Positions 1-64,000 of a stretch of 64,000 nucleotides of DNA are shown here, in pieces. Source of the DNA: Thermodesulfobacteriota bacterium (GTDB lineage Bacteria; Desulfobacterota_D; UBA1144; Nemesobacterales; UBA2774); the NCBI GenBank assembly GCA_040754335.1, contig JBFMCV010000007.1, forward strand, positions 1 to 64,000. Reading direction: 5' to 3'. Below the pieces are notes generated by a model. The model searched no databases. It was not told the origin of the DNA and saw nothing but the letters and a program-made list of their open reading frames with translations. The position numbers were made by a program, and so were the translations under genes. Within the stretch, counting starts at the first letter, position 1. Every line of letters begins with the position of its first letter.

Positions 1-319
1 ACTAATCTGAACTCCCGGTTTTAAAACCTTAGGATGACACGAGTATCTCTCCGCTCCCGTATTATAGCTTCTTGATATTTTATACAATTTAATCCGTTGT
101 TTTTAAGATACAAGATACAAGGATGACTACAAGTGGATTCCCGATCGGTGTCGGGAATGACAGAAAAGATGAGATTGCCGCGGTCACGGTATTCACCCGG
201 CATGGCACCGGATAACTTTCTTCGTTGCAATCAGCCAACAGCGACCGGTTCTTGTATTTTGGCTTCTTTCGTGACGGTGCAGAGAGAAAATAAGGTCCTC
301 GTACTCAACCATCAGAGAC

Positions 320-343
320 CAATTCTTCACTTGCTCAGAATTG
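320..343. repeat. Hairpin repeat family A, copy 1
   Basis: Stem CAATTCT / AGAATTG (7 bp) around a 10-base loop. It belongs to an eight-copy family whose stem bases change in compensating pairs. Confidence 0.6.
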
Positions 344-498
344 TTGTTCAGAACCGTTCCCTCGCAAAGACAATAATATGCCATTCGACAAGCTTCCGGC
401 TACGTCGAGACTTCGACGGACGAGCATCCGACTTCGCCCTTCAGGTTACGACGGACAGGGGGACAGACGGGGATTGAATGATTTAAAATCCACCCTAA

Positions 499-518
499 CC
501 CTCCTTTACAAAGGAGGG
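499..518. repeat. Hairpin repeat family C, copy 1
   Basis: Perfect 9-bp arms CCCTCCTTT / AAAGGAGGG, preceded by a conserved AATCCACCCTA-like flank. Confidence 0.6.
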
Positions 519-530
519 AATTAAAGGAAT

Positions 531-552
531 CGCGGCTGGAAGCCGCTCCTAC
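531..552 (-). repeat. REP-like hairpin family D, copy 1
   Basis: Read on the minus strand it is GTAG followed by GAGCGGCTTCCAGCCGCG. A GTAG head before a short hairpin is the layout of REP sequences handled by RAYT (TnpA-REP) proteins in other bacteria. No such gene lies in this window. Confidence 0.55.
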
Positions 553-746
553 AGCCAGGATGCAAGATACAGGATTAAAGAAGTGGATTCCTGATCGGTT
601 CCTGCCCTGAACCATGTCCCGTACTTGATACGAGATCAATTCAGGGTCGGGAATGACAAAAAAGAAAATCCTCCATAACCTATTTTGGCTTAGGCAACGA
701 CGACGCGGAAGATAATTTACTCATCCGCCTTTGTTGGTATGGCGTC

Positions 747-771
747 CGGTTCTTGCACACGCTCAGAACCG
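747..771. repeat. Hairpin repeat family A, copy 2
   Basis: Stem CGGTTCT / AGAACCG around an 11-base loop. Confidence 0.6.
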
Positions 772-870
772 TTCTTTTTCTAAGGAGGGAATTAACTGCG
801 AACGGCGAGATTGCCGCGCTGCTTCGCAGCTCGCAAAGACAAGAATAAAGAGGCACACCCCCCACCCTTA

Positions 871-896
871 CCCTCCCCCTCCCATGAGGGGGAGGG
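871..896. repeat. Hairpin repeat family C, copy 2
   Basis: 11-bp arms CCCTCCCCCTC / GAGGGGGAGGG with a 4-base loop. The stem differs from copy 1 but stays paired. Confidence 0.6.
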
Positions 897-912
897 AATT
901 TATATAAGAACA

Positions 913-941
913 CGGCCCGCATTCGGTGTGAATGCGGGCCG
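913..941 (-). terminator. Probable terminator after rplT
   Basis: A perfect 12-bp stem (CGGCCCGCATTC with its complement) encloses a 5-base loop, about 46 bases past the rplT stop. There is no clean U-tract on either side; the minus-strand 3' side reads TGTTCTTATATAAA. It is therefore a strong hairpin that probably ends the thrS operon, but not a textbook intrinsic terminator. Confidence 0.6.
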
Positions 942-987
942 CGTATATTTATCTATTATTGTGGGTATGAAAAAAGGAAATGCTCGG

Positions 988-1341
988 CTAATTCAATCCG
1001 GATTTGGCGGCGTCGACGACGGCCTTGAAGCTCTCGGGCTCCCTTATGGCCATCTCCGACAGGGTCTTTCTGTCGAGCTCGATGCCGGCCTTCTTTAGCG
1101 AGCCCATGAAGGCGCTGTATGAAAGACCGTAAGGCCTTACGGCTGCGTTGATCCTGGTGATCCAGAGTTTCCTGAAGTCCCTCTTCTTGAGCCGCCTGTG
1201 CCTGAAGGCATACGCCATGGCGCGGATTACAGTCTCCTTCGCCCTCCTGATGTTGCTCTTCCTCCGTCCCCAGAACCCCTTCGCGAGCTTAAGGACTCTC
1301 TTTCTCCTCTTTCTCGAAGCTACCCCTCTTTTTATTCTCAT
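988..1341 (-). CDS. rplT: 50S ribosomal protein bL20
   Basis: Large-subunit protein bL20 binds 23S rRNA and is needed early in 50S assembly. The 117 residues match the usual family length. The very basic N-terminal half opens with [18 protein letters not shown], followed by the [14 protein letters not shown] segment and the globular C-terminal part around [11 protein letters not shown]. It is the last gene of the minus-strand unit thrS-infC-rpmI-rplT, 60 bases after rpmI. A strong hairpin follows, so pheST, which often comes next, is not here. In other bacteria L20 represses this operon; I did not identify its RNA target. Confidence 0.97.
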
Positions 1342-1401
1342 CTTTATCTCCCGTCTTTTATACAGTCAGCCGGTTCGACCCGGACTTGCTATAACGATAT
1401 C

Positions 1402-1605
1402 TTATTTATAAGGGATATAGGACCTGATCCTCCTGGCCTCTGCTCCCTCTTCGATCTTGGCTGAGCCGAGCCTCCTCATTCGCTTCCTGCCCTTCTTCGC
1501 ATTTGAATGACTCTTGCCGCCGCTCGACCTCTTTATCTTGCCGCTTCCGGTTACACTGAACCTCTTGGCGGCGCTCCTGTTCGTCTTAACCTTCTGTTTT
1601 GGCAT
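1402..1605 (-). CDS. rpmI: 50S ribosomal protein bL35
   Basis: Small basic large-subunit protein bL35 (67 residues, the family length). Its start MPKQKVKTNRSAAKRF and the central GKIKRSSGGKSHSN region are typical. The ATG lies inside the end of infC (20-base overlap). Its Shine-Dalgarno GGGAGGG is only about four bases upstream and also inside infC, so translation of the two is probably coupled. It sits in the conserved infC-rpmI-rplT block. Confidence 0.97.
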   Translation of the reverse strand: MPKQKVKTNRSAAKRFSVTGSGKIKRSSGGKSHSNAKKGRKRMRRLGSAKIEEGAEARRIRSYIPYK

Positions 1606-2149
1606 TTTCCCTCCCGGCTTGCGTACTTTTCTTGGGCGATATGACCATAATGAGGTTTTTCCCCTCGAGCTTGGGCGGCATGTCTACGCCGCCGATATCG
1701 GACACCCTCTCGATTATCCTGTTAGCGAGCACCCTTCCCAGCTCGGGATGGACAATTTCCCTGCCCCTGAAAAATATCCTTATCTTCGTTTTGTTATCGT
1801 CCTCTAAAAACTCCCTGATTCGGTTTATCTTGACGTCGAGGTCGTGATCGCCTATATTGGGGCGGAATTTCAATTCCTTGATCGTCTGCGTTTTCTGTCT
1901 CTTTGCGGTCGCCTGCTTTTTGAGCTCGTATTTGTACTTCCCGTAATCCATCAGCCTGCATACCGGCGGATTCGCGTTCGGAGCGACCTCGACCAGGTCG
2001 ACGCCCCTTTCTTCAGACATCTGGAGCGCTTCCCGGATCGGAACCACGCCAAGCTGCTCCCCGGTATCGGAAATCAATCTGACTTCCCGCGCTTTAATCC
2101 TCTGATTAATCCGGACTTCAGCCTCTTTTGCTTTAAACCCTTTAGCTAT
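1586..2149 (-). CDS. infC: Translation initiation factor IF-3, probable ATA start
   Basis: IF-3 binds the 30S subunit, keeps subunits apart and checks the start codon. The conserved opening VRINQRIKAREVRLISDTG lies upstream of the first conventional start (TTG at 2077), which would cut into the N domain. No ATG, GTG or TTG precedes it in frame. The best start is ATA at 2149, sharing ATAG with the thrS stop and sitting about 10 bases after GGGAGGT. This gives 187 residues, close to the E. coli length of 180; ATT at 2110 is a weaker alternative. Known family fact: infC often uses a rare start such as AUU so that IF-3 can limit its own synthesis. The gene itself is certain; the start is inferred. 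Confidence 0.9.
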   Translation of the reverse strand: MAKGFKAKEAEVRINQRIKAREVRLISDTGEQLGVVPIREALQMSEERGVDLVEVAPNANPPVCRLMDYGKYKYELKKQATAKRQKTQTIKELKFRPNIGDHDLDVKINRIREFLEDDNKTKIRIFFRGREIVHPELGRVLANRIIERVSDIGGVDMPPKLEGKNLIMVISPKKSTQAGRENAKTEG

Positions 2150-4080
2150 TGCCGTTCAACCTCCCTCCATGTCTCGGGATCAAGCTCAACCGCTATGCTG
2201 TGAAGAAACTCTTCTATCGTCATCGGAGGCAGGTTCTTTCCCCCGAGCTTCCTCGGGGCCACTGTCCCGGATTCCGCCTCGTTTTTTCCGACTACCAGGA
2301 GATACGGAATCTTCGCGAGCTGCGCCTCTCTGACCTTGAGTCCCAGTTTTTCGTTCCTCTTATCGTTCTCGACCCTTATCCTGCTCGCCCGGAGCTTCCG
2401 GTTAAGCTCGTCCGCATAAGCCGACTGCTCGTCGCCTACAGTAGCAATACGCACCTGCACGGGACTAAGCCAGAGCGGGAAAGCCCCACCGTAATGCTCT
2501 ATCAACACTCCGAAAAACCTTTCCATAGAACCGAAGATAGCGCGGTGGATCATAATGGGCTGATGACGCGCGTTATCTTCCCCGACGTAGGTCATATCGA
2601 ACCTTTCGGGAAGGTTAAAATCTACCTGAACTGTCGAGCACTGCCAAGCTCTGCCTAAAACGTCCTTGATCTTGAGGTCTATCTTGGGCCCGTAGAAAGC
2701 CCCCCCGCCCTCGTCGACCTCGTATTTGAGACCTTTCTTGTCGAGAGAGCGCCTGAGGGCTTCGGTAGCCCTGTCCCAGCCTTCAATATTGCCGACGTAT
2801 TTCTCGGGCCTGGTAGAAAGGAACACCTCGTAATCGTCGAAGCCGAACGTCTTGAGAAAAAGTATAGTCAGGTCGAGGACGCCCAGGACCTCGTCCTCCA
2901 TCTGGTCGGGCCTGCAGAATATGTGGGCGTCGTCCTGGGAAAAACCCCTCACCCTCATGAGCCCGTGGAGCACTCCCGAGCGCTCGTAGCGGTAGACGGT
3001 CCCTATCTCGGCCCATCTGAGCGGAAGGTCCCTGTAGCTCCTTATCCCCGTTTTATAGATCATGATATGAAAAGGGCAGTTCATCGGCTTTATCTGGAAC
3101 TCGGTATTCTCAACCTCCATGCGGGGATACATGTTCTCGTTATAGAACTCGAGGTGTCCGCTAGTCTTCCAGAGGTCGATTTTGGCTATGTGCGGGGTGT
3201 AGAGGAGCTCGTAGTCGTAGCGCTCGTGCTGGTCGCGCCAGAAGTCCTCGATGACGCGTCTTATGCGGGAGCCCTTGGGATGCCAGAGCACGAGCCCTGC
3301 CCCGGTTTCTTCCTGTATGGAGAAAAGGTCGAGCTCCTTGCCGACCTTTCTGTGGTCGCGCTTCCGGGCCTCCTCGAGCTTGTCGAGATATTCCTTGAGC
3401 GCCTTTCTGTCCCAGAAAGCGGTGCCGTAAATACGCTGGAGCATGGGGTTCTTCTCGTCCCCGCGCCAGTATGCCCCAGCGATGCTGAGGAGCTTGAACG
3501 CCTTGACGTAATCGGTCGAAGGCGCGTGGGGGCCACGGCAGAGGTCGTGCCAGCCGCCCTGCTCGTATATCGTTATCTGCTGGTCGGGAGGGAGGTCGTT
3601 CACTATCTCGACCTTGTATTTCTCTCCCTCCGACCTGAATATGTCGATCGCTTTTTCCCTGGATACTTTTTTCCTCACGAGGGGCTTTTTCTGCTCGACT
3701 ATCTCCCTCATCTTCTCCTCGATCTTCTCGAGGTCTTCGGGAGTGAAGCCTTTAGGGTACTCGAAATCGTAGTAGAACCCGTTCTCTATCACCGGGCCGA
3801 TCGTGACCTTCGCCTCGGGGAAGAGGGACTGAACGGCTTCGGCCATAACGTGAGCCGCCGTGTGCCTTATGAGCGTGAGGCCTTCCTCGGAGCCTGCTTT
3901 TACGGGCTCAAGCTCGGAATCGGAATATATCTCGTGCCAGAAGTCGACGAGCGTGCCGTTTACCCTGGCGCCTATGGCACCGTTCCGGATTCCGATAGTC
4001 TCAATGATTTCCCCAACGGTCGTGCCTTCGGGAAAGGTTCTTTCCGCCCCGTCGGGAAGGTTTATGTGCACTTCTTTCAT
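2146..4080 (-). CDS. thrS: Threonyl-tRNA synthetase
   Basis: Charges tRNA-Thr with threonine in the cytoplasm. The 644 residues have the normal full layout. There is a TGS domain (about 1-60), an editing domain with the HTAAH zinc-binding-type motif, and the class II catalytic core with MNCPFH, the QDDAHIF segment and IMIHRAIFGSMERF, which supply the zinc-binding Cys and His residues. An anticodon-binding domain lies at the C-terminus. It leads the unit thrS-infC-rpmI-rplT. The ATG is only 16 bases past the mature 3' end of tRNA-Val on the same strand, so tRNA processing would leave a very short leader. No T-box was seen upstream. Confidence 0.98.
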   Translation of the reverse strand: MKEVHINLPDGAERTFPEGTTVGEIIETIGIRNGAIGARVNGTLVDFWHEIYSDSELEPVKAGSEEGLTLIRHTAAHVMAEAVQSLFPEAKVTIGPVIENGFYYDFEYPKGFTPEDLEKIEEKMREIVEQKKPLVRKKVSREKAIDIFRSEGEKYKVEIVNDLPPDQQITIYEQGGWHDLCRGPHAPSTDYVKAFKLLSIAGAYWRGDEKNPMLQRIYGTAFWDRKALKEYLDKLEEARKRDHRKVGKELDLFSIQEETGAGLVLWHPKGSRIRRVIEDFWRDQHERYDYELLYTPHIAKIDLWKTSGHLEFYNENMYPRMEVENTEFQIKPMNCPFHIMIYKTGIRSYRDLPLRWAEIGTVYRYERSGVLHGLMRVRGFSQDDAHIFCRPDQMEDEVLGVLDLTILFLKTFGFDDYEVFLSTRPEKYVGNIEGWDRATEALRRSLDKKGLKYEVDEGGGAFYGPKIDLKIKDVLGRAWQCSTVQVDFNLPERFDMTYVGEDNARHQPIMIHRAIFGSMERFFGVLIEHYGGAFPLWLSPVQVRIATVGDEQSAYADELNRKLRASRIRVENDKRNEKLGLKVREAQLAKIPYLLVVGKNEAESGTVAPRKLGGKNLPPMTIEEFLHSIAVELDPETWREVERQ

Positions 4081-4096
4081 ATATTCCGGTTACACA

Positions 4097-4171
4097 TGGT
4101 GAGCACGGCAGGATTTGAACCTGCGACCTCTTGCGTGTCAAGCAAGCGCTCTCCCCCTGAGCTACGCGCTC
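4097..4171 (-). tRNA. tRNA-Val (GAC)
   Basis: A 75-base tRNA with encoded CCA. Acceptor GAGCGCG pairs with CGTGCTC (one G-T), and D, anticodon (CTTGC/GCAAG) and T (GCAGG/CCTGC) stems all form. The anticodon loop TTGACAC gives anticodon GAC. It sits just before thrS on the same strand and may share its transcript. Confidence 0.95.
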
Positions 4172-4349
4172 GAAAAATTATCAGAACCCTTAATTTTCTT
4201 ACATAAAATAATAGCTGTCAAGATTCAGGACTGCCATTCTCCTTATTAACCGTTAAAATTTACTCGAAAAAGCGCCTATAAACTTTCCCGTTCGTTTACA
4301 CCTATGACGGAGGCCCGGCAAGGTTTATCCCGCGAATCCCTGAAGCCTG

Positions 4350-5234
4350 TTAGGTCAATTCCTCGACCTTCCTGCAGAGCCTGACGAACGGATGGATCTT
4401 CTTGACCTCGATCAGTTCATTGAATTCCGGCAGGAACGGCTTTTTCTTCCATTCGAAGTAGCTATTGTACAATGCTTCGTCGCTTGAGACCTCGAGAATA
4501 TAACGTGCGAGGGACTCGGGGTCAGCCCAATCGGCGGTGTTGATAAAGCAGTTCTCACCCGGAGCGTAATCGGAGATATTGGGAGCGCCCAAGTAAACGG
4601 GCACTGAGCCCATGATCAACGGGTCGTAGAATTTCTCGGTCACATAGTCGGGCGCGATTGCGTTCTCAAAGGCTATCGTAAACTTATACCCGGAAATCGT
4701 ATCCAATTTGAACCGGTGCCCGTAGTCGTCCCGGGACGGCATGTTCGGAATCATACGCCCGTAGGAATGGACATCGAGAACCTTCATCATCCTTATCAGA
4801 TACTGGAGCCTCCCGCTTTTGTTAACATGGCTCGATATGAAGGCGTTCACGATTTTCCCCGGCTCCTTTTCCGGGACTGGCTTACGTGCATGCTCCGTGA
4901 AGTCAGGCGGAACGTACGGGGAAAGAATATCCGCTCCACTGCGATGGGACATGGTCAAATCGAAGCGGCTCATAAAACCGGGATCGTTCAAGTGAGGGTA
5001 ATGAGCTTCGCATTCCACATACCAGGCGACCCAGACCTGTCCGTTCTTTTTACTGATCCCGCCGTCCGTAAACAGGGCAGGCGGGAGCGTAGGCAGATGG
5101 AATACTACCGCGGCAGCCTCGTCCATGAGACTCCTGTCCATGGTAATGGCGTATCCCTCCGGAAGCTCGTTCTCCGGGTAAACGAGGGGATCATGCCACA
5201 TACGATTGTAAAAGAGTATTATTTTCCGGTCCAT
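4350..5234 (-). CDS. GT10-family fucosyltransferase-like glycosyltransferase
   Basis: Likely transfers a sugar, in this family usually fucose from GDP-fucose in alpha-1,3 or alpha-1,4 linkage, onto a surface glycan. The C-terminal half shows the GT10 donor-site pattern: FTIAFENAIAPDYVTEKFYD then GSVPVYLGAPNISDYAP. Upstream are SYGR-like and HRSGADI segments. At 294 residues it is shorter than the well-known Helicobacter enzymes and has neither a C-terminal heptad repeat nor a membrane segment. No other glycan gene lies beside it, so the acceptor is unknown. Its real donor could differ. Confidence 0.8.
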   Translation of the reverse strand: MDRKIILFYNRMWHDPLVYPENELPEGYAITMDRSLMDEAAAVVFHLPTLPPALFTDGGISKKNGQVWVAWYVECEAHYPHLNDPGFMSRFDLTMSHRSGADILSPYVPPDFTEHARKPVPEKEPGKIVNAFISSHVNKSGRLQYLIRMMKVLDVHSYGRMIPNMPSRDDYGHRFKLDTISGYKFTIAFENAIAPDYVTEKFYDPLIMGSVPVYLGAPNISDYAPGENCFINTADWADPESLARYILEVSSDEALYNSYFEWKKKPFLPEFNELIEVKKIHPFVRLCRKVEELT

Positions 5235-5464
5235 CCGCCAAAGCCCGCGTTTTAGTGATTATTCTATGATATTCACGGTTCTGTGTCTATGCACTCTCGC
5301 AGGGGAGAGGGGATGAAAGATGAAAAGCGAGATTCCTGCGGCTCCGGCTTCGTAATTAAACTACGCCGGGACAAGCTGCATGAAAGGACTTAAGCTTTCT
5401 ACTTTTGAGAGATCAAAAGTAGCAAAAATCTTTTGGGGACTACGGGAAGTTTGCTAAAAATCTT

Positions 5465-5520
5465 GTGTTTAAGCGAAAATCTTTCGAATGGGAGGCTGAA
5501 AGATTTTTACGCTTAAACAC
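5465..5520. repeat. Long inverted repeat H, copy 1
   Basis: Arms 5465-5485 and 5498-5520 pair over 21 bases with a two-base bulge and a 12-base loop. A diverged copy lies at 51862-52008 with similar arms and a much longer loop. Confidence 0.6.
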
Positions 5521-5824
5521 GCGATTTTCTTGACGCAAATCCCGTAATGTCCCTGTTGCCCGCTGTTTTCACAGCGGGCAATATTGGTGTCGCGCAGGCG
5601 ATGTGTCAGCAGGAAATATCGGAGCCAAGAAAATTACATGCTAGCATTCAGGAGAGAGCAATCGATTTATTTGGCTTCAAGGTATTATCCCGGGAGCATG
5701 AGCATTTATGTATTCATCCAAATACAACTCTTGCTCGAAACCGTTACTCGATCGGAATTGTTTTTGAATGTCGGGAAAGGATTTCTTAGTTGATTGAACA
5801 CTAGGGTAACCCCACCCACCCGAA

Positions 5825-5852
5825 CCCTCCCCCACTTAAAAAGGGGGGAGGG
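5825..5852. repeat. Hairpin repeat family C, copy 3
   Basis: Arms CCCTCCCCC / GGGGGAGGG around a loop of about ten bases. Confidence 0.55.
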
Positions 5853-5947
5853 AAATAATAAAGCTGATGGCGAACATAGGGGGTGCGGTGTCGGCTCGAT
5901 TTCATTGATATAACAGTCAAGTCTTGGTAACATTACCGGGTGGCCGT

Positions 5948-6021
5948 TGGGGCGTCGTCTAACGGTAGGACTCAGGCCTTTGGAGCCTGCTGTGGTGGTT
6001 CGAGTCCACCCGCCCCAGCCA
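5948..6021 (+). tRNA. tRNA-Gln (TTG)
   Basis: A 74-base tRNA with encoded CCA. Acceptor TGGGGCG pairs with CGCCCCA; the anticodon stem CAGGC/GCCTG encloses CTTTGGA, so the anticodon is TTG. The T arm is GGTGG/CCACC. It lies 44 bases upstream of the helicase gene on the same strand. Confidence 0.95.
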
Positions 6022-6065
6022 GTGAAGCGGAATTGCTCCATATTTCATTCTCACAGTGAACTCAG

Positions 6066-8225
6066 ATGACATCCGGAAATACAGATAAATTGAACCCGTC
6101 CCAGGCGGAAGCCGTCACTCACGCTGGCGGGCCCGTGCTCGTGCTCGCAGGCGCGGGTTCGGGGAAGACGAGGATAATCACGGAGAGGATCGCCTATTTA
6201 ATAAGGGAAAGAGGCGAGAACCCTTCGAATATACTTGCCGTCACTTTCACGAACAAAGCGGCGAACGAGATGAAGGAAAGGCTCAACCGCCTTATCGGGC
6301 CAGCCGTGAAGGGCATCTGGTTAGGCACGTTCCACTCGATCTGTCTCAGGATACTGAAGCGGGAGATAAAACATCTCGACGGGTTCAGGCAGGACTTCAT
6401 CATTTACGACGACGGCGACCAGCTGAAGCTGATCAAGGCCTGCATGGAGCGGCTCAACATCGGCGAGAAAGAGCTCGACCCGAAGTCGGTGAGGTCGAAG
6501 ATAGACAGGGCGAAGAACAGAGGGCTCGACCCGGACGAGGCCGGGAGGGAAGCCTACGACGAGAGGATCTCGAAAATCTACGGCCTTTACGAAGAGGAGC
6601 TCAGGAAGCTGAACGCGGTCGATTTCGGGGACCTCCTCTATTTAACCGTAAGGCTCTTTAAGGAAAAACCGGACGTCCTGCGCCATTACCAGGAAACGTT
6701 CCGCCACATACTCGTCGACGAATACCAGGATACGAACCAGATGCAGTACAAGCTGGTCGAGCTCCTTTCGAGGAAACACAGGAACATATTCGTCGTGGGG
6801 GACGACAACCAGTCGATCTACGGCTGGCGGGGGGCGGATATAACGAACATACTCAACTTCGAGAGGGATTTCCCTGATTCCAGGATTATTAAGCTCGAAA
6901 AGAACTACAGGTCGACAAAGACAATACTCAACGCCGCCAACGGGCTCATACGGAAGAACGCGAACAGGCACGACAAGAACCTCTGGACGGACAACCCGGA
7001 AGGGGAGAAGCTCCGGCACTATGCGGCTTACGACGACAGGGACGAGGCGAGATACGTCGTAGCGGAGATCGAGTCTCTGGTGAGGAATCGCGGACGCTCG
7101 TACAGGGACGCGGCGGTCCTATACAGGACAAACAACCAGTCGAGGACCATAGAGGACGAGCTCGTGAGGAAGGGTATCCCTTACGTGATAGTCGGGGGGA
7201 TCGGGTTTTACGAGAGGGCCGAGATAAAGGACGTCATGGCGTATCTCAGGGTTATTGCGAACCCGCTCGACGACCTGAGCCTGAGACGTATCGTCAACGT
7301 CCCCCCGCGCGGGATCGGGAAAGGGACGGTGGAGAGACTGGACGAGCTCTCGAAAAGCAAGGGCATATCCCTCATGGATGCAATGCGGAAGGCGCTCGAC
7401 GATAACCTGCTGCCCGCGAGGGCTGCCCTTAGCCTGGGCAAGTTCCTCCGCATGATGGAACGGCTCATCGGGTACGGCGAGAAGTACGAGATAGGTAAGC
7501 TCCTCGACCTGGTGCTGCAAGAGACGGGATACCTGGACTTGCTCGAAAGGGAAGAGGAGAGGAGGGAGAACGTCGGCGAGATACTTAACCTCGCCGCGGA
7601 ATTCGAGAAGGAGTCGGGTAAGGCCTTCCTCCGCGACTTCCTCGATACCCTCACGCTAGCGAGCGACGTCGACAGCTACGACGAGAAAGACGACCGCGTC
7701 GCGCTCATGACGCTCCACTCGGCGAAGGGGCTCGAGTTCCCGTTCGCGTTCATAATCGGGCTCGAAGAGAACCTCATACCGCATTTCAATTCCGCGAAGG
7801 AAGGACAGGTGGAGGAAGAGCGGAGGCTATTTTACGTGGGGCTCACGAGGGCGAAGGAGAAGGTACACCTCACGAGCGCGGCGAGGAGGAGGGTGTTCGG
7901 GAAGGAGGAGAGACCCGCGCCTTCGAGGTTCCTGAGCGACCTGCCCAAAGAGCTCGTCGAATGGAATTACTCCTACGTCGCTTCGTACGGAGATTATTCC
8001 GGGCGCGAGTATGATACGGACAAGAGAGAACGCACCGCGTTACCGAAAAAGAACCCTGGCGCAGAGAACGGGAGCAGGTATAAGGTGGGGCAGAGGATAG
8101 AGCACCCGTCTTTCGGGCAGGGGACGATAAAGAGGGTGGAGGGGACTGGGGATGATGCGAAAGTTACAGTATCGTTCCAGCGGTACGGGATCAAGAAGAT
8201 TATTGCGAGTTATCTGGAGGGGTAG
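6066..8225 (+). CDS. uvrD: UvrD/PcrA-type superfamily 1A DNA helicase
   Basis: ATP-driven 3'-5' helicase expected to act in nucleotide excision repair, mismatch repair and removal of proteins from DNA. Motifs appear in order: Q motif (LNPSQAEAV), Walker A AGAGSGKT, VDEYQDTNQMQY (motif II), GDDNQSIYGWRGADI (III), LEKNYRS (IV), HSAKGLEF (V) and YVGLTRAKE (VI). The last 45 residues (HPSFGQGTIKRV onward) form the small Tudor-like C-terminal domain that in PcrA contacts RNA polymerase. At 719 residues it has the family length. It is preceded by tRNA-Gln and followed by a repeat-rich spacer, so it is probably monocistronic. Confidence 0.95.
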   Translation: MTSGNTDKLNPSQAEAVTHAGGPVLVLAGAGSGKTRIITERIAYLIRERGENPSNILAVTFTNKAANEMKERLNRLIGPAVKGIWLGTFHSICLRILKREIKHLDGFRQDFIIYDDGDQLKLIKACMERLNIGEKELDPKSVRSKIDRAKNRGLDPDEAGREAYDERISKIYGLYEEELRKLNAVDFGDLLYLTVRLFKEKPDVLRHYQETFRHILVDEYQDTNQMQYKLVELLSRKHRNIFVVGDDNQSIYGWRGADITNILNFERDFPDSRIIKLEKNYRSTKTILNAANGLIRKNANRHDKNLWTDNPEGEKLRHYAAYDDRDEARYVVAEIESLVRNRGRSYRDAAVLYRTNNQSRTIEDELVRKGIPYVIVGGIGFYERAEIKDVMAYLRVIANPLDDLSLRRIVNVPPRGIGKGTVERLDELSKSKGISLMDAMRKALDDNLLPARAALSLGKFLRMMERLIGYGEKYEIGKLLDLVLQETGYLDLLEREEERRENVGEILNLAAEFEKESGKAFLRDFLDTLTLASDVDSYDEKDDRVALMTLHSAKGLEFPFAFIIGLEENLIPHFNSAKEGQVEEERRLFYVGLTRAKEKVHLTSAARRRVFGKEERPAPSRFLSDLPKELVEWNYSYVASYGDYSGREYDTDKRERTALPKKNPGAENGSRYKVGQRIEHPSFGQGTIKRVEGTGDDAKVTVSFQRYGIKKIIASYLEG

Positions 8226-8429
8226 CTGAGCATGTTGCCGCGGGATGCAGCTACTGCGGACATGAGAAAGGATAAAGGATGAGATTCTGAATATTATGGT
8301 TTGTTTAACAAATTTGCTGTGAATAATTCCGTTTTTGGATTCGGCCATGAACGTCCGTTTCTTGCTGGTTTGGCTTCTGTTGCTACAGTACGGAGAAATA
8401 TTGGGTTCGAGCACTCAACCACTAGAGAC

Positions 8430-8453
8430 CAATTCCTCACTTGCTCGGAATTG
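8430..8453. repeat. Hairpin repeat family A, copy 3
   Basis: Stem CAATTCC / GGAATTG around a 10-base loop (TCACTTGCTC, identical to copy 1). Confidence 0.6.
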
Positions 8454-8513
8454 TTGCTCAGAAACGCAGTTCAGAATGACAATAAAGAAAGAATAAAAAC
8501 AAATCCACCCTAG

Positions 8514-8534
8514 CCCTCCTTTACGAAAGGAGGG
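8514..8534. repeat. Hairpin repeat family C, copy 4
   Basis: Arms CCCTCCTTT / AAAGGAGGG, with the AATCCACCCTAG flank. Confidence 0.6.
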
Positions 8535-8635
8535 AATAAATAGAAAAAAACAGAAGATAGATTTATCGCTATTAGAATTTGATAAAGCGACGTCACAAGT
8601 ATTAATTAACATCGTGTTTCATAAGCAGAGGCGTC

Positions 8636-8660
8636 CAGTTCTTGCACTAGTTCAGAACTG
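8636..8660. repeat. Hairpin repeat family A, copy 4
   Basis: Stem CAGTTCT / AGAACTG around an 11-base loop. Confidence 0.6.
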
Positions 8661-8699
8661 TGGCTCGAAATGACAAAGTAGGGTTGGTCGTCGGATAAT

Positions 8700-8721
8700 C
8701 GTAGCTGGTAGCCGCTCCTAC
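8700..8721 (-). repeat. REP-like hairpin family D, copy 2
   Basis: Minus-strand GTAGGAGCGGCTACCAGCTACG; GTAG head and central AGCGGCT retained, right arm degenerate. Confidence 0.5.
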
Positions 8722-8799
8722 AGATGGATGCAGGACGAGATTTACGCACAGAGAATTAGGAAGAGTGAGAAGACCGTTGTATATTTACCGCAAGGTTAT

Positions 8800-9087
8800 A
8801 TGAAGCACAGGAAGAATAAGATAAAGCGGCAGCACAGCATAATCAAAGGGCTCGGGAGCTTTCTCGAAACTTATGTCTCGCCTCTCGAGCACGTGGAGTC
8901 GATAATCCCCGGAGAGATAAAGGTAGGCAAAAAACCGGGAGAGAACCTCAAAGTCCGATACAAGTACAGCACCGTCAGCGGGGCGAAGCTGATAGCGAGG
9001 AGCGGGACTTCGGTGCAGGAGGTATTCGTCGTGACGAGCGACCCGGAGGGGCTCAAAGAGGTAATCGAAGACGCGCAGGAGGACTGA
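8800..9087 (+). CDS. Small conserved protein, DUF2103-like
   Basis: A 95-residue basic protein from the ATG at 8800, which has AAGG five bases upstream; a longer reading from 8728 runs into repeats. The core KRQHSIIKGLG, then IIPGEI, then AKLIARSGTSVQEVFVVT resembles what I recall of DUF2103, a predicted metal-binding family of unknown function. That assignment is from memory and unconfirmed. It ends three bases before the convergent end of dnaE, which leaves no room for a terminator between them. Confidence 0.65.
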   Translation: MKHRKNKIKRQHSIIKGLGSFLETYVSPLEHVESIIPGEIKVGKKPGENLKVRYKYSTVSGAKLIARSGTSVQEVFVVTSDPEGLKEVIEDAQED

Positions 9088-9090
9088 GCG

Positions 9091-12000
9091 TCAGACAAGC
9101 CTGAGGCAGTTCCTTCCAAGAAGATTCTCGACGTCCTGTATAAAATCGTCCCTGACATCCACCCTCACGTCGCCAACCTCTATGACGGCCTCACCGTCGT
9201 CTGTGGCTATGTGTATGTGGATGAGTGAATCGCCGGGGTAGCTCGTGAATATTTCCCTCAAATGGATGAAGCTGTCCCTGCCGGACTTTTCGCTGCCGAG
9301 ACTGATGTGGACAGTGGAGCCGTTCCGGAGCGCCTTAATAGGCAGTATATCCGTAGCCCTCATCTTTACCCTGTCCTCGCCGGGCTCGAGTACGCCCTTC
9401 ACTATGACGGGCTCTATCTTGTCCTCGAGCAGCGGGAGCGATTTCCTCAAGAGGTCGTTGAATATGACTACCTCGACAGAGCCTTTGAGATCCTCGAGCA
9501 CCATGTTGCCGAATATGCCCGAGCCGCTCTTGGTATGTTTCACGGTGAGAGAGCGGACAATGCCCGCGACGGAAACGTCGCGCCTCTCCTTGAGCTCGGC
9601 AAGGGCCTCAGTATCGGTGTTTTCCATCGACCTCGTAATTTCGGACGCGTATTTCGACATCGGGTGGCTCGTGACGTAGAAACCCAGCACATCCATCTCG
9701 TTTCTCAGCACCTCCTTCTCGTCCCACTCCTCCGTTTCCGCCAGACGCGGCAGTGAAACCGAGTCGTTCATGGCGAAGAGGGAATGCTGGCCTTCGACGG
9801 AGCTCTTCTGCTTGAGCGACGTGTAGTTGAGGAGCGTATCGAGTGACTCCATCAGCGTCGCCCTGTCTACGGAGAGGGAATCGAAGGCGCCGCTCTTGAC
9901 TAGGCTCTCGAAGGTCCTCCTGTTGAGCTTCCTCGCCTCGACGTGCTCGCAGAAATCGAAGATCGAATCAAACTTCCCGTTCTCCCGCCTGGCCTTTATA
10001 ATCGCCTCGACCGTCCCCTCGCCTACGTTCTTTATCGCCGAGAGGCCGAACCTGATGGTGCCTTTCGATGCGGTGAAGCCCGCCAGGCTCTCGTTCACGT
10101 CGGGCGCGAGCACGGGAATCCCCATCTGCTTGCACTCGGTGATGCTCGATATGACTTTATCGGTGTTGCTCGCTTCCACAGACATGAGCGCCGCCATGAA
10201 TTCGGCCGGGTAGTGGGTTTTCAAATAAGCGGTCTGATACGTGATCAGCGCGTAGGCGGCGCTGTGGCTCTTGTTGAAAGAGTACTCGGCGAACTTCTCC
10301 ATGGCGTCGAATATCTCTTTGGCTTTTTTATCCTTTATGCCCTTTTGTTTCGCGCCTTCGAGGAACCTGTCCCTCTGGGCTTTCATCTCCTCGGGTTTTT
10401 TCTTGCCCATCGCGCGCCTGAGAAGGTCCGCCTCGCCGAGGCTGTAATCGGCGACGACGCTCGCTATGCTCATTATCTGCTCCTGGTACACGAAGAGCCC
10501 GTACGTGTCGCGGAGGATGTCCTGGAGCTCGGGGAGCGGGTACTGAATCTTGCGCTTTCCATGCTTGCGCTCTATGTATTCGTCGACCATGCCGCTGTCG
10601 AGCGGGCCGGGCCTGTAAAGCGCGAGAACGGCTATTATGTCCTCGAACCCGGTGGGCTGAAGGTTTATCATCAGCTCTTTCATGCCCGACGATTCTATCT
10701 GGAATATGCCGCGCGTCCTGCCGCTCGAAAGGAGAGCGTAGACTTCAGGGTCGTCGAGGGGGATTTTATTAATGTCGAGATCGAACTCCTCTCCGTTCCC
10801 GTGGTTCTCCTTGATAAGCTCGAGCGCCTTGTTTATCACAGTGAGGGTCTTGAGTCCCAGGAAATCGAACTTGACGAAGCCCAGCTCTTCTATCGAGTTC
10901 ATGTCGAACTGCGTGACGATTTCATTCCTCGAGCCTTTGCAGAGCGGGATGTGGTCCGCGAGCGGCTCGTTCGCAATCACGATGCCCGCCGCATGGGTTG
11001 ATGAGTGCCTGACCATGTCCTCGAGCGGTCTGGCGAGCTCTATCATCTCCTTGAGCGCGGGGGAGTCCTCTATGAGCTTCTTGAGCTCGGCGACGCTCTC
11101 GATCGCCTTGTCTATGCTGAACACTTTTCCCCTGAAGGACGGTATAAGCTTGGTAACCCTGTCGACGTCCGCGTACGGGATGCCCATGACCCTGCCGACG
11201 TCCTTCACCACGGCCTTCGCGGACATGGTGCCGAAAGTGCCTATCTGCGCGACCTTGTCGGCCCCGTATTTTTCCGTGACGTATCTTATTACCTCGTCTC
11301 TGCCCTCCCCGCAGAAGTCTATGTCTATATCGGGCATGCTGACGCGCTCGGGGTTGAGGAACCTCTCGAAGATAAGGTTATAAGGGATGGGGTCGATCTC
11401 CGTGATACCCAGCGCGTATGCGACGAGGCTCCCCGCCGCGCTGCCCCTTCCGGGGCCTACGGGAATGCCGTTTGACTTAGCGTAGTTTATGAAATCCGCG
11501 ACGACGAGGAAGTAGCCCGAGAAACCCATCTTCTGGATAATCTCGATCTCGCTCTCGAGCCTGTTCTTATAGTCCTCATGTTTTTCGGAGGGGATCGCGT
11601 TCTCTTTAAGCCTCCCCTCGAGCTTTTCCCTGGCGAGCTCCGCAAGGTACTCGTCGAGCGATTTGCCCCCTTCCGCTTCAAATACGGGCAGCTTGTAGCC
11701 GTTCCTCTCGAACTCGAAATTGCACCTCTTGGCAATCTCGGACGTCATCCTTATCGCGTCCTCGAACCCTTCGAGGTCTTTCATCATCTCGCCTTCGGGC
11801 TTGAGATAATACTGGTCGCCCTGGAACCTGAATCTGTTCTCGTCATTGAGCGACGACCCAGTTTGTATGCAGAGGAGCGCGTCGTGGGGGCGGGAGTCCT
11901 CGCGTCTGAGGAAATGACAGTCGTTCGTTGCCACGATCGGGATGCCGAGCTTCTCTCCTATCTCCCTTACCTTTTTGTTGACCCTCTTCTGTTCCGGAAG

Positions 12001-12531
12001 ACCGGTAGCCTGAACCTCGAGGTAGTACCTGTCTCCGAACATTTCCCTGTACATAGCGGCGACATTCAAAGCCGCTTTCATGTCCTTATTGAATATCGCC
12101 TTGGCGAGCTCGCTGTTGAGGCACCCGCTCAATACGATGAGCCCCTCGTTGTGCGCGCTGAGGAGCTCGTGGTCGACCCTGGGCCTCCTGTAAAACCCGT
12201 CGAAGTAGGCCTTCGTCACGAGCCTCGAAAGGTTCTGATACCCGGTCCTGTTCATGGACAAGACTGTCAGGTGATGGGTCTTGCCTTCGGACGGGTTATC
12301 GGGGTTGATTTTTGGGGTAACGTAAAGCTCGCATCCTATGATGGGCTTTATACCCGATTCTTTCGCTTTTTTGTAAAATTCGTACGCGCCGAAGAGGTTG
12401 CCGTGGTCTGTCAGAGCGACGGCATCCATACCGAATTCCTTTGCGAGGGGGAAGAGATCCTCGAACTTTATAGCGCCGTCTAGCAGTGAATATTGGGAAT
12501 GGAGGTGAAGATGGACGAATCCGTCTGACAT
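9091..12531 (-). CDS. dnaE: DNA polymerase III alpha subunit
   Basis: Main replicative polymerase. The 1146 residues show a DnaE1-type layout. An N-terminal PHP domain opens with HLHLHSQYSLLDG. The palm has GPGRGSAAGSLVAYALG and the catalytic acidic motif MPDIDIDF (about residue 400). The fingers have YQEQIM and FNKSHSAAYALITYQTAYLK, then come the helix-hairpin-helix region around IKNVGEGT and an OB fold near VAGIVRSL. The C-terminal part, ending in NLLGRNCLRLV, is where tau binds in known enzymes. It stands alone on its strand and is divergent from ftsY. Confidence 0.97.
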   Translation of the reverse strand: MSDGFVHLHLHSQYSLLDGAIKFEDLFPLAKEFGMDAVALTDHGNLFGAYEFYKKAKESGIKPIIGCELYVTPKINPDNPSEGKTHHLTVLSMNRTGYQNLSRLVTKAYFDGFYRRPRVDHELLSAHNEGLIVLSGCLNSELAKAIFNKDMKAALNVAAMYREMFGDRYYLEVQATGLPEQKRVNKKVREIGEKLGIPIVATNDCHFLRREDSRPHDALLCIQTGSSLNDENRFRFQGDQYYLKPEGEMMKDLEGFEDAIRMTSEIAKRCNFEFERNGYKLPVFEAEGGKSLDEYLAELAREKLEGRLKENAIPSEKHEDYKNRLESEIEIIQKMGFSGYFLVVADFINYAKSNGIPVGPGRGSAAGSLVAYALGITEIDPIPYNLIFERFLNPERVSMPDIDIDFCGEGRDEVIRYVTEKYGADKVAQIGTFGTMSAKAVVKDVGRVMGIPYADVDRVTKLIPSFRGKVFSIDKAIESVAELKKLIEDSPALKEMIELARPLEDMVRHSSTHAAGIVIANEPLADHIPLCKGSRNEIVTQFDMNSIEELGFVKFDFLGLKTLTVINKALELIKENHGNGEEFDLDINKIPLDDPEVYALLSSGRTRGIFQIESSGMKELMINLQPTGFEDIIAVLALYRPGPLDSGMVDEYIERKHGKRKIQYPLPELQDILRDTYGLFVYQEQIMSIASVVADYSLGEADLLRRAMGKKKPEEMKAQRDRFLEGAKQKGIKDKKAKEIFDAMEKFAEYSFNKSHSAAYALITYQTAYLKTHYPAEFMAALMSVEASNTDKVISSITECKQMGIPVLAPDVNESLAGFTASKGTIRFGLSAIKNVGEGTVEAIIKARRENGKFDSIFDFCEHVEARKLNRRTFESLVKSGAFDSLSVDRATLMESLDTLLNYTSLKQKSSVEGQHSLFAMNDSVSLPRLAETEEWDEKEVLRNEMDVLGFYVTSHPMSKYASEITRSMENTDTEALAELKERRDVSVAGIVRSLTVKHTKSGSGIFGNMVLEDLKGSVEVVIFNDLLRKSLPLLEDKIEPVIVKGVLEPGEDRVKMRATDILPIKALRNGSTVHISLGSEKSGRDSFIHLREIFTSYPGDSLIHIHIATDDGEAVIEVGDVRVDVRDDFIQDVENLLGRNCLRLV

Positions 12532-12752
12532 CGATTTTTATTATATCCGTGAAGACTCGCGCAGTTCAAGAGTTTATAAAACATCATTTGTTTCATGCGG
12601 GTTACATGAGCCGAAAATCAATCGATATCTTGATTGAAATTATGGGGAGCGTATATTGAAAAGAATCAGCAGAAAAGTATATTAACCGCTGTTTATCAAA
12701 CAACGTATTAAACGATTCCCGTTAGTTATGTTATCCTAATCTGCTCAATAAG

Positions 12753-12771
12753 TATAATACTTTAGTATTAC
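12753..12771 (+). promoter_or_regulatory. Candidate -10 box and palindrome upstream of ftsY
   Basis: TATAAT at 12753-12758 is followed at once by TAATAC-TTTA-GTATTA (12756-12771), an inverted repeat lying where transcription would start. No good -35 box sits 16-18 bases upstream (TTATCC at best). The spacer 12532-12830 is AT-rich and otherwise shows nothing. An operator role for the palindrome is a guess. Confidence 0.4.
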
Positions 12772-12830
12772 CGGATAACTGATAGAGTTATATCCGTATC
12801 TCTTTTGAGAGCAAGGAGGCTTTACACATA

Positions 12831-14213
12831 ATGCACGATATTTTAGCAGTGTTGAATACTATCCCGAGCCCGTATTCGGATCTCGTAGCCGTAGGCGTAC
12901 TATTTTTAGCGCTCGTGCTCTTATCGCTCGTAATCGCATTTCTTTTCGAACAGAAACCGAAAAAGGAAGCCGTAAAACCCGAAGCGGAAAAGCCCGCCGA
13001 GATCGAGGCTGAGAAGCCGCAGCAGATCCAGGCTCCCGACCTCGAGGTGTTTAAAGCGCCTCCTTCCCTGGAGACGACTCCCTCGGCGTTCGAAGCACCG
13101 GCAGAGCCCGTGGAAATAAAGCAGATGCGGGAGCCTGAAAAAACGATTCCCGAAGTTGTAATCACCGAAGAAGCAGCGGAGGTAGAAACCTTCGAGGAGC
13201 CCGAAGCCGAAGTAGAAACAGAAGTAACCGCCGCGGAAGCGGCTATCGAAGAAGCGCCCGTCGAAGAGCCCGAGGAGACGAAGGAAGGGCTTTTCGCGAG
13301 GTTGAGAAAGGGCCTCTCCAAAACACATACGGGGCTCTTCGGAAGGCTCGGAGAGGTGCTGTCCAAAAAAGAGATAGACGAAAGCGTATGGGACGATTTC
13401 GAGGAAACGCTCATCATGGCGGATATAGGCGTCGGGACGACGATGAAGCTCAGGGAGAGGATAGGGGCGAGTCTTCAGAAAAGATCGCTCCGAGACGCGG
13501 ACGCCGTGACCGGAGCGCTCAAGGAAGAGATACTGAATATACTGAAAAAAGCGGAGGGAAGCCCGATACGCGTGACCGCTAAGCCCTGCGTGATAATGAT
13601 CGCCGGGGTGAACGGGGTCGGAAAAACGACAACTATAGGGAAGCTCGCGAACAGGCTCAAAAAGGAGGACCTGAGCGTGATGGTCGCGGCCGGCGATACG
13701 TTCAGGGCAGCCGCAACCGAGCAGCTCGAAATCTGGTCGAAGCGTGTCGGCTCCGACTTTATCAAGGGGCCGGGCGGGGCTGACCCTTCAGCAGTGGCGT
13801 TCGACGCCGTGAAAGCGGCCTCGGCCCGAGGGACAGACGTGCTCATCATAGACACCGCCGGGAGGCTCCACACGAAAGGGAACCTCATGGACGAGATAAA
13901 GAAAATGAAGAGGGTGATCTCGCGCGAGCTCGCCGAGGCGCCTCACGAGACGCTCCTCGTGCTGGACGCTACGACGGGACAGAACGCCATACAGCAGGCG
14001 AAGATGTTCAACGAAGCTCTCGATATTACGGGCATTGTGCTCACGAAGCTCGACGGCACCGCCAAGGGCGGGGTGATAGTGGCGATAGCCGACGAGCTCA
14101 ATATCCCGGTCAAATACATAGGTATAGGAGAGAGCCTGTCGGACCTCCGTGAATTCAACGCGGAGGAATTCGTCGAAGCCCTCTTTTATTCGGGCGAGGA
14201 AACGCTCCATTGA
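12831..14213 (+). CDS. ftsY: SRP receptor FtsY with N-terminal membrane helix
   Basis: GTPase that docks signal-recognition-particle/ribosome complexes at the membrane. Residues 18-42 form a clear transmembrane helix. An acidic Glu- and Pro-rich linker follows (about 45-150), then the helical N domain and the SRP GTPase G domain with GVNGVGKTTT, DTFRAAATEQL, DTAGRLHTK and TKLDGTAKGG. E. coli FtsY lacks a true membrane span; anchored forms are known elsewhere. The ATG follows AAGGAGG by about 11 bases. It heads the plus-strand run ftsY-ribD-nadD-rsfS. Confidence 0.97.
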   Translation: MHDILAVLNTIPSPYSDLVAVGVLFLALVLLSLVIAFLFEQKPKKEAVKPEAEKPAEIEAEKPQQIQAPDLEVFKAPPSLETTPSAFEAPAEPVEIKQMREPEKTIPEVVITEEAAEVETFEEPEAEVETEVTAAEAAIEEAPVEEPEETKEGLFARLRKGLSKTHTGLFGRLGEVLSKKEIDESVWDDFEETLIMADIGVGTTMKLRERIGASLQKRSLRDADAVTGALKEEILNILKKAEGSPIRVTAKPCVIMIAGVNGVGKTTTIGKLANRLKKEDLSVMVAAGDTFRAAATEQLEIWSKRVGSDFIKGPGGADPSAVAFDAVKAASARGTDVLIIDTAGRLHTKGNLMDEIKKMKRVISRELAEAPHETLLVLDATTGQNAIQQAKMFNEALDITGIVLTKLDGTAKGGVIVAIADELNIPVKYIGIGESLSDLREFNAEEFVEALFYSGEETLH

Positions 14214-14257
14214 CAAACCCCGCCGCTATATAATATGAATCAGTAAGCGTAACAGGC

Positions 14258-15370
14258 ATGAAGAAGGAACCGCACGAAAAATACATGTCTCTGGCAATTA
14301 GCCTCGCGAAGAGGGCGGAGGGCATGACGAGTCCCAACCCTCTGGTGGGGGCAGTGCTCGTGAATAAAGGGGAGATCATAGGGAAGGGGTACCACAGGAA
14401 GGCGGGGCTCCCGCACGCCGAGATAGAGGCATTCATCGACGCCGAGAGGAAAGGACAGGCCGTGAGGGGCTCCACGCTATACGTATCGCTCGAGCCCTGC
14501 TGCCACAGGGAGAAGAAAACGCCGCCCTGCACGGACGCGATAATAGAAAAGGGCGTGAGGGAGGCAGTCATCGGCGCGCTCGACCCTAACCCAAGGGTGA
14601 GCGGAAAAGGGGTAAAAACGCTCATCGACGCGGGCATCCGCGTGAGCTCGGGCATACTCGCGGAAAAAGCCGGGGAGATTAACGAGGCGTTCAACAAATA
14701 CATAACAACAGGCACTCCGTTAGTAACGCTCAAGCTCGCTGCCACGCTCGACGGGAAGATCGCAACGCACACGGGCGATTCCAAATGGATCGGAAGCGAG
14801 ACGCAGAGAAAGCTAGGGCACAGATTAAGGAACCTCGCCGACGCCGTAATGGTCGGCACGGGAACCATACTCAAGGACAACCCCAAGTTAAACGTAAGGC
14901 TCTCGAAACGGGCGGGAAAACAGCCTGTGCCCGTCGTCCTCGACATGAAGCTGAAGACGCCCGTAAAATCGAACATTTTTTCCGCGCACGAAAACGTGAT
15001 TATAGTTACGGGGAATACGCACGACCCCGCGAAAAGGAAAAAGCTCGAAGAAGCCGGAGCAAAGATTATCGAAGTGGGGTCGGATAAGGACGGGCACCTC
15101 GACCTGAGAGAGGCCGCCCAGGTGCTCGGGAAGAACGAAATAACGAGCCTCCTCATAGAAGGGGGTAGCGCGACCGCTGCTCTCGCGCTAAAGAGCGGTA
15201 TCGTGGACAAGGTCGTGTTTTTCTATGCGCCCAGGATATTGGGGGCAGAGGGGCTGAGCATGATCGGAAAGCTGGGCATATCCCGAATAAGCGGTTCGCT
15301 CAATATAGAAAGGGTAAAAATTACGAAGCTCGGCGATGAATTCATGGCCGAAGGGTACGTATCCAAATAA
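14258..15370 (+). CDS. ribD: Bifunctional riboflavin deaminase/reductase
   Basis: Performs the second and third steps of riboflavin synthesis: deamination of the pyrimidine from GTP cyclohydrolase II, then NADPH reduction of the ribosyl side chain. The N-terminal deaminase domain (1-145) carries the zinc motif HAE (in GLPHAEIEAF) and SLEPCCHREKKTPPC. The C-terminal reductase domain begins around TLKLAATLDGKIA and includes IEGGSATAALALKSG. The 370 residues match the family. No other rib gene lies in the window, and no FMN riboswitch was recognised in the 44-base gap after ftsY. Confidence 0.96.
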   Translation: MKKEPHEKYMSLAISLAKRAEGMTSPNPLVGAVLVNKGEIIGKGYHRKAGLPHAEIEAFIDAERKGQAVRGSTLYVSLEPCCHREKKTPPCTDAIIEKGVREAVIGALDPNPRVSGKGVKTLIDAGIRVSSGILAEKAGEINEAFNKYITTGTPLVTLKLAATLDGKIATHTGDSKWIGSETQRKLGHRLRNLADAVMVGTGTILKDNPKLNVRLSKRAGKQPVPVVLDMKLKTPVKSNIFSAHENVIIVTGNTHDPAKRKKLEEAGAKIIEVGSDKDGHLDLREAAQVLGKNEITSLLIEGGSATAALALKSGIVDKVVFFYAPRILGAEGLSMIGKLGISRISGSLNIERVKITKLGDEFMAEGYVSK

Positions 15371-15404
15371 TAAACAATTAGAAATGTTATGATAACACCC
15401 GACA

Positions 15405-16085
15405 ATGGCCGGTCAGACTAAAGAAAGAGCGGGACTTTTCGGCGGAACATTCGACCCCGTGCACCTGGGACACCTGCGCGCGGCGGAAGAGATAAGGGAG
15501 ATGCTCTCTCTAGACAAGGTGTGCTTCATTCCAGCGGCGGTGGCTCCGCATAAAAAGACCGCACACTCCGCCCCGCCGTCGCACAGGCTCGAAATGCTGA
15601 AGCTGGCCGTCTCCGACAACCCCTGCTTCGAGGTAAGCGACTACGAGCTAGGCAAGGATACACCGTCGTATACCGTCGAGACACTGAGACATCTGAAAAA
15701 AACAAATCCGGGGTCGGAGTACTACTTTATGGTCGGAAACGAGCTCTTCAGGGAGATAGAGACGTGGAGGGAATGGAGAGAGCTGTTCAAGCTCTCTAAT
15801 TTCGCGGTGATTACGAGACCGGGTTATCCGGACACGGACGAGGCGAAACTCCCGCTTGCCCTCGAAAACGATTTTAGTTATTATAAAATAGAAGACAACG
15901 TGATATATTACAAAGATAACAACTCCGGATTAATCGCTTTTTCCAAGATAAAAGGACTTGAGATATCCTCCACTGAAATCAGGCGTTTCGTGAAGTCGGG
16001 GAGGTCGATCAAGTACCTCGTCCCTCCATCAGTCGAAGAGTACATACTGCGGAATAACATATACCGCAGGGAGGGTTCCCTATAA
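15405..16085 (+). CDS. nadD: Nicotinate-mononucleotide adenylyltransferase
   Basis: Joins nicotinate mononucleotide and ATP to make deamido-NAD, the penultimate step of NAD synthesis. The nucleotidyltransferase signatures are present: GLFGGTFDPVHLGHL near the start (HxGH) and ISSTEIRR near the end. The 226 residues are normal length. Its TAA overlaps the proposed ATA start of rsfS, a common neighbour of nadD in many bacteria. Confidence 0.96.
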   Translation: MAGQTKERAGLFGGTFDPVHLGHLRAAEEIREMLSLDKVCFIPAAVAPHKKTAHSAPPSHRLEMLKLAVSDNPCFEVSDYELGKDTPSYTVETLRHLKKTNPGSEYYFMVGNELFREIETWREWRELFKLSNFAVITRPGYPDTDEAKLPLALENDFSYYKIEDNVIYYKDNNSGLIAFSKIKGLEISSTEIRRFVKSGRSIKYLVPPSVEEYILRNNIYRREGSL

Positions 16086-16480
16086 ACTCCAAGAATAAGG
16101 CTCTCCTTATGGCTAATGCGGCATGGGAGAAAAAGGCGGACGATCCCGTGCTCCTCGACGTAAGCTCCACGAGCGACATTACCGATTATTTCCTCATCTG
16201 CAGCGCGAATTCGACGAGGGGCGTGAAGACCATCGTGGACAATATAGAAAAGACGCTCGGGGAAGCGGGAGAAAAGATAATCGGGATCGAGGGGTATTCG
16301 GAGGGGAACTGGGTGCTCATCGACTCGGCCGACGTGGTCGCGCACGTCTTTTACGAGCCTAACAGGAAATTCTACGATATAGAGAGCCTCTGGATAGACG
16401 CCCCCCGCGTAAAGACGTCCTTCAAGGACGAAGTCCAGAAAAAACCGGAATCGTTTCGTGAAATACAGGCGGCAGACTGA
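16082..16480 (+). CDS. rsfS: Ribosomal silencing factor RsfS, probable ATA start
   Basis: Binds uL14 on the 50S subunit and blocks subunit joining when nutrients are short. The core DDPVLLDVSSTSDITDYFLIC and the SxNWVLIDSADVVAHVF-like region are diagnostic. The ATG at 16109 would remove most of the first helix. In frame upstream the peptide reads NSKNKALLMANAAWEKKA, matching the usual family start, with no ATG, GTG or TTG before it. The ATA at 16082 lies about seven bases after GGAGG and shares ATAA with the nadD stop. From there the protein has 132 residues; from the ATG, 123. The gene is certain; the start is an inference. Confidence 0.88.
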   Translation: MNSKNKALLMANAAWEKKADDPVLLDVSSTSDITDYFLICSANSTRGVKTIVDNIEKTLGEAGEKIIGIEGYSEGNWVLIDSADVVAHVFYEPNRKFYDIESLWIDAPRVKTSFKDEVQKKPESFREIQAAD

Positions 16481-16824
16481 GCCGATCGCAGAATTTATTA
16501 ACCCGACTCAATACAAACAAAAATCAGCTCATTATACCGCCGGGAATTTACAAGTCAGCTAGGTACGTTTATTACCCTGTCTCGTCCATTCTTCGACGAG
16601 CTTCCGTCTTCGCTATCCTCCTTCGCTAAAGCTCCCGCCTTCGCGAAGCCCGCTTCGGCGGGCGAAGTAAGGTCGGAGGATAAAAAGCTTCGAGAGACAA
16701 ACAGTACGAACAGTACTTGTTGGATTGATGAGAGAAAGGTGACACCCTCACCCAAGCCCTGTTTTGGTTTGTGCAAAATTTAGCCTGTAGTCGATGTGAT
16801 TCTGTGCCCCTGTTCCGGGGCGAC

Positions 16825-16848
16825 CGATTGCGCGCTTGCTTGCAATCA
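16825..16848. repeat. Hairpin repeat family A, copy 8 (variant)
   Basis: Stem CGATTGC / GCAATCA, 6 of 7 pairs, 10-base loop. A C-to-G change in the left arm is matched by G-to-C in the right arm. Confidence 0.5.
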
Positions 16849-16906
16849 TCCCTCAAGGCGGAGGGGAATATATGTGACACAAATTCTGTAATGTCGGAAG
16901 GATGCC

Positions 16907-17040
16907 GTCCTTCGATCCTTCGACTTCGCTCAGGACAGGCTCGCAGATCAGTAATATCCTGGCTCCATTGATTGGCAAATGCTGAGAAGTTACAGGGGAA
17001 CCGTATACGAGCGCAGATTCTGCGCCTCAGGACGAACGGG
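16907..17040. repeat. Long repeat family B, copy 1
   Basis: About 134 bases from CCTTCGATCCTTCGACTTCG to GGACGAACGGG. It includes the palindrome GCGCAGATTCTGCGC. It closely resembles 36461-36591 and 47823-47957. Confidence 0.65.
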
Positions 17041-17072
17041 TAAGGATTCTTTAATCTACGGTAACTACTATA

Positions 17073-18149
17073 TCACTGCCCTTCTTTGAAGCCGCGGCGC
17101 CTGATGAAAGCGGGAATCTCGAACTCGTCTTCCCCGATGTCGGTAGGGAGCTTGGTCACGAGCTTTTTGATGTTCTGGCTGCTCCTCACGCTCTGTATGC
17201 CGGTCGCGATAACGGTAAGCTGGACGGATTCCTTGAATTCGGGGTTGAATACGAGGCCGAATATGAGGTTTACGTCCTCGTGGGCGCGGTCCTTTATGTA
17301 GTTGCAGGCTTCGTTGAGTTCTTCGATTCCGAAGTCGGGAGAGGCGGTTACGTTGAGGAGTATGCCCGTTGCGCCGTCTATTGATATGTCCTCGAGGAGG
17401 GGGCTCGTGATCGCAGCTTCGGCGGCCTCGATTGCCCTGTTGCTGCCCTCGGCGAAACCCGTGCCCATGAGAGCCTTCCCGCCGTTCTCGCCCATTATGC
17501 TCTTGACGTCTGCGAAGTCGACGTTGATGTAGCCCGTCCCGGTGATGATGTCCGATATTCCGCGGACGGCCTGGTGGAGCACCTCGTCCGCTCTCTTGAA
17601 GGCGTCGAGTATCGTAATCTTGTGCACTTCTGTGAGGCGGTCGTTCGGGATGACGATGAGGGTGTCGACTTCCTTCTCGAGGCTCTCTATCCCTTCGAGC
17701 GCCTGCTTGTTCCTCTTGGGCCCTTCGAAGCCGAACGGCCTAGTCACGACTCCGACCGTGAGGGCGCCTACTTCTTTGGATACCTGCGCGATGATGGGCG
17801 ACGCTCCGGTGCCGGTGCCTCCTCCCATGCCCGCAGTTATGAATACCATGTCCGCACCGTCTATCGCCTCGGCGATCTTTACCTGGTCTTCGATCGCGGC
17901 TTCCCTCCCGAGGACAGGGTTGCCGCCCGAGCCCAGGCCTTTCGTGGTCCTGCTGCCGATCTGTATCTTCGTGGATGCGAGGGATTTTCTCAGGTCCTGC
18001 GCGTCTGTGTTAGCCACGATGAAATCGACGCCGTGGAGACCCTTCTCTATCATTGCGTTTATCGCGTTTCCGCCGGCGCCGCCGGCGCCTATGACTTTTA
18101 TTCTAGCCTTTTGTTCTATACTTGTGTCTTCGAGCTCAAAATTTGCCAT
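17073..18149 (-). CDS. ftsZ: Cell division protein FtsZ, short linker
   Basis: Tubulin-like GTPase that forms the division ring. GAGGAGGNAINAM lies at the nucleotide site (21-33), the tubulin signature GGGTGTGAS at 109-117, and the T7-loop region NVDFADVKSIM follows. The last 18 residues, DEFEIPAFIRRRGFKEGQ, contain the conserved tail peptide that binds FtsA. Only about 20 residues separate it from the GTPase core, shorter than the linker of many FtsZ proteins (358 residues in total). GGAGGAGGG precedes the ATG. It is the last gene of the dcw cluster, 39 bases after ftsA. Confidence 0.98.
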   Translation of the reverse strand: MANFELEDTSIEQKARIKVIGAGGAGGNAINAMIEKGLHGVDFIVANTDAQDLRKSLASTKIQIGSRTTKGLGSGGNPVLGREAAIEDQVKIAEAIDGADMVFITAGMGGGTGTGASPIIAQVSKEVGALTVGVVTRPFGFEGPKRNKQALEGIESLEKEVDTLIVIPNDRLTEVHKITILDAFKRADEVLHQAVRGISDIITGTGYINVDFADVKSIMGENGGKALMGTGFAEGSNRAIEAAEAAITSPLLEDISIDGATGILLNVTASPDFGIEELNEACNYIKDRAHEDVNLIFGLVFNPEFKESVQLTVIATGIQSVRSSQNIKKLVTKLPTDIGEDEFEIPAFIRRRGFKEGQ

Positions 18150-18188
18150 ATTTAACGCCCTCCTCCAGTATAGTTAAGTCATTTTAAC

Positions 18189-19421
18189 CTAAAAAAACTC
18201 CTGAAACCAGTTTTTCATACTGTCAAAAATTTTTTTGAAAACATTTTCATCGCGTATCCGTAATTTTTTGTCGCCCTTGTATCCGCAGCCGTAAAGCACG
18301 AGCCCGACTCCCGTCGAGTATACGGGGTTGGCAATAATGTCGGTGAGCCCTCCGACGTCTGTCGGTATTCCCATTCTTACGGGCATTTCCAGAACGCTTT
18401 CCGCGAGCTCGACTGTCCCGTTCATTATCACTGTCCCGCCCGTTATCACCGCGCCCGCAGGCACCAGGTCCTCGAAGCCGGACTTTTTTATCTCTCTTTT
18501 CGCGAGGGCGAAAATTTCTTCCATGCGCGGCTCGATTATCATCGCGAGGTCCCTTCTCGATATCTTCCTGAAATGCTTTCCGCCGACGCTCGGGACTTCT
18601 ATCGTCTCATCGGGAGAGACGAGCTCGGCGAGCGCTGTGCCGTATTTCTCTTTTATCCTCCTCGCTTCGGCGAGCGGGGTGGAGAGTCCGAGCGCAATGT
18701 CCCTGTCTATGTTATCGCCGCCGAGAGTGACGTTCTCGGTGTAGCGGATGCTGCCGCCGACGAATATGGCAATGTCGGTCGTCCCGCCGCCGCAGTCAAT
18801 CAGCACGACGCCTATTTCCTTCTCGTCCTCCGTAAGCACGGCTTCGCTCGAAGCGAGCTGCTCGAGCACGATGTCGGCCACGTCCATGCCCGCGCCGTGT
18901 ATGCATTTGACGAGGTTCTGGGCCGCGGTCACCTGCCCTGTGACAATATGCACCTTGGTCTCGAGCTTTATCCCGTATATGCCGACGGGGTCTTTTATCC
19001 CGCTCTGGCCGTCTATAGTGTATTCCTGTGGAATTACATGAATTATTTCCCTGTCTGCCGGTATAAGCACGGCGTTTGCGGACTCTATGACCCTCTCTAC
19101 GTCCCGCTTGGCGACCTCGCGGTCCCTGATAGTTATCATCCCGTGACCGCTCATGCCTTTAATGTGGCCTCCCGCAATCCCCACGAAGACCGTCCGTATT
19201 TCGCATCCGGCCATGTGCTCGGCTTCTTCGACCGCGTGCTTGACCGACTGGATCGTATTGTCGATATTTACGACGACCCCTCTCTTGAGCCCGTAAGAAG
19301 GATATGTACCTACGCCTATTATTTCTACTTCCCCTGTCCTTGAATTTAACTCACCCACAATTGCGCATATTTTTGTCGTCCCGATATCGAGCCCTATAAT
19401 CAAATTCTGCTCTTTACCCAT
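18189..19421 (-). CDS. ftsA: Cell division protein FtsA
   Basis: Actin-like ATPase that ties FtsZ to the membrane and recruits later division proteins. The phosphate-1 motif IGLDIGTTKICAIVGE is at the N-terminus, the 1C domain follows around IGVGTYPSYGLKRG, and DCGGGTTDIAIF and TGGTVIMNG form the other nucleotide motifs. The C-terminus, KKIFDSMKNWFQEFF, is an amphipathic membrane-targeting helix. 410 residues. It overlaps ftsQ by eight bases. Confidence 0.97.
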   Translation of the reverse strand: MGKEQNLIIGLDIGTTKICAIVGELNSRTGEVEIIGVGTYPSYGLKRGVVVNIDNTIQSVKHAVEEAEHMAGCEIRTVFVGIAGGHIKGMSGHGMITIRDREVAKRDVERVIESANAVLIPADREIIHVIPQEYTIDGQSGIKDPVGIYGIKLETKVHIVTGQVTAAQNLVKCIHGAGMDVADIVLEQLASSEAVLTEDEKEIGVVLIDCGGGTTDIAIFVGGSIRYTENVTLGGDNIDRDIALGLSTPLAEARRIKEKYGTALAELVSPDETIEVPSVGGKHFRKISRRDLAMIIEPRMEEIFALAKREIKKSGFEDLVPAGAVITGGTVIMNGTVELAESVLEMPVRMGIPTDVGGLTDIIANPVYSTGVGLVLYGCGYKGDKKLRIRDENVFKKIFDSMKNWFQEFF

Positions 19422-20169
19422 CCTGTGCTCCCGGTTTCGCTGCAGGGTGTTTGAAATCCACCACCCCCATGCTGCCCGAGGAGACGTTGATATAAGATTC
19501 CTCGAGGCCGAGGGATTTCGAATAATTAATAATCCGCTCCACCTTGTCCCACTTTACGATTATGTCGTCTCTGTCGAATTCAATGCGTCGGTTGTCGTTC
19601 GTGAATACGGTGATCCCGTATATCGGATTCAGCTGGACCTCTGAAATATCGTCCCATTTCAGCACGGCGCTGTTTTTAGATAACTCCAAGATCTCGAGGG
19701 CCTCTTCCAAAAGCTTCGGGTCTCTTATACCATCGCCTATCAGAACCGGAAAATCAAGCCCCAGGTCAAAATTTCCGGTGCCGAGCATCCTGCCCCTCCT
19801 GCTCATATATACGGGCTTACCGCCCTCCGAAAGCACGATGCAGTAGACGTCCTCTTCCTCTACTTCTATCGTTACTTTTTTGGGGAACTCTTTATGCACG
19901 GAAACTTTTTTAATCCAGGGATTCTTGAGTATCTCTTCCTCTACCTGCTTCTCGAAAAAGAAGATGCTGCTCTCCCCTTCCCTCAGGCCCGACCTCTTGA
20001 GTATCTCCCTGCCGACGATTCTCTCGTTGCCTCTTATATCCACCTCTTCCACGGTGAACATCCCGAGGTGGAGCGTGATGTAGGAAGACACAGCGAGCGC
20101 TGCGACTACGACGAGAGCCGAGAAAACGATTATAACCTTGCGGTACGGGAATCCTTTGTTATCTTCCAA
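19414..20169 (-). CDS. ftsQ: Cell division protein FtsQ
   Basis: Bitopic membrane protein that joins the divisome with FtsL (and FtsB). A short cytoplasmic tail is followed by one membrane helix (about 13-33), then a POTRA domain beginning FTVEEVDIRGNERIVGREIL, and the FtsQ beta domain. 251 residues. It overlaps murB by 11 bases and ftsA by eight, so the block is tightly coupled. No separate ddl gene lies between murB and ftsQ, as it does in some dcw clusters. Confidence 0.9.
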   Translation of the reverse strand: MEDNKGFPYRKVIIVFSALVVVAALAVSSYITLHLGMFTVEEVDIRGNERIVGREILKRSGLREGESSIFFFEKQVEEEILKNPWIKKVSVHKEFPKKVTIEVEEEDVYCIVLSEGGKPVYMSRRGRMLGTGNFDLGLDFPVLIGDGIRDPKLLEEALEILELSKNSAVLKWDDISEVQLNPIYGITVFTNDNRRIEFDRDDIIVKWDKVERIINYSKSLGLEESYINVSSGSMGVVDFKHPAAKPGAQDG

Positions 20170-21064
20170 CTTTGTTTTTCCCTATTATCCTGACCTCTGT
20201 CTCGAGCACGACTCCCCTCTTCTCGAGCGCTTCCCTCTTCGCCTTCTCGATGAGCTCGAGCACGTCGCCCGCGCTCGCGCACCCGGCGTTGACGATGAAA
20301 TTCGCGTGCATCTCGGAGAACTTCGCGCCGCCGACGGAGAGCCCCTTGAAGCCGAGCTCGTCGAGGAGCTTGCCCGCGGGTATCTCGGGCGGGTTCTTGA
20401 ATATTGAGCCCGTGTTGGACATCTTGATGGGCTGGGTCCTCTGCCTCTTGTCCATGTATTCCTTGACGTTCCGCTCGATCTCCCGCGGGTCGCCCGGTTT
20501 GAGCCCGAACTTCGCCCTCGTGATCACACTTCCCTCGGGGAGATGGCTCTTCCGGTACTCGAATTTCAGGTCTTTTCTCTCGATCTGAATTTCCCCGCCG
20601 CCGAACCATACCCATACGGTCTCAAGCACGTCTTTTATCTCGCCGCCGTTTGCGCCCGCATTCATGAAGATACCGCCCCCGACAGTCCCCGGTATGCCGG
20701 CCGCGAACTCGAAGCCGCGTAACCCGGCCCTGATAGTCCTGTTGAGTATCGTGCCGAGGACGGCGCCTGTCTCGGCATATACCTTGTTGTCCTCCGTAAT
20801 CTCTATATTTTTCAGTTTTCTCGTGGAGACGACTACACCGTCTATACCGGCGTCGTAGACGACAGTGTTCGAGCCCGCCCCGAGGACCACCCACGGCACC
20901 TCCGACCGGGAGAGAAGGCCGAGAAGCTCCATGAATTCCCCGAGGTTATTCGGTGTGACCAGGACGTCCGCAAGACCGCCCACACGCAGGGATGTGTACT
21001 TGCTCATGGGATAGTTCCGGTCGATCTCGCAGCCTATGAGCCCGATCTCTTCCACCAGGTTCAT
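20159..21064 (-). CDS. murB: UDP-N-acetylenolpyruvoylglucosamine reductase
   Basis: FAD enzyme that reduces the enolpyruvyl group to make UDP-N-acetylmuramic acid. The FAD-binding segment LGAGSNTVV, then GIPGTVGGGIFMNAG, and NTGSIFKNP with the catalytic serine region are all present. 301 residues suit the shorter, type II form. The ATG shares ATGA with the murC stop. Placed between murC and ftsQ in the dcw cluster. Confidence 0.96.
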   Translation of the reverse strand: MNLVEEIGLIGCEIDRNYPMSKYTSLRVGGLADVLVTPNNLGEFMELLGLLSRSEVPWVVLGAGSNTVVYDAGIDGVVVSTRKLKNIEITEDNKVYAETGAVLGTILNRTIRAGLRGFEFAAGIPGTVGGGIFMNAGANGGEIKDVLETVWVWFGGGEIQIERKDLKFEYRKSHLPEGSVITRAKFGLKPGDPREIERNVKEYMDKRQRTQPIKMSNTGSIFKNPPEIPAGKLLDELGFKGLSVGGAKFSEMHANFIVNAGCASAGDVLELIEKAKREALEKRGVVLETEVRIIGKNKVGR

Positions 21065-22428
21065 GCGATCTCCTCTGCAATCTTTTCACCTACAGCCCAT
21101 ACGTTGCCCGCCCCGAGGGTAATAATGACGTCCCCGGGCCTGACCGCGCCTAACACGGAGGATACGAGATTGTCGCTCCCGTTAGAGTAGAAGACGTTCG
21201 CGTGTCCCATGTCCTTAACGGACTGGTAGAGCGATCTGGACGAAACCCCTTCTATGGGGTCTTCACCCGCGGGGTATATATCCATGAGGAAGAGCACGTC
21301 TATGTCGAGGAGCACCTTCGCGAAGTCGTCGAAGAGGAGCTTCGTCCTCGTATAACGGTGGGGCTGGAATATAGCGACTATCCTGCCTAACCCGGAATCC
21401 CTGACCGCTTTTATGGTCGCCCTTATCTCGTTAGGATGGTGGGCGTAATCGTCGAGAACGAGCACGTCCCGGCCCCTGCCCTTTATCTGGAGCCTCCTGT
21501 CGATGCCCCTGAACTCGGCCAGGCCGTCCCTTATGTCTCCGAAGCTCATGCCGAGCTCCATCCCTACAGCGACCGCGGCAAGGGCATTCTGGGCGTTATG
21601 CCCGCCGGGGACGTTGAGGCTGATTTTACCGAGCAGGGAGCCGTTAAGCACTGCTTCGAATACGGTGTTGAACCCCGATATACTCACGCCCTCGGCTCTT
21701 AATTCCGCATCCGCGTGAAAACCGTACGTGACCGATCTTTTTTCGAATTTTTCAGCAATCCCCCTCACCCTGGGGCAGTCGGCGCAGAAGACCGAAAGGC
21801 CGTAGAACGGAATCTTGTTCGCGAAGCTGGTGAATGCATCAACGAGCTCCGGCAGACCCTTGTAATGGTCTAGGTGCTCTTCGTCTATGTTGGTCAGGAC
21901 GGAGATTACGGGAGAGAGGAGGAGAAAGGAGCCGTCGGACTCGTCGGCCTCGACCACCATGAAGCTGCCCTTCCCGAGCCTGGCGTTCGTCCCGAGCGTC
22001 TTGACCTTGCCCCCTACGACGATAGTCGGATCGAACCCGCCGTGCGAAAGCACTGTCGCGACCATCGAGGTAGTAGTCGTCTTGCCGTGGCTCCCGGCGA
22101 CCGCGATGCCGTATCTGAGGCGCATGAGCTCTGCAAGCATCTGGGCGCGCGGGATGACGGGTATGCCGTTCTTACGCGCCTCCATGACTTCAGGGTTCGT
22201 TTCGTGCACCGCGGACGATATAACTATCACACCGGAGCCGTGGACGTTTTCACCCTCGTGCCCGATGGAAATAACCGCGCCGAGGTCCCTTAATCTCCTC
22301 ACCGTATCCGATTCTTTCAAGTCGGAGCCCGAAACCGCGTAACCCATATTCAGCAGGACCTCCGCTATGCCGCTCATCCCTATCCCGCCGATTCCCACGA
22401 AATGTATCCTCTTTATTTTTCCGTACAC
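21061..22428 (-). CDS. murC: UDP-N-acetylmuramate--L-alanine ligase
   Basis: Adds L-alanine to UDP-MurNAc, the first peptide step of the wall precursor. It has the Rossmann-type start FVGIGGIGMSGIAEVL, the ATP loop GSHGKTTTTSMVATVL, the central NIDEEHLDHY and the C-terminal DDYAHHPNEI, all Mur-ligase hallmarks. 455 residues. It overlaps murG by one base and murB by four. Confidence 0.97.
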   Translation of the reverse strand: MYGKIKRIHFVGIGGIGMSGIAEVLLNMGYAVSGSDLKESDTVRRLRDLGAVISIGHEGENVHGSGVIVISSAVHETNPEVMEARKNGIPVIPRAQMLAELMRLRYGIAVAGSHGKTTTTSMVATVLSHGGFDPTIVVGGKVKTLGTNARLGKGSFMVVEADESDGSFLLLSPVISVLTNIDEEHLDHYKGLPELVDAFTSFANKIPFYGLSVFCADCPRVRGIAEKFEKRSVTYGFHADAELRAEGVSISGFNTVFEAVLNGSLLGKISLNVPGGHNAQNALAAVAVGMELGMSFGDIRDGLAEFRGIDRRLQIKGRGRDVLVLDDYAHHPNEIRATIKAVRDSGLGRIVAIFQPHRYTRTKLLFDDFAKVLLDIDVLFLMDIYPAGEDPIEGVSSRSLYQSVKDMGHANVFYSNGSDNLVSSVLGAVRPGDVIITLGAGNVWAVGEKIAEEIA

Positions 22429-23498
22429 TAATTCTCTCCGGCAAGCCTCGAAATTTCATTCACGATTACAGCCGCTGCATCCGGGCGGCCCAGCTTTAGG
22501 GCGTGTGAGGCCATCTCATTTAGTTTGTCTCTACGGAGGAGGTTGGTCAATGCCGCGGAAAGATTTTCAGGCAGGGCGTCCCTGTCCTCGACTATCACCG
22601 CAGCTCCCGCACGCTCCAAAACCCTTGCGTTCTCGAGCTGATGGTTGTTCGTCGCGTACGGATAAGGGATAAGGAGCGAGGGCTTCCCGAGCGCAGTGAT
22701 CTCGGCGACGGTGCCAGCCCCTGACCTTCCGATCACGAAATCGGCCTCCCCGTATGCGCCCGCCATATCGTCTATGAAAGGGAGAACGCGGGCCTCTATG
22801 CGATGTGAAGCGTATGCATTCTTAACAGCCTCGAAATCCTTCTGCCCCGTCTGGTGTATTACCATTATGTCGGGCCTCCCGAGCCTGGCGATCGACTCGG
22901 GTACCGATTCGTTGAGCTTATGAGCGCCCTGGCTCCCGCCGAATACCAGAACGGTGACCTTTTCCGCATCCTTTTTAATCTTCCCGCCGCGCAATATGTC
23001 CTGCCTCACGGGGTTCCCGGTTATGACGACCTTTCCGCCGGGGAAAAACTTAACGCTATCGTCGAAAGCCGCGAATACCTTCTTCACGAATTTCCCGAGC
23101 ATGCGGTTTGCGAGGCCGGGATAGCCGTTCTGCTCGCAGATCGCCGTGGGAACGCCCCTGAGAGAGGCAGCGAGCACCATGGGACCCGAGACATAGCCGC
23201 CGACGCCGAGAACGACGTCGGGGCGGAATTTCTTTATTATCGACACGGAATCGGAGACTCCCTTTAAAGCTGAAAACAGGGCGGCCGCGCTTTTTCTTAT
23301 CCCTTTGCCCTTGATCCCGCGGGCGCTTATGTGCTCGACTCCGTATCCTCTTTTCGACAGCAACTCGTTTTCCAACCCTCTTTTCGTACCTACGAAAAGG
23401 ACTTCGTTCGTCCCGCTCCTCTTCAATATCTCCTCGGCGACCGCTATCGCCGGGAATATGTGCCCCCCGGTGCCCCCTCCGGCTATGATGACCTTCAT
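22428..23498 (-). CDS. murG: Undecaprenyldiphospho-muramoylpentapeptide GlcNAc transferase
   Basis: Adds GlcNAc to lipid I to make lipid II at the inner face of the membrane. It opens with MKVIIAGGGTGGHIFPAIA, the family glycine-rich loop; the frame stays open 56 codons upstream, but that part overlaps ftsW and looks unlike MurG. Other signatures: GGYVSGPMVLAA, FGGSQGAHKLNE and FVIGRSGAGTVAE. 356 residues from ATG at 23498, overlapping the ftsW stop by four bases. Confidence 0.96.
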   Translation of the reverse strand: MKVIIAGGGTGGHIFPAIAVAEEILKRSGTNEVLFVGTKRGLENELLSKRGYGVEHISARGIKGKGIRKSAAALFSALKGVSDSVSIIKKFRPDVVLGVGGYVSGPMVLAASLRGVPTAICEQNGYPGLANRMLGKFVKKVFAAFDDSVKFFPGGKVVITGNPVRQDILRGGKIKKDAEKVTVLVFGGSQGAHKLNESVPESIARLGRPDIMVIHQTGQKDFEAVKNAYASHRIEARVLPFIDDMAGAYGEADFVIGRSGAGTVAEITALGKPSLLIPYPYATNNHQLENARVLERAGAAVIVEDRDALPENLSAALTNLLRRDKLNEMASHALKLGRPDAAAVIVNEISRLAGEN

Positions 23499-24610
23499 TT
23501 CAATCCCGATCTCGAGACGTTGAGTATAACGCCCACGGCCGAGAGGGTCGCAATGAGAGAGGTGCCGCCGTAGCTGATAAATGGGAGCGTGAGCCCTTTT
23601 GTCGGGAACAGGCCCACCGCTACGGCCATGTTTATCCCGGCCTGGAGGGCTATAAGTATGACGCACCCGAAGACGAGGTAGCAGCCGAACAGATCGGGAG
23701 CCCTGAGCGAGACCTTGAGGCTCCTGACCAGCAGCACCCCGAAGCCTATGAGTACGAGCACTATGCCTATGAATCCGAGCTCCTCGCCGATTATGGAGAA
23801 TATGAAGTCCGTATGCGCCTGCGGCAGGAAGAAGAGCTTCTGGGAGCTGTCGCCGAGCCCGGTGCCGGAGACGCCTCCGAGCGCGAAGGCTATGAACGAC
23901 TGTATCGCCTGATAGCCCGAGCCGAGCGGGTCCTGCCAGGGATCGAGGAAAGACATAACGCGGTTCATCCTGTAGCCCTTAGTCACGACGGCGAGACATA
24001 GGAATATGACCGAAACGACGCCCACGGGAACCAGGTATTTCATCTTGACTTCGCCTATAAAGAGCATGAAGAAGAGCGTGACAAGCATGATCGTCGCTGT
24101 GCCGAAATCGGGCTCGAGCAGGACGAGTATTACGTAAACGCCCGCGATAAGTATGTGTGAAGCGAAGCCGACGATGAAGTTGTCGAGCTTGTCCCTTTTT
24201 TTGGTGAGAGAATGAGCAAGGTAGAGGACGAGTATATATTTTGCGAACTCGGAGGGCTGGAACGAGAGGAGACCGAGGTCGATCCACCTCCTGGCGCCTC
24301 CCACCTCCTTGCCTATGCCGGGGACGAGCACGGCTATCAACAGGGCGAGGCCGATCAGATAAGCCGGATATACGAACTTCCTCAGGAGACGGTAATCGAC
24401 CCGCATGAGCACTATCATGGACGCGAGACCGATCGCCAGGTATATGCCGTGGCGTATGAGGAAGTAGTTCGCGTTCCCGTACATCTCGAGGGAATACACC
24501 GAGCTCGTGCTGTAGACCATGAGCACCCCTACAGCCGTGAGGAATACCGCCGAGACGATGACGCCTATATCGTACGCCTTCGCTTTAGATGAGCTGAATA
24601 TGTCTAACAA
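23495..24610 (-). CDS. ftsW: SEDS-family peptidoglycan polymerase FtsW
   Basis: Multi-span membrane glycosyltransferase that polymerises lipid II at the septum with the FtsI partner. About ten membrane segments are visible. Conserved parts are RWIDLGLLSFQPSEFAK, QAHTDFIFSIIGEELGF and LPFISYGGTSLI near the end. The proposed start is TTG at 24610 (AAGGAG 11 bases upstream), giving 371 residues; the frame stays open further upstream inside murD, but that reading is not FtsW-like. The start lies 26 bases inside the end of murD. Confidence 0.93.
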   Translation of the reverse strand: MLDIFSSSKAKAYDIGVIVSAVFLTAVGVLMVYSTSSVYSLEMYGNANYFLIRHGIYLAIGLASMIVLMRVDYRLLRKFVYPAYLIGLALLIAVLVPGIGKEVGGARRWIDLGLLSFQPSEFAKYILVLYLAHSLTKKRDKLDNFIVGFASHILIAGVYVILVLLEPDFGTATIMLVTLFFMLFIGEVKMKYLVPVGVVSVIFLCLAVVTKGYRMNRVMSFLDPWQDPLGSGYQAIQSFIAFALGGVSGTGLGDSSQKLFFLPQAHTDFIFSIIGEELGFIGIVLVLIGFGVLLVRSLKVSLRAPDLFGCYLVFGCVILIALQAGINMAVAVGLFPTKGLTLPFISYGGTSLIATLSAVGVILNVSRSGLK

Positions 24611-25928
24611 GGTCTTTGTATCTCCTTCCTCGTTCTTCGTAAGACTGAAACATATCGAAACTCGAGCACGCGGGCGAGAATAGAACGCTGTCCCCGGGAG
24701 CGAGGTTCTCGAGTGTCTTCTCCATTGCTTCCTCGAGGGAGGCGGCAAGCGAAGAATCCACTTTCCCGCCCAGATCCCTCTGCATCCTGAACCTTGATTC
24801 ACCCATGAGCACCATGAATTTGACTTTTTTTTCTATCTCTTCCCTGAGCGGCTCGAAGCTCACTCCCTTGTCCTTCCCCCCAGCGATGAGGATCATCGGG
24901 GGAGGCAGGCTCTCGAGCGCGCGCAGCGTGGCTGCGGGGCTCGTGGACTTGGAATCGTTATAGAACCGGGCGCCCCGTATCTCCCCTATGAACTCGATCC
25001 TGTGGGGGAGCGGATCGAACTCCATAACGGCCTCACGTATGAGCCCGGGGTCGCACCCCATTATAGTCGCAGCAGCGATCGCGGCCATGATATTTTCGAC
25101 GTTGTGATAGCCTATGAGCTTCACTCCCGTGAGGTCGTAGTAATCGTTCCCGTATCTTATACCCCGGCCGTCGTAAGAGACCCCGTCTTCAGCCCGGCCG
25201 GGACCGAAGGGAATCTTCCTCGGCCTGGCGTCACATATATACTTACCTATCACCTCGTCGTCGGACTTGTATATGCACCAGTCCTTCTCGGTCTGGTTCG
25301 AGAATATCTTCATCTTGGACTCCGCGTACTCGTCGAAGCTCGCATGATGGTCGAGGTGGTTGGGGGAGACGTTGAGGATGACCGAGACGCCGGGACGGAA
25401 GGAATCAATCCCCTGTAATTGAAAGCTGCTCAGCTCGAGCACGAGTACGTCGTATCGGCCGCAGTCGTCCGCTATCTGTATGAGCGGTGTGCCGATATTG
25501 GCCCCGAGGAATACTTTCAGTCCGTTCTTTTCGAGAATGCGCGCTATGAGCGTGGATGTGGTCGTTTTTCCGTTCGATCCCGTAACGGCGATCACGGGCT
25601 TGGCCTTGTCTATGAACCTCGAAGCGAGCTCGACCTCGCTTATGACTTCGATGCCCCTCCCGAGAGCTTCCCGTACAGGCGGTATGCCGAAAGGGACGCC
25701 CGGGCTCAGAACTATCGTATCGGCCGCGAGGAATGTCCCGCTCGTGTGCCCGCCCGCCTCTAACCGTACCCCCCAGGACTCGAGCAGCTTCGCCTGCTCC
25801 GATATCTTCTCTATGGGAGAGCTGTCGCTTACGGACACGTCCGCGCCTCTTTTTAGCAAGAATTTAACCGTCTCGATGCCTGTCTTGCCGACTCCCGCAA
25901 CGAGCACTTTCCTGTCACCTAGCTCCAT
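24585..25928 (-). CDS. murD: UDP-N-acetylmuramoylalanine--D-glutamate ligase
   Basis: Adds D-glutamate to UDP-MurNAc-L-Ala. The N-terminal Rossmann part begins KVLVAGVGKTGIETVKFL; the ATP loop is GSNGKTTTSTLI; NVSPNHLDHH and NDSKSTSPAATL are the later Mur-ligase motifs. 447 residues. 71 bases separate it from mraY upstream, the longest gap between mraZ and ftsQ, and no second promoter was recognised there. Confidence 0.97.
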   Translation of the reverse strand: MELGDRKVLVAGVGKTGIETVKFLLKRGADVSVSDSSPIEKISEQAKLLESWGVRLEAGGHTSGTFLAADTIVLSPGVPFGIPPVREALGRGIEVISEVELASRFIDKAKPVIAVTGSNGKTTTSTLIARILEKNGLKVFLGANIGTPLIQIADDCGRYDVLVLELSSFQLQGIDSFRPGVSVILNVSPNHLDHHASFDEYAESKMKIFSNQTEKDWCIYKSDDEVIGKYICDARPRKIPFGPGRAEDGVSYDGRGIRYGNDYYDLTGVKLIGYHNVENIMAAIAAATIMGCDPGLIREAVMEFDPLPHRIEFIGEIRGARFYNDSKSTSPAATLRALESLPPPMILIAGGKDKGVSFEPLREEIEKKVKFMVLMGESRFRMQRDLGGKVDSSLAASLEEAMEKTLENLAPGDSVLFSPACSSFDMFQSYEERGRRYKDLVRHIQLI

Positions 25929-25999
25929 CGGATTTCATTGCCACCTCTGATTTTATTGCAACCGCCTTTAACGCCAACCGAGTAAATGATCCACTGTAA

Positions 26000-27109
26000 T
26001 TATCTCAGCTTCAAGGTCGAGAGAGCGAACAGGGAAAGAACGAGCGATATTATCCAGAACCTGATTACGACTTTGGACTCCGACCAGCCTTTGAGCTCGA
26101 AGTGATGGTGGAGAGGGGCCATCCTGAAGACCCTTTTCCCTGTAAGCTTGAATGACGCAACCTGTAATATCACGGACATGGCCTCCGCCACGAAGACCCC
26201 GCCGACGAGGATGAGCAGTATCTCCTGCTTCAATATCAGCGCTACGGAGCCGATCGCCGCTCCTAAAGAGAGGGAGCCGACGTCCCCCATGAAGACCTCC
26301 GCCGGGTGAGAGTTGTACCAGAGGAAGCCGAGACACGCCCCGCCGACGGCGGCGAGATAGACCGCGAGCTCCCCGCCTTCCGGTATGTAGGGTATCTGGA
26401 GGTATCTCGAGAACTCCGCGTGGCCCGCCAGGTATGCGAACAGGACATATGTCGCGGCCGCTACGGCTATGGAGCCGATAGCGAGCCCGTCGAGACCGTC
26501 CGTGAGGTTCACACCGTTTGAAGCCCCCACCACCACGATCAGAGCGAAAGGTATATACAGCCAGCCGAGGTTTATTACGGCCTTTTTGAAAAACGGGAAT
26601 ACGACCGAAGAGAATGAATAATCGGCCACCCGGTTCGCGCTTAACGACATCGTAAATCCGTCGAGGTCGCTCATGATAAGGAGAACGAAGAGTATCCCGA
26701 ACAGTATCTGGAGAGAGAACTTCAACCTTGCCTTCATCCCCTTCTTCTTAGTATATTTGAGCCAGTCGTCGAGAAAACCGATCAACGCGTAGCTCAGCGT
26801 GAAGAGGAGCACCACCCACACTATTTCGCTCGTAAGGTTGAGCCATAAGAGCGAAGAGAAGAGTATCGACAGTATTATAAAGGCGCCGCCCATGGTCGGT
26901 GTACCCGCCTTGGTCTTGTGCGAGGCCGGACCGTCGTCCCTTATATTCTCCTTGAACTGTCCTTTCCTTAGGAAATTTATGAAGAACCCGCCGAGGATAA
27001 TGCTTATGAGGAATGCGGTGACACCCGCGCCGAAGGAGCGGAATGTGATGTACTTGAATACGTTGAAAAGAATGTAGTCGCCCTTCAGCAGATAAAGCAG
27101 GTGAAACAT
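26000..27109 (-). CDS. mraY: Phospho-N-acetylmuramoyl-pentapeptide transferase
   Basis: Membrane enzyme that moves phospho-MurNAc-pentapeptide onto undecaprenyl phosphate, giving lipid I. About ten membrane helices. Diagnostic sites: AGTPTMGG near the start, NGVNLTDGLDGLA with catalytic aspartates, FMGDVGSLSLG and the MAPLHHHFELKGW histidine motif. 369 residues, 11 bases after murF. Confidence 0.97.
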   Translation of the reverse strand: MFHLLYLLKGDYILFNVFKYITFRSFGAGVTAFLISIILGGFFINFLRKGQFKENIRDDGPASHKTKAGTPTMGGAFIILSILFSSLLWLNLTSEIVWVVLLFTLSYALIGFLDDWLKYTKKKGMKARLKFSLQILFGILFVLLIMSDLDGFTMSLSANRVADYSFSSVVFPFFKKAVINLGWLYIPFALIVVVGASNGVNLTDGLDGLAIGSIAVAAATYVLFAYLAGHAEFSRYLQIPYIPEGGELAVYLAAVGGACLGFLWYNSHPAEVFMGDVGSLSLGAAIGSVALILKQEILLILVGGVFVAEAMSVILQVASFKLTGKRVFRMAPLHHHFELKGWSESKVVIRFWIISLVLSLFALSTLKLR

Positions 27110-27120
27110 TTAAACTCTCC

Positions 27121-28485
27121 TTAGACAAGCCTCTTTGTAACCTCTTCCATCCTCATCCCGCGTGAGCCCTTGACGAGAACGAGGTCGCCGGGCTTTGCGA
27201 TCTCCCTCACTATCCTTGCGGCCTCCTCGTGAGACTCCGCATAAAACCCGTTTGTCTTATCGCCTGCCCCTTCGAGAACCGCTTTCCCGAAGCTCCCGAA
27301 TGCTATGACGTAATCGACACCTGAGGCGGACAGATATTCCCCGAGGCCGATATGCTCGCCCGCGCTCATTTCACCTAACTCGAGCATATCCCCGAGAACG
27401 GCTATGGCCCTGCCGCCGCCTTTTAAAGCCGTGAGCTCGTTCACTGCGCTCCGCATCGAGTCCGGGTTCGCGTTATAGGTATCGTTTATTACCCTGAAGC
27501 CCGCCACGCTCTCCTCGACCTCGAGCCTCATGTGCGGGAGTGAAAAACCCCCGAGTCCCTCCGTTATCTCGTCCTTCCCGCACCCGAAGGAGTGCGCAAT
27601 TGACGAGGCGCAGAGGGCGTTCATTACATTGTGAATTCCGATGCCGCCCAGGCGGACGGGAAACTCCTCGCCGCCTAACTTCATGCGGAAGCTTATTCCC
27701 GAGAAACCGTCCTGGCGTATGTCTCTCGCTGTGACGTCAGCCTCGCCGGATTTTACGCCGTATGTGATTTTCCTGCAATCCACCTTCCGTGCGATCTCGA
27801 CTATCCGCGGGTCGTCCGCGTTGACTACGAATACGTTATCGCCGCCGAAACCCTCGACGAGCTCGCCCTTGGCCCTTGCCACCCCTTCGATGCCGCCCAG
27901 CTTTTCGAGGTGCGCCCTTCCTATGTTCGTAATAGCACCCGTATCGGGGAGAGCTATCTCGGCGAGCCTCCTTATTTCTCCGAAATCGTTCATGCCGAGC
28001 TCGACGACGGCCGCTTTATAATTCGCGTCGAGCCTGAAGAGCGTGAGCGGGAGCCCGACCAGGTTATTGAAATTGCCGGAATTCCGGAGCGTCTTGTACT
28101 TGCGGGAGAGGATGCTCCAGGCCATCTCCTTCGTAGTCGTCTTGCCGTTGGAGCCGGTAATTGCGGCGAGCCTGAGTTCCGGGAAGCTCTTTCTCCACCC
28201 GGAAGCGAGGTCGCCGAGCGCCTTGAGCGTGGAAGGGACCTGGATTACCGATTTCCCCCCGTCGTGCGCGCGGGAGCCGTCTTCGATCACCGCGCCGCCC
28301 GCGCCTTTTTTCAAAGCCTCGTCCACATATTCGTGTCCGTCGTGGTTGTCGCCTTTAAGGGCGAAGAATATTTCCCCGTCGGATATGTTCCTCGAATCGG
28401 TGCTTACGCCCGAAAAATGACCGTGTGCCCGGCCTGAAACGAGCTTCCCCTTTGTAGAATCGAGAACAAAATCCAGTCCGAGCAT
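27121..28485 (-). CDS. murF: UDP-MurNAc-tripeptide--D-Ala-D-Ala ligase
   Basis: Adds the D-Ala-D-Ala dipeptide, the last cytoplasmic wall precursor step. ATP loop GSNGKTTTKEM, the segment NIGRAHLEKLGG, and NDTYNANPDSM, which is characteristic of MurF. 454 residues. It lies 14 bases after murE. A ddl gene for making its dipeptide substrate was not found in this window. Confidence 0.97.
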   Translation of the reverse strand: MLGLDFVLDSTKGKLVSGRAHGHFSGVSTDSRNISDGEIFFALKGDNHDGHEYVDEALKKGAGGAVIEDGSRAHDGGKSVIQVPSTLKALGDLASGWRKSFPELRLAAITGSNGKTTTKEMAWSILSRKYKTLRNSGNFNNLVGLPLTLFRLDANYKAAVVELGMNDFGEIRRLAEIALPDTGAITNIGRAHLEKLGGIEGVARAKGELVEGFGGDNVFVVNADDPRIVEIARKVDCRKITYGVKSGEADVTARDIRQDGFSGISFRMKLGGEEFPVRLGGIGIHNVMNALCASSIAHSFGCGKDEITEGLGGFSLPHMRLEVEESVAGFRVINDTYNANPDSMRSAVNELTALKGGGRAIAVLGDMLELGEMSAGEHIGLGEYLSASGVDYVIAFGSFGKAVLEGAGDKTNGFYAESHEEAARIVREIAKPGDLVLVKGSRGMRMEEVTKRLV

Positions 28486-28499
28486 TTTGGTATCGAAAA

Positions 28500-29990
28500 C
28501 TAATTAAGCATCTCCTTCAATATATCCCCTGCGACCGTCCTGTCGTCGAAAGGGAATTTCCTGGTGCCCAGTATCTGATAATCCTCGTGCCCCTTGCCGG
28601 CTATGAGGACCGTATCTTTCTCGCGGGCTATGCCGAGGGCTTTTCTGATGGCCTCTTTCCTGTCCGATATCCTGAAATAGGGTCTGTTGTCTGTACCTGA
28701 CTCGAAGACGCCGCGCTCTATATCGTCTATTATATCTTCGGGTGATTCGGTGCGGGGGTTGTCCGACGTGACGATCAGGACGTCCGTAAGCTCCCTGCCT
28801 ATAATGCCCATCTTTGGCCTCTTCGTCCTGTCCCTGTCCCCGCCGCATCCGAACACGAGTATCACTTTGCCCGCCGTAAGCGGCCTTACCGCGTTGAGCA
28901 CGTTTTTGAGCGCGTCAGGGGTATGCGCATAATCGACCAGCACCTGAAAACCGAGCGCGTTCTCTACCCTCTCGAGCCTCCCCGGCACGGCGGTGAAGCT
29001 TGCCACGGCGCGCTCCACGGCCCCGGGCGGGGAACCCAGTGAAAGCGCGGCCGCTACGGATGCCAGTATATTCGACAGATTGTGCTCGCCGAAGAGAGGC
29101 GATTTTATTTCGACCCGTCCGTAGGGAGTATCGACTCGCGCGGTTATGCCTTCCTCGGAGACCCTGTAGCTCTCGGCGAAAACGGAGGCGTTCTTATCCC
29201 TGAGCGAGTACGTCAAGACAGCGCCGGGAGCAATTCTGGCGATCTCTCTCCCGAAAGGGTCGTCGATGTTTATAATCGAAAACTTGTTCTTTTTATTGCT
29301 ATCCCTGAGCAGCTCGGTGAAGAGCTTTTTCTTTGCGTTATAGTAATTCTCCATCGTGCCGTGGTAGTCAAGGTGGTCCTGTGTCAGGTTAGTAAAGACA
29401 GCGGCGTCGAAGTGGCATTCGAGCACCCTTTTTCTGTCGATGGCGTGAGAGGAAACCTCCATAGCCGCACAGTCCACTCCCGAGTCCCTCATTTCTCTAA
29501 GCAGCCTCATAAGATCAAGCGACTCCGGGGTCGTCATCGGGGCATCGACCCTCCTGCCCGCGTACCTGTATTCGATCGTGCCTATGACGCCCGGGTTCCT
29601 CCGCTCCTCCTTCCATATCGATTCGAGAAGGTAGGTAACCGTCGTTTTTCCGTTCGTGCCCGTGACACCCGCGAGGCAGAGCTCGTCAGCGGGATTGCCG
29701 TAAAAATTCGCCGCAGCCTTCGCGAGCGACTCCCTCGAATCCTCAGCAACTATAACGGAGACTCCGTGGCAGGTCCTCCCGGGCTCGTCTTCGACTAGTA
29801 AAGCCCTCGCGCCGTTACCGAGCGCCGAGTCTATGTACCTGTGGCCGTCTGTCTTTTCTCCCTTGAGCGCGGCGAACAGGTATCCCTCTTTCACCTTATT
29901 CGAATCGATTGAAATCCCTGAAATCTCTAACCCGTCGTCTCCATCGAACTTTTTTATTTTTATTCCTCGAATTATTTCCCTTAGCGTCAT
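28500..29990 (-). CDS. murE: UDP-MurNAc-dipeptide--meso-DAP ligase
   Basis: Adds the third amino acid of the stem peptide. ATP loop GTNGKTTVTYLLES and the carbamylated-lysine region are in place. The substrate motif DNPR (in TSDNPRTESPEDI) marks the meso-diaminopimelate type; lysine-adding enzymes carry a different motif. That points to DAP-type, Gram-negative-style peptidoglycan. 496 residues, overlapping ftsI by four bases. Confidence 0.97.
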   Translation of the reverse strand: MTLREIIRGIKIKKFDGDDGLEISGISIDSNKVKEGYLFAALKGEKTDGHRYIDSALGNGARALLVEDEPGRTCHGVSVIVAEDSRESLAKAAANFYGNPADELCLAGVTGTNGKTTVTYLLESIWKEERRNPGVIGTIEYRYAGRRVDAPMTTPESLDLMRLLREMRDSGVDCAAMEVSSHAIDRKRVLECHFDAAVFTNLTQDHLDYHGTMENYYNAKKKLFTELLRDSNKKNKFSIINIDDPFGREIARIAPGAVLTYSLRDKNASVFAESYRVSEEGITARVDTPYGRVEIKSPLFGEHNLSNILASVAAALSLGSPPGAVERAVASFTAVPGRLERVENALGFQVLVDYAHTPDALKNVLNAVRPLTAGKVILVFGCGGDRDRTKRPKMGIIGRELTDVLIVTSDNPRTESPEDIIDDIERGVFESGTDNRPYFRISDRKEAIRKALGIAREKDTVLIAGKGHEDYQILGTRKFPFDDRTVAGDILKEMLN

Positions 29991-31924
29991 ATATTCTGTT
30001 TAAGCTCTATAGAACATACCATACCTTCTTTAATCATATCCCCCGGAGAGGGACTCTGACCGGTCACGTAGCCGCTCCCCTTGACTTCGACCTTGATGCC
30101 TTCCTGTTCCGACCATTTGAGTATGTCCCTTACGCTCTTGCCGCTCAAGTCGGGCATTATCTTCGCTCCGACGAGCTCCTTCCGGGGCGAGATACCCATG
30201 TGGAACAGCACCTTCTCCGCGATCTGCCTGAAAATCGGCGCGGAAACCGAGCCCCCGTAGGTCAATTTCTTGGGCGCCTCGACCACGACGACGAGCGTTA
30301 TCTTAGGGTCGTCCGAGGGCGCGAACCCGATGAAGGAAGCTATATACCGGTCGCTATAATAACCGCCGTTGACCGGGTCGGGTATCTGCGCGGTCCCGGT
30401 CTTTCCCGCGACTTTATAGCCGGGGATGGCCGCCTTCTTTCCCGTCCCCTCTTCAACCACACTCTCCAGAATCCGCGTCATCTCTACCGCGGTGTCGTAT
30501 GATATTACCCGGCTTTCGACCTCCGGTTTATTATCCCTGATTACATTCCCGTCGGGGCCTATTATCTCCCTGACCATGTGAGGCTTCATAAGGTATCCGC
30601 CGTTCGCTATCGCCGAGAGCGCGGACGCGAGCTGGAGCGACGTGACGGAGACTCCCTGGCCGAACGAGATGGTGGCGAGCTCGATCCTGCCCCACGATTT
30701 CGGGCTCGTGACCCTGCCGCTCGATTCTCCCGGGACGTCTATTCCTGTCTTGTCTCCGAAGCCGAATTTCTTGAGATAGCTGTAGTATTTTTCCTTGCCG
30801 AGCATCTCCCCTATCTTGGACGCGCAGATGTTGCTCGACACCCTTATTACGTCCGCAAACGTGAGTGTGCCGTAGGGATGGACGTCCTTTATAATCTTGG
30901 CTCCCACCTGCCTCCTGCCGTTCTCGCAGTAGAACTCAGTGGAGGGGTTCGCGACCTTTTCCTGGAGCGCGCTCGCGGCGAGAAAGGTCTTCATGGTGGA
31001 GCCGGGCTCGTAGGTATACCAGACGGGGAGGTTCCTCCTGTAATCGAGCGGGAAGTCGCCGTATTTGTTGGGATCGAGAAAAGGGTAGGAAGCCATGGCG
31101 AGCACTTCGCCTGTCTCGGGGTCGAGGAGGATGGCCATTCCCTTCTCGCCGTTCATTTTCTCAATGCCGTCTTTGAGCTCCCTCTCGACTATGTGCTGTA
31201 TCTGGGAATCGATTGTGAGGATGATGTCGTGGCCCGCGGTTTTCTCTTCGTCGAAGTCCTCGACTATATCGGGGTTGTTTATGATCTTTCTTCCGAGGGC
31301 GTCTTTCTTGAGCGTGATTTTTCCGGGCTTTCCGATAAGGAGGCCGTCATACCGGTATTCGATGCCCTCGATGCCGGTCGAATCTATATTAGTGAAGCCG
31401 AGCACCTGACCCATGAGCGGCCCGTTGGGATAGACTCGCTTGGGCTCTTCTATAAATCCTATCCCTTCGATCTTCATTTGCTCGAGCTCGGTCGTAACAG
31501 CGGGATCGACGAGCCTGTCGAGCCATACGAACGAGGACTTCGATGTGAGCTTCTGGAGCACTGTCTTTTCCGGCATCCCGAGCTTTTCCGAAAGCGTCTT
31601 CGACAGCTCCGCCGGATTCTTCACCGCATAGGGGTTGGCGAAGACGGATTTTATCTCGACGTTGACGGCGAGCTCCTTCAGGTTGCGGTCGAGTATCTTC
31701 CCGCGGCGCGGGAGGAGCGTCGAGCTCCCATGGTGCTGTTTCCTGGCTATCGTGAACGCCCGCTCGCGGTCGAGCACCTGTAAATCGAGCGCTTTAATGC
31801 AGACCGAAGCGAAAAGAACGAGCACGAAAGCCCCGACGATCGCAATCTTCCATCTGGGCCTGTCGAGGTCCCTGCCGAGGGAAATCCTTTTCGAGCTCTT
31901 CTTCGCGTTCTTCATCGGCTTCAT
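29987..31924 (-). CDS. ftsI: Septal penicillin-binding protein FtsI with C-terminal PASTA domain
   Basis: Transpeptidase that cross-links new septal peptidoglycan together with FtsW. One N-terminal membrane helix (about 28-48), a pedestal domain, then the transpeptidase with STMK (active-site serine), SSN and KTGTAQ. The final 65 residues (IMPDLSGKSVRDILKW onward) form one PASTA domain. 645 residues. E. coli FtsI lacks PASTA; it is usual in Gram-positive PBPs and also occurs in some deltaproteobacterial-type homologues. It overlaps ftsL and murE by four bases each. Confidence 0.95.
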   Translation of the reverse strand: MKPMKNAKKSSKRISLGRDLDRPRWKIAIVGAFVLVLFASVCIKALDLQVLDRERAFTIARKQHHGSSTLLPRRGKILDRNLKELAVNVEIKSVFANPYAVKNPAELSKTLSEKLGMPEKTVLQKLTSKSSFVWLDRLVDPAVTTELEQMKIEGIGFIEEPKRVYPNGPLMGQVLGFTNIDSTGIEGIEYRYDGLLIGKPGKITLKKDALGRKIINNPDIVEDFDEEKTAGHDIILTIDSQIQHIVERELKDGIEKMNGEKGMAILLDPETGEVLAMASYPFLDPNKYGDFPLDYRRNLPVWYTYEPGSTMKTFLAASALQEKVANPSTEFYCENGRRQVGAKIIKDVHPYGTLTFADVIRVSSNICASKIGEMLGKEKYYSYLKKFGFGDKTGIDVPGESSGRVTSPKSWGRIELATISFGQGVSVTSLQLASALSAIANGGYLMKPHMVREIIGPDGNVIRDNKPEVESRVISYDTAVEMTRILESVVEEGTGKKAAIPGYKVAGKTGTAQIPDPVNGGYYSDRYIASFIGFAPSDDPKITLVVVVEAPKKLTYGGSVSAPIFRQIAEKVLFHMGISPRKELVGAKIMPDLSGKSVRDILKWSEQEGIKVEVKGSGYVTGQSPSPGDMIKEGMVCSIELKQNI

Positions 31925-32259
31925 TTTTTACCGTCTGCGACAGTGGTCTCTTCTATATAGATTATGTCTTCCTGTGTCGGGTACTTGAACCCCATTTCAA
32001 TCGCGGTCTGTTCGAGCCTGTCGGGGGATTTCGCCCTCATGAACTCGGACTGGAGTCTCCGCTTCTCCTTGAGCAGCTCGTTCGTCTGCCTGTTGTTCCT
32101 CGAAATCTCGTAGCCGATCCTCAGCTCCTCGACCTTGAACCTGACATAAAAGAGCGCGAGCGCGAGCGCAATAAGCACGAGTATCACGAACCCGGTAGAG
32201 AGGCCGGCTCTCTCCGATTTCTCCTTCTCTCTCGACCCTAGCACCTTCACCTGACCCAT
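31921..32259 (-). CDS. ftsL: Cell division protein FtsL
   Basis: Small bitopic divisome protein, 112 residues. It has a short cytoplasmic part, one membrane helix (about 23-40) and a periplasmic coiled coil (about 42-80) ending in a MGFKYPTQEDIIYI-like tail. The sequence family is weakly conserved, so the call rests on topology and on its place between rsmH and ftsI. It starts two bases after rsmH and overlaps ftsI by four. Confidence 0.85.
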   Translation of the reverse strand: MGQVKVLGSREKEKSERAGLSTGFVILVLIALALALFYVRFKVEELRIGYEISRNNRQTNELLKEKRRLQSEFMRAKSPDRLEQTAIEMGFKYPTQEDIIYIEETTVADGKK

Positions 32260-32261
32260 TC

Positions 32262-33245
32262 CTACACCCTTTCCCCAACCCTCATCTTGGCGCTCCGCGC
32301 CCTGGGGTTGTTAAGTATCTCTTCTTCACCGGGAACTATCGGGGTGCGCGTGATTATCTTAAGAATCCTTTTCTTGCCGCAGCCGCATTCAGGCATCCCC
32401 GGCGGACAGACACAGGGGGAGGACATACGGAGGAAGCTCGATTTAACCAGCCTGTCCTCGAGCGAGTGAAAGGAGATTATCACGAGCCTGCCGCCAATCC
32501 TCAGGCGGGAAACGGCTTTCCCGATAAATTCCTTTATGTTCTCGAGCTCGTTGTTGACGGCTATGCGGAGCGCCTGGAACGTCTTCGTCGCGGGGTGTAT
32601 CCTCGCGGGGTGGAATTTCCTCGGTATGGCTTCCGACACAACTCTCGCGAGCTCGGCGGACGTCCTGATGGGATTCTCTTTCCTCGTCTCCACTATCCTC
32701 TTCGCTATCCTTTTCGACCACTTCTCCTCCCCGTACATCCTGAGGACCCTCGATATCTCGTCCATGGTCATTTCGTTGACGAGGTCGTAGGCCGTAAACC
32801 TGAGCCTCGGGTCCATCCTCATATCGAGGGGCTCTTCCCTCATGAAGCTGAATCCCCTTTCGCTCGTCTCGATCTGATATGAGGACATCCCGAGGTCGGC
32901 CAGTATGCCGTCGACCTCCCTGATGTCGAGACCGTCGAGCACTTTATCTATGTCGGAGAAATTGCTGTTTCTGTAAATTACGTGGCCGTTATACGCGGAG
33001 AGCCTCTCACGGGAAATGGAGATCGACTCCTCGTCGACGTCGAGACCGATGACGAGAGACCTCGAATGCGTATGATCGAGTATGGATTTGGTGTGTCCGC
33101 CCATGCCCAGGGTGGCGTCGACGTATACGCCCTCGGGCCGGGTGACGAGATAACTCACAACCTCTTCGCTCAGCACCGATCGATGGACCGGCTGCGATAT
33201 TTCAGCGACCGCGTTTTCCATCTCCTTATAGTCCTTGTCCCGCAA
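32262..33245 (-). CDS. rsmH: 16S rRNA m4C1402 methyltransferase
   Basis: Methylates N4 of C1402 in the 16S decoding centre with S-adenosylmethionine. VYVDATLGMGGHTKSIL is the cofactor loop; ILADLGMSSYQIE and SFHSLEDRLVKS are family signatures. The Cys-rich end CVCPPGMPECGCGKK is unremarkable for the family. The first codon is TTG at 33245 behind GGGAG, inside the end of mraZ (20-base overlap); ATG at 33221 is possible but its GGAG touches the codon. 327 residues from the TTG. Confidence 0.96.
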   Translation of the reverse strand: MRDKDYKEMENAVAEISQPVHRSVLSEEVVSYLVTRPEGVYVDATLGMGGHTKSILDHTHSRSLVIGLDVDEESISISRERLSAYNGHVIYRNSNFSDIDKVLDGLDIREVDGILADLGMSSYQIETSERGFSFMREEPLDMRMDPRLRFTAYDLVNEMTMDEISRVLRMYGEEKWSKRIAKRIVETRKENPIRTSAELARVVSEAIPRKFHPARIHPATKTFQALRIAVNNELENIKEFIGKAVSRLRIGGRLVIISFHSLEDRLVKSSFLRMSSPCVCPPGMPECGCGKKRILKIITRTPIVPGEEEILNNPRARSAKMRVGERV

Positions 33246-33672
33246 GAATCTCCCTGCTCTTCTTGAATTCTTCGTAAGCGCGGCCCTGCTCTTCCTGCTC
33301 CCAGACTTCCTTCGCCCAGATCTCTATCCTCGTCAGCATGCCGATCATGATAACCTCTTTATCGATGCGGGCATGGCTCCTGAGCGGCTGCGGTATGAGG
33401 ACCCTGCCCTGACCGTCGAGGGGGCAGTCGACCGCGCCTCCCATCAGGTATCTCAGGAATGATATGACCTCCTGCCTGAACTGGGGGAGGGAGGACACTT
33501 TTCTTTCGATCTCGTTCCATTCCCTGAGCGGGTACGCCGCGAGGCATTTGTCGAAATTTGTAATGATCAGAGTCTCATCCGCGTACTTTTCCCTGCATAC
33601 TTCCCGGAACCTCGCAGGGATACTCACGCGTCCTTTATCCGTCATCGTATGTTCGTATCGTCCTCGGAACAT
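33226..33672 (-). CDS. mraZ: Transcriptional regulator MraZ
   Basis: AbrB-fold DNA-binding ring protein that in other bacteria binds its own promoter and represses the dcw cluster. Two swapped-hairpin repeats are seen: DKGRVSIPARFREVC near residue 12 and GQGRVLIPQPLRSHA near residue 85. 148 residues. It is the first gene of the cluster. A good promoter and a run of four GTGG-type boxes at exact 10-base spacing lie directly upstream, so self-regulation is likely here. Confidence 0.96.
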   Translation of the reverse strand: MFRGRYEHTMTDKGRVSIPARFREVCREKYADETLIITNFDKCLAAYPLREWNEIERKVSSLPQFRQEVISFLRYLMGGAVDCPLDGQGRVLIPQPLRSHARIDKEVIMIGMLTRIEIWAKEVWEQEEQGRAYEEFKKSREILAGQGL

Positions 33673-33678
33673 ATCATA

Positions 33679-33712
33679 CCATCTTATGCCACTTTATACC
33701 ACTCACAACCAC
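33679..33712 (-). promoter_or_regulatory. Proximal MraZ operator: four boxes at 10-base spacing
   Basis: On the minus strand GTGG, GTGG, GTGG and ATGG begin exactly 10 bases apart (plus-strand CCAC at 33709, 33699, 33689 and CCAT at 33679). MraZ is known to bind such direct repeats upstream of its own gene. The first box overlaps the -10 element and the last is six bases from the mraZ ATG, so the array also covers the ribosome-binding region, where no strong Shine-Dalgarno is visible. Confidence 0.85.
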
Positions 33713-33739
33713 TATATAACTTTGTCTTAAGTTTGTCAA
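33711..33739 (-). promoter_or_regulatory. Sigma70-type promoter of the dcw cluster
   Basis: TTGACA (33739-33734), a 17-base spacer, then TATAGT (33716-33711). Transcription should start about seven bases on, giving a leader of roughly 30 bases before mraZ. Confidence 0.85.
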
Positions 33740-33938
33740 GTAAGTTTGTGTTATTTTTCAATTTTTTAGTCCGTTCGGGTGGTTAAAATAAAAACATTCG
33801 CAATTAACTTACGTATTGGCATGAAAAGAATGGTTTTTCGGGCATCCCGAGGGAGCTTGCTTTAATAATGCATTGTAACATATTGTTATCACTATATATA
33901 TTATTTACCAATCCGGCGGGTATAAAAATATAACAATG

Positions 33939-33952
33939 CCACTTTGTACCAC
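33939..33952 (-). promoter_or_regulatory. Distal pair of MraZ-type boxes
   Basis: Two GTGG boxes 10 bases apart (CCAC at 33939 and 33949 on the plus strand), in the context TGCCACTTTGTACCAC. This nearly copies TGCCACTTTATACCAC of the proximal operator, about 250 bases away. It may be a second operator half; binding is untested. Confidence 0.5.
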
Positions 33953-34302
33953 AGGATAACTAAAGTCGGTCCGCACGCCGATTCTGTAGGCTCTAGTTAA
34001 CGCGACCCAAAGACGGGATTCCCCCTTCGCTTCGGACTCCGCTAAAGCTTCGACCGACAAGAAAACTTCGGGAGACGAGCAGTGCGGACGGGTGAGGCGC
34101 GGGCGCAGAGGGACATAACCCGTCCATGCTTCGACACGCTCAGCACGAACGGGTTGGGGTTCGTGTGTTGGTTTGGGCGGAAGAGGTTAAGATGTATCGG
34201 GTGTGAGCACAGATTCTGGGCCATACATTGCGTGCCGCCGATTTGCCAGCAGATAATATCGGAGCTGAGAAAGTTGCAATCTGGACTATAGGTGAGAGAG
34301 AC

Positions 34303-34326
34303 CGATTCCTCACTAGTTCGGAATCG
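34303..34326. repeat. Hairpin repeat family A, copy 5
   Basis: Stem CGATTCC / GGAATCG around a 10-base loop. Confidence 0.6.
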
Positions 34327-34356
34327 TTTGTGAATGTCGGGAAGGAGAAAGACGAG

Positions 34357-34377
34357 ATGCTGAAACAAGTTCAGCAT
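34357..34377. repeat. Hairpin repeat family E, copy 1
   Basis: Arms ATGCTGAA / TTCAGCAT around ACAAG. Confidence 0.55.
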
Positions 34378-34532
34378 GACAAGAAAATTAGAGAATCCCA
34401 GCCACGAGTTATTTAACATCTACAGCAATGACAGGAAAATCGGTGAATTTCGGCCCTGAATCATTTAACACCTTCGGAAAAAAGCATAAAGTTGTATATA
34501 ATCTTGTGATTTAAAATACCGAAGCCGAGTTT

Positions 34533-34757
34533 ATGCCCACTATATCGATAAAGCTCAAAAATAACAGTGAAAGCGTGTATTTCCAATCCATCATGGGCAC
34601 CTATTCGCACCTGGCGTGGGTGAGGACGGACGACCCGGAATCGGGGATCATTCAGGTGATAACCACTCCGGACCTGTTGGAAGAAACTCGCAGCATACTG
34701 GAAAATTTAAAAAAAGAGATAGAGTTCGAGGAGGTAGGCCGGGCCTGGGGCACTTAA
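34533..34757 (+). CDS. Small DUF4911-like protein
   Basis: A 74-residue cytoplasmic protein with no motif of known function. The pattern of a YFQSIMGTYSHLAWVRT segment, then IIQVITTPDLLEE and a short final helix, resembles DUF4911 as I recall it; unconfirmed. It lies 20 bases before murJ and is probably transcribed with it. Function unknown. Confidence 0.6.
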   Translation: MPTISIKLKNNSESVYFQSIMGTYSHLAWVRTDDPESGIIQVITTPDLLEETRSILENLKKEIEFEEVGRAWGT

Positions 34758-34777
34758 CGCCCCAAGCCCCGTCCGAT

Positions 34778-36355
34778 ATGAGCGATAAACACGAAATAGC
34801 CCGCTCGGCCGGAATGATCGGCTTCCTCACGTTCCTTAGCCGCGTAACAGGGTACATAAGGGACATGGTCATGGCCTACTTTTTCGGCGCGACAGCATTC
34901 ACGGACGCATTCTGGATCGCTTTCAGGATACCGAACTTGCTGAGGAGGCTCTTCGCCGAGGGGTCGCTCACCATCTCCTTCATCCCCGTCTTTACAGAGA
35001 CGCTCGAGAAGAAGAACAATGAGGATGCGAAGGAGGTCTCGGACATTGTCTTCAGCCTCCTCTTCACGATAACGATAATAATCTCGCTGCTCGGTATAAT
35101 TTTTTCCCCCTACATAGTAAAGCTCTTCGCGTACGGCTTCGACAAGGAGACGTTCGATTTATCAGTCGCGCTCAACAGGATAATGTTCCCCTACATATTT
35201 TTTATCTCCCTTACGGCCCTCTCCATGGGAGTGCTTAACTCGCTAAGGCATTTTTTCGCTCCCGCGTTTTCCCCGGTGCTACTCAACGTCTCAATGATCC
35301 TCGCTATATTCGTTCTCTTCAGGAGCTTCGACCTGCCGATTTTCTCAGCGGCGGCAGGCGTGATACTGGGAGGCGCGCTGCAGCTCCTGATACAGCTGCC
35401 GTTCCTCCGGGCGAAAGGTTTTCTGTTCAGCTTCACGACACACTTCCGCAACCCTGCTGTCAAGCGCATAGGGCTGCTGCTCGTGCCGCAGCTTTTCGGA
35501 CTTGCGGTATACAACCTCAACCTCATAGTAAGCTCTCAATACGCCTCGTTCATGCCCGCGGGCACGATCTCTTATCTATACTTCGCGGAGAGGCTGACGG
35601 AATTCCCGCTCGGCATAATCGCGGTATCGATCGCGACCGTGCTTCTGCCGAGCCTGTCGAGTTACATAAGCAGGGGGGACTATGAAAAATTCCACGAGAC
35701 CTATACGTTCACGCTCAAGCTCATGCTCTTCATTCTCATACCGGCGCTCGCGGGCCTGATCGCGCTCCGCATCCCGATATGCAACCTCCTCTACCAGAGG
35801 GGGGAGTTCACGTACGAGGCCACCGTATTCACTTCACAGACACTGTTCGGATACTGCCTCGGGCTCTGGGCCGTGGGAGGGCTGAGGGTGACGGCACCCG
35901 CATTTTACGCGATGCAGGACACGAAGACCCCCGTCGTTGTAGCGTTCTTCGCGTTCCTTCTTAACGCCGCGCTCGGGTTCGTGCTGGGGTTCACCCTCAA
36001 GCTCAACCATACTGGACTCGCGCTCGCTAACTCCGCTTCGTCCGTATTCAACTTCCTAACGCTCATATATCTTCTCGAAAGAAGAACAGGGGACCTGAAA
36101 GCGGGGACTATCATACTTTTCTGCCTCAAGATGGTCGTCGTCTCGGCGGTGATGGCCGCAGCCGCGTGGTGGATATCGACCTACGCCGACTGGACAGGGT
36201 CCGCATTCTCGGTCAGAAAACTAGCCGTTCTCGCGCTCTCCATAGGCGGCTCGGGGATCGTATTTATAATCCTCACGAAGATATTAAGGATCGAGGAGGC
36301 CGGGTTCCTCCTCAACATGATGAGGAGAAAGATGCGGGGGAGGAAAGAGGGCTGA
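34778..36355 (+). CDS. murJ: Lipid II flippase MurJ
   Basis: Membrane protein of the MOP superfamily that moves lipid II across the inner membrane. 525 residues with about 14 membrane helices. The N-terminal signature SRVTGYIRDMVMAYFFGA, then TDAFWIAFRIPNLLRRLFAEG, is diagnostic. I place the start at the ATG at 34778 (MSDKHEIARSAGMIGF); the frame is open upstream but overlaps the preceding gene and is not MurJ-like. It faces away from the dcw cluster, whose product it exports. Confidence 0.95.
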   Translation: MSDKHEIARSAGMIGFLTFLSRVTGYIRDMVMAYFFGATAFTDAFWIAFRIPNLLRRLFAEGSLTISFIPVFTETLEKKNNEDAKEVSDIVFSLLFTITIIISLLGIIFSPYIVKLFAYGFDKETFDLSVALNRIMFPYIFFISLTALSMGVLNSLRHFFAPAFSPVLLNVSMILAIFVLFRSFDLPIFSAAAGVILGGALQLLIQLPFLRAKGFLFSFTTHFRNPAVKRIGLLLVPQLFGLAVYNLNLIVSSQYASFMPAGTISYLYFAERLTEFPLGIIAVSIATVLLPSLSSYISRGDYEKFHETYTFTLKLMLFILIPALAGLIALRIPICNLLYQRGEFTYEATVFTSQTLFGYCLGLWAVGGLRVTAPAFYAMQDTKTPVVVAFFAFLLNAALGFVLGFTLKLNHTGLALANSASSVFNFLTLIYLLERRTGDLKAGTIILFCLKMVVVSAVMAAAAWWISTYADWTGSAFSVRKLAVLALSIGGSGIVFIILTKILRIEEAGFLLNMMRRKMRGRKEG

Positions 36356-36460
36356 GCGGCCCCGCAACTACGCGGTCCCTTGGATAATAACGTATAGTGC
36401 AGAAGCCGAAGGGAAGCCATCAATTCCACCCTATACCTACGTTAGTGATACCCGTTCAAC

Positions 36461-36591
36461 CCTTCGATCCTTCGACTTCGCTCAGGACAGGCGCGCAGTT
36501 CAGGATTTTCCTGCTCCATTGTCTGGCTAACGCAGAGGAGTAAGTAAGGAATCGTATACGAGCGCAGGTTCTGCGCCTCAGGGCGAACGGG
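36461..36591. repeat. Long repeat family B, copy 2
   Basis: Aligns over its whole length with copies 1 and 3; its palindrome reads GCGCAGGTTCTGCGC. Confidence 0.65.
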
Positions 36592-36722
36592 TTGGGTTTC
36601 GTTGCTGATTTAAGCAGAAGAGACACAGAAGGACCGTATGCCTGCGGGAACCGTCCTTCGACAGGCTCAGGACGATCGGGATATGTTGGATTGATGAGTG
36701 AAAGGTGACACCCTCACCCAAT

Positions 36723-36745
36723 CCCTCTCCCCTCAAGGGAGAGGG
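36723..36745. repeat. Hairpin repeat family C, copy 5
   Basis: Arms CCCTCTCCC / GGGAGAGGG, again paired despite changed bases. Confidence 0.55.
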
Positions 36746-36873
36746 ATTTAATTGGTCAGGCGGAGGAGATCCGGTAGGATCATATATGAGCACACATTGT
36801 GTGCCGCCGGATTCTGTGAATGTCGGGAAAGATAAAGCCCAAACGACCCGCTACCCGATTTTCTTTCCACAAT

Positions 36874-38718
36874 CTATCGCAGAGCGCAGAAGCCGAAATT
36901 GACGGAGCTATGCGCGCGTACGATGTTGTTCCACGAGACACCTTCGGCTCTTACCTCGCTCCCCGTTTGAGTGTAGGCGGCGTTCCACATATTCCTTACC
37001 CTTCCCTGTATGTTGAACTTCACGACCCAGTCCACATTGGCCGACGTAGTGTTCTCCACAGTCACATCCGCGCAGTAGCCTGTCTTCCAGTCGTCCGTTA
37101 TACGGACTGTAGCTGTAACATCCCCCGAAGGTGAAGGAGTCGGCACGGGCGTGGGTACGGGCGTAGGCACCGGAGTGGGTTTGGGAGTAGGAACAGGCGT
37201 AGGTACAGGTGTGGGAGGCGCGCTAGTTCTATCGGCGCAGAAGCCGAAATCGACCGACTGTCCGGGATTGACCATGTTGTTCCACGAGACCCCTTCGGCC
37301 GTAACGGAATCGCCCGACTGCACATAGACCGCATTCCACATCTCCCTGACCTTGCCCTCGACCGTGAACGTAACCTTCCAGTCGGAGACCCGGGTGCCGT
37401 TGTTGGTAACCTTGACCTGAGCGCAGTAGCCCGTCTTCCAGTCGTCGTTTATCTTAACGCTGACGGCGAGGTTATCGCCGCCTCCGGGCTGACCGCCTTC
37501 TTCGCTGTCGCCGTCCGCGGACGCACAGCCCGGATCATCGGGATAATCCGTAAGCCCGTCTCCGTCGTTATCAGTGCCGTCCGAGCATTGAGGCTCATCC
37601 CCGGGCTCTCCGCCGCTTCCGTCCATCAACACGCGGAGCAGATCGACCTTATCCTGCCAGACGTTCTTCCAGTCGTCCCTGAGTATCCCTCCAGTGTCGC
37701 CGCTGTTCGGGTTCCACGACCAGTAAAAGAAATCGGTCATGCCCTTTCCGTCCATGTAGTCTATGAGCGCGTCCTGAAGCGTCTTGTCTCTCGAATCGCC
37801 CCCGTGCCCGTACTTCCCCCCGAATTCGCCTATCACGACCGAGTATCCGAGGTCGGTGAGGTATCCGAAATGCTTCTCCCAGATTGCGGGCATATTATCC
37901 GGGAAAGAGGCGGCGTTGAAATACGGCTGGACGAAAACGTCCGGGCCGTAGACGTGCGGGCTCAGCACCAATTTGTCGGCGGGTATGTCGAGCGGGTAGC
38001 ACTCGAAGGGCTCGAGGTTCCCTCCCCACCAGTGGGCTGTTGAGCCGCTGCATACGGGGTTGTCCTGAATGCCCTGGACGAATACAAGGACATCGGGGTT
38101 AGCAGCGAGGACCTCTCCCGCCGCCTCTTCCGCGGCCGTGTTCCAGTCCGTCTGTTCGCTTCCCGTACCCCATGTCGCGGGGCCGTGAGGCTCGTTCTTT
38201 ATGTCTATCCCGACGAAATGAGCGATACCCTCGTATCTCCCGGCGACGAAGACGAGGTCGTCTATCCACTCATCCTCCGTATAGGATGGCGAGTACCAGA
38301 GCTCGTTTATGGACTGGCAGTCGTAATTATGGAAATCGAGGACTATATAAATTCCCTGAGCGTCGAGCTCGTTTATCACCCTGTCGAAAATGTCGAGGGA
38401 CCTCAGACCCTGGAGATCAGGATTGAGAGAATAGTTTATGCTCGATACGTTCGTGTTGTTTAAAGTCGCAGGGCAGAAGGGGAGCCTGACGGCCGTGAAC
38501 CCGAGCCCCTTAATCTGGCTCAGCATATCTTTCCAGTTCCTCGCCCAGAGTCCGTGGACCACGTGGTCCCCAGTCTCGAAGCCGAACCAGCTTACGCCGT
38601 AAAGATGAATCCTGTTTCCATCTTCATCGTAAATTCCGCCGTTATCAGTGTTATAACCCCAGGCGGGGAGAGACAGCATAAGGAGCAGTGAGAAAACCAC
38701 CGGCAATCGACGCAGCAT
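36874..38718 (-). CDS. Secreted GH5 endoglucanase with two CBM2-type domains
   Basis: Predicted exported cellulase cutting internal beta-1,4 bonds. Residues 1-21 are a Sec signal peptide. The GH5 barrel (about 25-365) opens with GVSWFGFETGDHVVHGLW, close to the subfamily that includes Xanthomonas EngXCA. E176 in KNEP is the acid/base and E298 in IGEFG the nucleophile. A calcium-type Asp-rich segment (378-405, SDGTDNDGDGLTDYPDDPG) leads to a CBM2-like domain (417-495), a PVPT-rich linker (500-532) and a second CBM2-like domain (533-614). Each CBM has a Cys near both ends (432/494; 549/611), likely disulfides. GGAGG precedes the ATG. No other cellulase gene is nearby; acquisition by transfer is possible. 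Confidence 0.95.
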   Translation of the reverse strand: MLRRLPVVFSLLLMLSLPAWGYNTDNGGIYDEDGNRIHLYGVSWFGFETGDHVVHGLWARNWKDMLSQIKGLGFTAVRLPFCPATLNNTNVSSINYSLNPDLQGLRSLDIFDRVINELDAQGIYIVLDFHNYDCQSINELWYSPSYTEDEWIDDLVFVAGRYEGIAHFVGIDIKNEPHGPATWGTGSEQTDWNTAAEEAAGEVLAANPDVLVFVQGIQDNPVCSGSTAHWWGGNLEPFECYPLDIPADKLVLSPHVYGPDVFVQPYFNAASFPDNMPAIWEKHFGYLTDLGYSVVIGEFGGKYGHGGDSRDKTLQDALIDYMDGKGMTDFFYWSWNPNSGDTGGILRDDWKNVWQDKVDLLRVLMDGSGGEPGDEPQCSDGTDNDGDGLTDYPDDPGCASADGDSEEGGQPGGGDNLAVSVKINDDWKTGYCAQVKVTNNGTRVSDWKVTFTVEGKVREMWNAVYVQSGDSVTAEGVSWNNMVNPGQSVDFGFCADRTSAPPTPVPTPVPTPKPTPVPTPVPTPVPTPSPSGDVTATVRITDDWKTGYCADVTVENTTSANVDWVVKFNIQGRVRNMWNAAYTQTGSEVRAEGVSWNNIVRAHSSVNFGFCALR

Positions 38719-38869
38719 GATAAATCCTCCTTCGAGTTTTATTCAGTTATAACCCCTAATCCGGCTTCCTCCAAGAAAAAAAATTCCCCCCCCAATATTT
38801 TCACATATATATACGGAGACGGGGTGCTGTCCGGATGAAGGGCTGTGTTTCAAATATTAGTCTTATGTT

Positions 38870-39607
38870 ATGATTCTAGTTGAAATGGCGGGAGATAACC
38901 GCTCGGCCGAAGACGAGCTCGTCAAATACGAAGAGAAGTACGCAAGGATACTGACGCAGGACCCCTCGTCCGTCGCTTTTATCTTCCTTGCCCAGGTGCT
39001 CTACAAGCAGGGTAAGGTCGACAAGGCCATAAATGTATTGATAAACGGATTGAGATATAATAAGAAGAGCGTTACGGGCAGGTTCCTGCTCGGAAAAATT
39101 TACTACGACAGGTGGCTGATCGAACAGGCGAAGAGGGAATTCCAGGCGGTAGTCGAGCTAGCCCCCGACAACCTTGCCGCATGCAAGATGCTGGTGCAGA
39201 TACACAAGAGCGAAGAAGCCTATGGGAAAGCACTCGAAATCCTGAGAGCGGCCTCGGCGTATCATCCGCACGACGGATCGATAGTGTCAGAGCTCGGGGA
39301 GATAGAAGCCGCGCTGACGGCGGCGGAAAAAAAAGAGAAGGAATTCAAGTCAGCGAGAGAGAGCATAAAGACGGCGCTCGAATCGAAGAGCCTCGAGGAG
39401 CTCGAATCGGGCATGGGACAACAGGAGAAGGAGCTCTGCACGGAGACGATCGCCGACATTTACATCTCACAGGGCCTCTTCGAGCGCGCCTGCCGGGTGC
39501 TCGAAAAGATGATCGAGAACGACCCCGGAAACGAGGCAGCCAGGGAGAAGCTCGCAAAGTCGAGGCTCCATCTGATAAATAAAAGCGCGGGATTCCTAGG
39601 AGAGTGA
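38870..39607 (+). CDS. Tetratricopeptide-repeat protein
   Basis: A 245-residue helical protein of TPR repeats, for instance [42 protein letters not shown] and [21 protein letters not shown] lysine- and glutamate-rich stretch (about 150-185) separates two TPR groups. There is no signal peptide, so it is probably a cytoplasmic scaffold. Starts at 38870 or 38885 ([12 protein letters not shown]) are both possible; neither has a good Shine-Dalgarno. It ends at the start of aroQ. Partner unknown. Confidence 0.85.
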
Positions 39608-39615
39608 GCGCACAC

Positions 39616-40062
39616 ATGAAGATACTCATCATACACGGACCTAACCTGAACATGCTCGGCAAGCGGGAGCCTTCGATATACGGCGCAAACACGCTCCAGG
39701 AGATAAACAGGCTACTCAGGGAAGAGGCGAAGAGACTCGACGTCAAAACCGAGACATTCCAGTCGAACTCGGAAGGGGAGATCGTGAGCAGGATACAGGA
39801 CGCGATGAAGAAGTCGGACGGCATTCTCATCAACCCCGGCGCGTACACGCACACGAGCATCGCCATAAGAGACGCAATACTGTCAGCCGGGCTGCCCGCG
39901 GTGGAGGTCCACATCTCGAATATATATAAAAGGGAGGACTTCAGGCAGAAGTCCTTCATATCGGGGGTTTCGGTCGGAGTCATATCCGGGTTCGGCTCGG
40001 ACAGTTATATTCTCGGCCTGAACGGGCTCGTCAACTACCTCAGGGGCCGCGATTCGGGCTGA
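39616..40062 (+). CDS. aroQ: Type II 3-dehydroquinate dehydratase
   Basis: Third step of the shikimate pathway. Signatures: [21 protein letters not shown] with the catalytic tyrosine, [18 protein letters not shown] and [11 protein letters not shown]. 148 residues from ATG at 39616. A GTG at 39604 overlapping the TPR stop (GTGA) would add four residues, but the AGGAG is only one base from it. Forms dodecamers in known cases. Confidence 0.97.
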
Positions 40063-40132
40063 GCAGACGGCCTGAGCAAATCCCCGCGACGGCCGGGATC
40101 GAACATATCGTACAGCTTGCATTTCCGCTCCC

Positions 40133-41827
40133 ATGAAGAAAAACTGGACAATAAAAAAAGAAAACCCGAAGCTGAGAGACAGGATTTCGAAAAACCTCCG
40201 TATCTCTCCCCTCACGGCTCAGATACTCATAAACAGGGGTATCGGAAGCGAAGCCGAGGCCAACCTGTTTCTCAACAGCACGCTCTTCGACCTCCCTTCG
40301 CCTTATCTGATGAAGGGAATGGACAAGGCCGTGGAGCGAATCAAGCGGGCGATCGAGAACAGGGAAAAAATTGCGATCTACGGGGACTACGACGTGGACG
40401 GGGTCACGTCGACCGCGCTTTTCTACACTTTCCTCAAGAGCCTGGGAGCGGATGTCATTTTCTACAACCCCGACAGGATAAAGGAAGGGTACGGGGTAAA
40501 TATCGAGGCGGTAAAAAAGCTCGCAGGAGGAGGCGTAACGCTCTTAATCTCGGGGGACTGCGGAATAACCGCAGTGAAAGAGGTCGAGGAGGCGAAGCGG
40601 CTCGGAGCCGATTTCATCGTGACCGACCACCATAAGCCTCCGGAGGAGCTGCCGGACGCTGTAGCGATACTCAATCCCCAGTTATCCGACTGCAAATATC
40701 CCGGGAAAAACATCGCGGGTGTCGGAGTGATGTTCAACCTGGCGGTCGCGCTCAGGCGCGCGCTCAGGGAAGACGGCTTCTTCAGACAAGGGGAGCCTAA
40801 CCTGGCCGACTACCTGGATCTCGTCGCTTTAGGGACCGTGGCGGACTGCGCGCCGCTCATGGACGTGAACCGTATATTCGTGAAAGAGGGTATAAAGAGG
40901 ATGGAGAATCCGAAGAGAACAGGGGTGCTCGCACTAAAGGAAGCGAGCAGCATCACCGGGGCGGTGAATACGTACGACCTCGGGTTCAAGCTAGGGCCGA
41001 GGGTGAACGCTTCGGGAAGGCTGAGCACGGCGGGAAAAGCCGTCGAGCTCTTCATATCGGACGACATCGGGAGCGCGAGGGAGATAGCGAAGGCCCTCAG
41101 CCGGGAGAATTCGGAGAGGCAGAATATGGAGGCAGAAATTTTCGCCGAAGCCGTGAGTCAGATCGAATCCGACCCCGGCATACTCAACGCGAATTCAATA
41201 GTGCTCGCGTCGACCGGATGGCATCCGGGAATAATCGGCATAGTCGCATCGAGGATAGTCGAGAAATACGATAAGCCCGCGATACTTATAGCCATAGACG
41301 GAAAGGGCCTGGGGAAGGGCTCGGGAAGGAGCGTCGAAGGCGTGAATATATACAGCGCTATCTCCGAATGCCGGGAGCTCTTCGAGCAGTTCGGCGGACA
41401 CGAGCTTGCGGCGGGGCTCTCCATCAGAGCGGAAAAGATAGACGAGTTCAGGGCGATGTTCGAGAATGCAATCGCGGGCTCGGGGCACGCTTACAAGCCC
41501 GGGCTGGATATCGACTGCGAGGTGGAATTCCCGGAGCTGACGGACGAGCTCCTCACCGAGTTCGGCATGCTGGAGCCCTACGGGATAGGGAACCCGGAGC
41601 CGGTGCTCGTGGCCCGTTCGGTGGAAGTCCTCTCGCAGCGGACGTTCAAGGACAAGCATCTCGGACTGAGGGTGAAACAGGGAACGAAATCCTTCGAGGC
41701 GATATGGTTCAACTCCGGGGAGGTCCCGGAGCTGCCCGGCAGGATCGATCTCGCATTCACGCCGGAATTCAACAAGTGGAACGGAAGGAGAGATATAAGG
41801 CTCAGGGTGCTCGACGGAAGATGGTAG
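40133..41827 (+). CDS. recJ: Single-strand-specific 5'-3' exonuclease RecJ
   Basis: DHH-superfamily exonuclease of recombination and repair. DHH motifs: YGDYDVDGVTSTALFY, SGDCGITAV and VTDHHKPP; NPQLSDCKYPGKNIAGVGV follows. The DHHA1 domain contains GWHPGIIGIVASRI and GKGSGRSVEGVN, then QFGGHELAAGLSI. A C-terminal OB-fold part ends near RLRVLDGRW. 564 residues, normal length. It lies 70 bases after aroQ. Confidence 0.96.
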   Translation: MKKNWTIKKENPKLRDRISKNLRISPLTAQILINRGIGSEAEANLFLNSTLFDLPSPYLMKGMDKAVERIKRAIENREKIAIYGDYDVDGVTSTALFYTFLKSLGADVIFYNPDRIKEGYGVNIEAVKKLAGGGVTLLISGDCGITAVKEVEEAKRLGADFIVTDHHKPPEELPDAVAILNPQLSDCKYPGKNIAGVGVMFNLAVALRRALREDGFFRQGEPNLADYLDLVALGTVADCAPLMDVNRIFVKEGIKRMENPKRTGVLALKEASSITGAVNTYDLGFKLGPRVNASGRLSTAGKAVELFISDDIGSAREIAKALSRENSERQNMEAEIFAEAVSQIESDPGILNANSIVLASTGWHPGIIGIVASRIVEKYDKPAILIAIDGKGLGKGSGRSVEGVNIYSAISECRELFEQFGGHELAAGLSIRAEKIDEFRAMFENAIAGSGHAYKPGLDIDCEVEFPELTDELLTEFGMLEPYGIGNPEPVLVARSVEVLSQRTFKDKHLGLRVKQGTKSFEAIWFNSGEVPELPGRIDLAFTPEFNKWNGRRDIRLRVLDGRW

Positions 41828-41913
41828 CAGCGCATTAAAATCCACCTCATGTAACTGACCATTTCCGGCTATATTTATAACCTCATAACAAAGAAGCAAA
41901 GGGGGGTTCCAGA

Positions 41914-42801
41914 ATGTCAATAAGACCGGGTTTGCAAAGACTGAATTTTCTTTACCCTATTTTGATCATCGTCATAATAATCCTCGCTACGAGCTCGTTC
42001 GTCATAGTGGAGAGCGGGCACGTCGGCGTCGTAAGGACACTCGGGGCGGTACAGCCCGTGCCGCTCTCTGAAGGCTTCCATTTCAAGAAGCCGTTCGTCG
42101 ACAAGGTCGAGCAGATAGACGTGAGGCTCAACAAGGCGCAGTCGAAGTCCGCGGCGGCGTCCAAAGACTTACAGACGGTCCAGACCCAGGTCACGGTGCA
42201 GTACTCGCTCCTGGGACCCGCGGCTCCGGAGACGTTCCAGAAGATAGGCACGCGCGACGTGGTTGCGGCTACGGTGATCGAGCCCGCGATCCAGGAGTCC
42301 GTGAAAGCTATCACCGCCCAGTACACGGCCGAGCAGCTCGTGACGAAGAGGGCCGAGGTCAAGCTCCAGATACAGGAAGCCATAGACAACTTCATCGACG
42401 TAACCTTAAAAGACAAAAATGTCCCGGCAGCCCTCAAGATCTCGAACGTCGCGATCACCGATTTCGAATTCTCGGACGAGTTCAACAGGGCGATCGAGCT
42501 CAAGGTGAAGGCGGAGCAGGAGGCGCTCCAGGCGAGGAACGAGAAGACCAAGAGGGTCACGCAGGCGGAAGCCGCATATCAGGAGCAGAAGCTCGCCGCC
42601 GATGCCGCCGCATACGACATAGAAGCACGCTCGAAAGCGAAGGCCGACGCGATCGCGCGTGAGGCGAAGGCGCTCAAGGACAACCCGGAACTGATACAGC
42701 TGAGAATGTCCGAGAAATGGGACGGCACACTGCCGAAGTTCACGGGGGGAGATGCGATTCCGTTTATAGACATCAATTCGGTGATTAACGATAAGCAGTA
42801 G
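41914..42801 (+). CDS. Prohibitin/SPFH-domain membrane protein
   Basis: Single N-terminal membrane helix (about 14-32), then an SPFH/band 7 domain (35-210) starting ESGHVGVVRTLGAVQPV, and an Ala-, Glu- and Lys-rich coiled coil (about 200-255). Such proteins form large membrane rings that organise proteases and lipids; whether it partners FtsH as HflK/HflC do is not shown here. 295 residues. The ATG follows AGGGGGG. No nfeD or ftsH gene is adjacent. Confidence 0.9.
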   Translation: MSIRPGLQRLNFLYPILIIVIIILATSSFVIVESGHVGVVRTLGAVQPVPLSEGFHFKKPFVDKVEQIDVRLNKAQSKSAAASKDLQTVQTQVTVQYSLLGPAAPETFQKIGTRDVVAATVIEPAIQESVKAITAQYTAEQLVTKRAEVKLQIQEAIDNFIDVTLKDKNVPAALKISNVAITDFEFSDEFNRAIELKVKAEQEALQARNEKTKRVTQAEAAYQEQKLAADAAAYDIEARSKAKADAIAREAKALKDNPELIQLRMSEKWDGTLPKFTGGDAIPFIDINSVINDKQ

Positions 42802-42894
42802 CCGCTTGGTAGACGTAATTGTAGATGCCAAGCCTGAGCTTGCTTAAGGAGTTGGAATATATAAAGAGGGCAATTTATGTTTTCCTCTTTTCCC

Positions 42895-42916
42895 GTCCTG
42901 AAAACAAGTTCAGGAC
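42895..42916. repeat. Hairpin repeat family E, copy 3
   Basis: Arms GTCCTGAA / TTCAGGAC around AACAAG; the outer pairs differ from copy 1 but still match. Confidence 0.55.
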
Positions 42917-42961
42917 AGGGTTCAGCATTACAGATAAAAAAGAAATATAAATCCACCCTAG

Positions 42962-42982
42962 CCCTCCTTTGCTAAAGGAGGG
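42962..42982. repeat. Hairpin repeat family C, copy 6
   Basis: Arms CCCTCCTTT / AAAGGAGGG around GCT, with the AATCCACCCTAG flank. Confidence 0.6.
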
Positions 42983-43057
42983 TATGAAAAGCTAAGGCAA
43001 ACAATAGATTTCTCGGCCGCGCCTCGAAATGACAGGGTATGTTAGGTTTTCAGATGG

Positions 43058-43080
43058 TCGCGGCAAGATGCCGCTCCTAG
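43058..43080 (-). repeat. REP-like hairpin family D, copy 3
   Basis: Minus strand CTAGGAGCGGCATCTTGCCGCGA; the first base of the GTAG head is changed, the stem GCGGCA/TGCCGC is covaried. Confidence 0.5.
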
Positions 43081-43136
43081 GGGCATGACGCAGGGATACA
43101 CGATACAGAATAAAGACTAGATTCCCAAGGACGGGA

Positions 43137-46040
43137 CTACTCCTCGTAGGACTTAATATCCGGGCAGGTGCAGACTAGGTTCCTGTCGCCGTAGGGGTTG
43201 TTTATCCTGCCGACAGGGGGCCAGAATTTGTACTCCTCCAAATATGGGAGCGGATATGCCGCCTTGTGCCTGGGATAGGGGTGATTCCATGCATCTCCCG
43301 AAGCCTCACGAACCGTGAGGGGGGCGTTCTTGAGCACGTTGTCCTCTCGGTCTGCTGCCCCTTCGGCGATCTCCCCTACCTCTTGATTTATCGAGAGCAG
43401 CGCGTCACAAAAGCGGTCGAGCTCGGCTTTCGCTTCGCTCTCCGTAGGCTCTATCATTACGGTCCCGGCGACGGGCCATGAGACGGTGGGCGCGTGGAAC
43501 CCGTAATCCATGAGCCTCTTGGCCACGTCCTCGACCTCGATGCCCGCGTCCTTCTTGAAACGTCTCATGTCGAGTATGAATTCGTGAGCCACCCTTCCGC
43601 GTGATCCCGTATAAACCACGTCATAGACCTTTTCGAGTCTCGATTTAATGTAATTGGCGTTGAGTATCGCGTATTTCGTCGCGTCCGTAACGCCGTCCTT
43701 CCCGAGCATCCTGATATACGCATAGGAGATGAGCAGTATGCTCGCGCTCCCCCAGGGGGCCGACGCCACTGCGTGGATCGGCTTCTCTCCCCCGGTCTTT
43801 ACGAGGGCGTGGCCGGGCAGGTAAGGCGCCAGATGCCTGCGCGCGCATATAGGGCCCATTCCGGGACCGCCTCCGCCGTGGGGGATGCTGAATGTTTTAT
43901 GGAGATTCAGGTGGCAAATGTCGGCGCCGATTATGTAGGGGTTAGTGAGACCCACCTGAGCGTTCATGTTGGCCCCGTCCATATAGACCTGGCCTCCGTT
44001 CCTGTGGACGATCGAGCATATCTCCTTTATCTTCTCCTCGAAAACTCCGTGAGTCGAAGGATAAGTGACCATGAGCGCCGCGAGCTCGTTTTTATGCTCT
44101 TCCGCCTTCTTCCTGAGCGAGCCGAGGTCGATGTTCCCGCGCTCGTCGCAATCTACGACGACTACTTTCATGCCCGCGAGAGCGGCGCTCGCTGGGTTAG
44201 TGCCGTGCGCCGAAGACGGTATGAGCGCCACGTTCCTCCGGCCCTCGCCCCTGTCCTTGTAGTAAGCCCTTATGACCATGAGACCAGAATATTCGCCCTG
44301 GGCCCCGGAGTTGGGCTGCAGCGAAACAGCGGGGAAACCCGTGATCACGGACAGATAACGCTCGAGCTCCCTGAATATTTTTGAATAACCCCGCGTCTGG
44401 CTTGCTGGCGCGAACGGATGGAGCTTCGAAAACTCGGGCCACGTTACCGGGACCATCTCCGTCGTAGCGTTGAGCTTCATGGTGCAGGACCCGAGAGGTA
44501 TCATCGACGTCGCGAGCGAGAGGTCCTTGCTCTCGAGCTTTTTTATATACCGGAGCATCAGGGTCTCTGAGTGAAAGCTGTTGAACACAGGGTGTGTGAG
44601 GTAAGGGCTCTTACGCGCGAGTCCGGACGGTATCCTCGGACCCGAATCCCCGCTGCCGGGACCGATATTACGAGCCTTTGATTCCGAACCTAGCGAGCTG
44701 GAAAAGACTTTCACGATTTCCCGTATATCGTCAGGACTCGTCGTTTCATCGAGAGAGATTCCGATATGGCTGCCGTCTATGTAATTGAAATTGATCCGGG
44801 ACTTTTCAGCGTACGATCTGATTTTATCCATGAGCGGACCGGAGCCCTCTCCGAGGTCCATTTTCAACGTATCGAAGTAATGCTCGTTCCTCTGTGCGAC
44901 TCCCAGCCTGATAAGCTCGCTTTCGAGCACGGCCGCCGACCTGTGAATTCTCGCTGCTATGGCCTTGAGACCGGAGGGGCCGTGGTAGACCGCGTACATG
45001 GAGGCCATGATCGCGAGGAGCGCCTGCGCGGTGCATATGTTCGAGGTCGCTTTCTCTCTCCTGATGTGCTGCTCCCTCGTCTGTAGCGCCATCCTGTATG
45101 CGGGGTCCCCGTGGGAGTCTATAGATACGCCGATTATCCTGCCGGGTATCTGGCGAGCGAACCCTTCCCGCGTCGCGAAGTATGCGGCGTGCGGACCTCC
45201 GAACCCCATGGGGACGCCGAACCTCTGCGCCGAGCCTATGACGGCGTCCGCCCCGAACTCCCCGGGGGACGTAAGGAGCGCGAGGGAAAGGAGATCGGCT
45301 GCGACGGCCACGAGCACGCCCCGCTCGTGCGCTTTATTTATGAAGTCCGAGTAGTCGTGAACCCCGCCGTCGGTATCCGGATACTGGAGGAGCGCACCGA
45401 AGACGCCTTCACCGAAACCGAACCGCGCGTGGTCTCCGACGACGAGCTCTATTCCCAGAGGCTCGGCGCGTGTCTTGAGCACGTCTATCGTCTGTGGGAA
45501 GCATTTCTCCGAAACAAAGAAGACGTCCCGGCCGTTTGCGCCGGGCTTCCTGTCGGCGACGCGGTGGAGCATAGTCATGGCTTCAGCCGCCGCTGTCCCT
45601 TCATCGAGGAGGGACGCGTTCGCGATATCCATACCGGTGAGATCGACGACCATGGTCTGGAAATTGAGGAGCGCTTCGAGACGCCCCTGCGATATCTCCG
45701 CCTGATAGGGCGTGTACTGCGTGTACCAGCCCGGATTCTCGAGTATGTTTCTCTGAATTACGCCTGGCGTCGCACAGTCGTAATAGCCGAGGCCTATATA
45801 GGACTTGAACAGCTTGTTCATACCGGCTTTCTTTCTTAAATCCTCGAGGAGCTCGTATTCGCTTATACCTTCAGGGAGGTTCAAACTTTTTTTCAGTCTG
45901 ATGGACGGGTGGACCGTCTCTTCAATGAGCTCGTCCAGGGACTCTGCACCGACTACACCGAGCATGGCATCGAGCTCCGCTTTATCGGGGCCTATATGCC
46001 TCCTCGCAAATGTAGGGTATCCGTCCTGTTCAGTTTCCAT
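43137..46040 (-). CDS. gcvP: Glycine dehydrogenase (decarboxylating), P protein
   Basis: PLP enzyme of the glycine cleavage system; decarboxylates glycine and passes the aminomethyl group to lipoylated GcvH. A full-length fused form of 967 residues rather than the split two-subunit type. The PLP lysine lies in [18 protein letters not shown], and [16 protein letters not shown] is also diagnostic. The N-terminal half begins [14 protein letters not shown] and is the related but inactive-type domain. It is the last gene of the minus-strand order gcvT-gcvH-gcvP, 119 bases after gcvH. Confidence 0.97.
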
Positions 46041-46159
46041 GTGGCTGTTTATTGCACCGGGATTTTATAATTATATACCGGAGGACCGACCGACCAAATG
46101 AATAGACCGGGCTCGATTCACGAATGCGGAGCCCGAAAAGAACCCGTCGTTCAATTCTA

Positions 46160-46552
46160 TTATTCCATTTCCTTCTCTACGTATTCCGCGTACTCTTCGA
46201 AGTCCATCAAATCGTTAAGCTCTTTGGGGTCGTAAGGCCTTACCTTTATCATCCACCCTTCCCCGTACGGGTCTCCGTTAATCGTCTCGGGGGCGTCGAG
46301 CAGAACTTCGTTGACCTCGACCACGTCGCCGCTCACGGGGGCATAGAGATCCGACACGGCCTTCGTCGATTCCACTGCGCCGAAAGGGTCGCCCTTCGTT
46401 ATTTCGTCCCCTTCGCTCGGGAGCTCGATATAGACGATCTCGCCAAGGGCGTCCTGCGCGTAATCCGTGATACCGATCACGAGCAAATCACCTTCTTCCA
46501 TCGCCCATTCGTGATCTCCGGTGTATTTGAGTTCGTCAGGAATTTGCACCAT
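46160..46552 (-). CDS. gcvH: Glycine cleavage system H protein
   Basis: Lipoyl carrier shuttling the aminomethyl group between P, T and L proteins. Lipoylation site K64 in GAVESTKAVSDLYAPVSG. 130 residues, normal. Twelve bases separate it from gcvT. The lipoamide dehydrogenase gene is not in the window. Confidence 0.97.
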   Translation of the reverse strand: MVQIPDELKYTGDHEWAMEEGDLLVIGITDYAQDALGEIVYIELPSEGDEITKGDPFGAVESTKAVSDLYAPVSGDVVEVNEVLLDAPETINGDPYGEGWMIKVRPYDPKELNDLMDFEEYAEYVEKEME

Positions 46553-46564
46553 CGTCAGATCTCC

Positions 46565-47659
46565 TTAATTAATATCCTTTTTATAGAAGGGAATATTTAC
46601 CACCTGAGCCTCCCTGAAAGTATTCCTAATCTCGATTTGTATCCTGTCGCCGATCGCGACTTCACTTGTTAGATAACCCATCCCTATCGATTTTTCAAGG
46701 CTAGGGGATAAAGTCCCGCTGGTAACGCGGCCGATCTCAGTACCGTCCCTGAACACCCTGTAACCCTCCCTCGGTATGCCGCGGTCTATCATCCGAAATC
46801 CGTATATGCGGCGTTTGACGCCTTCGGCGAGAACCTTGTTCAGCGCGTCCCTGCCGATGAAATCACCTGCGTCCATCTTCACGTACCTTCCGAGCCCCGC
46901 CTCGAAAGGGTTTATGTCGTCGCTTATCTCGTGCCCGTAGAGGGAGTAGCCCATATCGATCCTGAGCGTGTCGCGCGCGCCTAACCCGCAGGGCTTGACC
47001 CCGCAAGCCCGTCCGGACTCCGTGAGGCCGTTCCAGAGCGCAGGACCCCCGTCCCAGGGCAGGAATATCTCGAACCCGTCTTCTCCCGTGTAACCCGTCC
47101 TCGCCACAAGCATATCCATGCCTTTCCACGTAAACGGAAGAAAATGGAACCTCCTCAGCGAGCTCATATCCGCCGACAGGCATTCCGATAAAATAGTCCC
47201 GGAGCGCGGGCCCTGCAGCGCGATCTGCGAGTATTGAGCGCTCCTGTCCTCGATCTCTATATCGTAATTATCGTTGGCCCCGATTATCCATTCGTAGTCT
47301 TTCGCCGTGTTCGAAGCGTTCACGCAGAATAAGAAATTATCCTCCGCGAGCTTGTACAAAATCACGTCGTCGACGACACCGCCTTGATGGTTACAGAAGA
47401 GCGTGTACTGGGCCTGGAAGTCCCGCACGACGCCGACGTCGTTCGTCGTTATACGCTGGCAGAAGAGCGCGGCTTCCTTTCCCCTTATCTCTATCTCTCC
47501 CATGTGACTCACATCGAACAGGCCCGCATCGCGTCTGACTGCGAGATGCTCCTCCCGTAGACCCTCGTACTGAACCGGCATCTCCCATCCCGCAAACTCT
47601 ACAATCCTCGCTCCCAGCTCTTGGTGGATGGGAAACATCGCCGTCCTCTTTAATTTCAC
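46565..47659 (-). CDS. gcvT: Aminomethyltransferase, T protein
   Basis: Transfers the methylene group to tetrahydrofolate and releases ammonia. Family signatures: FAGWEMPVQYEGL, DVSHMGEIEIRG, ARTGYTGEDGFEIF and LRIDMGYSLYGHEI. 364 residues from GTG at 47659 (MKLKRTAMFPIHQELGA, the usual start position); an ATG at 47638 would trim seven residues. It leads the gcv operon. I looked for a glycine riboswitch in the upstream 150 bases and saw none. Confidence 0.96.
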   Translation of the reverse strand: MKLKRTAMFPIHQELGARIVEFAGWEMPVQYEGLREEHLAVRRDAGLFDVSHMGEIEIRGKEAALFCQRITTNDVGVVRDFQAQYTLFCNHQGGVVDDVILYKLAEDNFLFCVNASNTAKDYEWIIGANDNYDIEIEDRSAQYSQIALQGPRSGTILSECLSADMSSLRRFHFLPFTWKGMDMLVARTGYTGEDGFEIFLPWDGGPALWNGLTESGRACGVKPCGLGARDTLRIDMGYSLYGHEISDDINPFEAGLGRYVKMDAGDFIGRDALNKVLAEGVKRRIYGFRMIDRGIPREGYRVFRDGTEIGRVTSGTLSPSLEKSIGMGYLTSEVAIGDRIQIEIRNTFREAQVVNIPFYKKDIN

Positions 47660-47783
47660 ACTAATTGTTTAACGACTCAGAATGGGATTGTCAATAATGG
47701 GAAGGGCAGATATTTGGGGGGCTGGGTTAGTGAAGGGAAAAGATTTCTTAATTGATTGAACACTAGGGTAGACCCCCATCCAG

Positions 47784-47814
47784 CCCCTCCCCCCTTTTTT
47801 AAATGGGGGAGGGG
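47784..47814. repeat. Hairpin repeat family C, copy 7
   Basis: Arms CCCCTCCCCC / GGGGGAGGGG around an 11-base loop. Confidence 0.55.
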
Positions 47815-47822
47815 AAAAACTG

Positions 47823-47957
47823 CGTCCTTCGACCCTTCGACTTCGCTCAGGACAGGCTCGCAGATCAGTATTATCAGGGCTCCATTGTTTGGCGAAAGCT
47901 GAGGAGTAACAGAGTAATCATATATGAGCGCAGATTCCGCGCCTCAGGACGAACGGG
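47823..47957. repeat. Long repeat family B, copy 3
   Basis: Same order of blocks as copies 1 and 2; palindrome degenerate (GCGCAGATTCCGCGC). Confidence 0.65.
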
Positions 47958-48053
47958 TTTTGTTGAGCACAGCTGGCGCTGAGTATCGTACGCCCGCGGG
48001 TGCTCACCCGCCACCAATCGTGTAAAGATTTCGGGTTTATTGCGGAGAGAGTG

Positions 48054-48770
48054 TCATTCGGCGCCCACGATCGTCACTATGTCCCTGTATCTCTCCGGCA
48101 CGAGGTCGATGTCGTTCGCATAATTCCGCACTCCGCCCTCGTCGACCCATACATATATGGTTTGCTCACCGGAGGGAGAAGGATTGTAATACTCGACGAC
48201 GGCATCCTGAGGGGGTTCGGTATATGCATCCCCGGCACCGGAATCGTCCTGACGGTAGTCCTGAGGGGCAGGAGCGCCTTCGAGGAATTGGTTAACCTCC
48301 AGATTGCTTGGCCTTTCGAGAGTTGTGCCGAGCGTAGTCCCGTAACCGAATGGATAGTCGGGGTCTATGTAAGCGTAATAACCGGTATAAGGCGGATAGC
48401 CGTAGTAACCGAGATAGTAATACGGTGCATAGAGCGGGTTAAATTTATGACGCCACTTGTGGTCGTCATGTTTACCATGCCACTTGTCCTTGCCGCCGTG
48501 CCAATTATCCTTGTTACCGCCGGAATCGCGGCGGTTATTATGGGTTTTGTTAAAGTTGTTGCCGGGGCCATTATTCCGGCCCGAGTTAGGGTTAACGCTC
48601 ATGCCGGCCGTATTATTGGGCCCGGCCTGCTTGTTCGCAGAAAGTTTCGACTGCCCTACTTTTTGACCGAGGTTTCCGCTTTTGGAGCCCAAGCTCTGTC
48701 CGTGAGCCCAGAGCGGAAACGACACAACGATCAACGCGAGAGCCAAAGAGAATAGAAGTTTAATGTTCAT
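48054..48770 (-). CDS. Exported His/Asn/Gly-rich protein, DUF4124-like tail
   Basis: 238 residues of unknown function. A signal peptide (about 1-25, ending WAHGQS) leads to a low-complexity Asn/Gly/Ser region (26-95). A His- and Lys-rich stretch follows (about 92-112, WHGGKDKWHGKHDDHKWRHK), then a Tyr/Pro/Gly-rich part with YAPYYYLGYYGYPPYTG. The last 40 residues (IYVWVDEGGVRNYAND) resemble the short beta domain DUF4124. The His cluster could bind metal; that is a guess. No tight operon partner. Confidence 0.75.
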   Translation of the reverse strand: MNIKLLFSLALALIVVSFPLWAHGQSLGSKSGNLGQKVGQSKLSANKQAGPNNTAGMSVNPNSGRNNGPGNNFNKTHNNRRDSGGNKDNWHGGKDKWHGKHDDHKWRHKFNPLYAPYYYLGYYGYPPYTGYYAYIDPDYPFGYGTTLGTTLERPSNLEVNQFLEGAPAPQDYRQDDSGAGDAYTEPPQDAVVEYYNPSPSGEQTIYVWVDEGGVRNYANDIDLVPERYRDIVTIVGAE

Positions 48771-48882
48771 TACACGAACCCGTCATTCCCTCCCAATACG
48801 ATACGTATAGTATACGGAATCGGTTCTCTGTTTAACATATCTTTCGTTCGGCAAACCGGCGGGATCGTTGCGGGGGGGCGGC

Positions 48883-50382
48883 TTAAATGTCTCTGAATAA
48901 TTCAATGACTCCGGGCTTTATGACCTTGCCCATCTGGTTCCGGGGGAGCTCGCCGACCGTAATGATTCGGGAAGGGATTTTGTAGGGGGCGAGTCTCTCC
49001 CTGCACCACTCTCTCAGCGATTGCAGATGCACCTCACCGCCCCTCGAAAGGACGAGGGCGGCGCACACTCTCTCTCCCCACTCCTCGTCCTCGATGCCGA
49101 CGACGGCGCACTCTTCTATGGAAGGGTGCTCTCTCAGGGCCTCTTCTACCTCTAGCGCCGAAATCTTGTAGCCGCCGCTCTTTATAATATCGACCGACTT
49201 CCTACCGAGTATCCTGTAGCTCCCGTGAGCGTCCCTCTCGGCCAGGTCGCCCGTCACGAACCACCCCTCTTCCATGAAAGCCTCTCTCGTGGCCTCGGGG
49301 TTGTTCCAGTATTCGAGGAAGACGTTTTTACCCTTCACTATGATCTCTCCTGCCCCTTCTCCCTCGATTACATTCCCGCTCTCATCGATCACCTTTACAT
49401 CTACTCCCGGGAGCGGCGCGCCCACGCGGCCGGGACGCCTCTCGCCCCGGAGCGGGTTCGAGAGCGCCATACCGATCTCTGTCATGCCGTACCTTTCGAG
49501 AAGCACGTGTCCGCTTATCTCCCTCCACTTCTCGAGTGTGCTCACAGGCAGGGCCGCCGAGCCCGAGACCATGAGACGCATCTTCCGGCAGGCAGCGCTC
49601 ATTCTTTTCTTTTCCTCCTCCCCGGCTTCGTCCCACGTACGTATGAGCCTCGAATATACGGTCGGGACCGCCATGAAGAGCGTGTAATCCCACTCCATGA
49701 ATTTCTCCCACACGCGCCGGGGATCGAACCCCTGCATCATCTCGCACTGCGCGCCCGTGAAGAGGGCGCAGAGGAGCACGTTCAATATGCCGTGGAGGTG
49801 GTGGAGGGGCAGCACGTCGAGAACGAAATCGCTCCGGGACCATTCCCACGCGGTGACTAGGGATCCGATCTGCGCCCCGATGTTTTCGTGTGTCGTGACA
49901 ACGCCCTTGTGCCTGCTCGTTGTACCGCTCGTGTAAATTATCATCGCCCTCCTCTCTCCGCTCAGACGAGGCAAGTCCCGATGCCGGGAGGAGAGCGCAT
50001 CCGCGACGGTGATGAATTCCGCATTCCTCTCACCCGCGAGTAGTCTGAGCCTGTCTTCGAATTCAGGCGATGCGATAACGAATCCCGCCCCCGAGTCCCG
50101 GAGCGCGTAATCGAGCTCGGGGTCGGGGTGAGATACGCAGAGAGGAACGGCTATGCCGCCCGCGAGCCACACGCCGAGCATGACGGCCGCGTAGTCGAAC
50201 GAGGACGGGACCATGAACGCGACCCGTTTTTCCCTCAGGTCTTTCTCGTTCGAAAGAAGACACGACGCGACAGAGCGGGCGTAAGCGAGCAGAGCTTCGT
50301 AACTGTACGAGCCGTTCCTGTCGATTATCGCTATATCGTTTTCAAATGATGCGAGTCTATCGAAGAACTCCAATCGTGCCAT
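48883..50382 (-). CDS. Acyl-CoA synthetase, malonyl-CoA ligase-like (ACSF3/MatB group)
   Basis: AMP-forming ligase activating a carboxylic acid as a CoA thioester. The ATP loop MIIYTSGTTSRHKG, then ERYGMTEIGMALSNPL, TGDLAERD, GRKSVDIIKSGGYK and the C-terminal lysine in NQMGKVIKP are all present. The GMTE(I)xMALSNPL and RRPGRVGAPLPGV segments are like those of malonyl-CoA synthetases, so malonate or methylmalonate is the favoured substrate, unproven. 499 residues. It stands alone; no malonate transport or decarboxylase genes adjoin. Confidence 0.85.
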   Translation of the reverse strand: MARLEFFDRLASFENDIAIIDRNGSYSYEALLAYARSVASCLLSNEKDLREKRVAFMVPSSFDYAAVMLGVWLAGGIAVPLCVSHPDPELDYALRDSGAGFVIASPEFEDRLRLLAGERNAEFITVADALSSRHRDLPRLSGERRAMIIYTSGTTSRHKGVVTTHENIGAQIGSLVTAWEWSRSDFVLDVLPLHHLHGILNVLLCALFTGAQCEMMQGFDPRRVWEKFMEWDYTLFMAVPTVYSRLIRTWDEAGEEEKKRMSAACRKMRLMVSGSAALPVSTLEKWREISGHVLLERYGMTEIGMALSNPLRGERRPGRVGAPLPGVDVKVIDESGNVIEGEGAGEIIVKGKNVFLEYWNNPEATREAFMEEGWFVTGDLAERDAHGSYRILGRKSVDIIKSGGYKISALEVEEALREHPSIEECAVVGIEDEEWGERVCAALVLSRGGEVHLQSLREWCRERLAPYKIPSRIITVGELPRNQMGKVIKPGVIELFRDI

Positions 50383-50579
50383 GGATAAATACCGTACTCC
50401 TGCCTGTGGAAGTCAGATAATACGCCTGGCTAAAATACCTTATTTCGTCGAAATTCTAGTAATGCCGCTGCATCCATACAGGAATGATACCCGTTCATAC
50501 TTCGATCCCCCTACGGCTCATAGCCTTTGGGCGACATGCCGCAGGTAGCACGAATTGGTTTTTATCACCCCCATCCTAC

Positions 50580-50602
50580 CCTTCCCCCCTCAAGGGGGAA
50601 GG
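50580..50602. repeat. Hairpin repeat family C, copy 8
   Basis: Arms CCTTCCCCC / GGGGGAAGG around CTCAA. Confidence 0.55.
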
Positions 50603-50807
50603 AATTATAAGGAAGGGCGAACGGGATTTGTTAAATGTATGAGTGAAAGGTGACACCCCCACCTTAATCTTAATTTTATTTCATGCAACATTTAACCTGT
50701 AGTCGATGTGGTTTCATGCCTTTGTTCAATAGCGACCGATTGCGCAATTTGTATTAATGTCACAATTACCATACACAGCTCCTAAATAGTAATCAGCCGG
50801 AAGTGAC

Positions 50808-50832
50808 CAGTTCTTACGCCTGCTCAGAACTG
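50808..50832. repeat. Hairpin repeat family A, copy 6
   Basis: Stem CAGTTCT / AGAACTG around an 11-base loop. Confidence 0.6.
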
Positions 50833-51068
50833 TTGCTTGCAATCGTCCCACAAGGGGGAGGAAATTTATTTGTGGGTATTCACTCGCCGTCGGATTCTGT
50901 GAATGTCGGAAAATACAAACCCCCTTCATTACATGTTATACAGGAGAATCCCACCCCTGAGTTTTTAACATCTTCAATTCCGATACTCCGGCTTAATTCA
51001 GAGCTATTATTATAATTTATCGGGATTATTTGGTAAAATTAGTCGATAGTCGGAGGGGGCAGCTCATT

Positions 51069-51623
51069 TTGGATAAAATCGATGCGGGGAAAATTCTGGA
51101 GATTGCGGAGATGGGAAACCCCGTGCTCAGGGAGAGGGCGGTGGAGGTCGAGGAGATACACGACCCCGAGCTTCAGAAATTTATCGACGACCTCATAGCG
51201 ACCGGCAGCAATGCGAACGGCGTCGGAATCGCCGCTCCTCAGGTGAGCGTCAAGAAGCGCATATTCATAATCTCCTCCCGCCCGAACATAAGGTATCCGA
51301 ACGCGCCTGTGATGGAGCCCGCGGCCGTGATCAACCCCGAGATAATTTCATACTCCGACGAAACGGTGAAAGACTGGGAGGGGTGCCTCAGCATACCGGG
51401 CATAAGGGGGCTCGTCCCTCGGCACAGGTCAGTGCATGTCAAATACCTGACGAGGGAGGGAATAATGGAAGAGAAGGATTTCTCCGACTTCATCGCGCGC
51501 ATATTCCAGCACGAGTACGACCACCTGAACGGTGTGCTCTTCCTCGACCGTATCCTTTCGAGCGCTGATCTGATGACGGAAAAAGAATACGCGAAGCTGC
51601 TGCGGAGGGAGACGGAATTGTAG
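51069..51623 (+). CDS. def: Peptide deformylase
   Basis: Iron or zinc enzyme that removes the formyl group from new proteins. The three motifs are GVGIAAPQV, EGCLSIPG (metal Cys) and QHEYDHLNG (two metal His and catalytic Glu). I place the start at TTG 51069 behind AGGGGG, giving 184 residues beginning LDKIDAGKILEIAEMGNPVL. A frame from 51030 adds 13 residues not typical of the family. No fmt gene follows; the next 500 bases are repeats. Confidence 0.94.
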   Translation: MDKIDAGKILEIAEMGNPVLRERAVEVEEIHDPELQKFIDDLIATGSNANGVGIAAPQVSVKKRIFIISSRPNIRYPNAPVMEPAAVINPEIISYSDETVKDWEGCLSIPGIRGLVPRHRSVHVKYLTREGIMEEKDFSDFIARIFQHEYDHLNGVLFLDRILSSADLMTEKEYAKLLRRETEL

Positions 51624-51861
51624 ACGTCAAGTAACTCAGTGACAAAAAATGATTTGGAGGAAGGAATTTAAAGTTGAGACAAACCCGGATCGTTGTCTTC
51701 TCTAAGCCCGCTTATGGACTCGGAAAGCTTGAAGAAGGTGCACGCGTCGTGATTTTTATGAATATACAAAAAAATGAGAAAGGCTATTTTTTTATCCTTC
51801 TTTTCCTTGATGAAAAGAAGCAAAAATCAACCGACTGTACAGAATTGGCTAAAAATCCCAA

Positions 51862-52008
51862 GTTAACGCTAAAATCTATCAATTCAGCCCATAAGGTGCG
51901 ATGTAGATTTGACATGCTAGAAGAACTTACGTTGTTGCTCATAAGCAAGGGCGACCGATTCCTTACTTGTTCGGAATCGTCCCCTGATAGATTTTTTAAC
52001 GCGTTAAC
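51862..52008. repeat. Long inverted repeat H, copy 2, with nested family A hairpin
   Basis: Left arm 51862-51880 (GTTAACGCTAAAATCTATC) pairs with 51986-52008 across a small insertion. The loop is about 105 bases and contains family A copy 7 at 51956-51979, whereas copy 1 at 5465-5520 has a 12-base loop. Confidence 0.55.
51956..51979. repeat. Hairpin repeat family A, copy 7
   Basis: Stem CGATTCC / GGAATCG around TTACTTGTTC. Confidence 0.6.
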
Positions 52009-52119
52009 AGCTGATTTTATTGACGCCAAATCTGTAATGTCGGGAAATACGGATCGCCCATTATATGTTAGCCCGGAGAGTCCAGCCATGAACTATTTAC
52101 CATCTACAGGAATGACGGA

Positions 52120-52911
52120 ATGAAGACGACTCTCCTGAGACTATCCACAGCCGCGGCGGCCCTCTTTTTTTTCACCGCCATTACACACGCAGAGGGCGGG
52201 AGCGATACGATTTTCCAGACCTCGACCATAGGCGCGCTCATGGAGGGGGTATACGACGGGGACTTCACGTTCGGCGAATTGAAAAAGCACGGGGACCTCG
52301 GCCTCGGCACGCTCAACGGCCTCGACGGGGAAATGATAGGAGTGGACGGGGTCTTCTATCAGGTGAGGTCGGACGGGAAGGTCGTTGTCGTGCCAGATAC
52401 GGCCGTGACGCCTTTTGCGGCCGTGACTTTTTTCGAGCCGGACAGGAGCCTTACTCTCACAAAAGCGCTAAGTTGTAAGGATCTCGAGAGTTATCTCGAA
52501 TCCCTTTTCCCTTCGAAAAATATTTTCTACGCCGTCAAGATAGAAGGCAGCTTCGATCATGTAAAAACGAGGAGCGTGCCGAGGCAGAAAAAACCGTACC
52601 CGCCTCTCACAGAAGTGGTGAAGCGCCAGTCGTACTTCGAGCTCAGCGACATTAAGGGCACTATGGCGGGATTCTGGCTCCCCGCATACGTGAAGGACAT
52701 AAACGTGGCCGGATTCCACCTGCATTTTATTACACAAGATAAAGAATCCGGGGGACACGTGCTCGACTGCACGGTAAGAGACGTGAAGATTGAAATCGAT
52801 TACTCGAGAGACCTCGACCTGTCGCTCCCGGAAACGGGCGGATTTTACAACGCGGACCTCACGGAGACGAGCGGGAGTGACGTGAGCAGTGTGGAAAAAG
52901 GAAAGAAATAA
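52120..52911 (+). CDS. budA: Exported alpha-acetolactate decarboxylase
   Basis: Converts 2-acetolactate to acetoin. A clear signal peptide (1-24, cleaved near THA) predicts export. The enzyme part starts IFQTSTIGALMEGVYDGDFT, and the zinc ligands are H200 and H202 in GFHLHF and H213 in SGGHVLD. 263 residues. Secreted forms are known, for instance in Brevibacillus brevis, but acetolactate is normally made inside cells, so the role here is unclear. No alsS gene is near. Repeat sequence runs right up to the ATG. It heads a three-gene run. Confidence 0.93.
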   Translation: MKTTLLRLSTAAAALFFFTAITHAEGGSDTIFQTSTIGALMEGVYDGDFTFGELKKHGDLGLGTLNGLDGEMIGVDGVFYQVRSDGKVVVVPDTAVTPFAAVTFFEPDRSLTLTKALSCKDLESYLESLFPSKNIFYAVKIEGSFDHVKTRSVPRQKKPYPPLTEVVKRQSYFELSDIKGTMAGFWLPAYVKDINVAGFHLHFITQDKESGGHVLDCTVRDVKIEIDYSRDLDLSLPETGGFYNADLTETSGSDVSSVEKGKK

Positions 52912-52933
52912 ACTTCGTCGATAAAGGTGAAAT

Positions 52934-53758
52934 ATGAAGAACATAATCAAAGCAGCTCTGCTAGTTATTGCCGTGCTTCTCTCCGCGGATTTTACGCGGA
53001 CGGCATTCTCCGGGGAGGCCGCTCTGCAGTTCTCCGATGGGAAATGGGTAGACCTCACGCACGATTTCGCGGGCAATACGGTCTACTGGCCGACGGGGGA
53101 AGGTTTCAGGCTCGAGACGGTATTCCAGGGCACAACAGACAAGGGCTACTACTACGCGGCTAATAAATATACGGCCGAGGAGCACGGGGGGACGCACATA
53201 GACGCGCCGCGCCATTTCGCCGAGGGCAGGCAGACACTCGACGAGATACCGCTCGAAAGCCTCATCGGCACCGCCGTCGTGATCGACGTTTCGAAGAAAG
53301 CCGCTTCCGACCGTGATTACCAGGCAGGCGTCGCGGACTTTACCGCATGGGAGGGCGCCAACGGAAGGATCCCCGACAACGCCATAGTCCTACTCAATAC
53401 GGGTTATGCGAAGTACTGGCCCGACAGGGTGAAATACATGGGGACCGACAAAAAAGGACAGGAAGCGATAAAAAACCTCCATTTCCCGGGCCTCGACCCG
53501 GCGGCAGCGAAGTGGCTCACGGAGAACCGCAAGATAAGCGCGATCGGCCTCGACACCCCGAGCATAGATTACGGGCAATCCGTGCTTTTCGAAAGCCACA
53601 GGATTTTGTTCAAGGAGAACATCCCGGCTTTCGAGAACGTTGCGAACCTGGACTTGGTTCCGGCGAAGGGCGCCCTTGTCGTCGCTCTTCCGATGAAGAT
53701 AAAGGGCGGGAGCGGAGGGCCTCTCAGGATCGTTGCGCTCATACCTGAAACCGATTAA
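52934..53758 (+). CDS. Exported cyclase-family metal hydrolase
   Basis: Member of the cyclase/kynurenine-formamidase-like family (PF04199 type). A signal peptide covers about 1-27. The metal motif HGGTHIDAPRHF (H84, H88, D90, H94) is complete, and LDTPSIDYG near residue 213 is also conserved. 274 residues. The substrate cannot be told from sequence; relatives hydrolyse N-formylkynurenine or other amides or esters. It starts 22 bases after budA and 17 before the next gene, so the three are probably co-transcribed. Confidence 0.88.
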   Translation: MKNIIKAALLVIAVLLSADFTRTAFSGEAALQFSDGKWVDLTHDFAGNTVYWPTGEGFRLETVFQGTTDKGYYYAANKYTAEEHGGTHIDAPRHFAEGRQTLDEIPLESLIGTAVVIDVSKKAASDRDYQAGVADFTAWEGANGRIPDNAIVLLNTGYAKYWPDRVKYMGTDKKGQEAIKNLHFPGLDPAAAKWLTENRKISAIGLDTPSIDYGQSVLFESHRILFKENIPAFENVANLDLVPAKGALVVALPMKIKGGSGGPLRIVALIPETD

Positions 53759-53775
53759 GCGGGTAAAATATAAGA

Positions 53776-54171
53776 ATGAAGCCCGGCATTCAGACGAGAA
53801 AGCAGGCGCTCGAAGAAGGGAAGCAGAGGGACATCACGGAGACGGCGAAGGAAGCGGGCCTGCTCGTCCCCGTCTTTATTACTGCTGCCGTCTGGGATAC
53901 CTGGATCACGCCCGAGGGGCCGGGCGCGAAGACGGAAGAGGACGAGAAGAGAAGGCTGAGGAGCATACTCGACAAGCTTCTATATTTCATAAGAGTCCAC
54001 CGCCAGACCAACAAATCCAACCTGATTTACTTTCCGGTGCCGCTCACGAGGGGAGGGAAAGAGGAGAACGTGCAGCTCATGTCGCACCTGGGCCCTCTCG
54101 AAAAGGCCGACCGGAGGCCATGCATCACTATTATGACCCCTGAGGAATACGACCTTGAAAGAGAGCCTTGA
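53776..54171 (+). CDS. Small protein, possibly DUF6573-like
   Basis: 131 residues, no signal peptide, no membrane helix. The N-terminal part DITETAKEAGLLVPVFITAAVWDTWI is reminiscent of DUF6573 proteins, which I recall from plasmids and mobile DNA; this is from memory. The rest contains RLRSILDKLLYFIRVH and LIYFPVPLTRGGKEE. Function unknown. Third gene of the budA run. Confidence 0.6.
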   Translation: MKPGIQTRKQALEEGKQRDITETAKEAGLLVPVFITAAVWDTWITPEGPGAKTEEDEKRRLRSILDKLLYFIRVHRQTNKSNLIYFPVPLTRGGKEENVQLMSHLGPLEKADRRPCITIMTPEEYDLEREP

Positions 54172-54420
54172 TTGAACCCGCCTGCCGACACGTACGACCC
54201 ATCCATCTTAAGCCGCGAATTTAGCCGAGGACAAAAGACGATGCAGAGGACGGGGATAATAGTTGAGACAGCCCCGGCTCGGTCCGTCGCCGAGACGAGC
54301 GTTGTGACTACGCCGAACTAGCAGTGCGAACGGGTTTGGTTTAGCAGAGTAGGAGCCGAGAGTCGCATGCCTGAGGGGTGCTCACCCGCCGCCGATTCTG
54401 TACATGTCGGGAAAAGACGA

Positions 54421-54441
54421 GATGCTGAAACGAGTTCAGCA
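54421..54441. repeat. Hairpin repeat family E, copy 2
   Basis: Arms ATGCTGAA / TTCAGCAC around ACGAG; 7 of 8 pairs. Confidence 0.55.
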
Positions 54442-54514
54442 CGACAAGAAAATTGGAGAATTTCAGCCCGAAGTGTTTAACATTTACATTGACGAACAAA
54501 AACCACAGATGATG

Positions 54515-54520
54515 TATAAT
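54515..54520 (+). promoter_or_regulatory. Candidate -10 box of iscS
   Basis: Perfect TATAAT 22 bases before the iscS ATG. A TTGACG lies upstream, but with a 20-base spacer, longer than normal, so the promoter is tentative. Confidence 0.35.
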
Positions 54521-54541
54521 ATCTTATGACCGGGCAGGGTT

Positions 54542-55684
54542 ATGGAATACAGGGAAATTTATCTCGATAACAACGCAACGACGAAGCCGCTTCCCGAGGT
54601 GAGGGAAGAGGTCTATGAGATACTGGGCGACGAATTCGGAAACCCCTCGAGCGCCCATTCCAGAGGAGAAAGAGCGAGGAAGCACCTAGCGGGCGCCAGG
54701 GAAAAAGTAGCTGAGCTCATAGGCTCGAAGCCGTCCAAGATCACGTTCACGAGCTCGGGGACGGAGTCGAACAACATGGCGTTTTATTCCTCGACCAGGG
54801 ACAAGGGGAAGAAATGCCGCATCATCACGACTACCGTAGAACATTCCTCTATAAGGAAGATGTGCAGCTATCTCTGCATCAACGGCGTGGAAATTAAGCT
54901 CGTAGAGGTCGACGGTAAAGGCCTGATCGACCTCGACGGGTTCAGGAAAATGATGAACGGAGATACTTCGCTCGTTTCCGTGCAGTGGGTGAACAACGAA
55001 ACGGGCGTCGTTCAGCCCGTAGTCGAGGTCGGAGAGATGTGCCGTGAGAGAGGCGTGCCTTTCCACACTGACGCGGCGCAGGCCGTTGGAAAGCTCGAAA
55101 TGAGGGTCGAAGAACTGCCGTTCGATTTCCTTACGTTCACAGGGCACAAATTCCACGGCCCCCAGGGAGCCGGAGCCATCTACACGAAAGACAAATTCCT
55201 TCTCGCGCCGATGATGTTCGGAGGGTTCCAGGAGGAGGGTTTCAGGCCGGGGACCCAGAACCTGCCGGGGATAGTCGGGCTCGGCAAGGCCGCTGAGCTG
55301 AGAAAGAACGAGCTCCTACGGCTTACGGCATACATGAAGGATGTGAGGGACAGGTTCGAAGCCATGGTGCTCGACTTCGTCCCGGGGACCAGGGTGAACG
55401 GCGAAGTAAAGAACAGGGTTTGCAACACCACGAATATCATGTTCGGAGGGATAGACGGGAGGAAGCTCGTAAGGGAGCTCGACGAGGCGGGCGTGAGGTG
55501 CTCGCAGAGCTCGGCGTGCACCAACTTCGAGGTCTCGCCCTCGTACGTTTTGTGTGCGATGGGCCTCACGGAGGAAGAAGCGTACTCAAGCATCAGGTTC
55601 AGTTTTTCGGTAGAGAACACCCTCGATGAAGCAGACACGGCCGCCCGCATCATAAGAGACATCTGCGAAAGAATGAGAACCTAG
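54542..55684 (+). CDS. iscS: Cysteine desulfurase, IscS/NifS type
   Basis: PLP enzyme that takes sulfur from cysteine for iron-sulfur clusters and thiolated tRNA. LDNNATTKPLPEV at the start, SGTESNN, HTDAAQAVGK, the PLP lysine K203 in TGHKFHGPQG, and the sulfur-carrying C326 in CSQSSACTN. 380 residues. No iscU, iscR or mnmA gene is near, so whether it serves Fe-S cluster or tRNA work is open. Confidence 0.94.
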   Translation: MEYREIYLDNNATTKPLPEVREEVYEILGDEFGNPSSAHSRGERARKHLAGAREKVAELIGSKPSKITFTSSGTESNNMAFYSSTRDKGKKCRIITTTVEHSSIRKMCSYLCINGVEIKLVEVDGKGLIDLDGFRKMMNGDTSLVSVQWVNNETGVVQPVVEVGEMCRERGVPFHTDAAQAVGKLEMRVEELPFDFLTFTGHKFHGPQGAGAIYTKDKFLLAPMMFGGFQEEGFRPGTQNLPGIVGLGKAAELRKNELLRLTAYMKDVRDRFEAMVLDFVPGTRVNGEVKNRVCNTTNIMFGGIDGRKLVRELDEAGVRCSQSSACTNFEVSPSYVLCAMGLTEEEAYSSIRFSFSVENTLDEADTAARIIRDICERMRT

Positions 55685-55773
55685 CTGACGCACCATTTCC
55701 CAGCACCCCCGCTTCTCTCGGACACCTCCGGCCGAGCTCACCGCGCACCGTCTGATAAAATCAACTAAAAAAC

Positions 55774-56313
55774 ATGGACAGGGCAAGAAAGAACATCCTG
55801 ATAACGGGCCTCCCCGGAATCGGGAAGACCACACTCATAAAGCAGCTCGTATACGAGCTCGCGAGATACCGCCCGGCAGGGTTCTACACCGAGGAGATAC
55901 GCCACAAAGGGGAGAGGAAGGGGTTTCAGCTCGTCGGCCTAGACGGGAGAAAATCCATACTAGCCCACGTGTTCATCGACAGCCCGTACCAGATCGGGAA
56001 ATACAAGGTCGACGTCACGGCTTTTGATTCGTTCCTCGATTCCCTCAAGCTAACGGAGCCGGAAGAGGGCATCATAGTAATCGACGAGATAGGGAAAATG
56101 GAATGTCTTTCCCCGAAATTCGTGCGCATGATACAGGAGCTGCTGGACTCGAAAAATATCATCATCGCGACCATAGCCCATACCGACGGGGGCATCAAGG
56201 GCAAGATCAAGGAACGGGACGACGTAAGGCTCTTTAAAATGAACCTCGAAAACAGGGACAGGATAAGATACGAGATAATAGAAGCGGTCGAGGGTCTTGC
56301 AGATGTCAAGTAA
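55774..56313 (+). CDS. P-loop NTPase, THEP1/NTPase_1 family
   Basis: Nucleoside triphosphatase of the THEP1 type (archaeal and human cancer-related NTPase family). Walker A is GLPGIGKTTL at residue 12, Walker B IIVIDEIGKME around 98, and the AHTDGG segment follows. 179 residues, the family length. Hydrolyses NTPs in vitro in relatives; the cellular role is unknown. It lies 89 bases after iscS with no visible Shine-Dalgarno. Confidence 0.88.
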   Translation: MDRARKNILITGLPGIGKTTLIKQLVYELARYRPAGFYTEEIRHKGERKGFQLVGLDGRKSILAHVFIDSPYQIGKYKVDVTAFDSFLDSLKLTEPEEGIIVIDEIGKMECLSPKFVRMIQELLDSKNIIIATIAHTDGGIKGKIKERDDVRLFKMNLENRDRIRYEIIEAVEGLADVK

Positions 56314-56922
56314 TTCGAGGACAAAAATAGTCCCATCGCAATATATAAAAGCAATATATAAAAAGCGATATATTGTTCTTCTTTTCCTTGATGACTCGTC
56401 TAAGCGACTTCGCTCAGGACAGGCTCCTGCTCAGGCGTTTGATTGTAAGCCCAACCCATTCATACTTCGATAAACTCAGTACGAACGGGTTGGGTTTCGT
56501 TGCCGGTTTAAGCGGAAGAGATATGGAAGGATCGTATGCTAGCGGGGACCGTCCTTCGACAGGCTTCCGGCTTCATTAAAACTACGCCGGACATGCAGGA
56601 CGAACGGGTAGGGACTCACTTGCGAGTCGGACAGAGGAAGTTGGAAAGAATCGTTTATGAGCGCAGATTCTGCGCCTCAGGGCGAACGGGTGGGGTTGAG
56701 CAGAGTCGGTGAATGGACTTTATGCCCGCGGGTGCTCACCCGCTGTCGGATTCTGTGAATGTCGGGAAATACAAACCCACCTTCATTACATGCTATCCAG
56801 AAATATTCCGGCCGCGAATTATTTAAACATCTACAGACCGCCGGAATGTGCCGTCTTCAGACCGAAAACCGATGAATCTATTTTGCGGGAAAAACGGGCT
56901 GGTAAAGTTTGTTCAGCCGGCC
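56314..56922. repeat. Convergent spacer with repeats
   Basis: Holds a CTTCTTTTCCTTGATGA piece also seen near 51800, a CCCATTCATACTTCGATAAACTCAG...GAACGGG palindrome (56455-56490), a CCGGC...GCCGG hairpin (56566-56590) and part of family B (56651-56690). A GCGGGTGCTCACCCGC palindrome (56727-56742) and the GATTCTGTGAATGTCGGGAAATAC module (56749) follow. No gene seen. Confidence 0.65.
56651..56690. repeat. Family B, copy 4 (right half only)
   Basis: Only the end block with the perfect palindrome GCGCAGATTCTGCGC and GGCGAACGGG is present. Confidence 0.55.
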
Positions 56923-57552
56923 TCATCGAGGGCAGGAAGAAAGGCAGTCGTACTCGGCTGTTTTACATCCCTCCATGCACTCGCCGCGCTTTCCGCCTTC
57001 ACCCGAGAACATGGAGCAGTTCCCCTCACATTCCCCGAGCCCGGACGTGCAAGTCGCGGTGCAGGGGTTATTCTCGTAGACCCGGGGGTCTAACGTCGGA
57101 GCGGGAGCCGGATTCGCGCACAGGTTGTTGCATTTATCGAGCTCATCACCGCAGTCCCTTTCGCAAGCGGCCCTCTCCACGCTCGCGGCGCCTCCCCCTA
57201 CGTGTTTCGTGCACGACTCGATGCAGTCCCTCGACCTGTACTCGCACGCGACAGCGCAGGTCTTGTCGCTGTAAGGCCCGGGTTTGGGCGTGGGACGCGG
57301 CGTAGGGTGGAGACAACTCTCGTCGCATGCGATCTCCTCATCCGCGCAGGCTTCCAGACACTCCCTCTTTTTCCCGCTCTCGACCCCTCCGCCTACGATC
57401 TGGGTACAGGAGAGCTCGCAATTCTTCCGGGAGTCATCACAGCTTTCGGGGCAAGGAACTTCGGGGGCATCGTCCGCAGCGAGGGCTAAGTGCATGAAAA
57501 TAACCAGCAAGAGGAAGTGCAGTATCCCGAACGCCTGAAGGGTTCTTATCAT
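56923..57552 (-). CDS. Exported protein with three 8-cysteine modules
   Basis: 209 residues; I recognise no family. A signal peptide (about 1-25) is followed by three modules at 34-80, 99-145 and 164-207. Each follows C-x3-C-x6-C-x3-C-x15-C-x3-C-x6-C-x3-C (the central gap is 12 in the third). That makes 24 cysteines and no others in the mature part. Module starts lie exactly 65 residues apart, joined by Pro-rich linkers (HPTPRPTPKPGP; NPAPAPTLDP). Paired CxxxC motifs on two helices suggest a disulfide-stapled helical hairpin per half-module, four disulfides each. Function, and whether it binds metal or acts as a toxin or structural protein, is unknown. Confidence 0.8.
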   Translation of the reverse strand: MIRTLQAFGILHFLLLVIFMHLALAADDAPEVPCPESCDDSRKNCELSCTQIVGGGVESGKKRECLEACADEEIACDESCLHPTPRPTPKPGPYSDKTCAVACEYRSRDCIESCTKHVGGGAASVERAACERDCGDELDKCNNLCANPAPAPTLDPRVYENNPCTATCTSGLGECEGNCSMFSGEGGKRGECMEGCKTAEYDCLSSCPR

Positions 57553-57703
57553 CGTTTTATTCTTAAAATTATCCTTTCCTAGAATCTACCCGTAATTTCA
57601 ATGATTATAAAACGAGAGAGATCACTAGCGAGGAGCCTTGGGCCGAGAGAGCCTCACCCCGGTTTGTTGTTACATTACAATGCTCTCGTTATAATGTGAG
57701 ACC

Positions 57704-59041
57704 ATGGACCGGGAGAGGCTCAGGGCTGATGCGATTTCCATTTTCAAGGCCGGACTCGGGGCGGTCGAGCCCGGTAACGCGGTAAGAAAACATCTTGGGG
57801 TAAAGGAAGGCGTCTTTGAAATAAACGGCAGGAAATACACGCTGCCGGACTTCGAGAACATATACGTGATAGGTATGGGGAAAGCCGCGGCCCCGATGGC
57901 ACGCGCCGTCGAGGACATACTCGGGGACCGTATCACGGCAGGGATAATAAACGTAAAGTACGGCCACACGGCCGCGCTGAAGAAGGTCAGGATAAACGAG
58001 GCGTCCCACCCCGTGCCCGACGAGGCGGGTCTGAGGGGCGCAATGGAGATCGTGAGCCTCCTCGGAAAAACTGGTGAACGCGACCTCGTGATATTCCTGA
58101 TTTCGGGAGGAGGCTCGGCGCTTCTGCCGCTGCCCGCGGAAGGTATTACGCTCGGGGACAAGCAGGTTCTCACAAAGAGACTGCTCGAATGCGGTGCGAC
58201 GATACACGAGATGAACGCGATAAGAAAACACGTTTCCCGGGTCAAAGGCGGGAGGCTCGCGAGACTCGCCTATCCCTCGGCGCTCATCTCCCTCATCCTC
58301 TCGGACGTCATAGGGGACGACCTCGACTCTATCGCCTCGGGCCCTACGGTGCCGGACACGAGCACGTTCGCCGACTGCCGGAATATCATCGCGAAGTACG
58401 GGCTCGAACGGAAGCTGCCTCCGGCGATTGTCACATACATAGAAAGCGGTATGAACGGCGGGGCCGAGGAGACGCCCAAGCCCGGAGACTCCGCATTCAG
58501 CCGCACGCAGAACGTCGTGGTCGGGAGCAATATAGCGGCAGCCATGGCGGCAAAGGAGAGGGCGGCTGAGCTCGGATACAATTCCCTCATCCTCTCAACG
58601 TTTATAGAGGGCGAAACCGGGGCCGCCGCGAAGCTCCACGCGGCGGTAGCGAGGGAGATAATATCGTCAGGGAACCCCGCGGCACCGCCCGCCTGCGTAA
58701 TATCGGGCGGGGAAACGACAGTCACTCTCGAAGGAAAAGGTACCGGAGGGAGGAACCAGGAATTCGCGCTCGCGTCGGCAATCGACATAGACGGGCTGGA
58801 AAACGTGCTCGTGCTGAGCGCCGGGACGGACGGCACGGACGGCCCCACCGACGCGGCCGGGGCGTTCGCCGACGGAGCTACCATGGAAAGGGCACGCAAG
58901 CTCGGACTCGACGCGCGCAGGCACCTCGTCGAAAACGACTCCTACAATTTTTTCAAGCCCCTCGGCGATCTCCTGATAACCGGGCCGACGAACACGAACG
59001 TCATGGACCTTAGGGTGCTTTTAGTCTCGAAAATCCAATGA
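57704..59041 (+). CDS. Glycerate 2-kinase, MOFRL type
   Basis: Phosphorylates D-glycerate, typically to 2-phosphoglycerate, in serine or glyoxylate metabolism. N-terminal domain with IYVIGMGKAAAPMARAVE, SHPVPDEAG and LISGGGSALLPLPAEGI, then NAIRKHVSRVKGGRLA. The C-terminal MOFRL domain carries ISGGETTVTLEGKGTGGRNQE and AGTDGTDGPTDAAGAF. 445 residues, normal. With glycine cleavage genes elsewhere in the window it hints at glycine-serine-glycerate flow, an inference. Confidence 0.93.
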   Translation: MDRERLRADAISIFKAGLGAVEPGNAVRKHLGVKEGVFEINGRKYTLPDFENIYVIGMGKAAAPMARAVEDILGDRITAGIINVKYGHTAALKKVRINEASHPVPDEAGLRGAMEIVSLLGKTGERDLVIFLISGGGSALLPLPAEGITLGDKQVLTKRLLECGATIHEMNAIRKHVSRVKGGRLARLAYPSALISLILSDVIGDDLDSIASGPTVPDTSTFADCRNIIAKYGLERKLPPAIVTYIESGMNGGAEETPKPGDSAFSRTQNVVVGSNIAAAMAAKERAAELGYNSLILSTFIEGETGAAAKLHAAVAREIISSGNPAAPPACVISGGETTVTLEGKGTGGRNQEFALASAIDIDGLENVLVLSAGTDGTDGPTDAAGAFADGATMERARKLGLDARRHLVENDSYNFFKPLGDLLITGPTNTNVMDLRVLLVSKIQ

Positions 59042-59168
59042 ATTCTGGCAAGTGTATGATAATATATCGCAACACATAGCATTCGAGCGGGGCCGTCCCC
59101 TGCAAAAAACTGTCAGACCGAAGACTCTTCTGATATACTTACAAAACTAAACGAAAGGGCAAGTTTAA

Positions 59169-60371
59169 TTGAATCCCATCCAGTTCGTGACGGACATAAT
59201 AAAAGAAATAGGCGTCCCCGGCCTTTTCGATATCGCCTTTATGTCGCTCCTCATCTACGCGCTGCTTGTTTTATTCAACAAGACGAAGGCGCGTTTCGTG
59301 CTCACAGGGGTGATAATAATAAGCATCGTCTATCTCCTGGCGCGTCAGTTCAACCTCGTGCTGACGACCTCGGTGCTACAGACGTTCTTCGCGGTAATAT
59401 TCATCGCCCTCATAATCATTTTCCAGGAGGAGATAAGGCAGTTCCTCGAGCAGATCGCCCTCTGGAGCCTGAACCCGCAGCTCGCCCTCGAAAGATCCCG
59501 CGGCTCGTCCCGCGAGGAGATCGAGGTGCTCGTAAACACGATCACCGACCTCGCCAAGGACAGGATCGGGGCGCTCATCGTGCTTCCGGGGAAAACAACA
59601 ATAGAGAGGTCGGTCGAAGGCGGGAAGACGCTTAACGGGAAGCTGAGCGAGCCTCTCCTCAAGAGCCTCCTCGACCCGCACTCCATAGGACACGACGGGG
59701 CGATAATCATAGATAACGGGAACGTGGTTAAATTCTCCTGCCACCTTCCGCTGTCGAAGAACTTCGCAATGCTTCTCAACAGGGGCACGCGGCACGCGGC
59801 CGCCCTGGGGCTCTCGGAGCTGAGCGACGCGCTCTGCCTGGTGGTGTCGGAGGAAAAGGGGACCATCTCCGTCGCGAGGAACGGGGAGCTGAGGGAGATA
59901 GGGAGCGAGCAGCTCAACCTGATCCTCGAAAAATTCTACAGCGAGGTGAAGCCTATAAAGAAAAGAAAGCACTGGTTCACTTTCTTTACGAAGAACTACA
60001 GGGAAAAAGCGATTGCCGTGCTGATGGCGGTCGCACTGTGGTTCGTGTTCGTGCACGAATCAAAGCTCGTCTACAGGACCTACAACGTCCCGGTCAAATA
60101 TACGACGCTGCCGTCGGACCTGAAGGTCGACGACATCAAGCCCGAGACCGTAAAAGTCACATTCCTAGGGCCGAGGAGGGCGTTTTACTTCTTCAACGAG
60201 AAGGAGGTCGAGCTCTTCCTCAAGATACCTGAGGCGAGGAAAGGGATAAAGACCGTGAATATATCTGAATCGAGCTTGAAATTCCCCAAGGACATCTCCC
60301 TCGAAAATATAGAGCCGAGGAGGGTGCTCGTAAGGATAGACAACGTTGCGCCGAAAGAGGAGAAGAAATAA
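59169..60371 (+). CDS. cdaA: Diadenylate cyclase CdaA fused to a YbbR/CdaR domain
   Basis: Predicted to make the second messenger c-di-AMP from two ATP. TTG start nine bases after AAAGGG. Three N-terminal membrane helices (about 20-85), a DisA_N/DAC domain (100-255) with the DGA motif at D176, and a segment GTRHAAALGLSE at 206-217. There the usual R-H-R reads R-H-A. A fourth membrane helix (about 280-296) is followed by one YbbR domain (300-392). In Firmicutes the cyclase CdaA and its regulator CdaR are separate, adjacent genes, CdaR having several YbbR domains. Here a single 400-residue chain carries both. No glmM follows. Confidence 0.9.
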   Translation: MNPIQFVTDIIKEIGVPGLFDIAFMSLLIYALLVLFNKTKARFVLTGVIIISIVYLLARQFNLVLTTSVLQTFFAVIFIALIIIFQEEIRQFLEQIALWSLNPQLALERSRGSSREEIEVLVNTITDLAKDRIGALIVLPGKTTIERSVEGGKTLNGKLSEPLLKSLLDPHSIGHDGAIIIDNGNVVKFSCHLPLSKNFAMLLNRGTRHAAALGLSELSDALCLVVSEEKGTISVARNGELREIGSEQLNLILEKFYSEVKPIKKRKHWFTFFTKNYREKAIAVLMAVALWFVFVHESKLVYRTYNVPVKYTTLPSDLKVDDIKPETVKVTFLGPRRAFYFFNEKEVELFLKIPEARKGIKTVNISESSLKFPKDISLENIEPRRVLVRIDNVAPKEEKK

Positions 60372-60468
60372 GGGCGGGTTTTTCGGCGGGCCCGGTCTCG
60401 ATCGGATACCGCAACAGTTTCATAAGCAGCAAGCGGCTCGTAACAGGGCTGTGCGGAGCGGGTACCGG

Positions 60469-60822
60469 TTATCTCCCGAGAGCGCTCAGGAACTTGACTT
60501 GCTCCTCGAGCGCCTCCCTGGTTACGGTAAATATATCGAAGGATTTGCTCAGCGTGACCATACGGATATTTTCGGCGATGAGCCTCCCGCTCCCTTCGAC
60601 CCAGTAGACCGAGACTATCATCTCCATGCCGTTCGGGTGCCTGACCATGATAGAGGAGTATCTCTTGAGACCCGTGATCAGAGGGCTGTCCGGCACAGCC
60701 TCCACGACGACACCGCCCGCCCCGCCGTATTGCTCAATCAAACGTGCGAATACCGGCTCGACTATGTCGTCGAACACGACCGCCGCTCTCTCGCCGAGAA
60801 GCCAATCGGACCGCCCGCTCAA
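60469..60822 (-). CDS. Hypothetical protein
   Basis: 117 residues, not recognised. TTG start at 60822 with AAGGAG six bases upstream, a good signal that supports a real gene. It is a mixed alpha/beta protein without signal peptide or cysteines: helix VFDDIVEPVFARLIEQYGG, strand GVVVEAV, strands MEMIVSVYWVEGSGRLI, and a C-terminal helix. It might be a small Roadblock- or chaperone-like domain, but nothing in the sequence proves it. Convergent with the cyclase gene, whose stop is 97 bases away. Confidence 0.6.
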   Translation of the reverse strand: MSGRSDWLLGERAAVVFDDIVEPVFARLIEQYGGAGGVVVEAVPDSPLITGLKRYSSIMVRHPNGMEMIVSVYWVEGSGRLIAENIRMVTLSKSFDIFTVTREALEEQVKFLSALGR

Positions 60823-60923
60823 ATCAATCTCCTTTGATCATATCGCTCTCTACAGGCTTCAGTTTAAAAGACTAATCCGATAAAGCGAAATGAGGCTTAC
60901 TGCGCACGTTCAGGCGGGCAAGC

Positions 60924-61295
60924 TCATGCCAGGTCGATCGCATGTTGTTTCAGGTCTTCGAGAGAAACGACCTCAAGCACCGACTCGTGCGTAGATGCGA
61001 GCAGGACGGGAGGGGCGAACCCGCTGTCGAACGCTTCCTTCCACCTGAGCGCGCATATACACCACCTGTCGCCGGGCTTGAGCCCCGGGAATTCGAATTC
61101 CGGATTGGGCGTGGAAAGGTCGTTACCGCGCGACCTGGAAAATTCGAGAAACTCCTCCGTGACCTCCGCGCATACTACGTGCATGCCCAGGTCCTGAGGC
61201 CCGGTCCTGCAGCAGCCGTCACGGTAGAAACCCGTCACAGGGGATGACGAGCATGTCTCGAGCTCCTCTCCGAATACGTTCTTTTCTTTTCGCAT
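60924..61295 (-). CDS. DUF2237-family protein
   Basis: 123 residues from ATG at 61295, eight bases after GGAGG; the open frame runs on upstream without coding features. The sequence NVFGEELETCSSSPVTGFYRD then GCCRTGPQDLGMHVVCAEVT and FPGLKPGDRWCICALRW is typical of DUF2237, a widespread small family of unknown function with conserved Cys and His. Five cysteines suggest metal or redox chemistry, unproven. No operon partner is evident. Confidence 0.88.
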   Translation of the reverse strand: MRKEKNVFGEELETCSSSPVTGFYRDGCCRTGPQDLGMHVVCAEVTEEFLEFSRSRGNDLSTPNPEFEFPGLKPGDRWCICALRWKEAFDSGFAPPVLLASTHESVLEVVSLEDLKQHAIDLA

Positions 61296-61471
61296 GCAAG
61301 ACTCCTCCGAATGAGAACCGCCGGATGTGTTCTTTTCCGGATAGGGATAATATAACAAGGTTCGGTGCGATTTGGAATCATGCAGACGCAATCTATGCGG
61401 AAAACACGTTACCCGACGGACAGAACGGGCACGGTAGAGCGGGGCAAGCGATATGTGGGGGCGTGTAAGCT

Positions 61472-62047
61472 CTACCTGTAGACGACGCTCTTCACCAGCT
61501 CTTTGAGCTCGCTTATGTATATCTCGAGCGTTTCCTTCCATTCCCTCGCGAGATAGGGCGTACTGAAAAAACCGGCGATGTAATTCAAATAGGACTCCAG
61601 AACCCGGGCCATGCCGAGGGATATCTGCTGGAAAGCCTGATTCTTGCCGTTAGCGTCGCCCGTCCAGCCGGCGTAGAGATTAATCGCCGTCTGTGCGGAT
61701 AGACGGTTATGCTCCGCATGAAGGAGCTTCAGGTGCGAGAAGCTTCCCGATGCGTCGAGGAGGGCGTCTAAGAGGAAACCTTCCCGGAGGGCCCCGCCGA
61801 GCGACTCTTCGGCGAAGCCTGCCGTCTTGTTCACGGTATCCGATAATATTTTAAGGGACTGGACGGGCTCCTTGTCCTTTATATCCCTTAAATCCTCCAT
61901 GAGAAGCGCAAGCTCGGAAATCAGGAAGAGAAGCCCCGTTTCCAGCCTGGCTTCGTCCTCCGTTACCTGCCCTGGAACGGACTCGAAAGCCTGACCGTAA
62001 TCACCGCTCTCTCCTTCCCTGTCGACTACGAAAAATTTTCGCACCAT
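61472..62047 (-). CDS. Hypothetical all-helical protein
   Basis: 191 residues, not recognised. Predicted almost wholly helical, for example ARLETGLLFLISELALLMEDL and WKETLEIYISELKELVKSV, with no signal peptide, membrane helix or cysteine. It follows the MshEN-REC gene by 52 bases on the same strand and may be its partner or effector; that is inferred from position only. Confidence 0.65.
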   Translation of the reverse strand: MVRKFFVVDREGESGDYGQAFESVPGQVTEDEARLETGLLFLISELALLMEDLRDIKDKEPVQSLKILSDTVNKTAGFAEESLGGALREGFLLDALLDASGSFSHLKLLHAEHNRLSAQTAINLYAGWTGDANGKNQAFQQISLGMARVLESYLNYIAGFFSTPYLAREWKETLEIYISELKELVKSVVYR

Positions 62048-62099
62048 GTTAACTTATCCCGGCACCGCTCACGTATTCTCCGAAATATGACAAATTCCC

Positions 62100-63551
62100 T
62101 CATCCGGCATACTTCTCAACTGCCCCGACGAGGTCGGCCGACCCGAAGGGCTTCGTAATAAGGTCGCTCGCCCCCGCCATCTTTATCTTCATCTTATCCA
62201 GGACCCCGGCTTTCCCCGAGAGCATCACGACCGGCACTTCCTTCGTTAGGCCGTGACTCTTGATCACCTTGCAGAGCTGGTAACCGTCCATGTGGGGAAG
62301 CCTGATATCGACGAATACCAGGTCGGGGATAGCTTCGTTGAGCCTGGCCAGGGCCTGCATACCGTCACTTGCCGAAACCACCTTATACCCGGCACGTTCA
62401 AGGCTTATCCTCATGATCTTCCTGACCGTCGGACTGACGTCTACTATAAGGACCGAGCCCCTGTTTTCCTTCATCCTGTTATCATGCCCATCAGGCTCGG
62501 CACCGTTCATTGAGTGCGCTGCCTGGGAGGGTTCTTCATGCGAAGGAGAATAACCGTCCCCGCTCGAACGCCGGTCTGATTCACCGGACGGTTCGAATGC
62601 TCTGTCCGGAACCCGTTCGGAACCGACCGGCTCCCGGGCGCTTTCCCCGGTGCTTTCATTTGACTGAGCGTCCGGGTGCGGATCGGGATTCTCCATATCA
62701 ACGCCGTCAAGCACATTATCCGTGAGTAATCCGGGGCCGTTGTTGCTGCCGTTATCTTCCGCAAACGGACCTGCTTCAAGCGGCGGGCTTTCAAGCCCTC
62801 CTGAGCCCGACTGAGCGGCGTTCACGTCGGTATCCTCTTCGCTCCCGCTGTTCTCTTCTTCAAACATAAGTCTTTCACCGGCAGGAGAGAATGGTAAATC
62901 AGTATCCCCGCCCTTCTCAACCGTGAAGTCGAAAACAAAATCCGGTCCGGGCTTGTTATCTTGTCCGGTATTATCATCGATTGCATTCTGTGCCGGTACT
63001 TCCGTAAAATCCGTTCCGGAACCGAGACCGGGGTTCGAAAGCATTCCTTCCGCATCCGACACATCGTCGACATCTTCATCCGAATCTGGCCCGTCCGCAT
63101 CGTTCTGTCCATAATATTCGGCTAATTTATTTCTGATCGATCTTTCGGAGGCGACGACGGGCTTGATGTTCTTGCCCGTGATAAACCCAAGGTCGTCTAA
63201 CATTAAAATATTCGAGGGGTCGGAGACTGCTATCGTCAGATCAGCGCCATCGACGCTTATGGGAACGAGAAATTTCTCGAGCGCCGTCTCACGGGGAATG
63301 AGCCCGATCACGCTCCGGTCGGTTTCGCAGCCGTCGATATCCATGGACGGGACCCCGTACTCCTTGCTCAGGAATTCGACAAGCTGCTGCTCCTTAACGT
63401 AGCCGAGGGCGGCAAGGGACTCGCCCAGATCGCAGCCGCTCTCTTTACCCGATTCGACAGCTTCCCTTATCTGCTCGAGGCTGACCAAACCTTCCCTGAC
63501 CAGCAATTTTGCCAGATTAGTTCTCACAACGGAGAGATGAGCAATTATCAT
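62100..63551 (-). CDS. MshEN-domain protein with long acidic linker and C-terminal receiver domain
   Basis: About 483 residues from ATG at 63551. Residues 1-145 match the MshEN/GspE N-terminal domain (TNLAKLLVREGLVSLEQIRE, DPSNILMLDDLGFITG), which in other proteins can bind c-di-GMP or precede pilus ATPases. Then comes a 200-residue disordered, Asp-, Glu-, Ser- and Pro-rich linker. The last 120 residues are a CheY-like receiver with phospho-acceptor Asp in VFVDIRLPHMDG, Ser in MLSGK and Lys in ITKPFG. The acidic pair at the start reads VDV instead of the usual DD, so magnesium binding may be altered. There is no output domain. Pairs with the helical gene downstream. Confidence 0.82.
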   Translation of the reverse strand: MIIAHLSVVRTNLAKLLVREGLVSLEQIREAVESGKESGCDLGESLAALGYVKEQQLVEFLSKEYGVPSMDIDGCETDRSVIGLIPRETALEKFLVPISVDGADLTIAVSDPSNILMLDDLGFITGKNIKPVVASERSIRNKLAEYYGQNDADGPDSDEDVDDVSDAEGMLSNPGLGSGTDFTEVPAQNAIDDNTGQDNKPGPDFVFDFTVEKGGDTDLPFSPAGERLMFEEENSGSEEDTDVNAAQSGSGGLESPPLEAGPFAEDNGSNNGPGLLTDNVLDGVDMENPDPHPDAQSNESTGESAREPVGSERVPDRAFEPSGESDRRSSGDGYSPSHEEPSQAAHSMNGAEPDGHDNRMKENRGSVLIVDVSPTVRKIMRISLERAGYKVVSASDGMQALARLNEAIPDLVFVDIRLPHMDGYQLCKVIKSHGLTKEVPVVMLSGKAGVLDKMKIKMAGASDLITKPFGSADLVGAVEKYAG

Positions 63552-64000
63552 GCCACTGCGCAAAAAGGGAGCGATGTTTTATAACATACTGTAATTATTG
63601 CATTATACCACCCACAAACCCGCTCTATATACCTAACAAAAGCTGACAAAAAACGTCAATAATATGAAATCAATGCGCAGTTGACACCCGTACGGTGCGC
63701 CTGGTACGGGAAGTGAAACCTTCTCCTTTTCTAAGGGGGAGGGGAAATATGCATCCTTCGGCAGGCTCACGTCTACGCTGAAGCTTAGCCGGGCAGGCAG
63801 GATGAACGTCGCAGCCGGAACCCTCTCCAGCGTGCAGGAAGATTCAGTATGGACTCCTGTTGCAATGGACGGCAGACACAATTTATCGGTGGAGTTTCAT
63901 AAACACTCGGGGAATGTTTAATTTTTAGAATGCTTTGCTTAAGTTTTAGGCACTTTTAATTTGGGACTTCTCTTATAAGCCCCTTTTATCATTGATTGAA
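63552..64000. other. Window-end spacer, no gene seen
   Basis: Contains a degenerate family C hairpin (about 63723-63742) and a CATCCTTCGGCAGGCTCACG...GGATGAACG piece related to family B. The last 100 bases are AT-rich with nothing recognisable. Confidence 0.55.

Follow-up and report, generated by a model that had tools for sequence, protein, structure and literature searches.

Architecture of the locus

The window analysed here is a 64-kb stretch of DNA, and it carries a gene that encodes a diadenylate cyclase (DAC) domain and a YbbR domain in a single chain. The fusion gene, its parts, and the gene upstream of it are as follows:

57704..59041, + strand: glycerate 2-kinase-like gene, 127 bp upstream of the fusion; possible co-transcription
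59154..59159, + strand: Shine-Dalgarno-like AAAGGG, 9 bases before the TTG, read from the sequence
59169..60371, + strand: DAC-YbbR fusion gene, TTG start, 400 aa
59205..59435, + strand: CdaA_N membrane domain, residues 13-89, three N-terminal transmembrane (TM) segments (Pfam PF19293, hydropathy)
59538..59888, + strand: DAC domain, residues 124-240 (Pfam PF02457, AlphaFold, Foldseek)
59691..59702, + strand: intact HDGA, residues 175-178 (sequence, alignment)
59784..59804, + strand: GTRHAAA, residues 206-212; R-H-A at 208-210 replaces R-H-R
59847..59855, + strand: SEE cation-site motif, residues 227-229 (named as in the available text of PMC12974146)
60006..60071, + strand: fourth TM segment, residues 280-301 (hydropathy; homologous to the CdaR membrane anchor by hhalign)
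60087..60338, + strand: YbbR domain, residues 307-390, predicted to lie outside the membrane, the side following from the TM count

The first-pass annotation had described a cyclase and a YbbR domain joined by a fourth membrane helix, and Pfam, hhalign, and hydropathy agree on that arrangement. CdaA_N scores 33.6 bits (cut-off 23.8) and the DAC domain 116.1 bits (cut-off 27); the YbbR domain is marginal, with 19.7 bits when searched alone and 23.3 in a genome search against a cut-off of 22.3, and among the 11 Dadabacterial orthologues it reaches E<=0.01 in seven and exceeds the cut-off in none. Because of this marginal score, profiles were compared with hhalign—the fourth TM segment and YbbR domain of 12 fusions matched the TM segment and first YbbR domain of CdaR with a probability of 98.8 and an E value of 6.3e-17 over 122 columns, where the CdaR side consisted of two separate CdaR sequences. 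The fusion protein consists of a CdaA-like half (three TM segments and the DAC domain) and a second half that corresponds to CdaR from its membrane anchor through its first YbbR domain. The AlphaFold model is reliable in the DAC domain only (pLDDT about 80-91, against about 35-45 in the YbbR part), and whole-protein structure was set aside as evidence; with the DAC model, the top 50 Foldseek hits were all DAC structures, most of them CdaA/DacA, at an rmsd of 1.4-2.3 Å.

The intact DGA and the altered R-H-A reported earlier are confirmed, as HDGA and R208-H209-A210 match solved CdaA structures in a gap-free alignment; where CdaA has GxRHRxA, the window protein reads GTRHAAA. Its score against the CdaA model TIGR00159 is 184.2, below the cut-off of 188.8 (the canonical paralogue of its own genome scores 237.7), and at 17.3 bits it falls short of the NCBIfam DacZ model. 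Full-length orthologues with 83-95% identity occur in four named Candidatus Dadabacteria records.

The fusion gene stands outside any cdaA-cdaR-glmM operon; its neighbours are the glycerate kinase-like gene and genes on the opposite strand. The former has the Pfam domains DUF4147 and MOFRL, scores below the cut-off for NCBIfam glycerate 2-kinase, and adjoins the fusion in 6 of the 11 Dadabacterial loci compared. On the minus strand of the window, 56923-57552 encodes a 209-aa cysteine-rich protein without a Pfam match, a neighbour kept in 5 loci, and 62100-63563 encodes a protein with MshEN and response-regulator receiver domains.

Other predicted c-di-AMP components of the genome

The source genome (3.26 Mb, 98% complete), which belongs to Candidatus Dadabacteria, encodes three DAC proteins. 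Besides the fusion there is a canonical CdaA (277 aa, motif GTRHRAA), whose gene precedes that of a separate CdaR (326 aa) in the cluster ftsH-folP-cdaA-cdaR-glmM-pdxJ (ftsH, glmM, and pdxJ were named from their sequences alone), and a DacZ-like protein of 201 aa with GSRHMAA. The window gene is a paralogue of canonical cdaA. It had been implied that the fusion takes the place of separate CdaA and CdaR proteins; the canonical cdaA-cdaR-glmM operon in the same genome speaks against this, and with separate cdaA and cdaR also present, the lineage has undergone more than a plain merger of cyclase and regulator.

The earlier statement that the 64-kb window has no phosphodiesterase gene nearby and no DHH protein besides RecJ (C7:40367) is correct; the genome, however, has two more DHH proteins, one of 328 aa (DHH-DHHA1, NrnA type) and one of 442 aa. 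No PgpH (PF07698) was found in the genome, and its only RCK_C match is one potassium channel with TrkA_C. A search for c-di-AMP riboswitches gave none in this genome, and hits in 4 of 60 relatives and 1 of 16 fusion-related genomes; riboswitches being this rare, they were dropped as receptor evidence. Elsewhere in the genome, a calcineurin-like phosphoesterase gene (L003:722-1375, minus strand, contig C1) lies 11 bp downstream of the DacZ-like gene on the same strand, and is a candidate c-di-AMP phosphodiesterase.

Distribution and phylogeny

Within the phylum, the fusion occurs in 11 of 57 genomes: 8 of 16 in the family of the window's source, 3 of 7 in family f2, and 0 of 34 elsewhere. All 11 of these Dadabacterial orthologues have R-H-A, which together with low dN/dS rules out sequencing error or decay as its origin. 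For a wider search, the orthologue alignment was run against 386 genomes (329 of them outside the phylum) and 26 genomes of one outside family; the fusion counts from it are lower bounds, as they cover, among the matches listed, those that scored highly or lay in long reading frames. Outside the phylum, the matches listed include full-length RHA fusions in G229, G340, G154, G191, G671, G682, and G573 (the last split at contig ends) and RHS fusions in G143, G227, G080, and G365, and RHA/RHS homologues occur in at least six families. At least four YbbR fusions among the matches listed keep RHR (G167, G304, G364, and G193). Across the 131 distinct CdaA-type sequences fetched, which are not a random sample, the third motif residue is R in 108, A in 18, S in 4, and K in 1.

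When the third motif residue was masked in a tree of 81 sequences, the 22 RHA/RHS fusions formed one clade (support 100/100), and all 26 YbbR fusions (these 22 and the four with RHR) formed one larger clade (99/99); L145, labelled as an RHR fusion by its tail length, falls elsewhere in the tree and is excluded from the four. Because the RHA/RHS clade nests inside a YbbR-fusion clade with RHR members, the fusion predates the loss of the third Arg on this sampling, and the change from R to Ala or Ser took place once within an older YbbR-fusion clade. The four RHR members also rule out fusion and RHA as a single event. As to whether R-H-A tracks the fusion, it follows one sub-clade of fusions, and the four others keep RHR.

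Residues H175, D176, G177, G206, R208, H209, D220, S227, and E228 are invariant in 80 of 80 sequences. Five positions—D169, G174, F189, H192, and A210—distinguish the RHA/RHS class from 54 other CdaA-type sequences; they also set it apart from the four RHR fusions, barring a single H at 192. The change from A to F at 189 alongside R to A or S at 210 resembles a swap in side-chain volume; we infer this side-chain packing, since the model is reliable in the DAC domain only. H192 occupies the place of Tyr187 in Listeria monocytogenes CdaA and L193 matches Leu188; in the available source text, that Tyr stacks on the adenine and the Leu188 backbone holds it. The adenine-stacking Tyr of the L. monocytogenes and Staphylococcus aureus enzymes, which is His in the class, is L, F, or I in most canonical sequences sampled.

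Several further DAC arrangements were seen during the survey. In family f8 (G043-G056), none of 14 small genomes (0.8-1.1 Mb) has a DAC match, compared with 43 of 43 other genomes of the phylum; c-di-AMP synthesis seems to have been lost there. G004 encodes a 951-aa AMP-binding (acyl-adenylating) enzyme (L067:6122-8977, minus strand) with a C-terminal DAC domain of 55.4 bits containing DGA and GSRHSSA; a second DAC-like stretch ahead of it was seen by eye only, similar frames of 963-971 aa occur in G038 and G039, and in G004 the opposite strand carries a DacZ-like gene at a distance of about 200 bp. A fourth DAC of G005 (L228:9598-10335, minus strand) has 245 aa, RHR, no evident CdaA_N, and a very long tree branch (3.4).

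Gene neighbourhoods of the RHA/RHS class

In G340 (family f228), TreY-TreZ-DAC/YbbR-DHH-DUF5752-TreT lie on one strand and the DHH start overlaps the DAC stop by 4 bases; TreY and TreZ exceed their TIGR cut-offs, and TreT and the NrnA-type DHH match their families below cut-off. A DHH protein gene is directly downstream of the fusion in three genomes of this one family (G340, G671, and G573). Other members of the class have different sets of genes near the fusion: a trehalose-phosphatase and a TreT-like gene in G682; TreS-maltokinase, a GlgE-like gene, and MgtE in G143; GlgC, a GlgE-like gene, and GlgB in G229; and GlgB in G080 and G365. Among the Dadabacteria, G005 has MscS-MgtE-DAC/YbbR with divergent GlgE-like, TreS, GlgB, and TreZ genes, G004 has a neighbourhood of the same kind, and G003, G033, and G035 have MgtE. 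The genes called GlgE-like are presumed to be so, in part from their size, as they passed no NCBIfam model.

With one common query set, trehalose or alpha-glucan genes were found in 8 of 22 neighbourhoods of RHA/RHS fusions, against 2 of 40 arbitrary neighbourhoods from these same genomes (Fisher p = 0.0025), none of 20 around stand-alone RHR DACs (p = 0.0027), none of four around RHR fusions, and none of two around DisA. MgtE or MscS occurs in 7 of the 22, against 0 of 40 and 0 of 20 in the arbitrary and stand-alone RHR sets. Neighbourhoods were unequal in length; among the arbitrary ones, 33 reached at least 10 kb, and all 40 were picked by contig number, not randomly. The 20 stand-alone RHR neighbourhoods include that of the divergent 245-aa DAC of G005 and several from related genomes that lack the fusion. 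The sugar-gene queries came from the fusion neighbourhoods themselves; with queries from other loci only, a sugar match was obtained in 7 of 18, where L209 was matched at 25% alone and L213 not at all. The neighbour categories were picked after the neighbours had been seen, and the hypothesis came from the same neighbourhoods except for the later-fetched G671, G682, and G573, which have sugar genes in 1 of 3 and DHH in 2 of 3. Five of seven lineages have at least one neighbourhood with a sugar gene (Dadabacteria, f228, f95, f167, and f32; none in f106 or f143). The RHA/RHS class, then, often adjoins trehalose/alpha-glucan genes, MgtE/MscS, or a DHH phosphodiesterase.

Fourteen of the 22 neighbourhoods have no sugar gene, including those of the window's genus, G154, and G191. 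The neighbourhoods of G000, G028, G029, G030, and G040 gave none; an initial count covered 18 of the 22, and the other four (G028, G029, G035, and G039) contribute no further sugar gene and one MgtE. Since the sugar linkage is absent in the window's genus, an osmotic role there is drawn from its orthologues only. In G003, the glycerate 2-kinase-like gene follows MgtE and precedes a glycosyltransferase that resembles glucosyl-3-phosphoglycerate synthase weakly (60 bits, cut-off 262); this might, weakly, fit another compatible solute.

Proposed activity of the variant cyclase

From the altered motif, the first-pass annotation had drawn two options, a variant active site or weak c-di-AMP production. 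The former is the better of the two—a clade that includes several bacterial families has the change in fixed form, and purifying selection on it is strong. The dN/dS of the fusion is 0.038-0.085 in four of five pairs (the fifth is saturated), and that of canonical cdaA is 0.039-0.113. We give a probability of roughly 0.55 to the reading that the window protein is an active, osmolyte-linked DAC variant belonging to a distinct RHA/RHS DAC-YbbR sub-class; in more general terms, the class is a conserved variant of an enzyme already known, found in a genomic association that is new.

The third Arg is not universal among DACs: one haloarchaeal DacZ has RHH and Dadabacterial DacZ-like proteins have RHM, and Haloferax volcanii makes c-di-AMP with DacZ as its DAC, according to the available text of PMC6741144. 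Evidence against an active enzyme comes from mutants: exchange of RHR for AAA abolishes activity in M. tuberculosis DisA/DacA, B. thuringiensis CdaS, and M. bovis CdaM (accessible portions of PMC3328451, PMC4568413, and PMC13022847). These precedents are triple changes, and no substitution of the third Arg alone turned up in the literature consulted. In Leptospira CdaA, activity is abolished by R203A, most likely the first Arg of the motif (PMC12974146, available text). The presence of a c-di-AMP riboswitch in just 1 of 16 fusion-related genomes and the 14 neighbourhoods that have no sugar gene also weigh against the osmolyte-linked reading. The residue named as a phosphate contact in the ApCpp structure from S. 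aureus is the Thr before RHR (PMC6368335, in the part available), and its equivalent, T207, is kept in the window protein.

The loss of a residue from a motif described as essential in the source texts available, along with a canonical CdaA or other DAC in most fusion-carrying genomes, would also fit a pseudo-cyclase, that is, a non-catalytic DAC domain serving as a membrane-bound sensor of ATP or c-di-AMP while canonical CdaA makes the signal. We regard this as unlikely. A pseudo-enzyme would be expected to lose catalytic residues here and there, yet apart from the third Arg none of the catalytic positions varies; in three genomes the fusion is directly followed by a DHH phosphodiesterase gene; and in two draft assemblies, G340 (99% complete) and G573 (93%), no DAC was found besides the RHA protein. 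The closed genome G191 has the RHA fusion, an RHW DacZ-like protein, one sub-threshold match, and no other DAC.

It is rather improbable that the protein is a weak, redundant diadenylate cyclase with no special role, its neighbours being coincidental or reflecting the common clustering of energy and storage operons. The other DACs in most genomes, the post hoc choice of neighbour categories, and the lack of sugar genes in the window's genus, G154, G191, G227, and others speak for it; against it, sugar genes recur in five of seven lineages with different genes and layouts and are found in none of the 20 stand-alone RHR neighbourhoods. Quite improbable, finally, is an altered product or substrate (another cyclic or linear nucleotide, or a preference for ADP, conferred by G174, F189, H192, and A210), which would suit changes that cluster at the nucleotide site, where H192 replaces Tyr187 and A210 belongs to the phosphate motif, but not the retention of L193, equivalent to the Leu188 said to hold the adenine in the source text available, nor the absence of the Tyr from most RHR CdaA proteins as well.

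Relation to known systems

The window protein shares with CdaA/DacA (TIGR00159) the three-TM CdaA_N, the DAC fold, HDGA, SEE, and GTRH; it differs in R-H-A, in a TIGR00159 score below cut-off, in its C-terminal TM segment and YbbR domain, and in lying outside a cdaR-glmM operon. With CdaR/YbbR proteins it shares a TM anchor followed by a YbbR domain, but it has one such domain instead of several, covalently joined to the cyclase. The RHR YbbR fusions of G167, G304, G364, and G193 have the same architecture and belong to the same larger clade; unlike the window protein they keep RHR, and none of the four has sugar genes nearby. The archaeal-type DacZ/CdaZ proteins also have a third motif residue other than Arg (H, M, V, and W among those seen), but lack CdaA_N, have a different N-terminal part, and carry G-S/T-R-H-x in another class. 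The possibility that the fusion had already been described proved partly right: the available text of a review (PMC10243994) reports CdaA-CdaR fusions in some streptococci, which likewise have cyclase and CdaR in one chain but come from another phylum. In literature that was mainly non-subscription, we found neither RHA/RHS DACs nor trehalose operons with a DAC described.

Proposed mechanism and significance

If the window protein is an active, osmolyte-linked cyclase, c-di-AMP would be made with H175, D176, G177, T207, R208, H209, S227, and E228, and F189 would fill the space left by the lost Arg. The covalently attached outer YbbR domain could set the dimer state of the DAC domain in response to the state of the envelope or turgor, and the resulting c-di-AMP might tune osmolyte homeostasis (trehalose/glycogen and ions) apart from the housekeeping CdaA-CdaR-GlmM circuit. 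Extended in this way the proposal becomes tentative, and we hold it with less than even confidence: RHA/RHS DAC-YbbR proteins may form a separate osmolyte branch of c-di-AMP signalling, in which the outer YbbR domain responds to the state of the envelope or to turgor and acts directly on a remodelled active site in the same chain, c-di-AMP controls trehalose/glycogen synthesis and not betaine/potassium uptake, and the fusion is the sole DAC in some lineages.

Diadenylate cyclases are commonly recognised by RHR as a signature motif, and a clade with a fixed Ala or Ser and all other catalytic residues kept is a natural test of the third Arg. This clade spans several distantly related groups and appears to supply the sole DAC in two draft genomes. 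The role of YbbR in CdaR is called unknown in the available text of the review cited above (PMC10243994); by fixing a 1:1 arrangement of cyclase and YbbR, the fusion offers a direct way to ask what that role is. In the source texts available, c-di-AMP in osmoregulation is best known so far for the uptake of potassium and compatible solutes—the neighbours of the RHA/RHS class suggest that c-di-AMP is also linked to the synthesis of compatible solutes.
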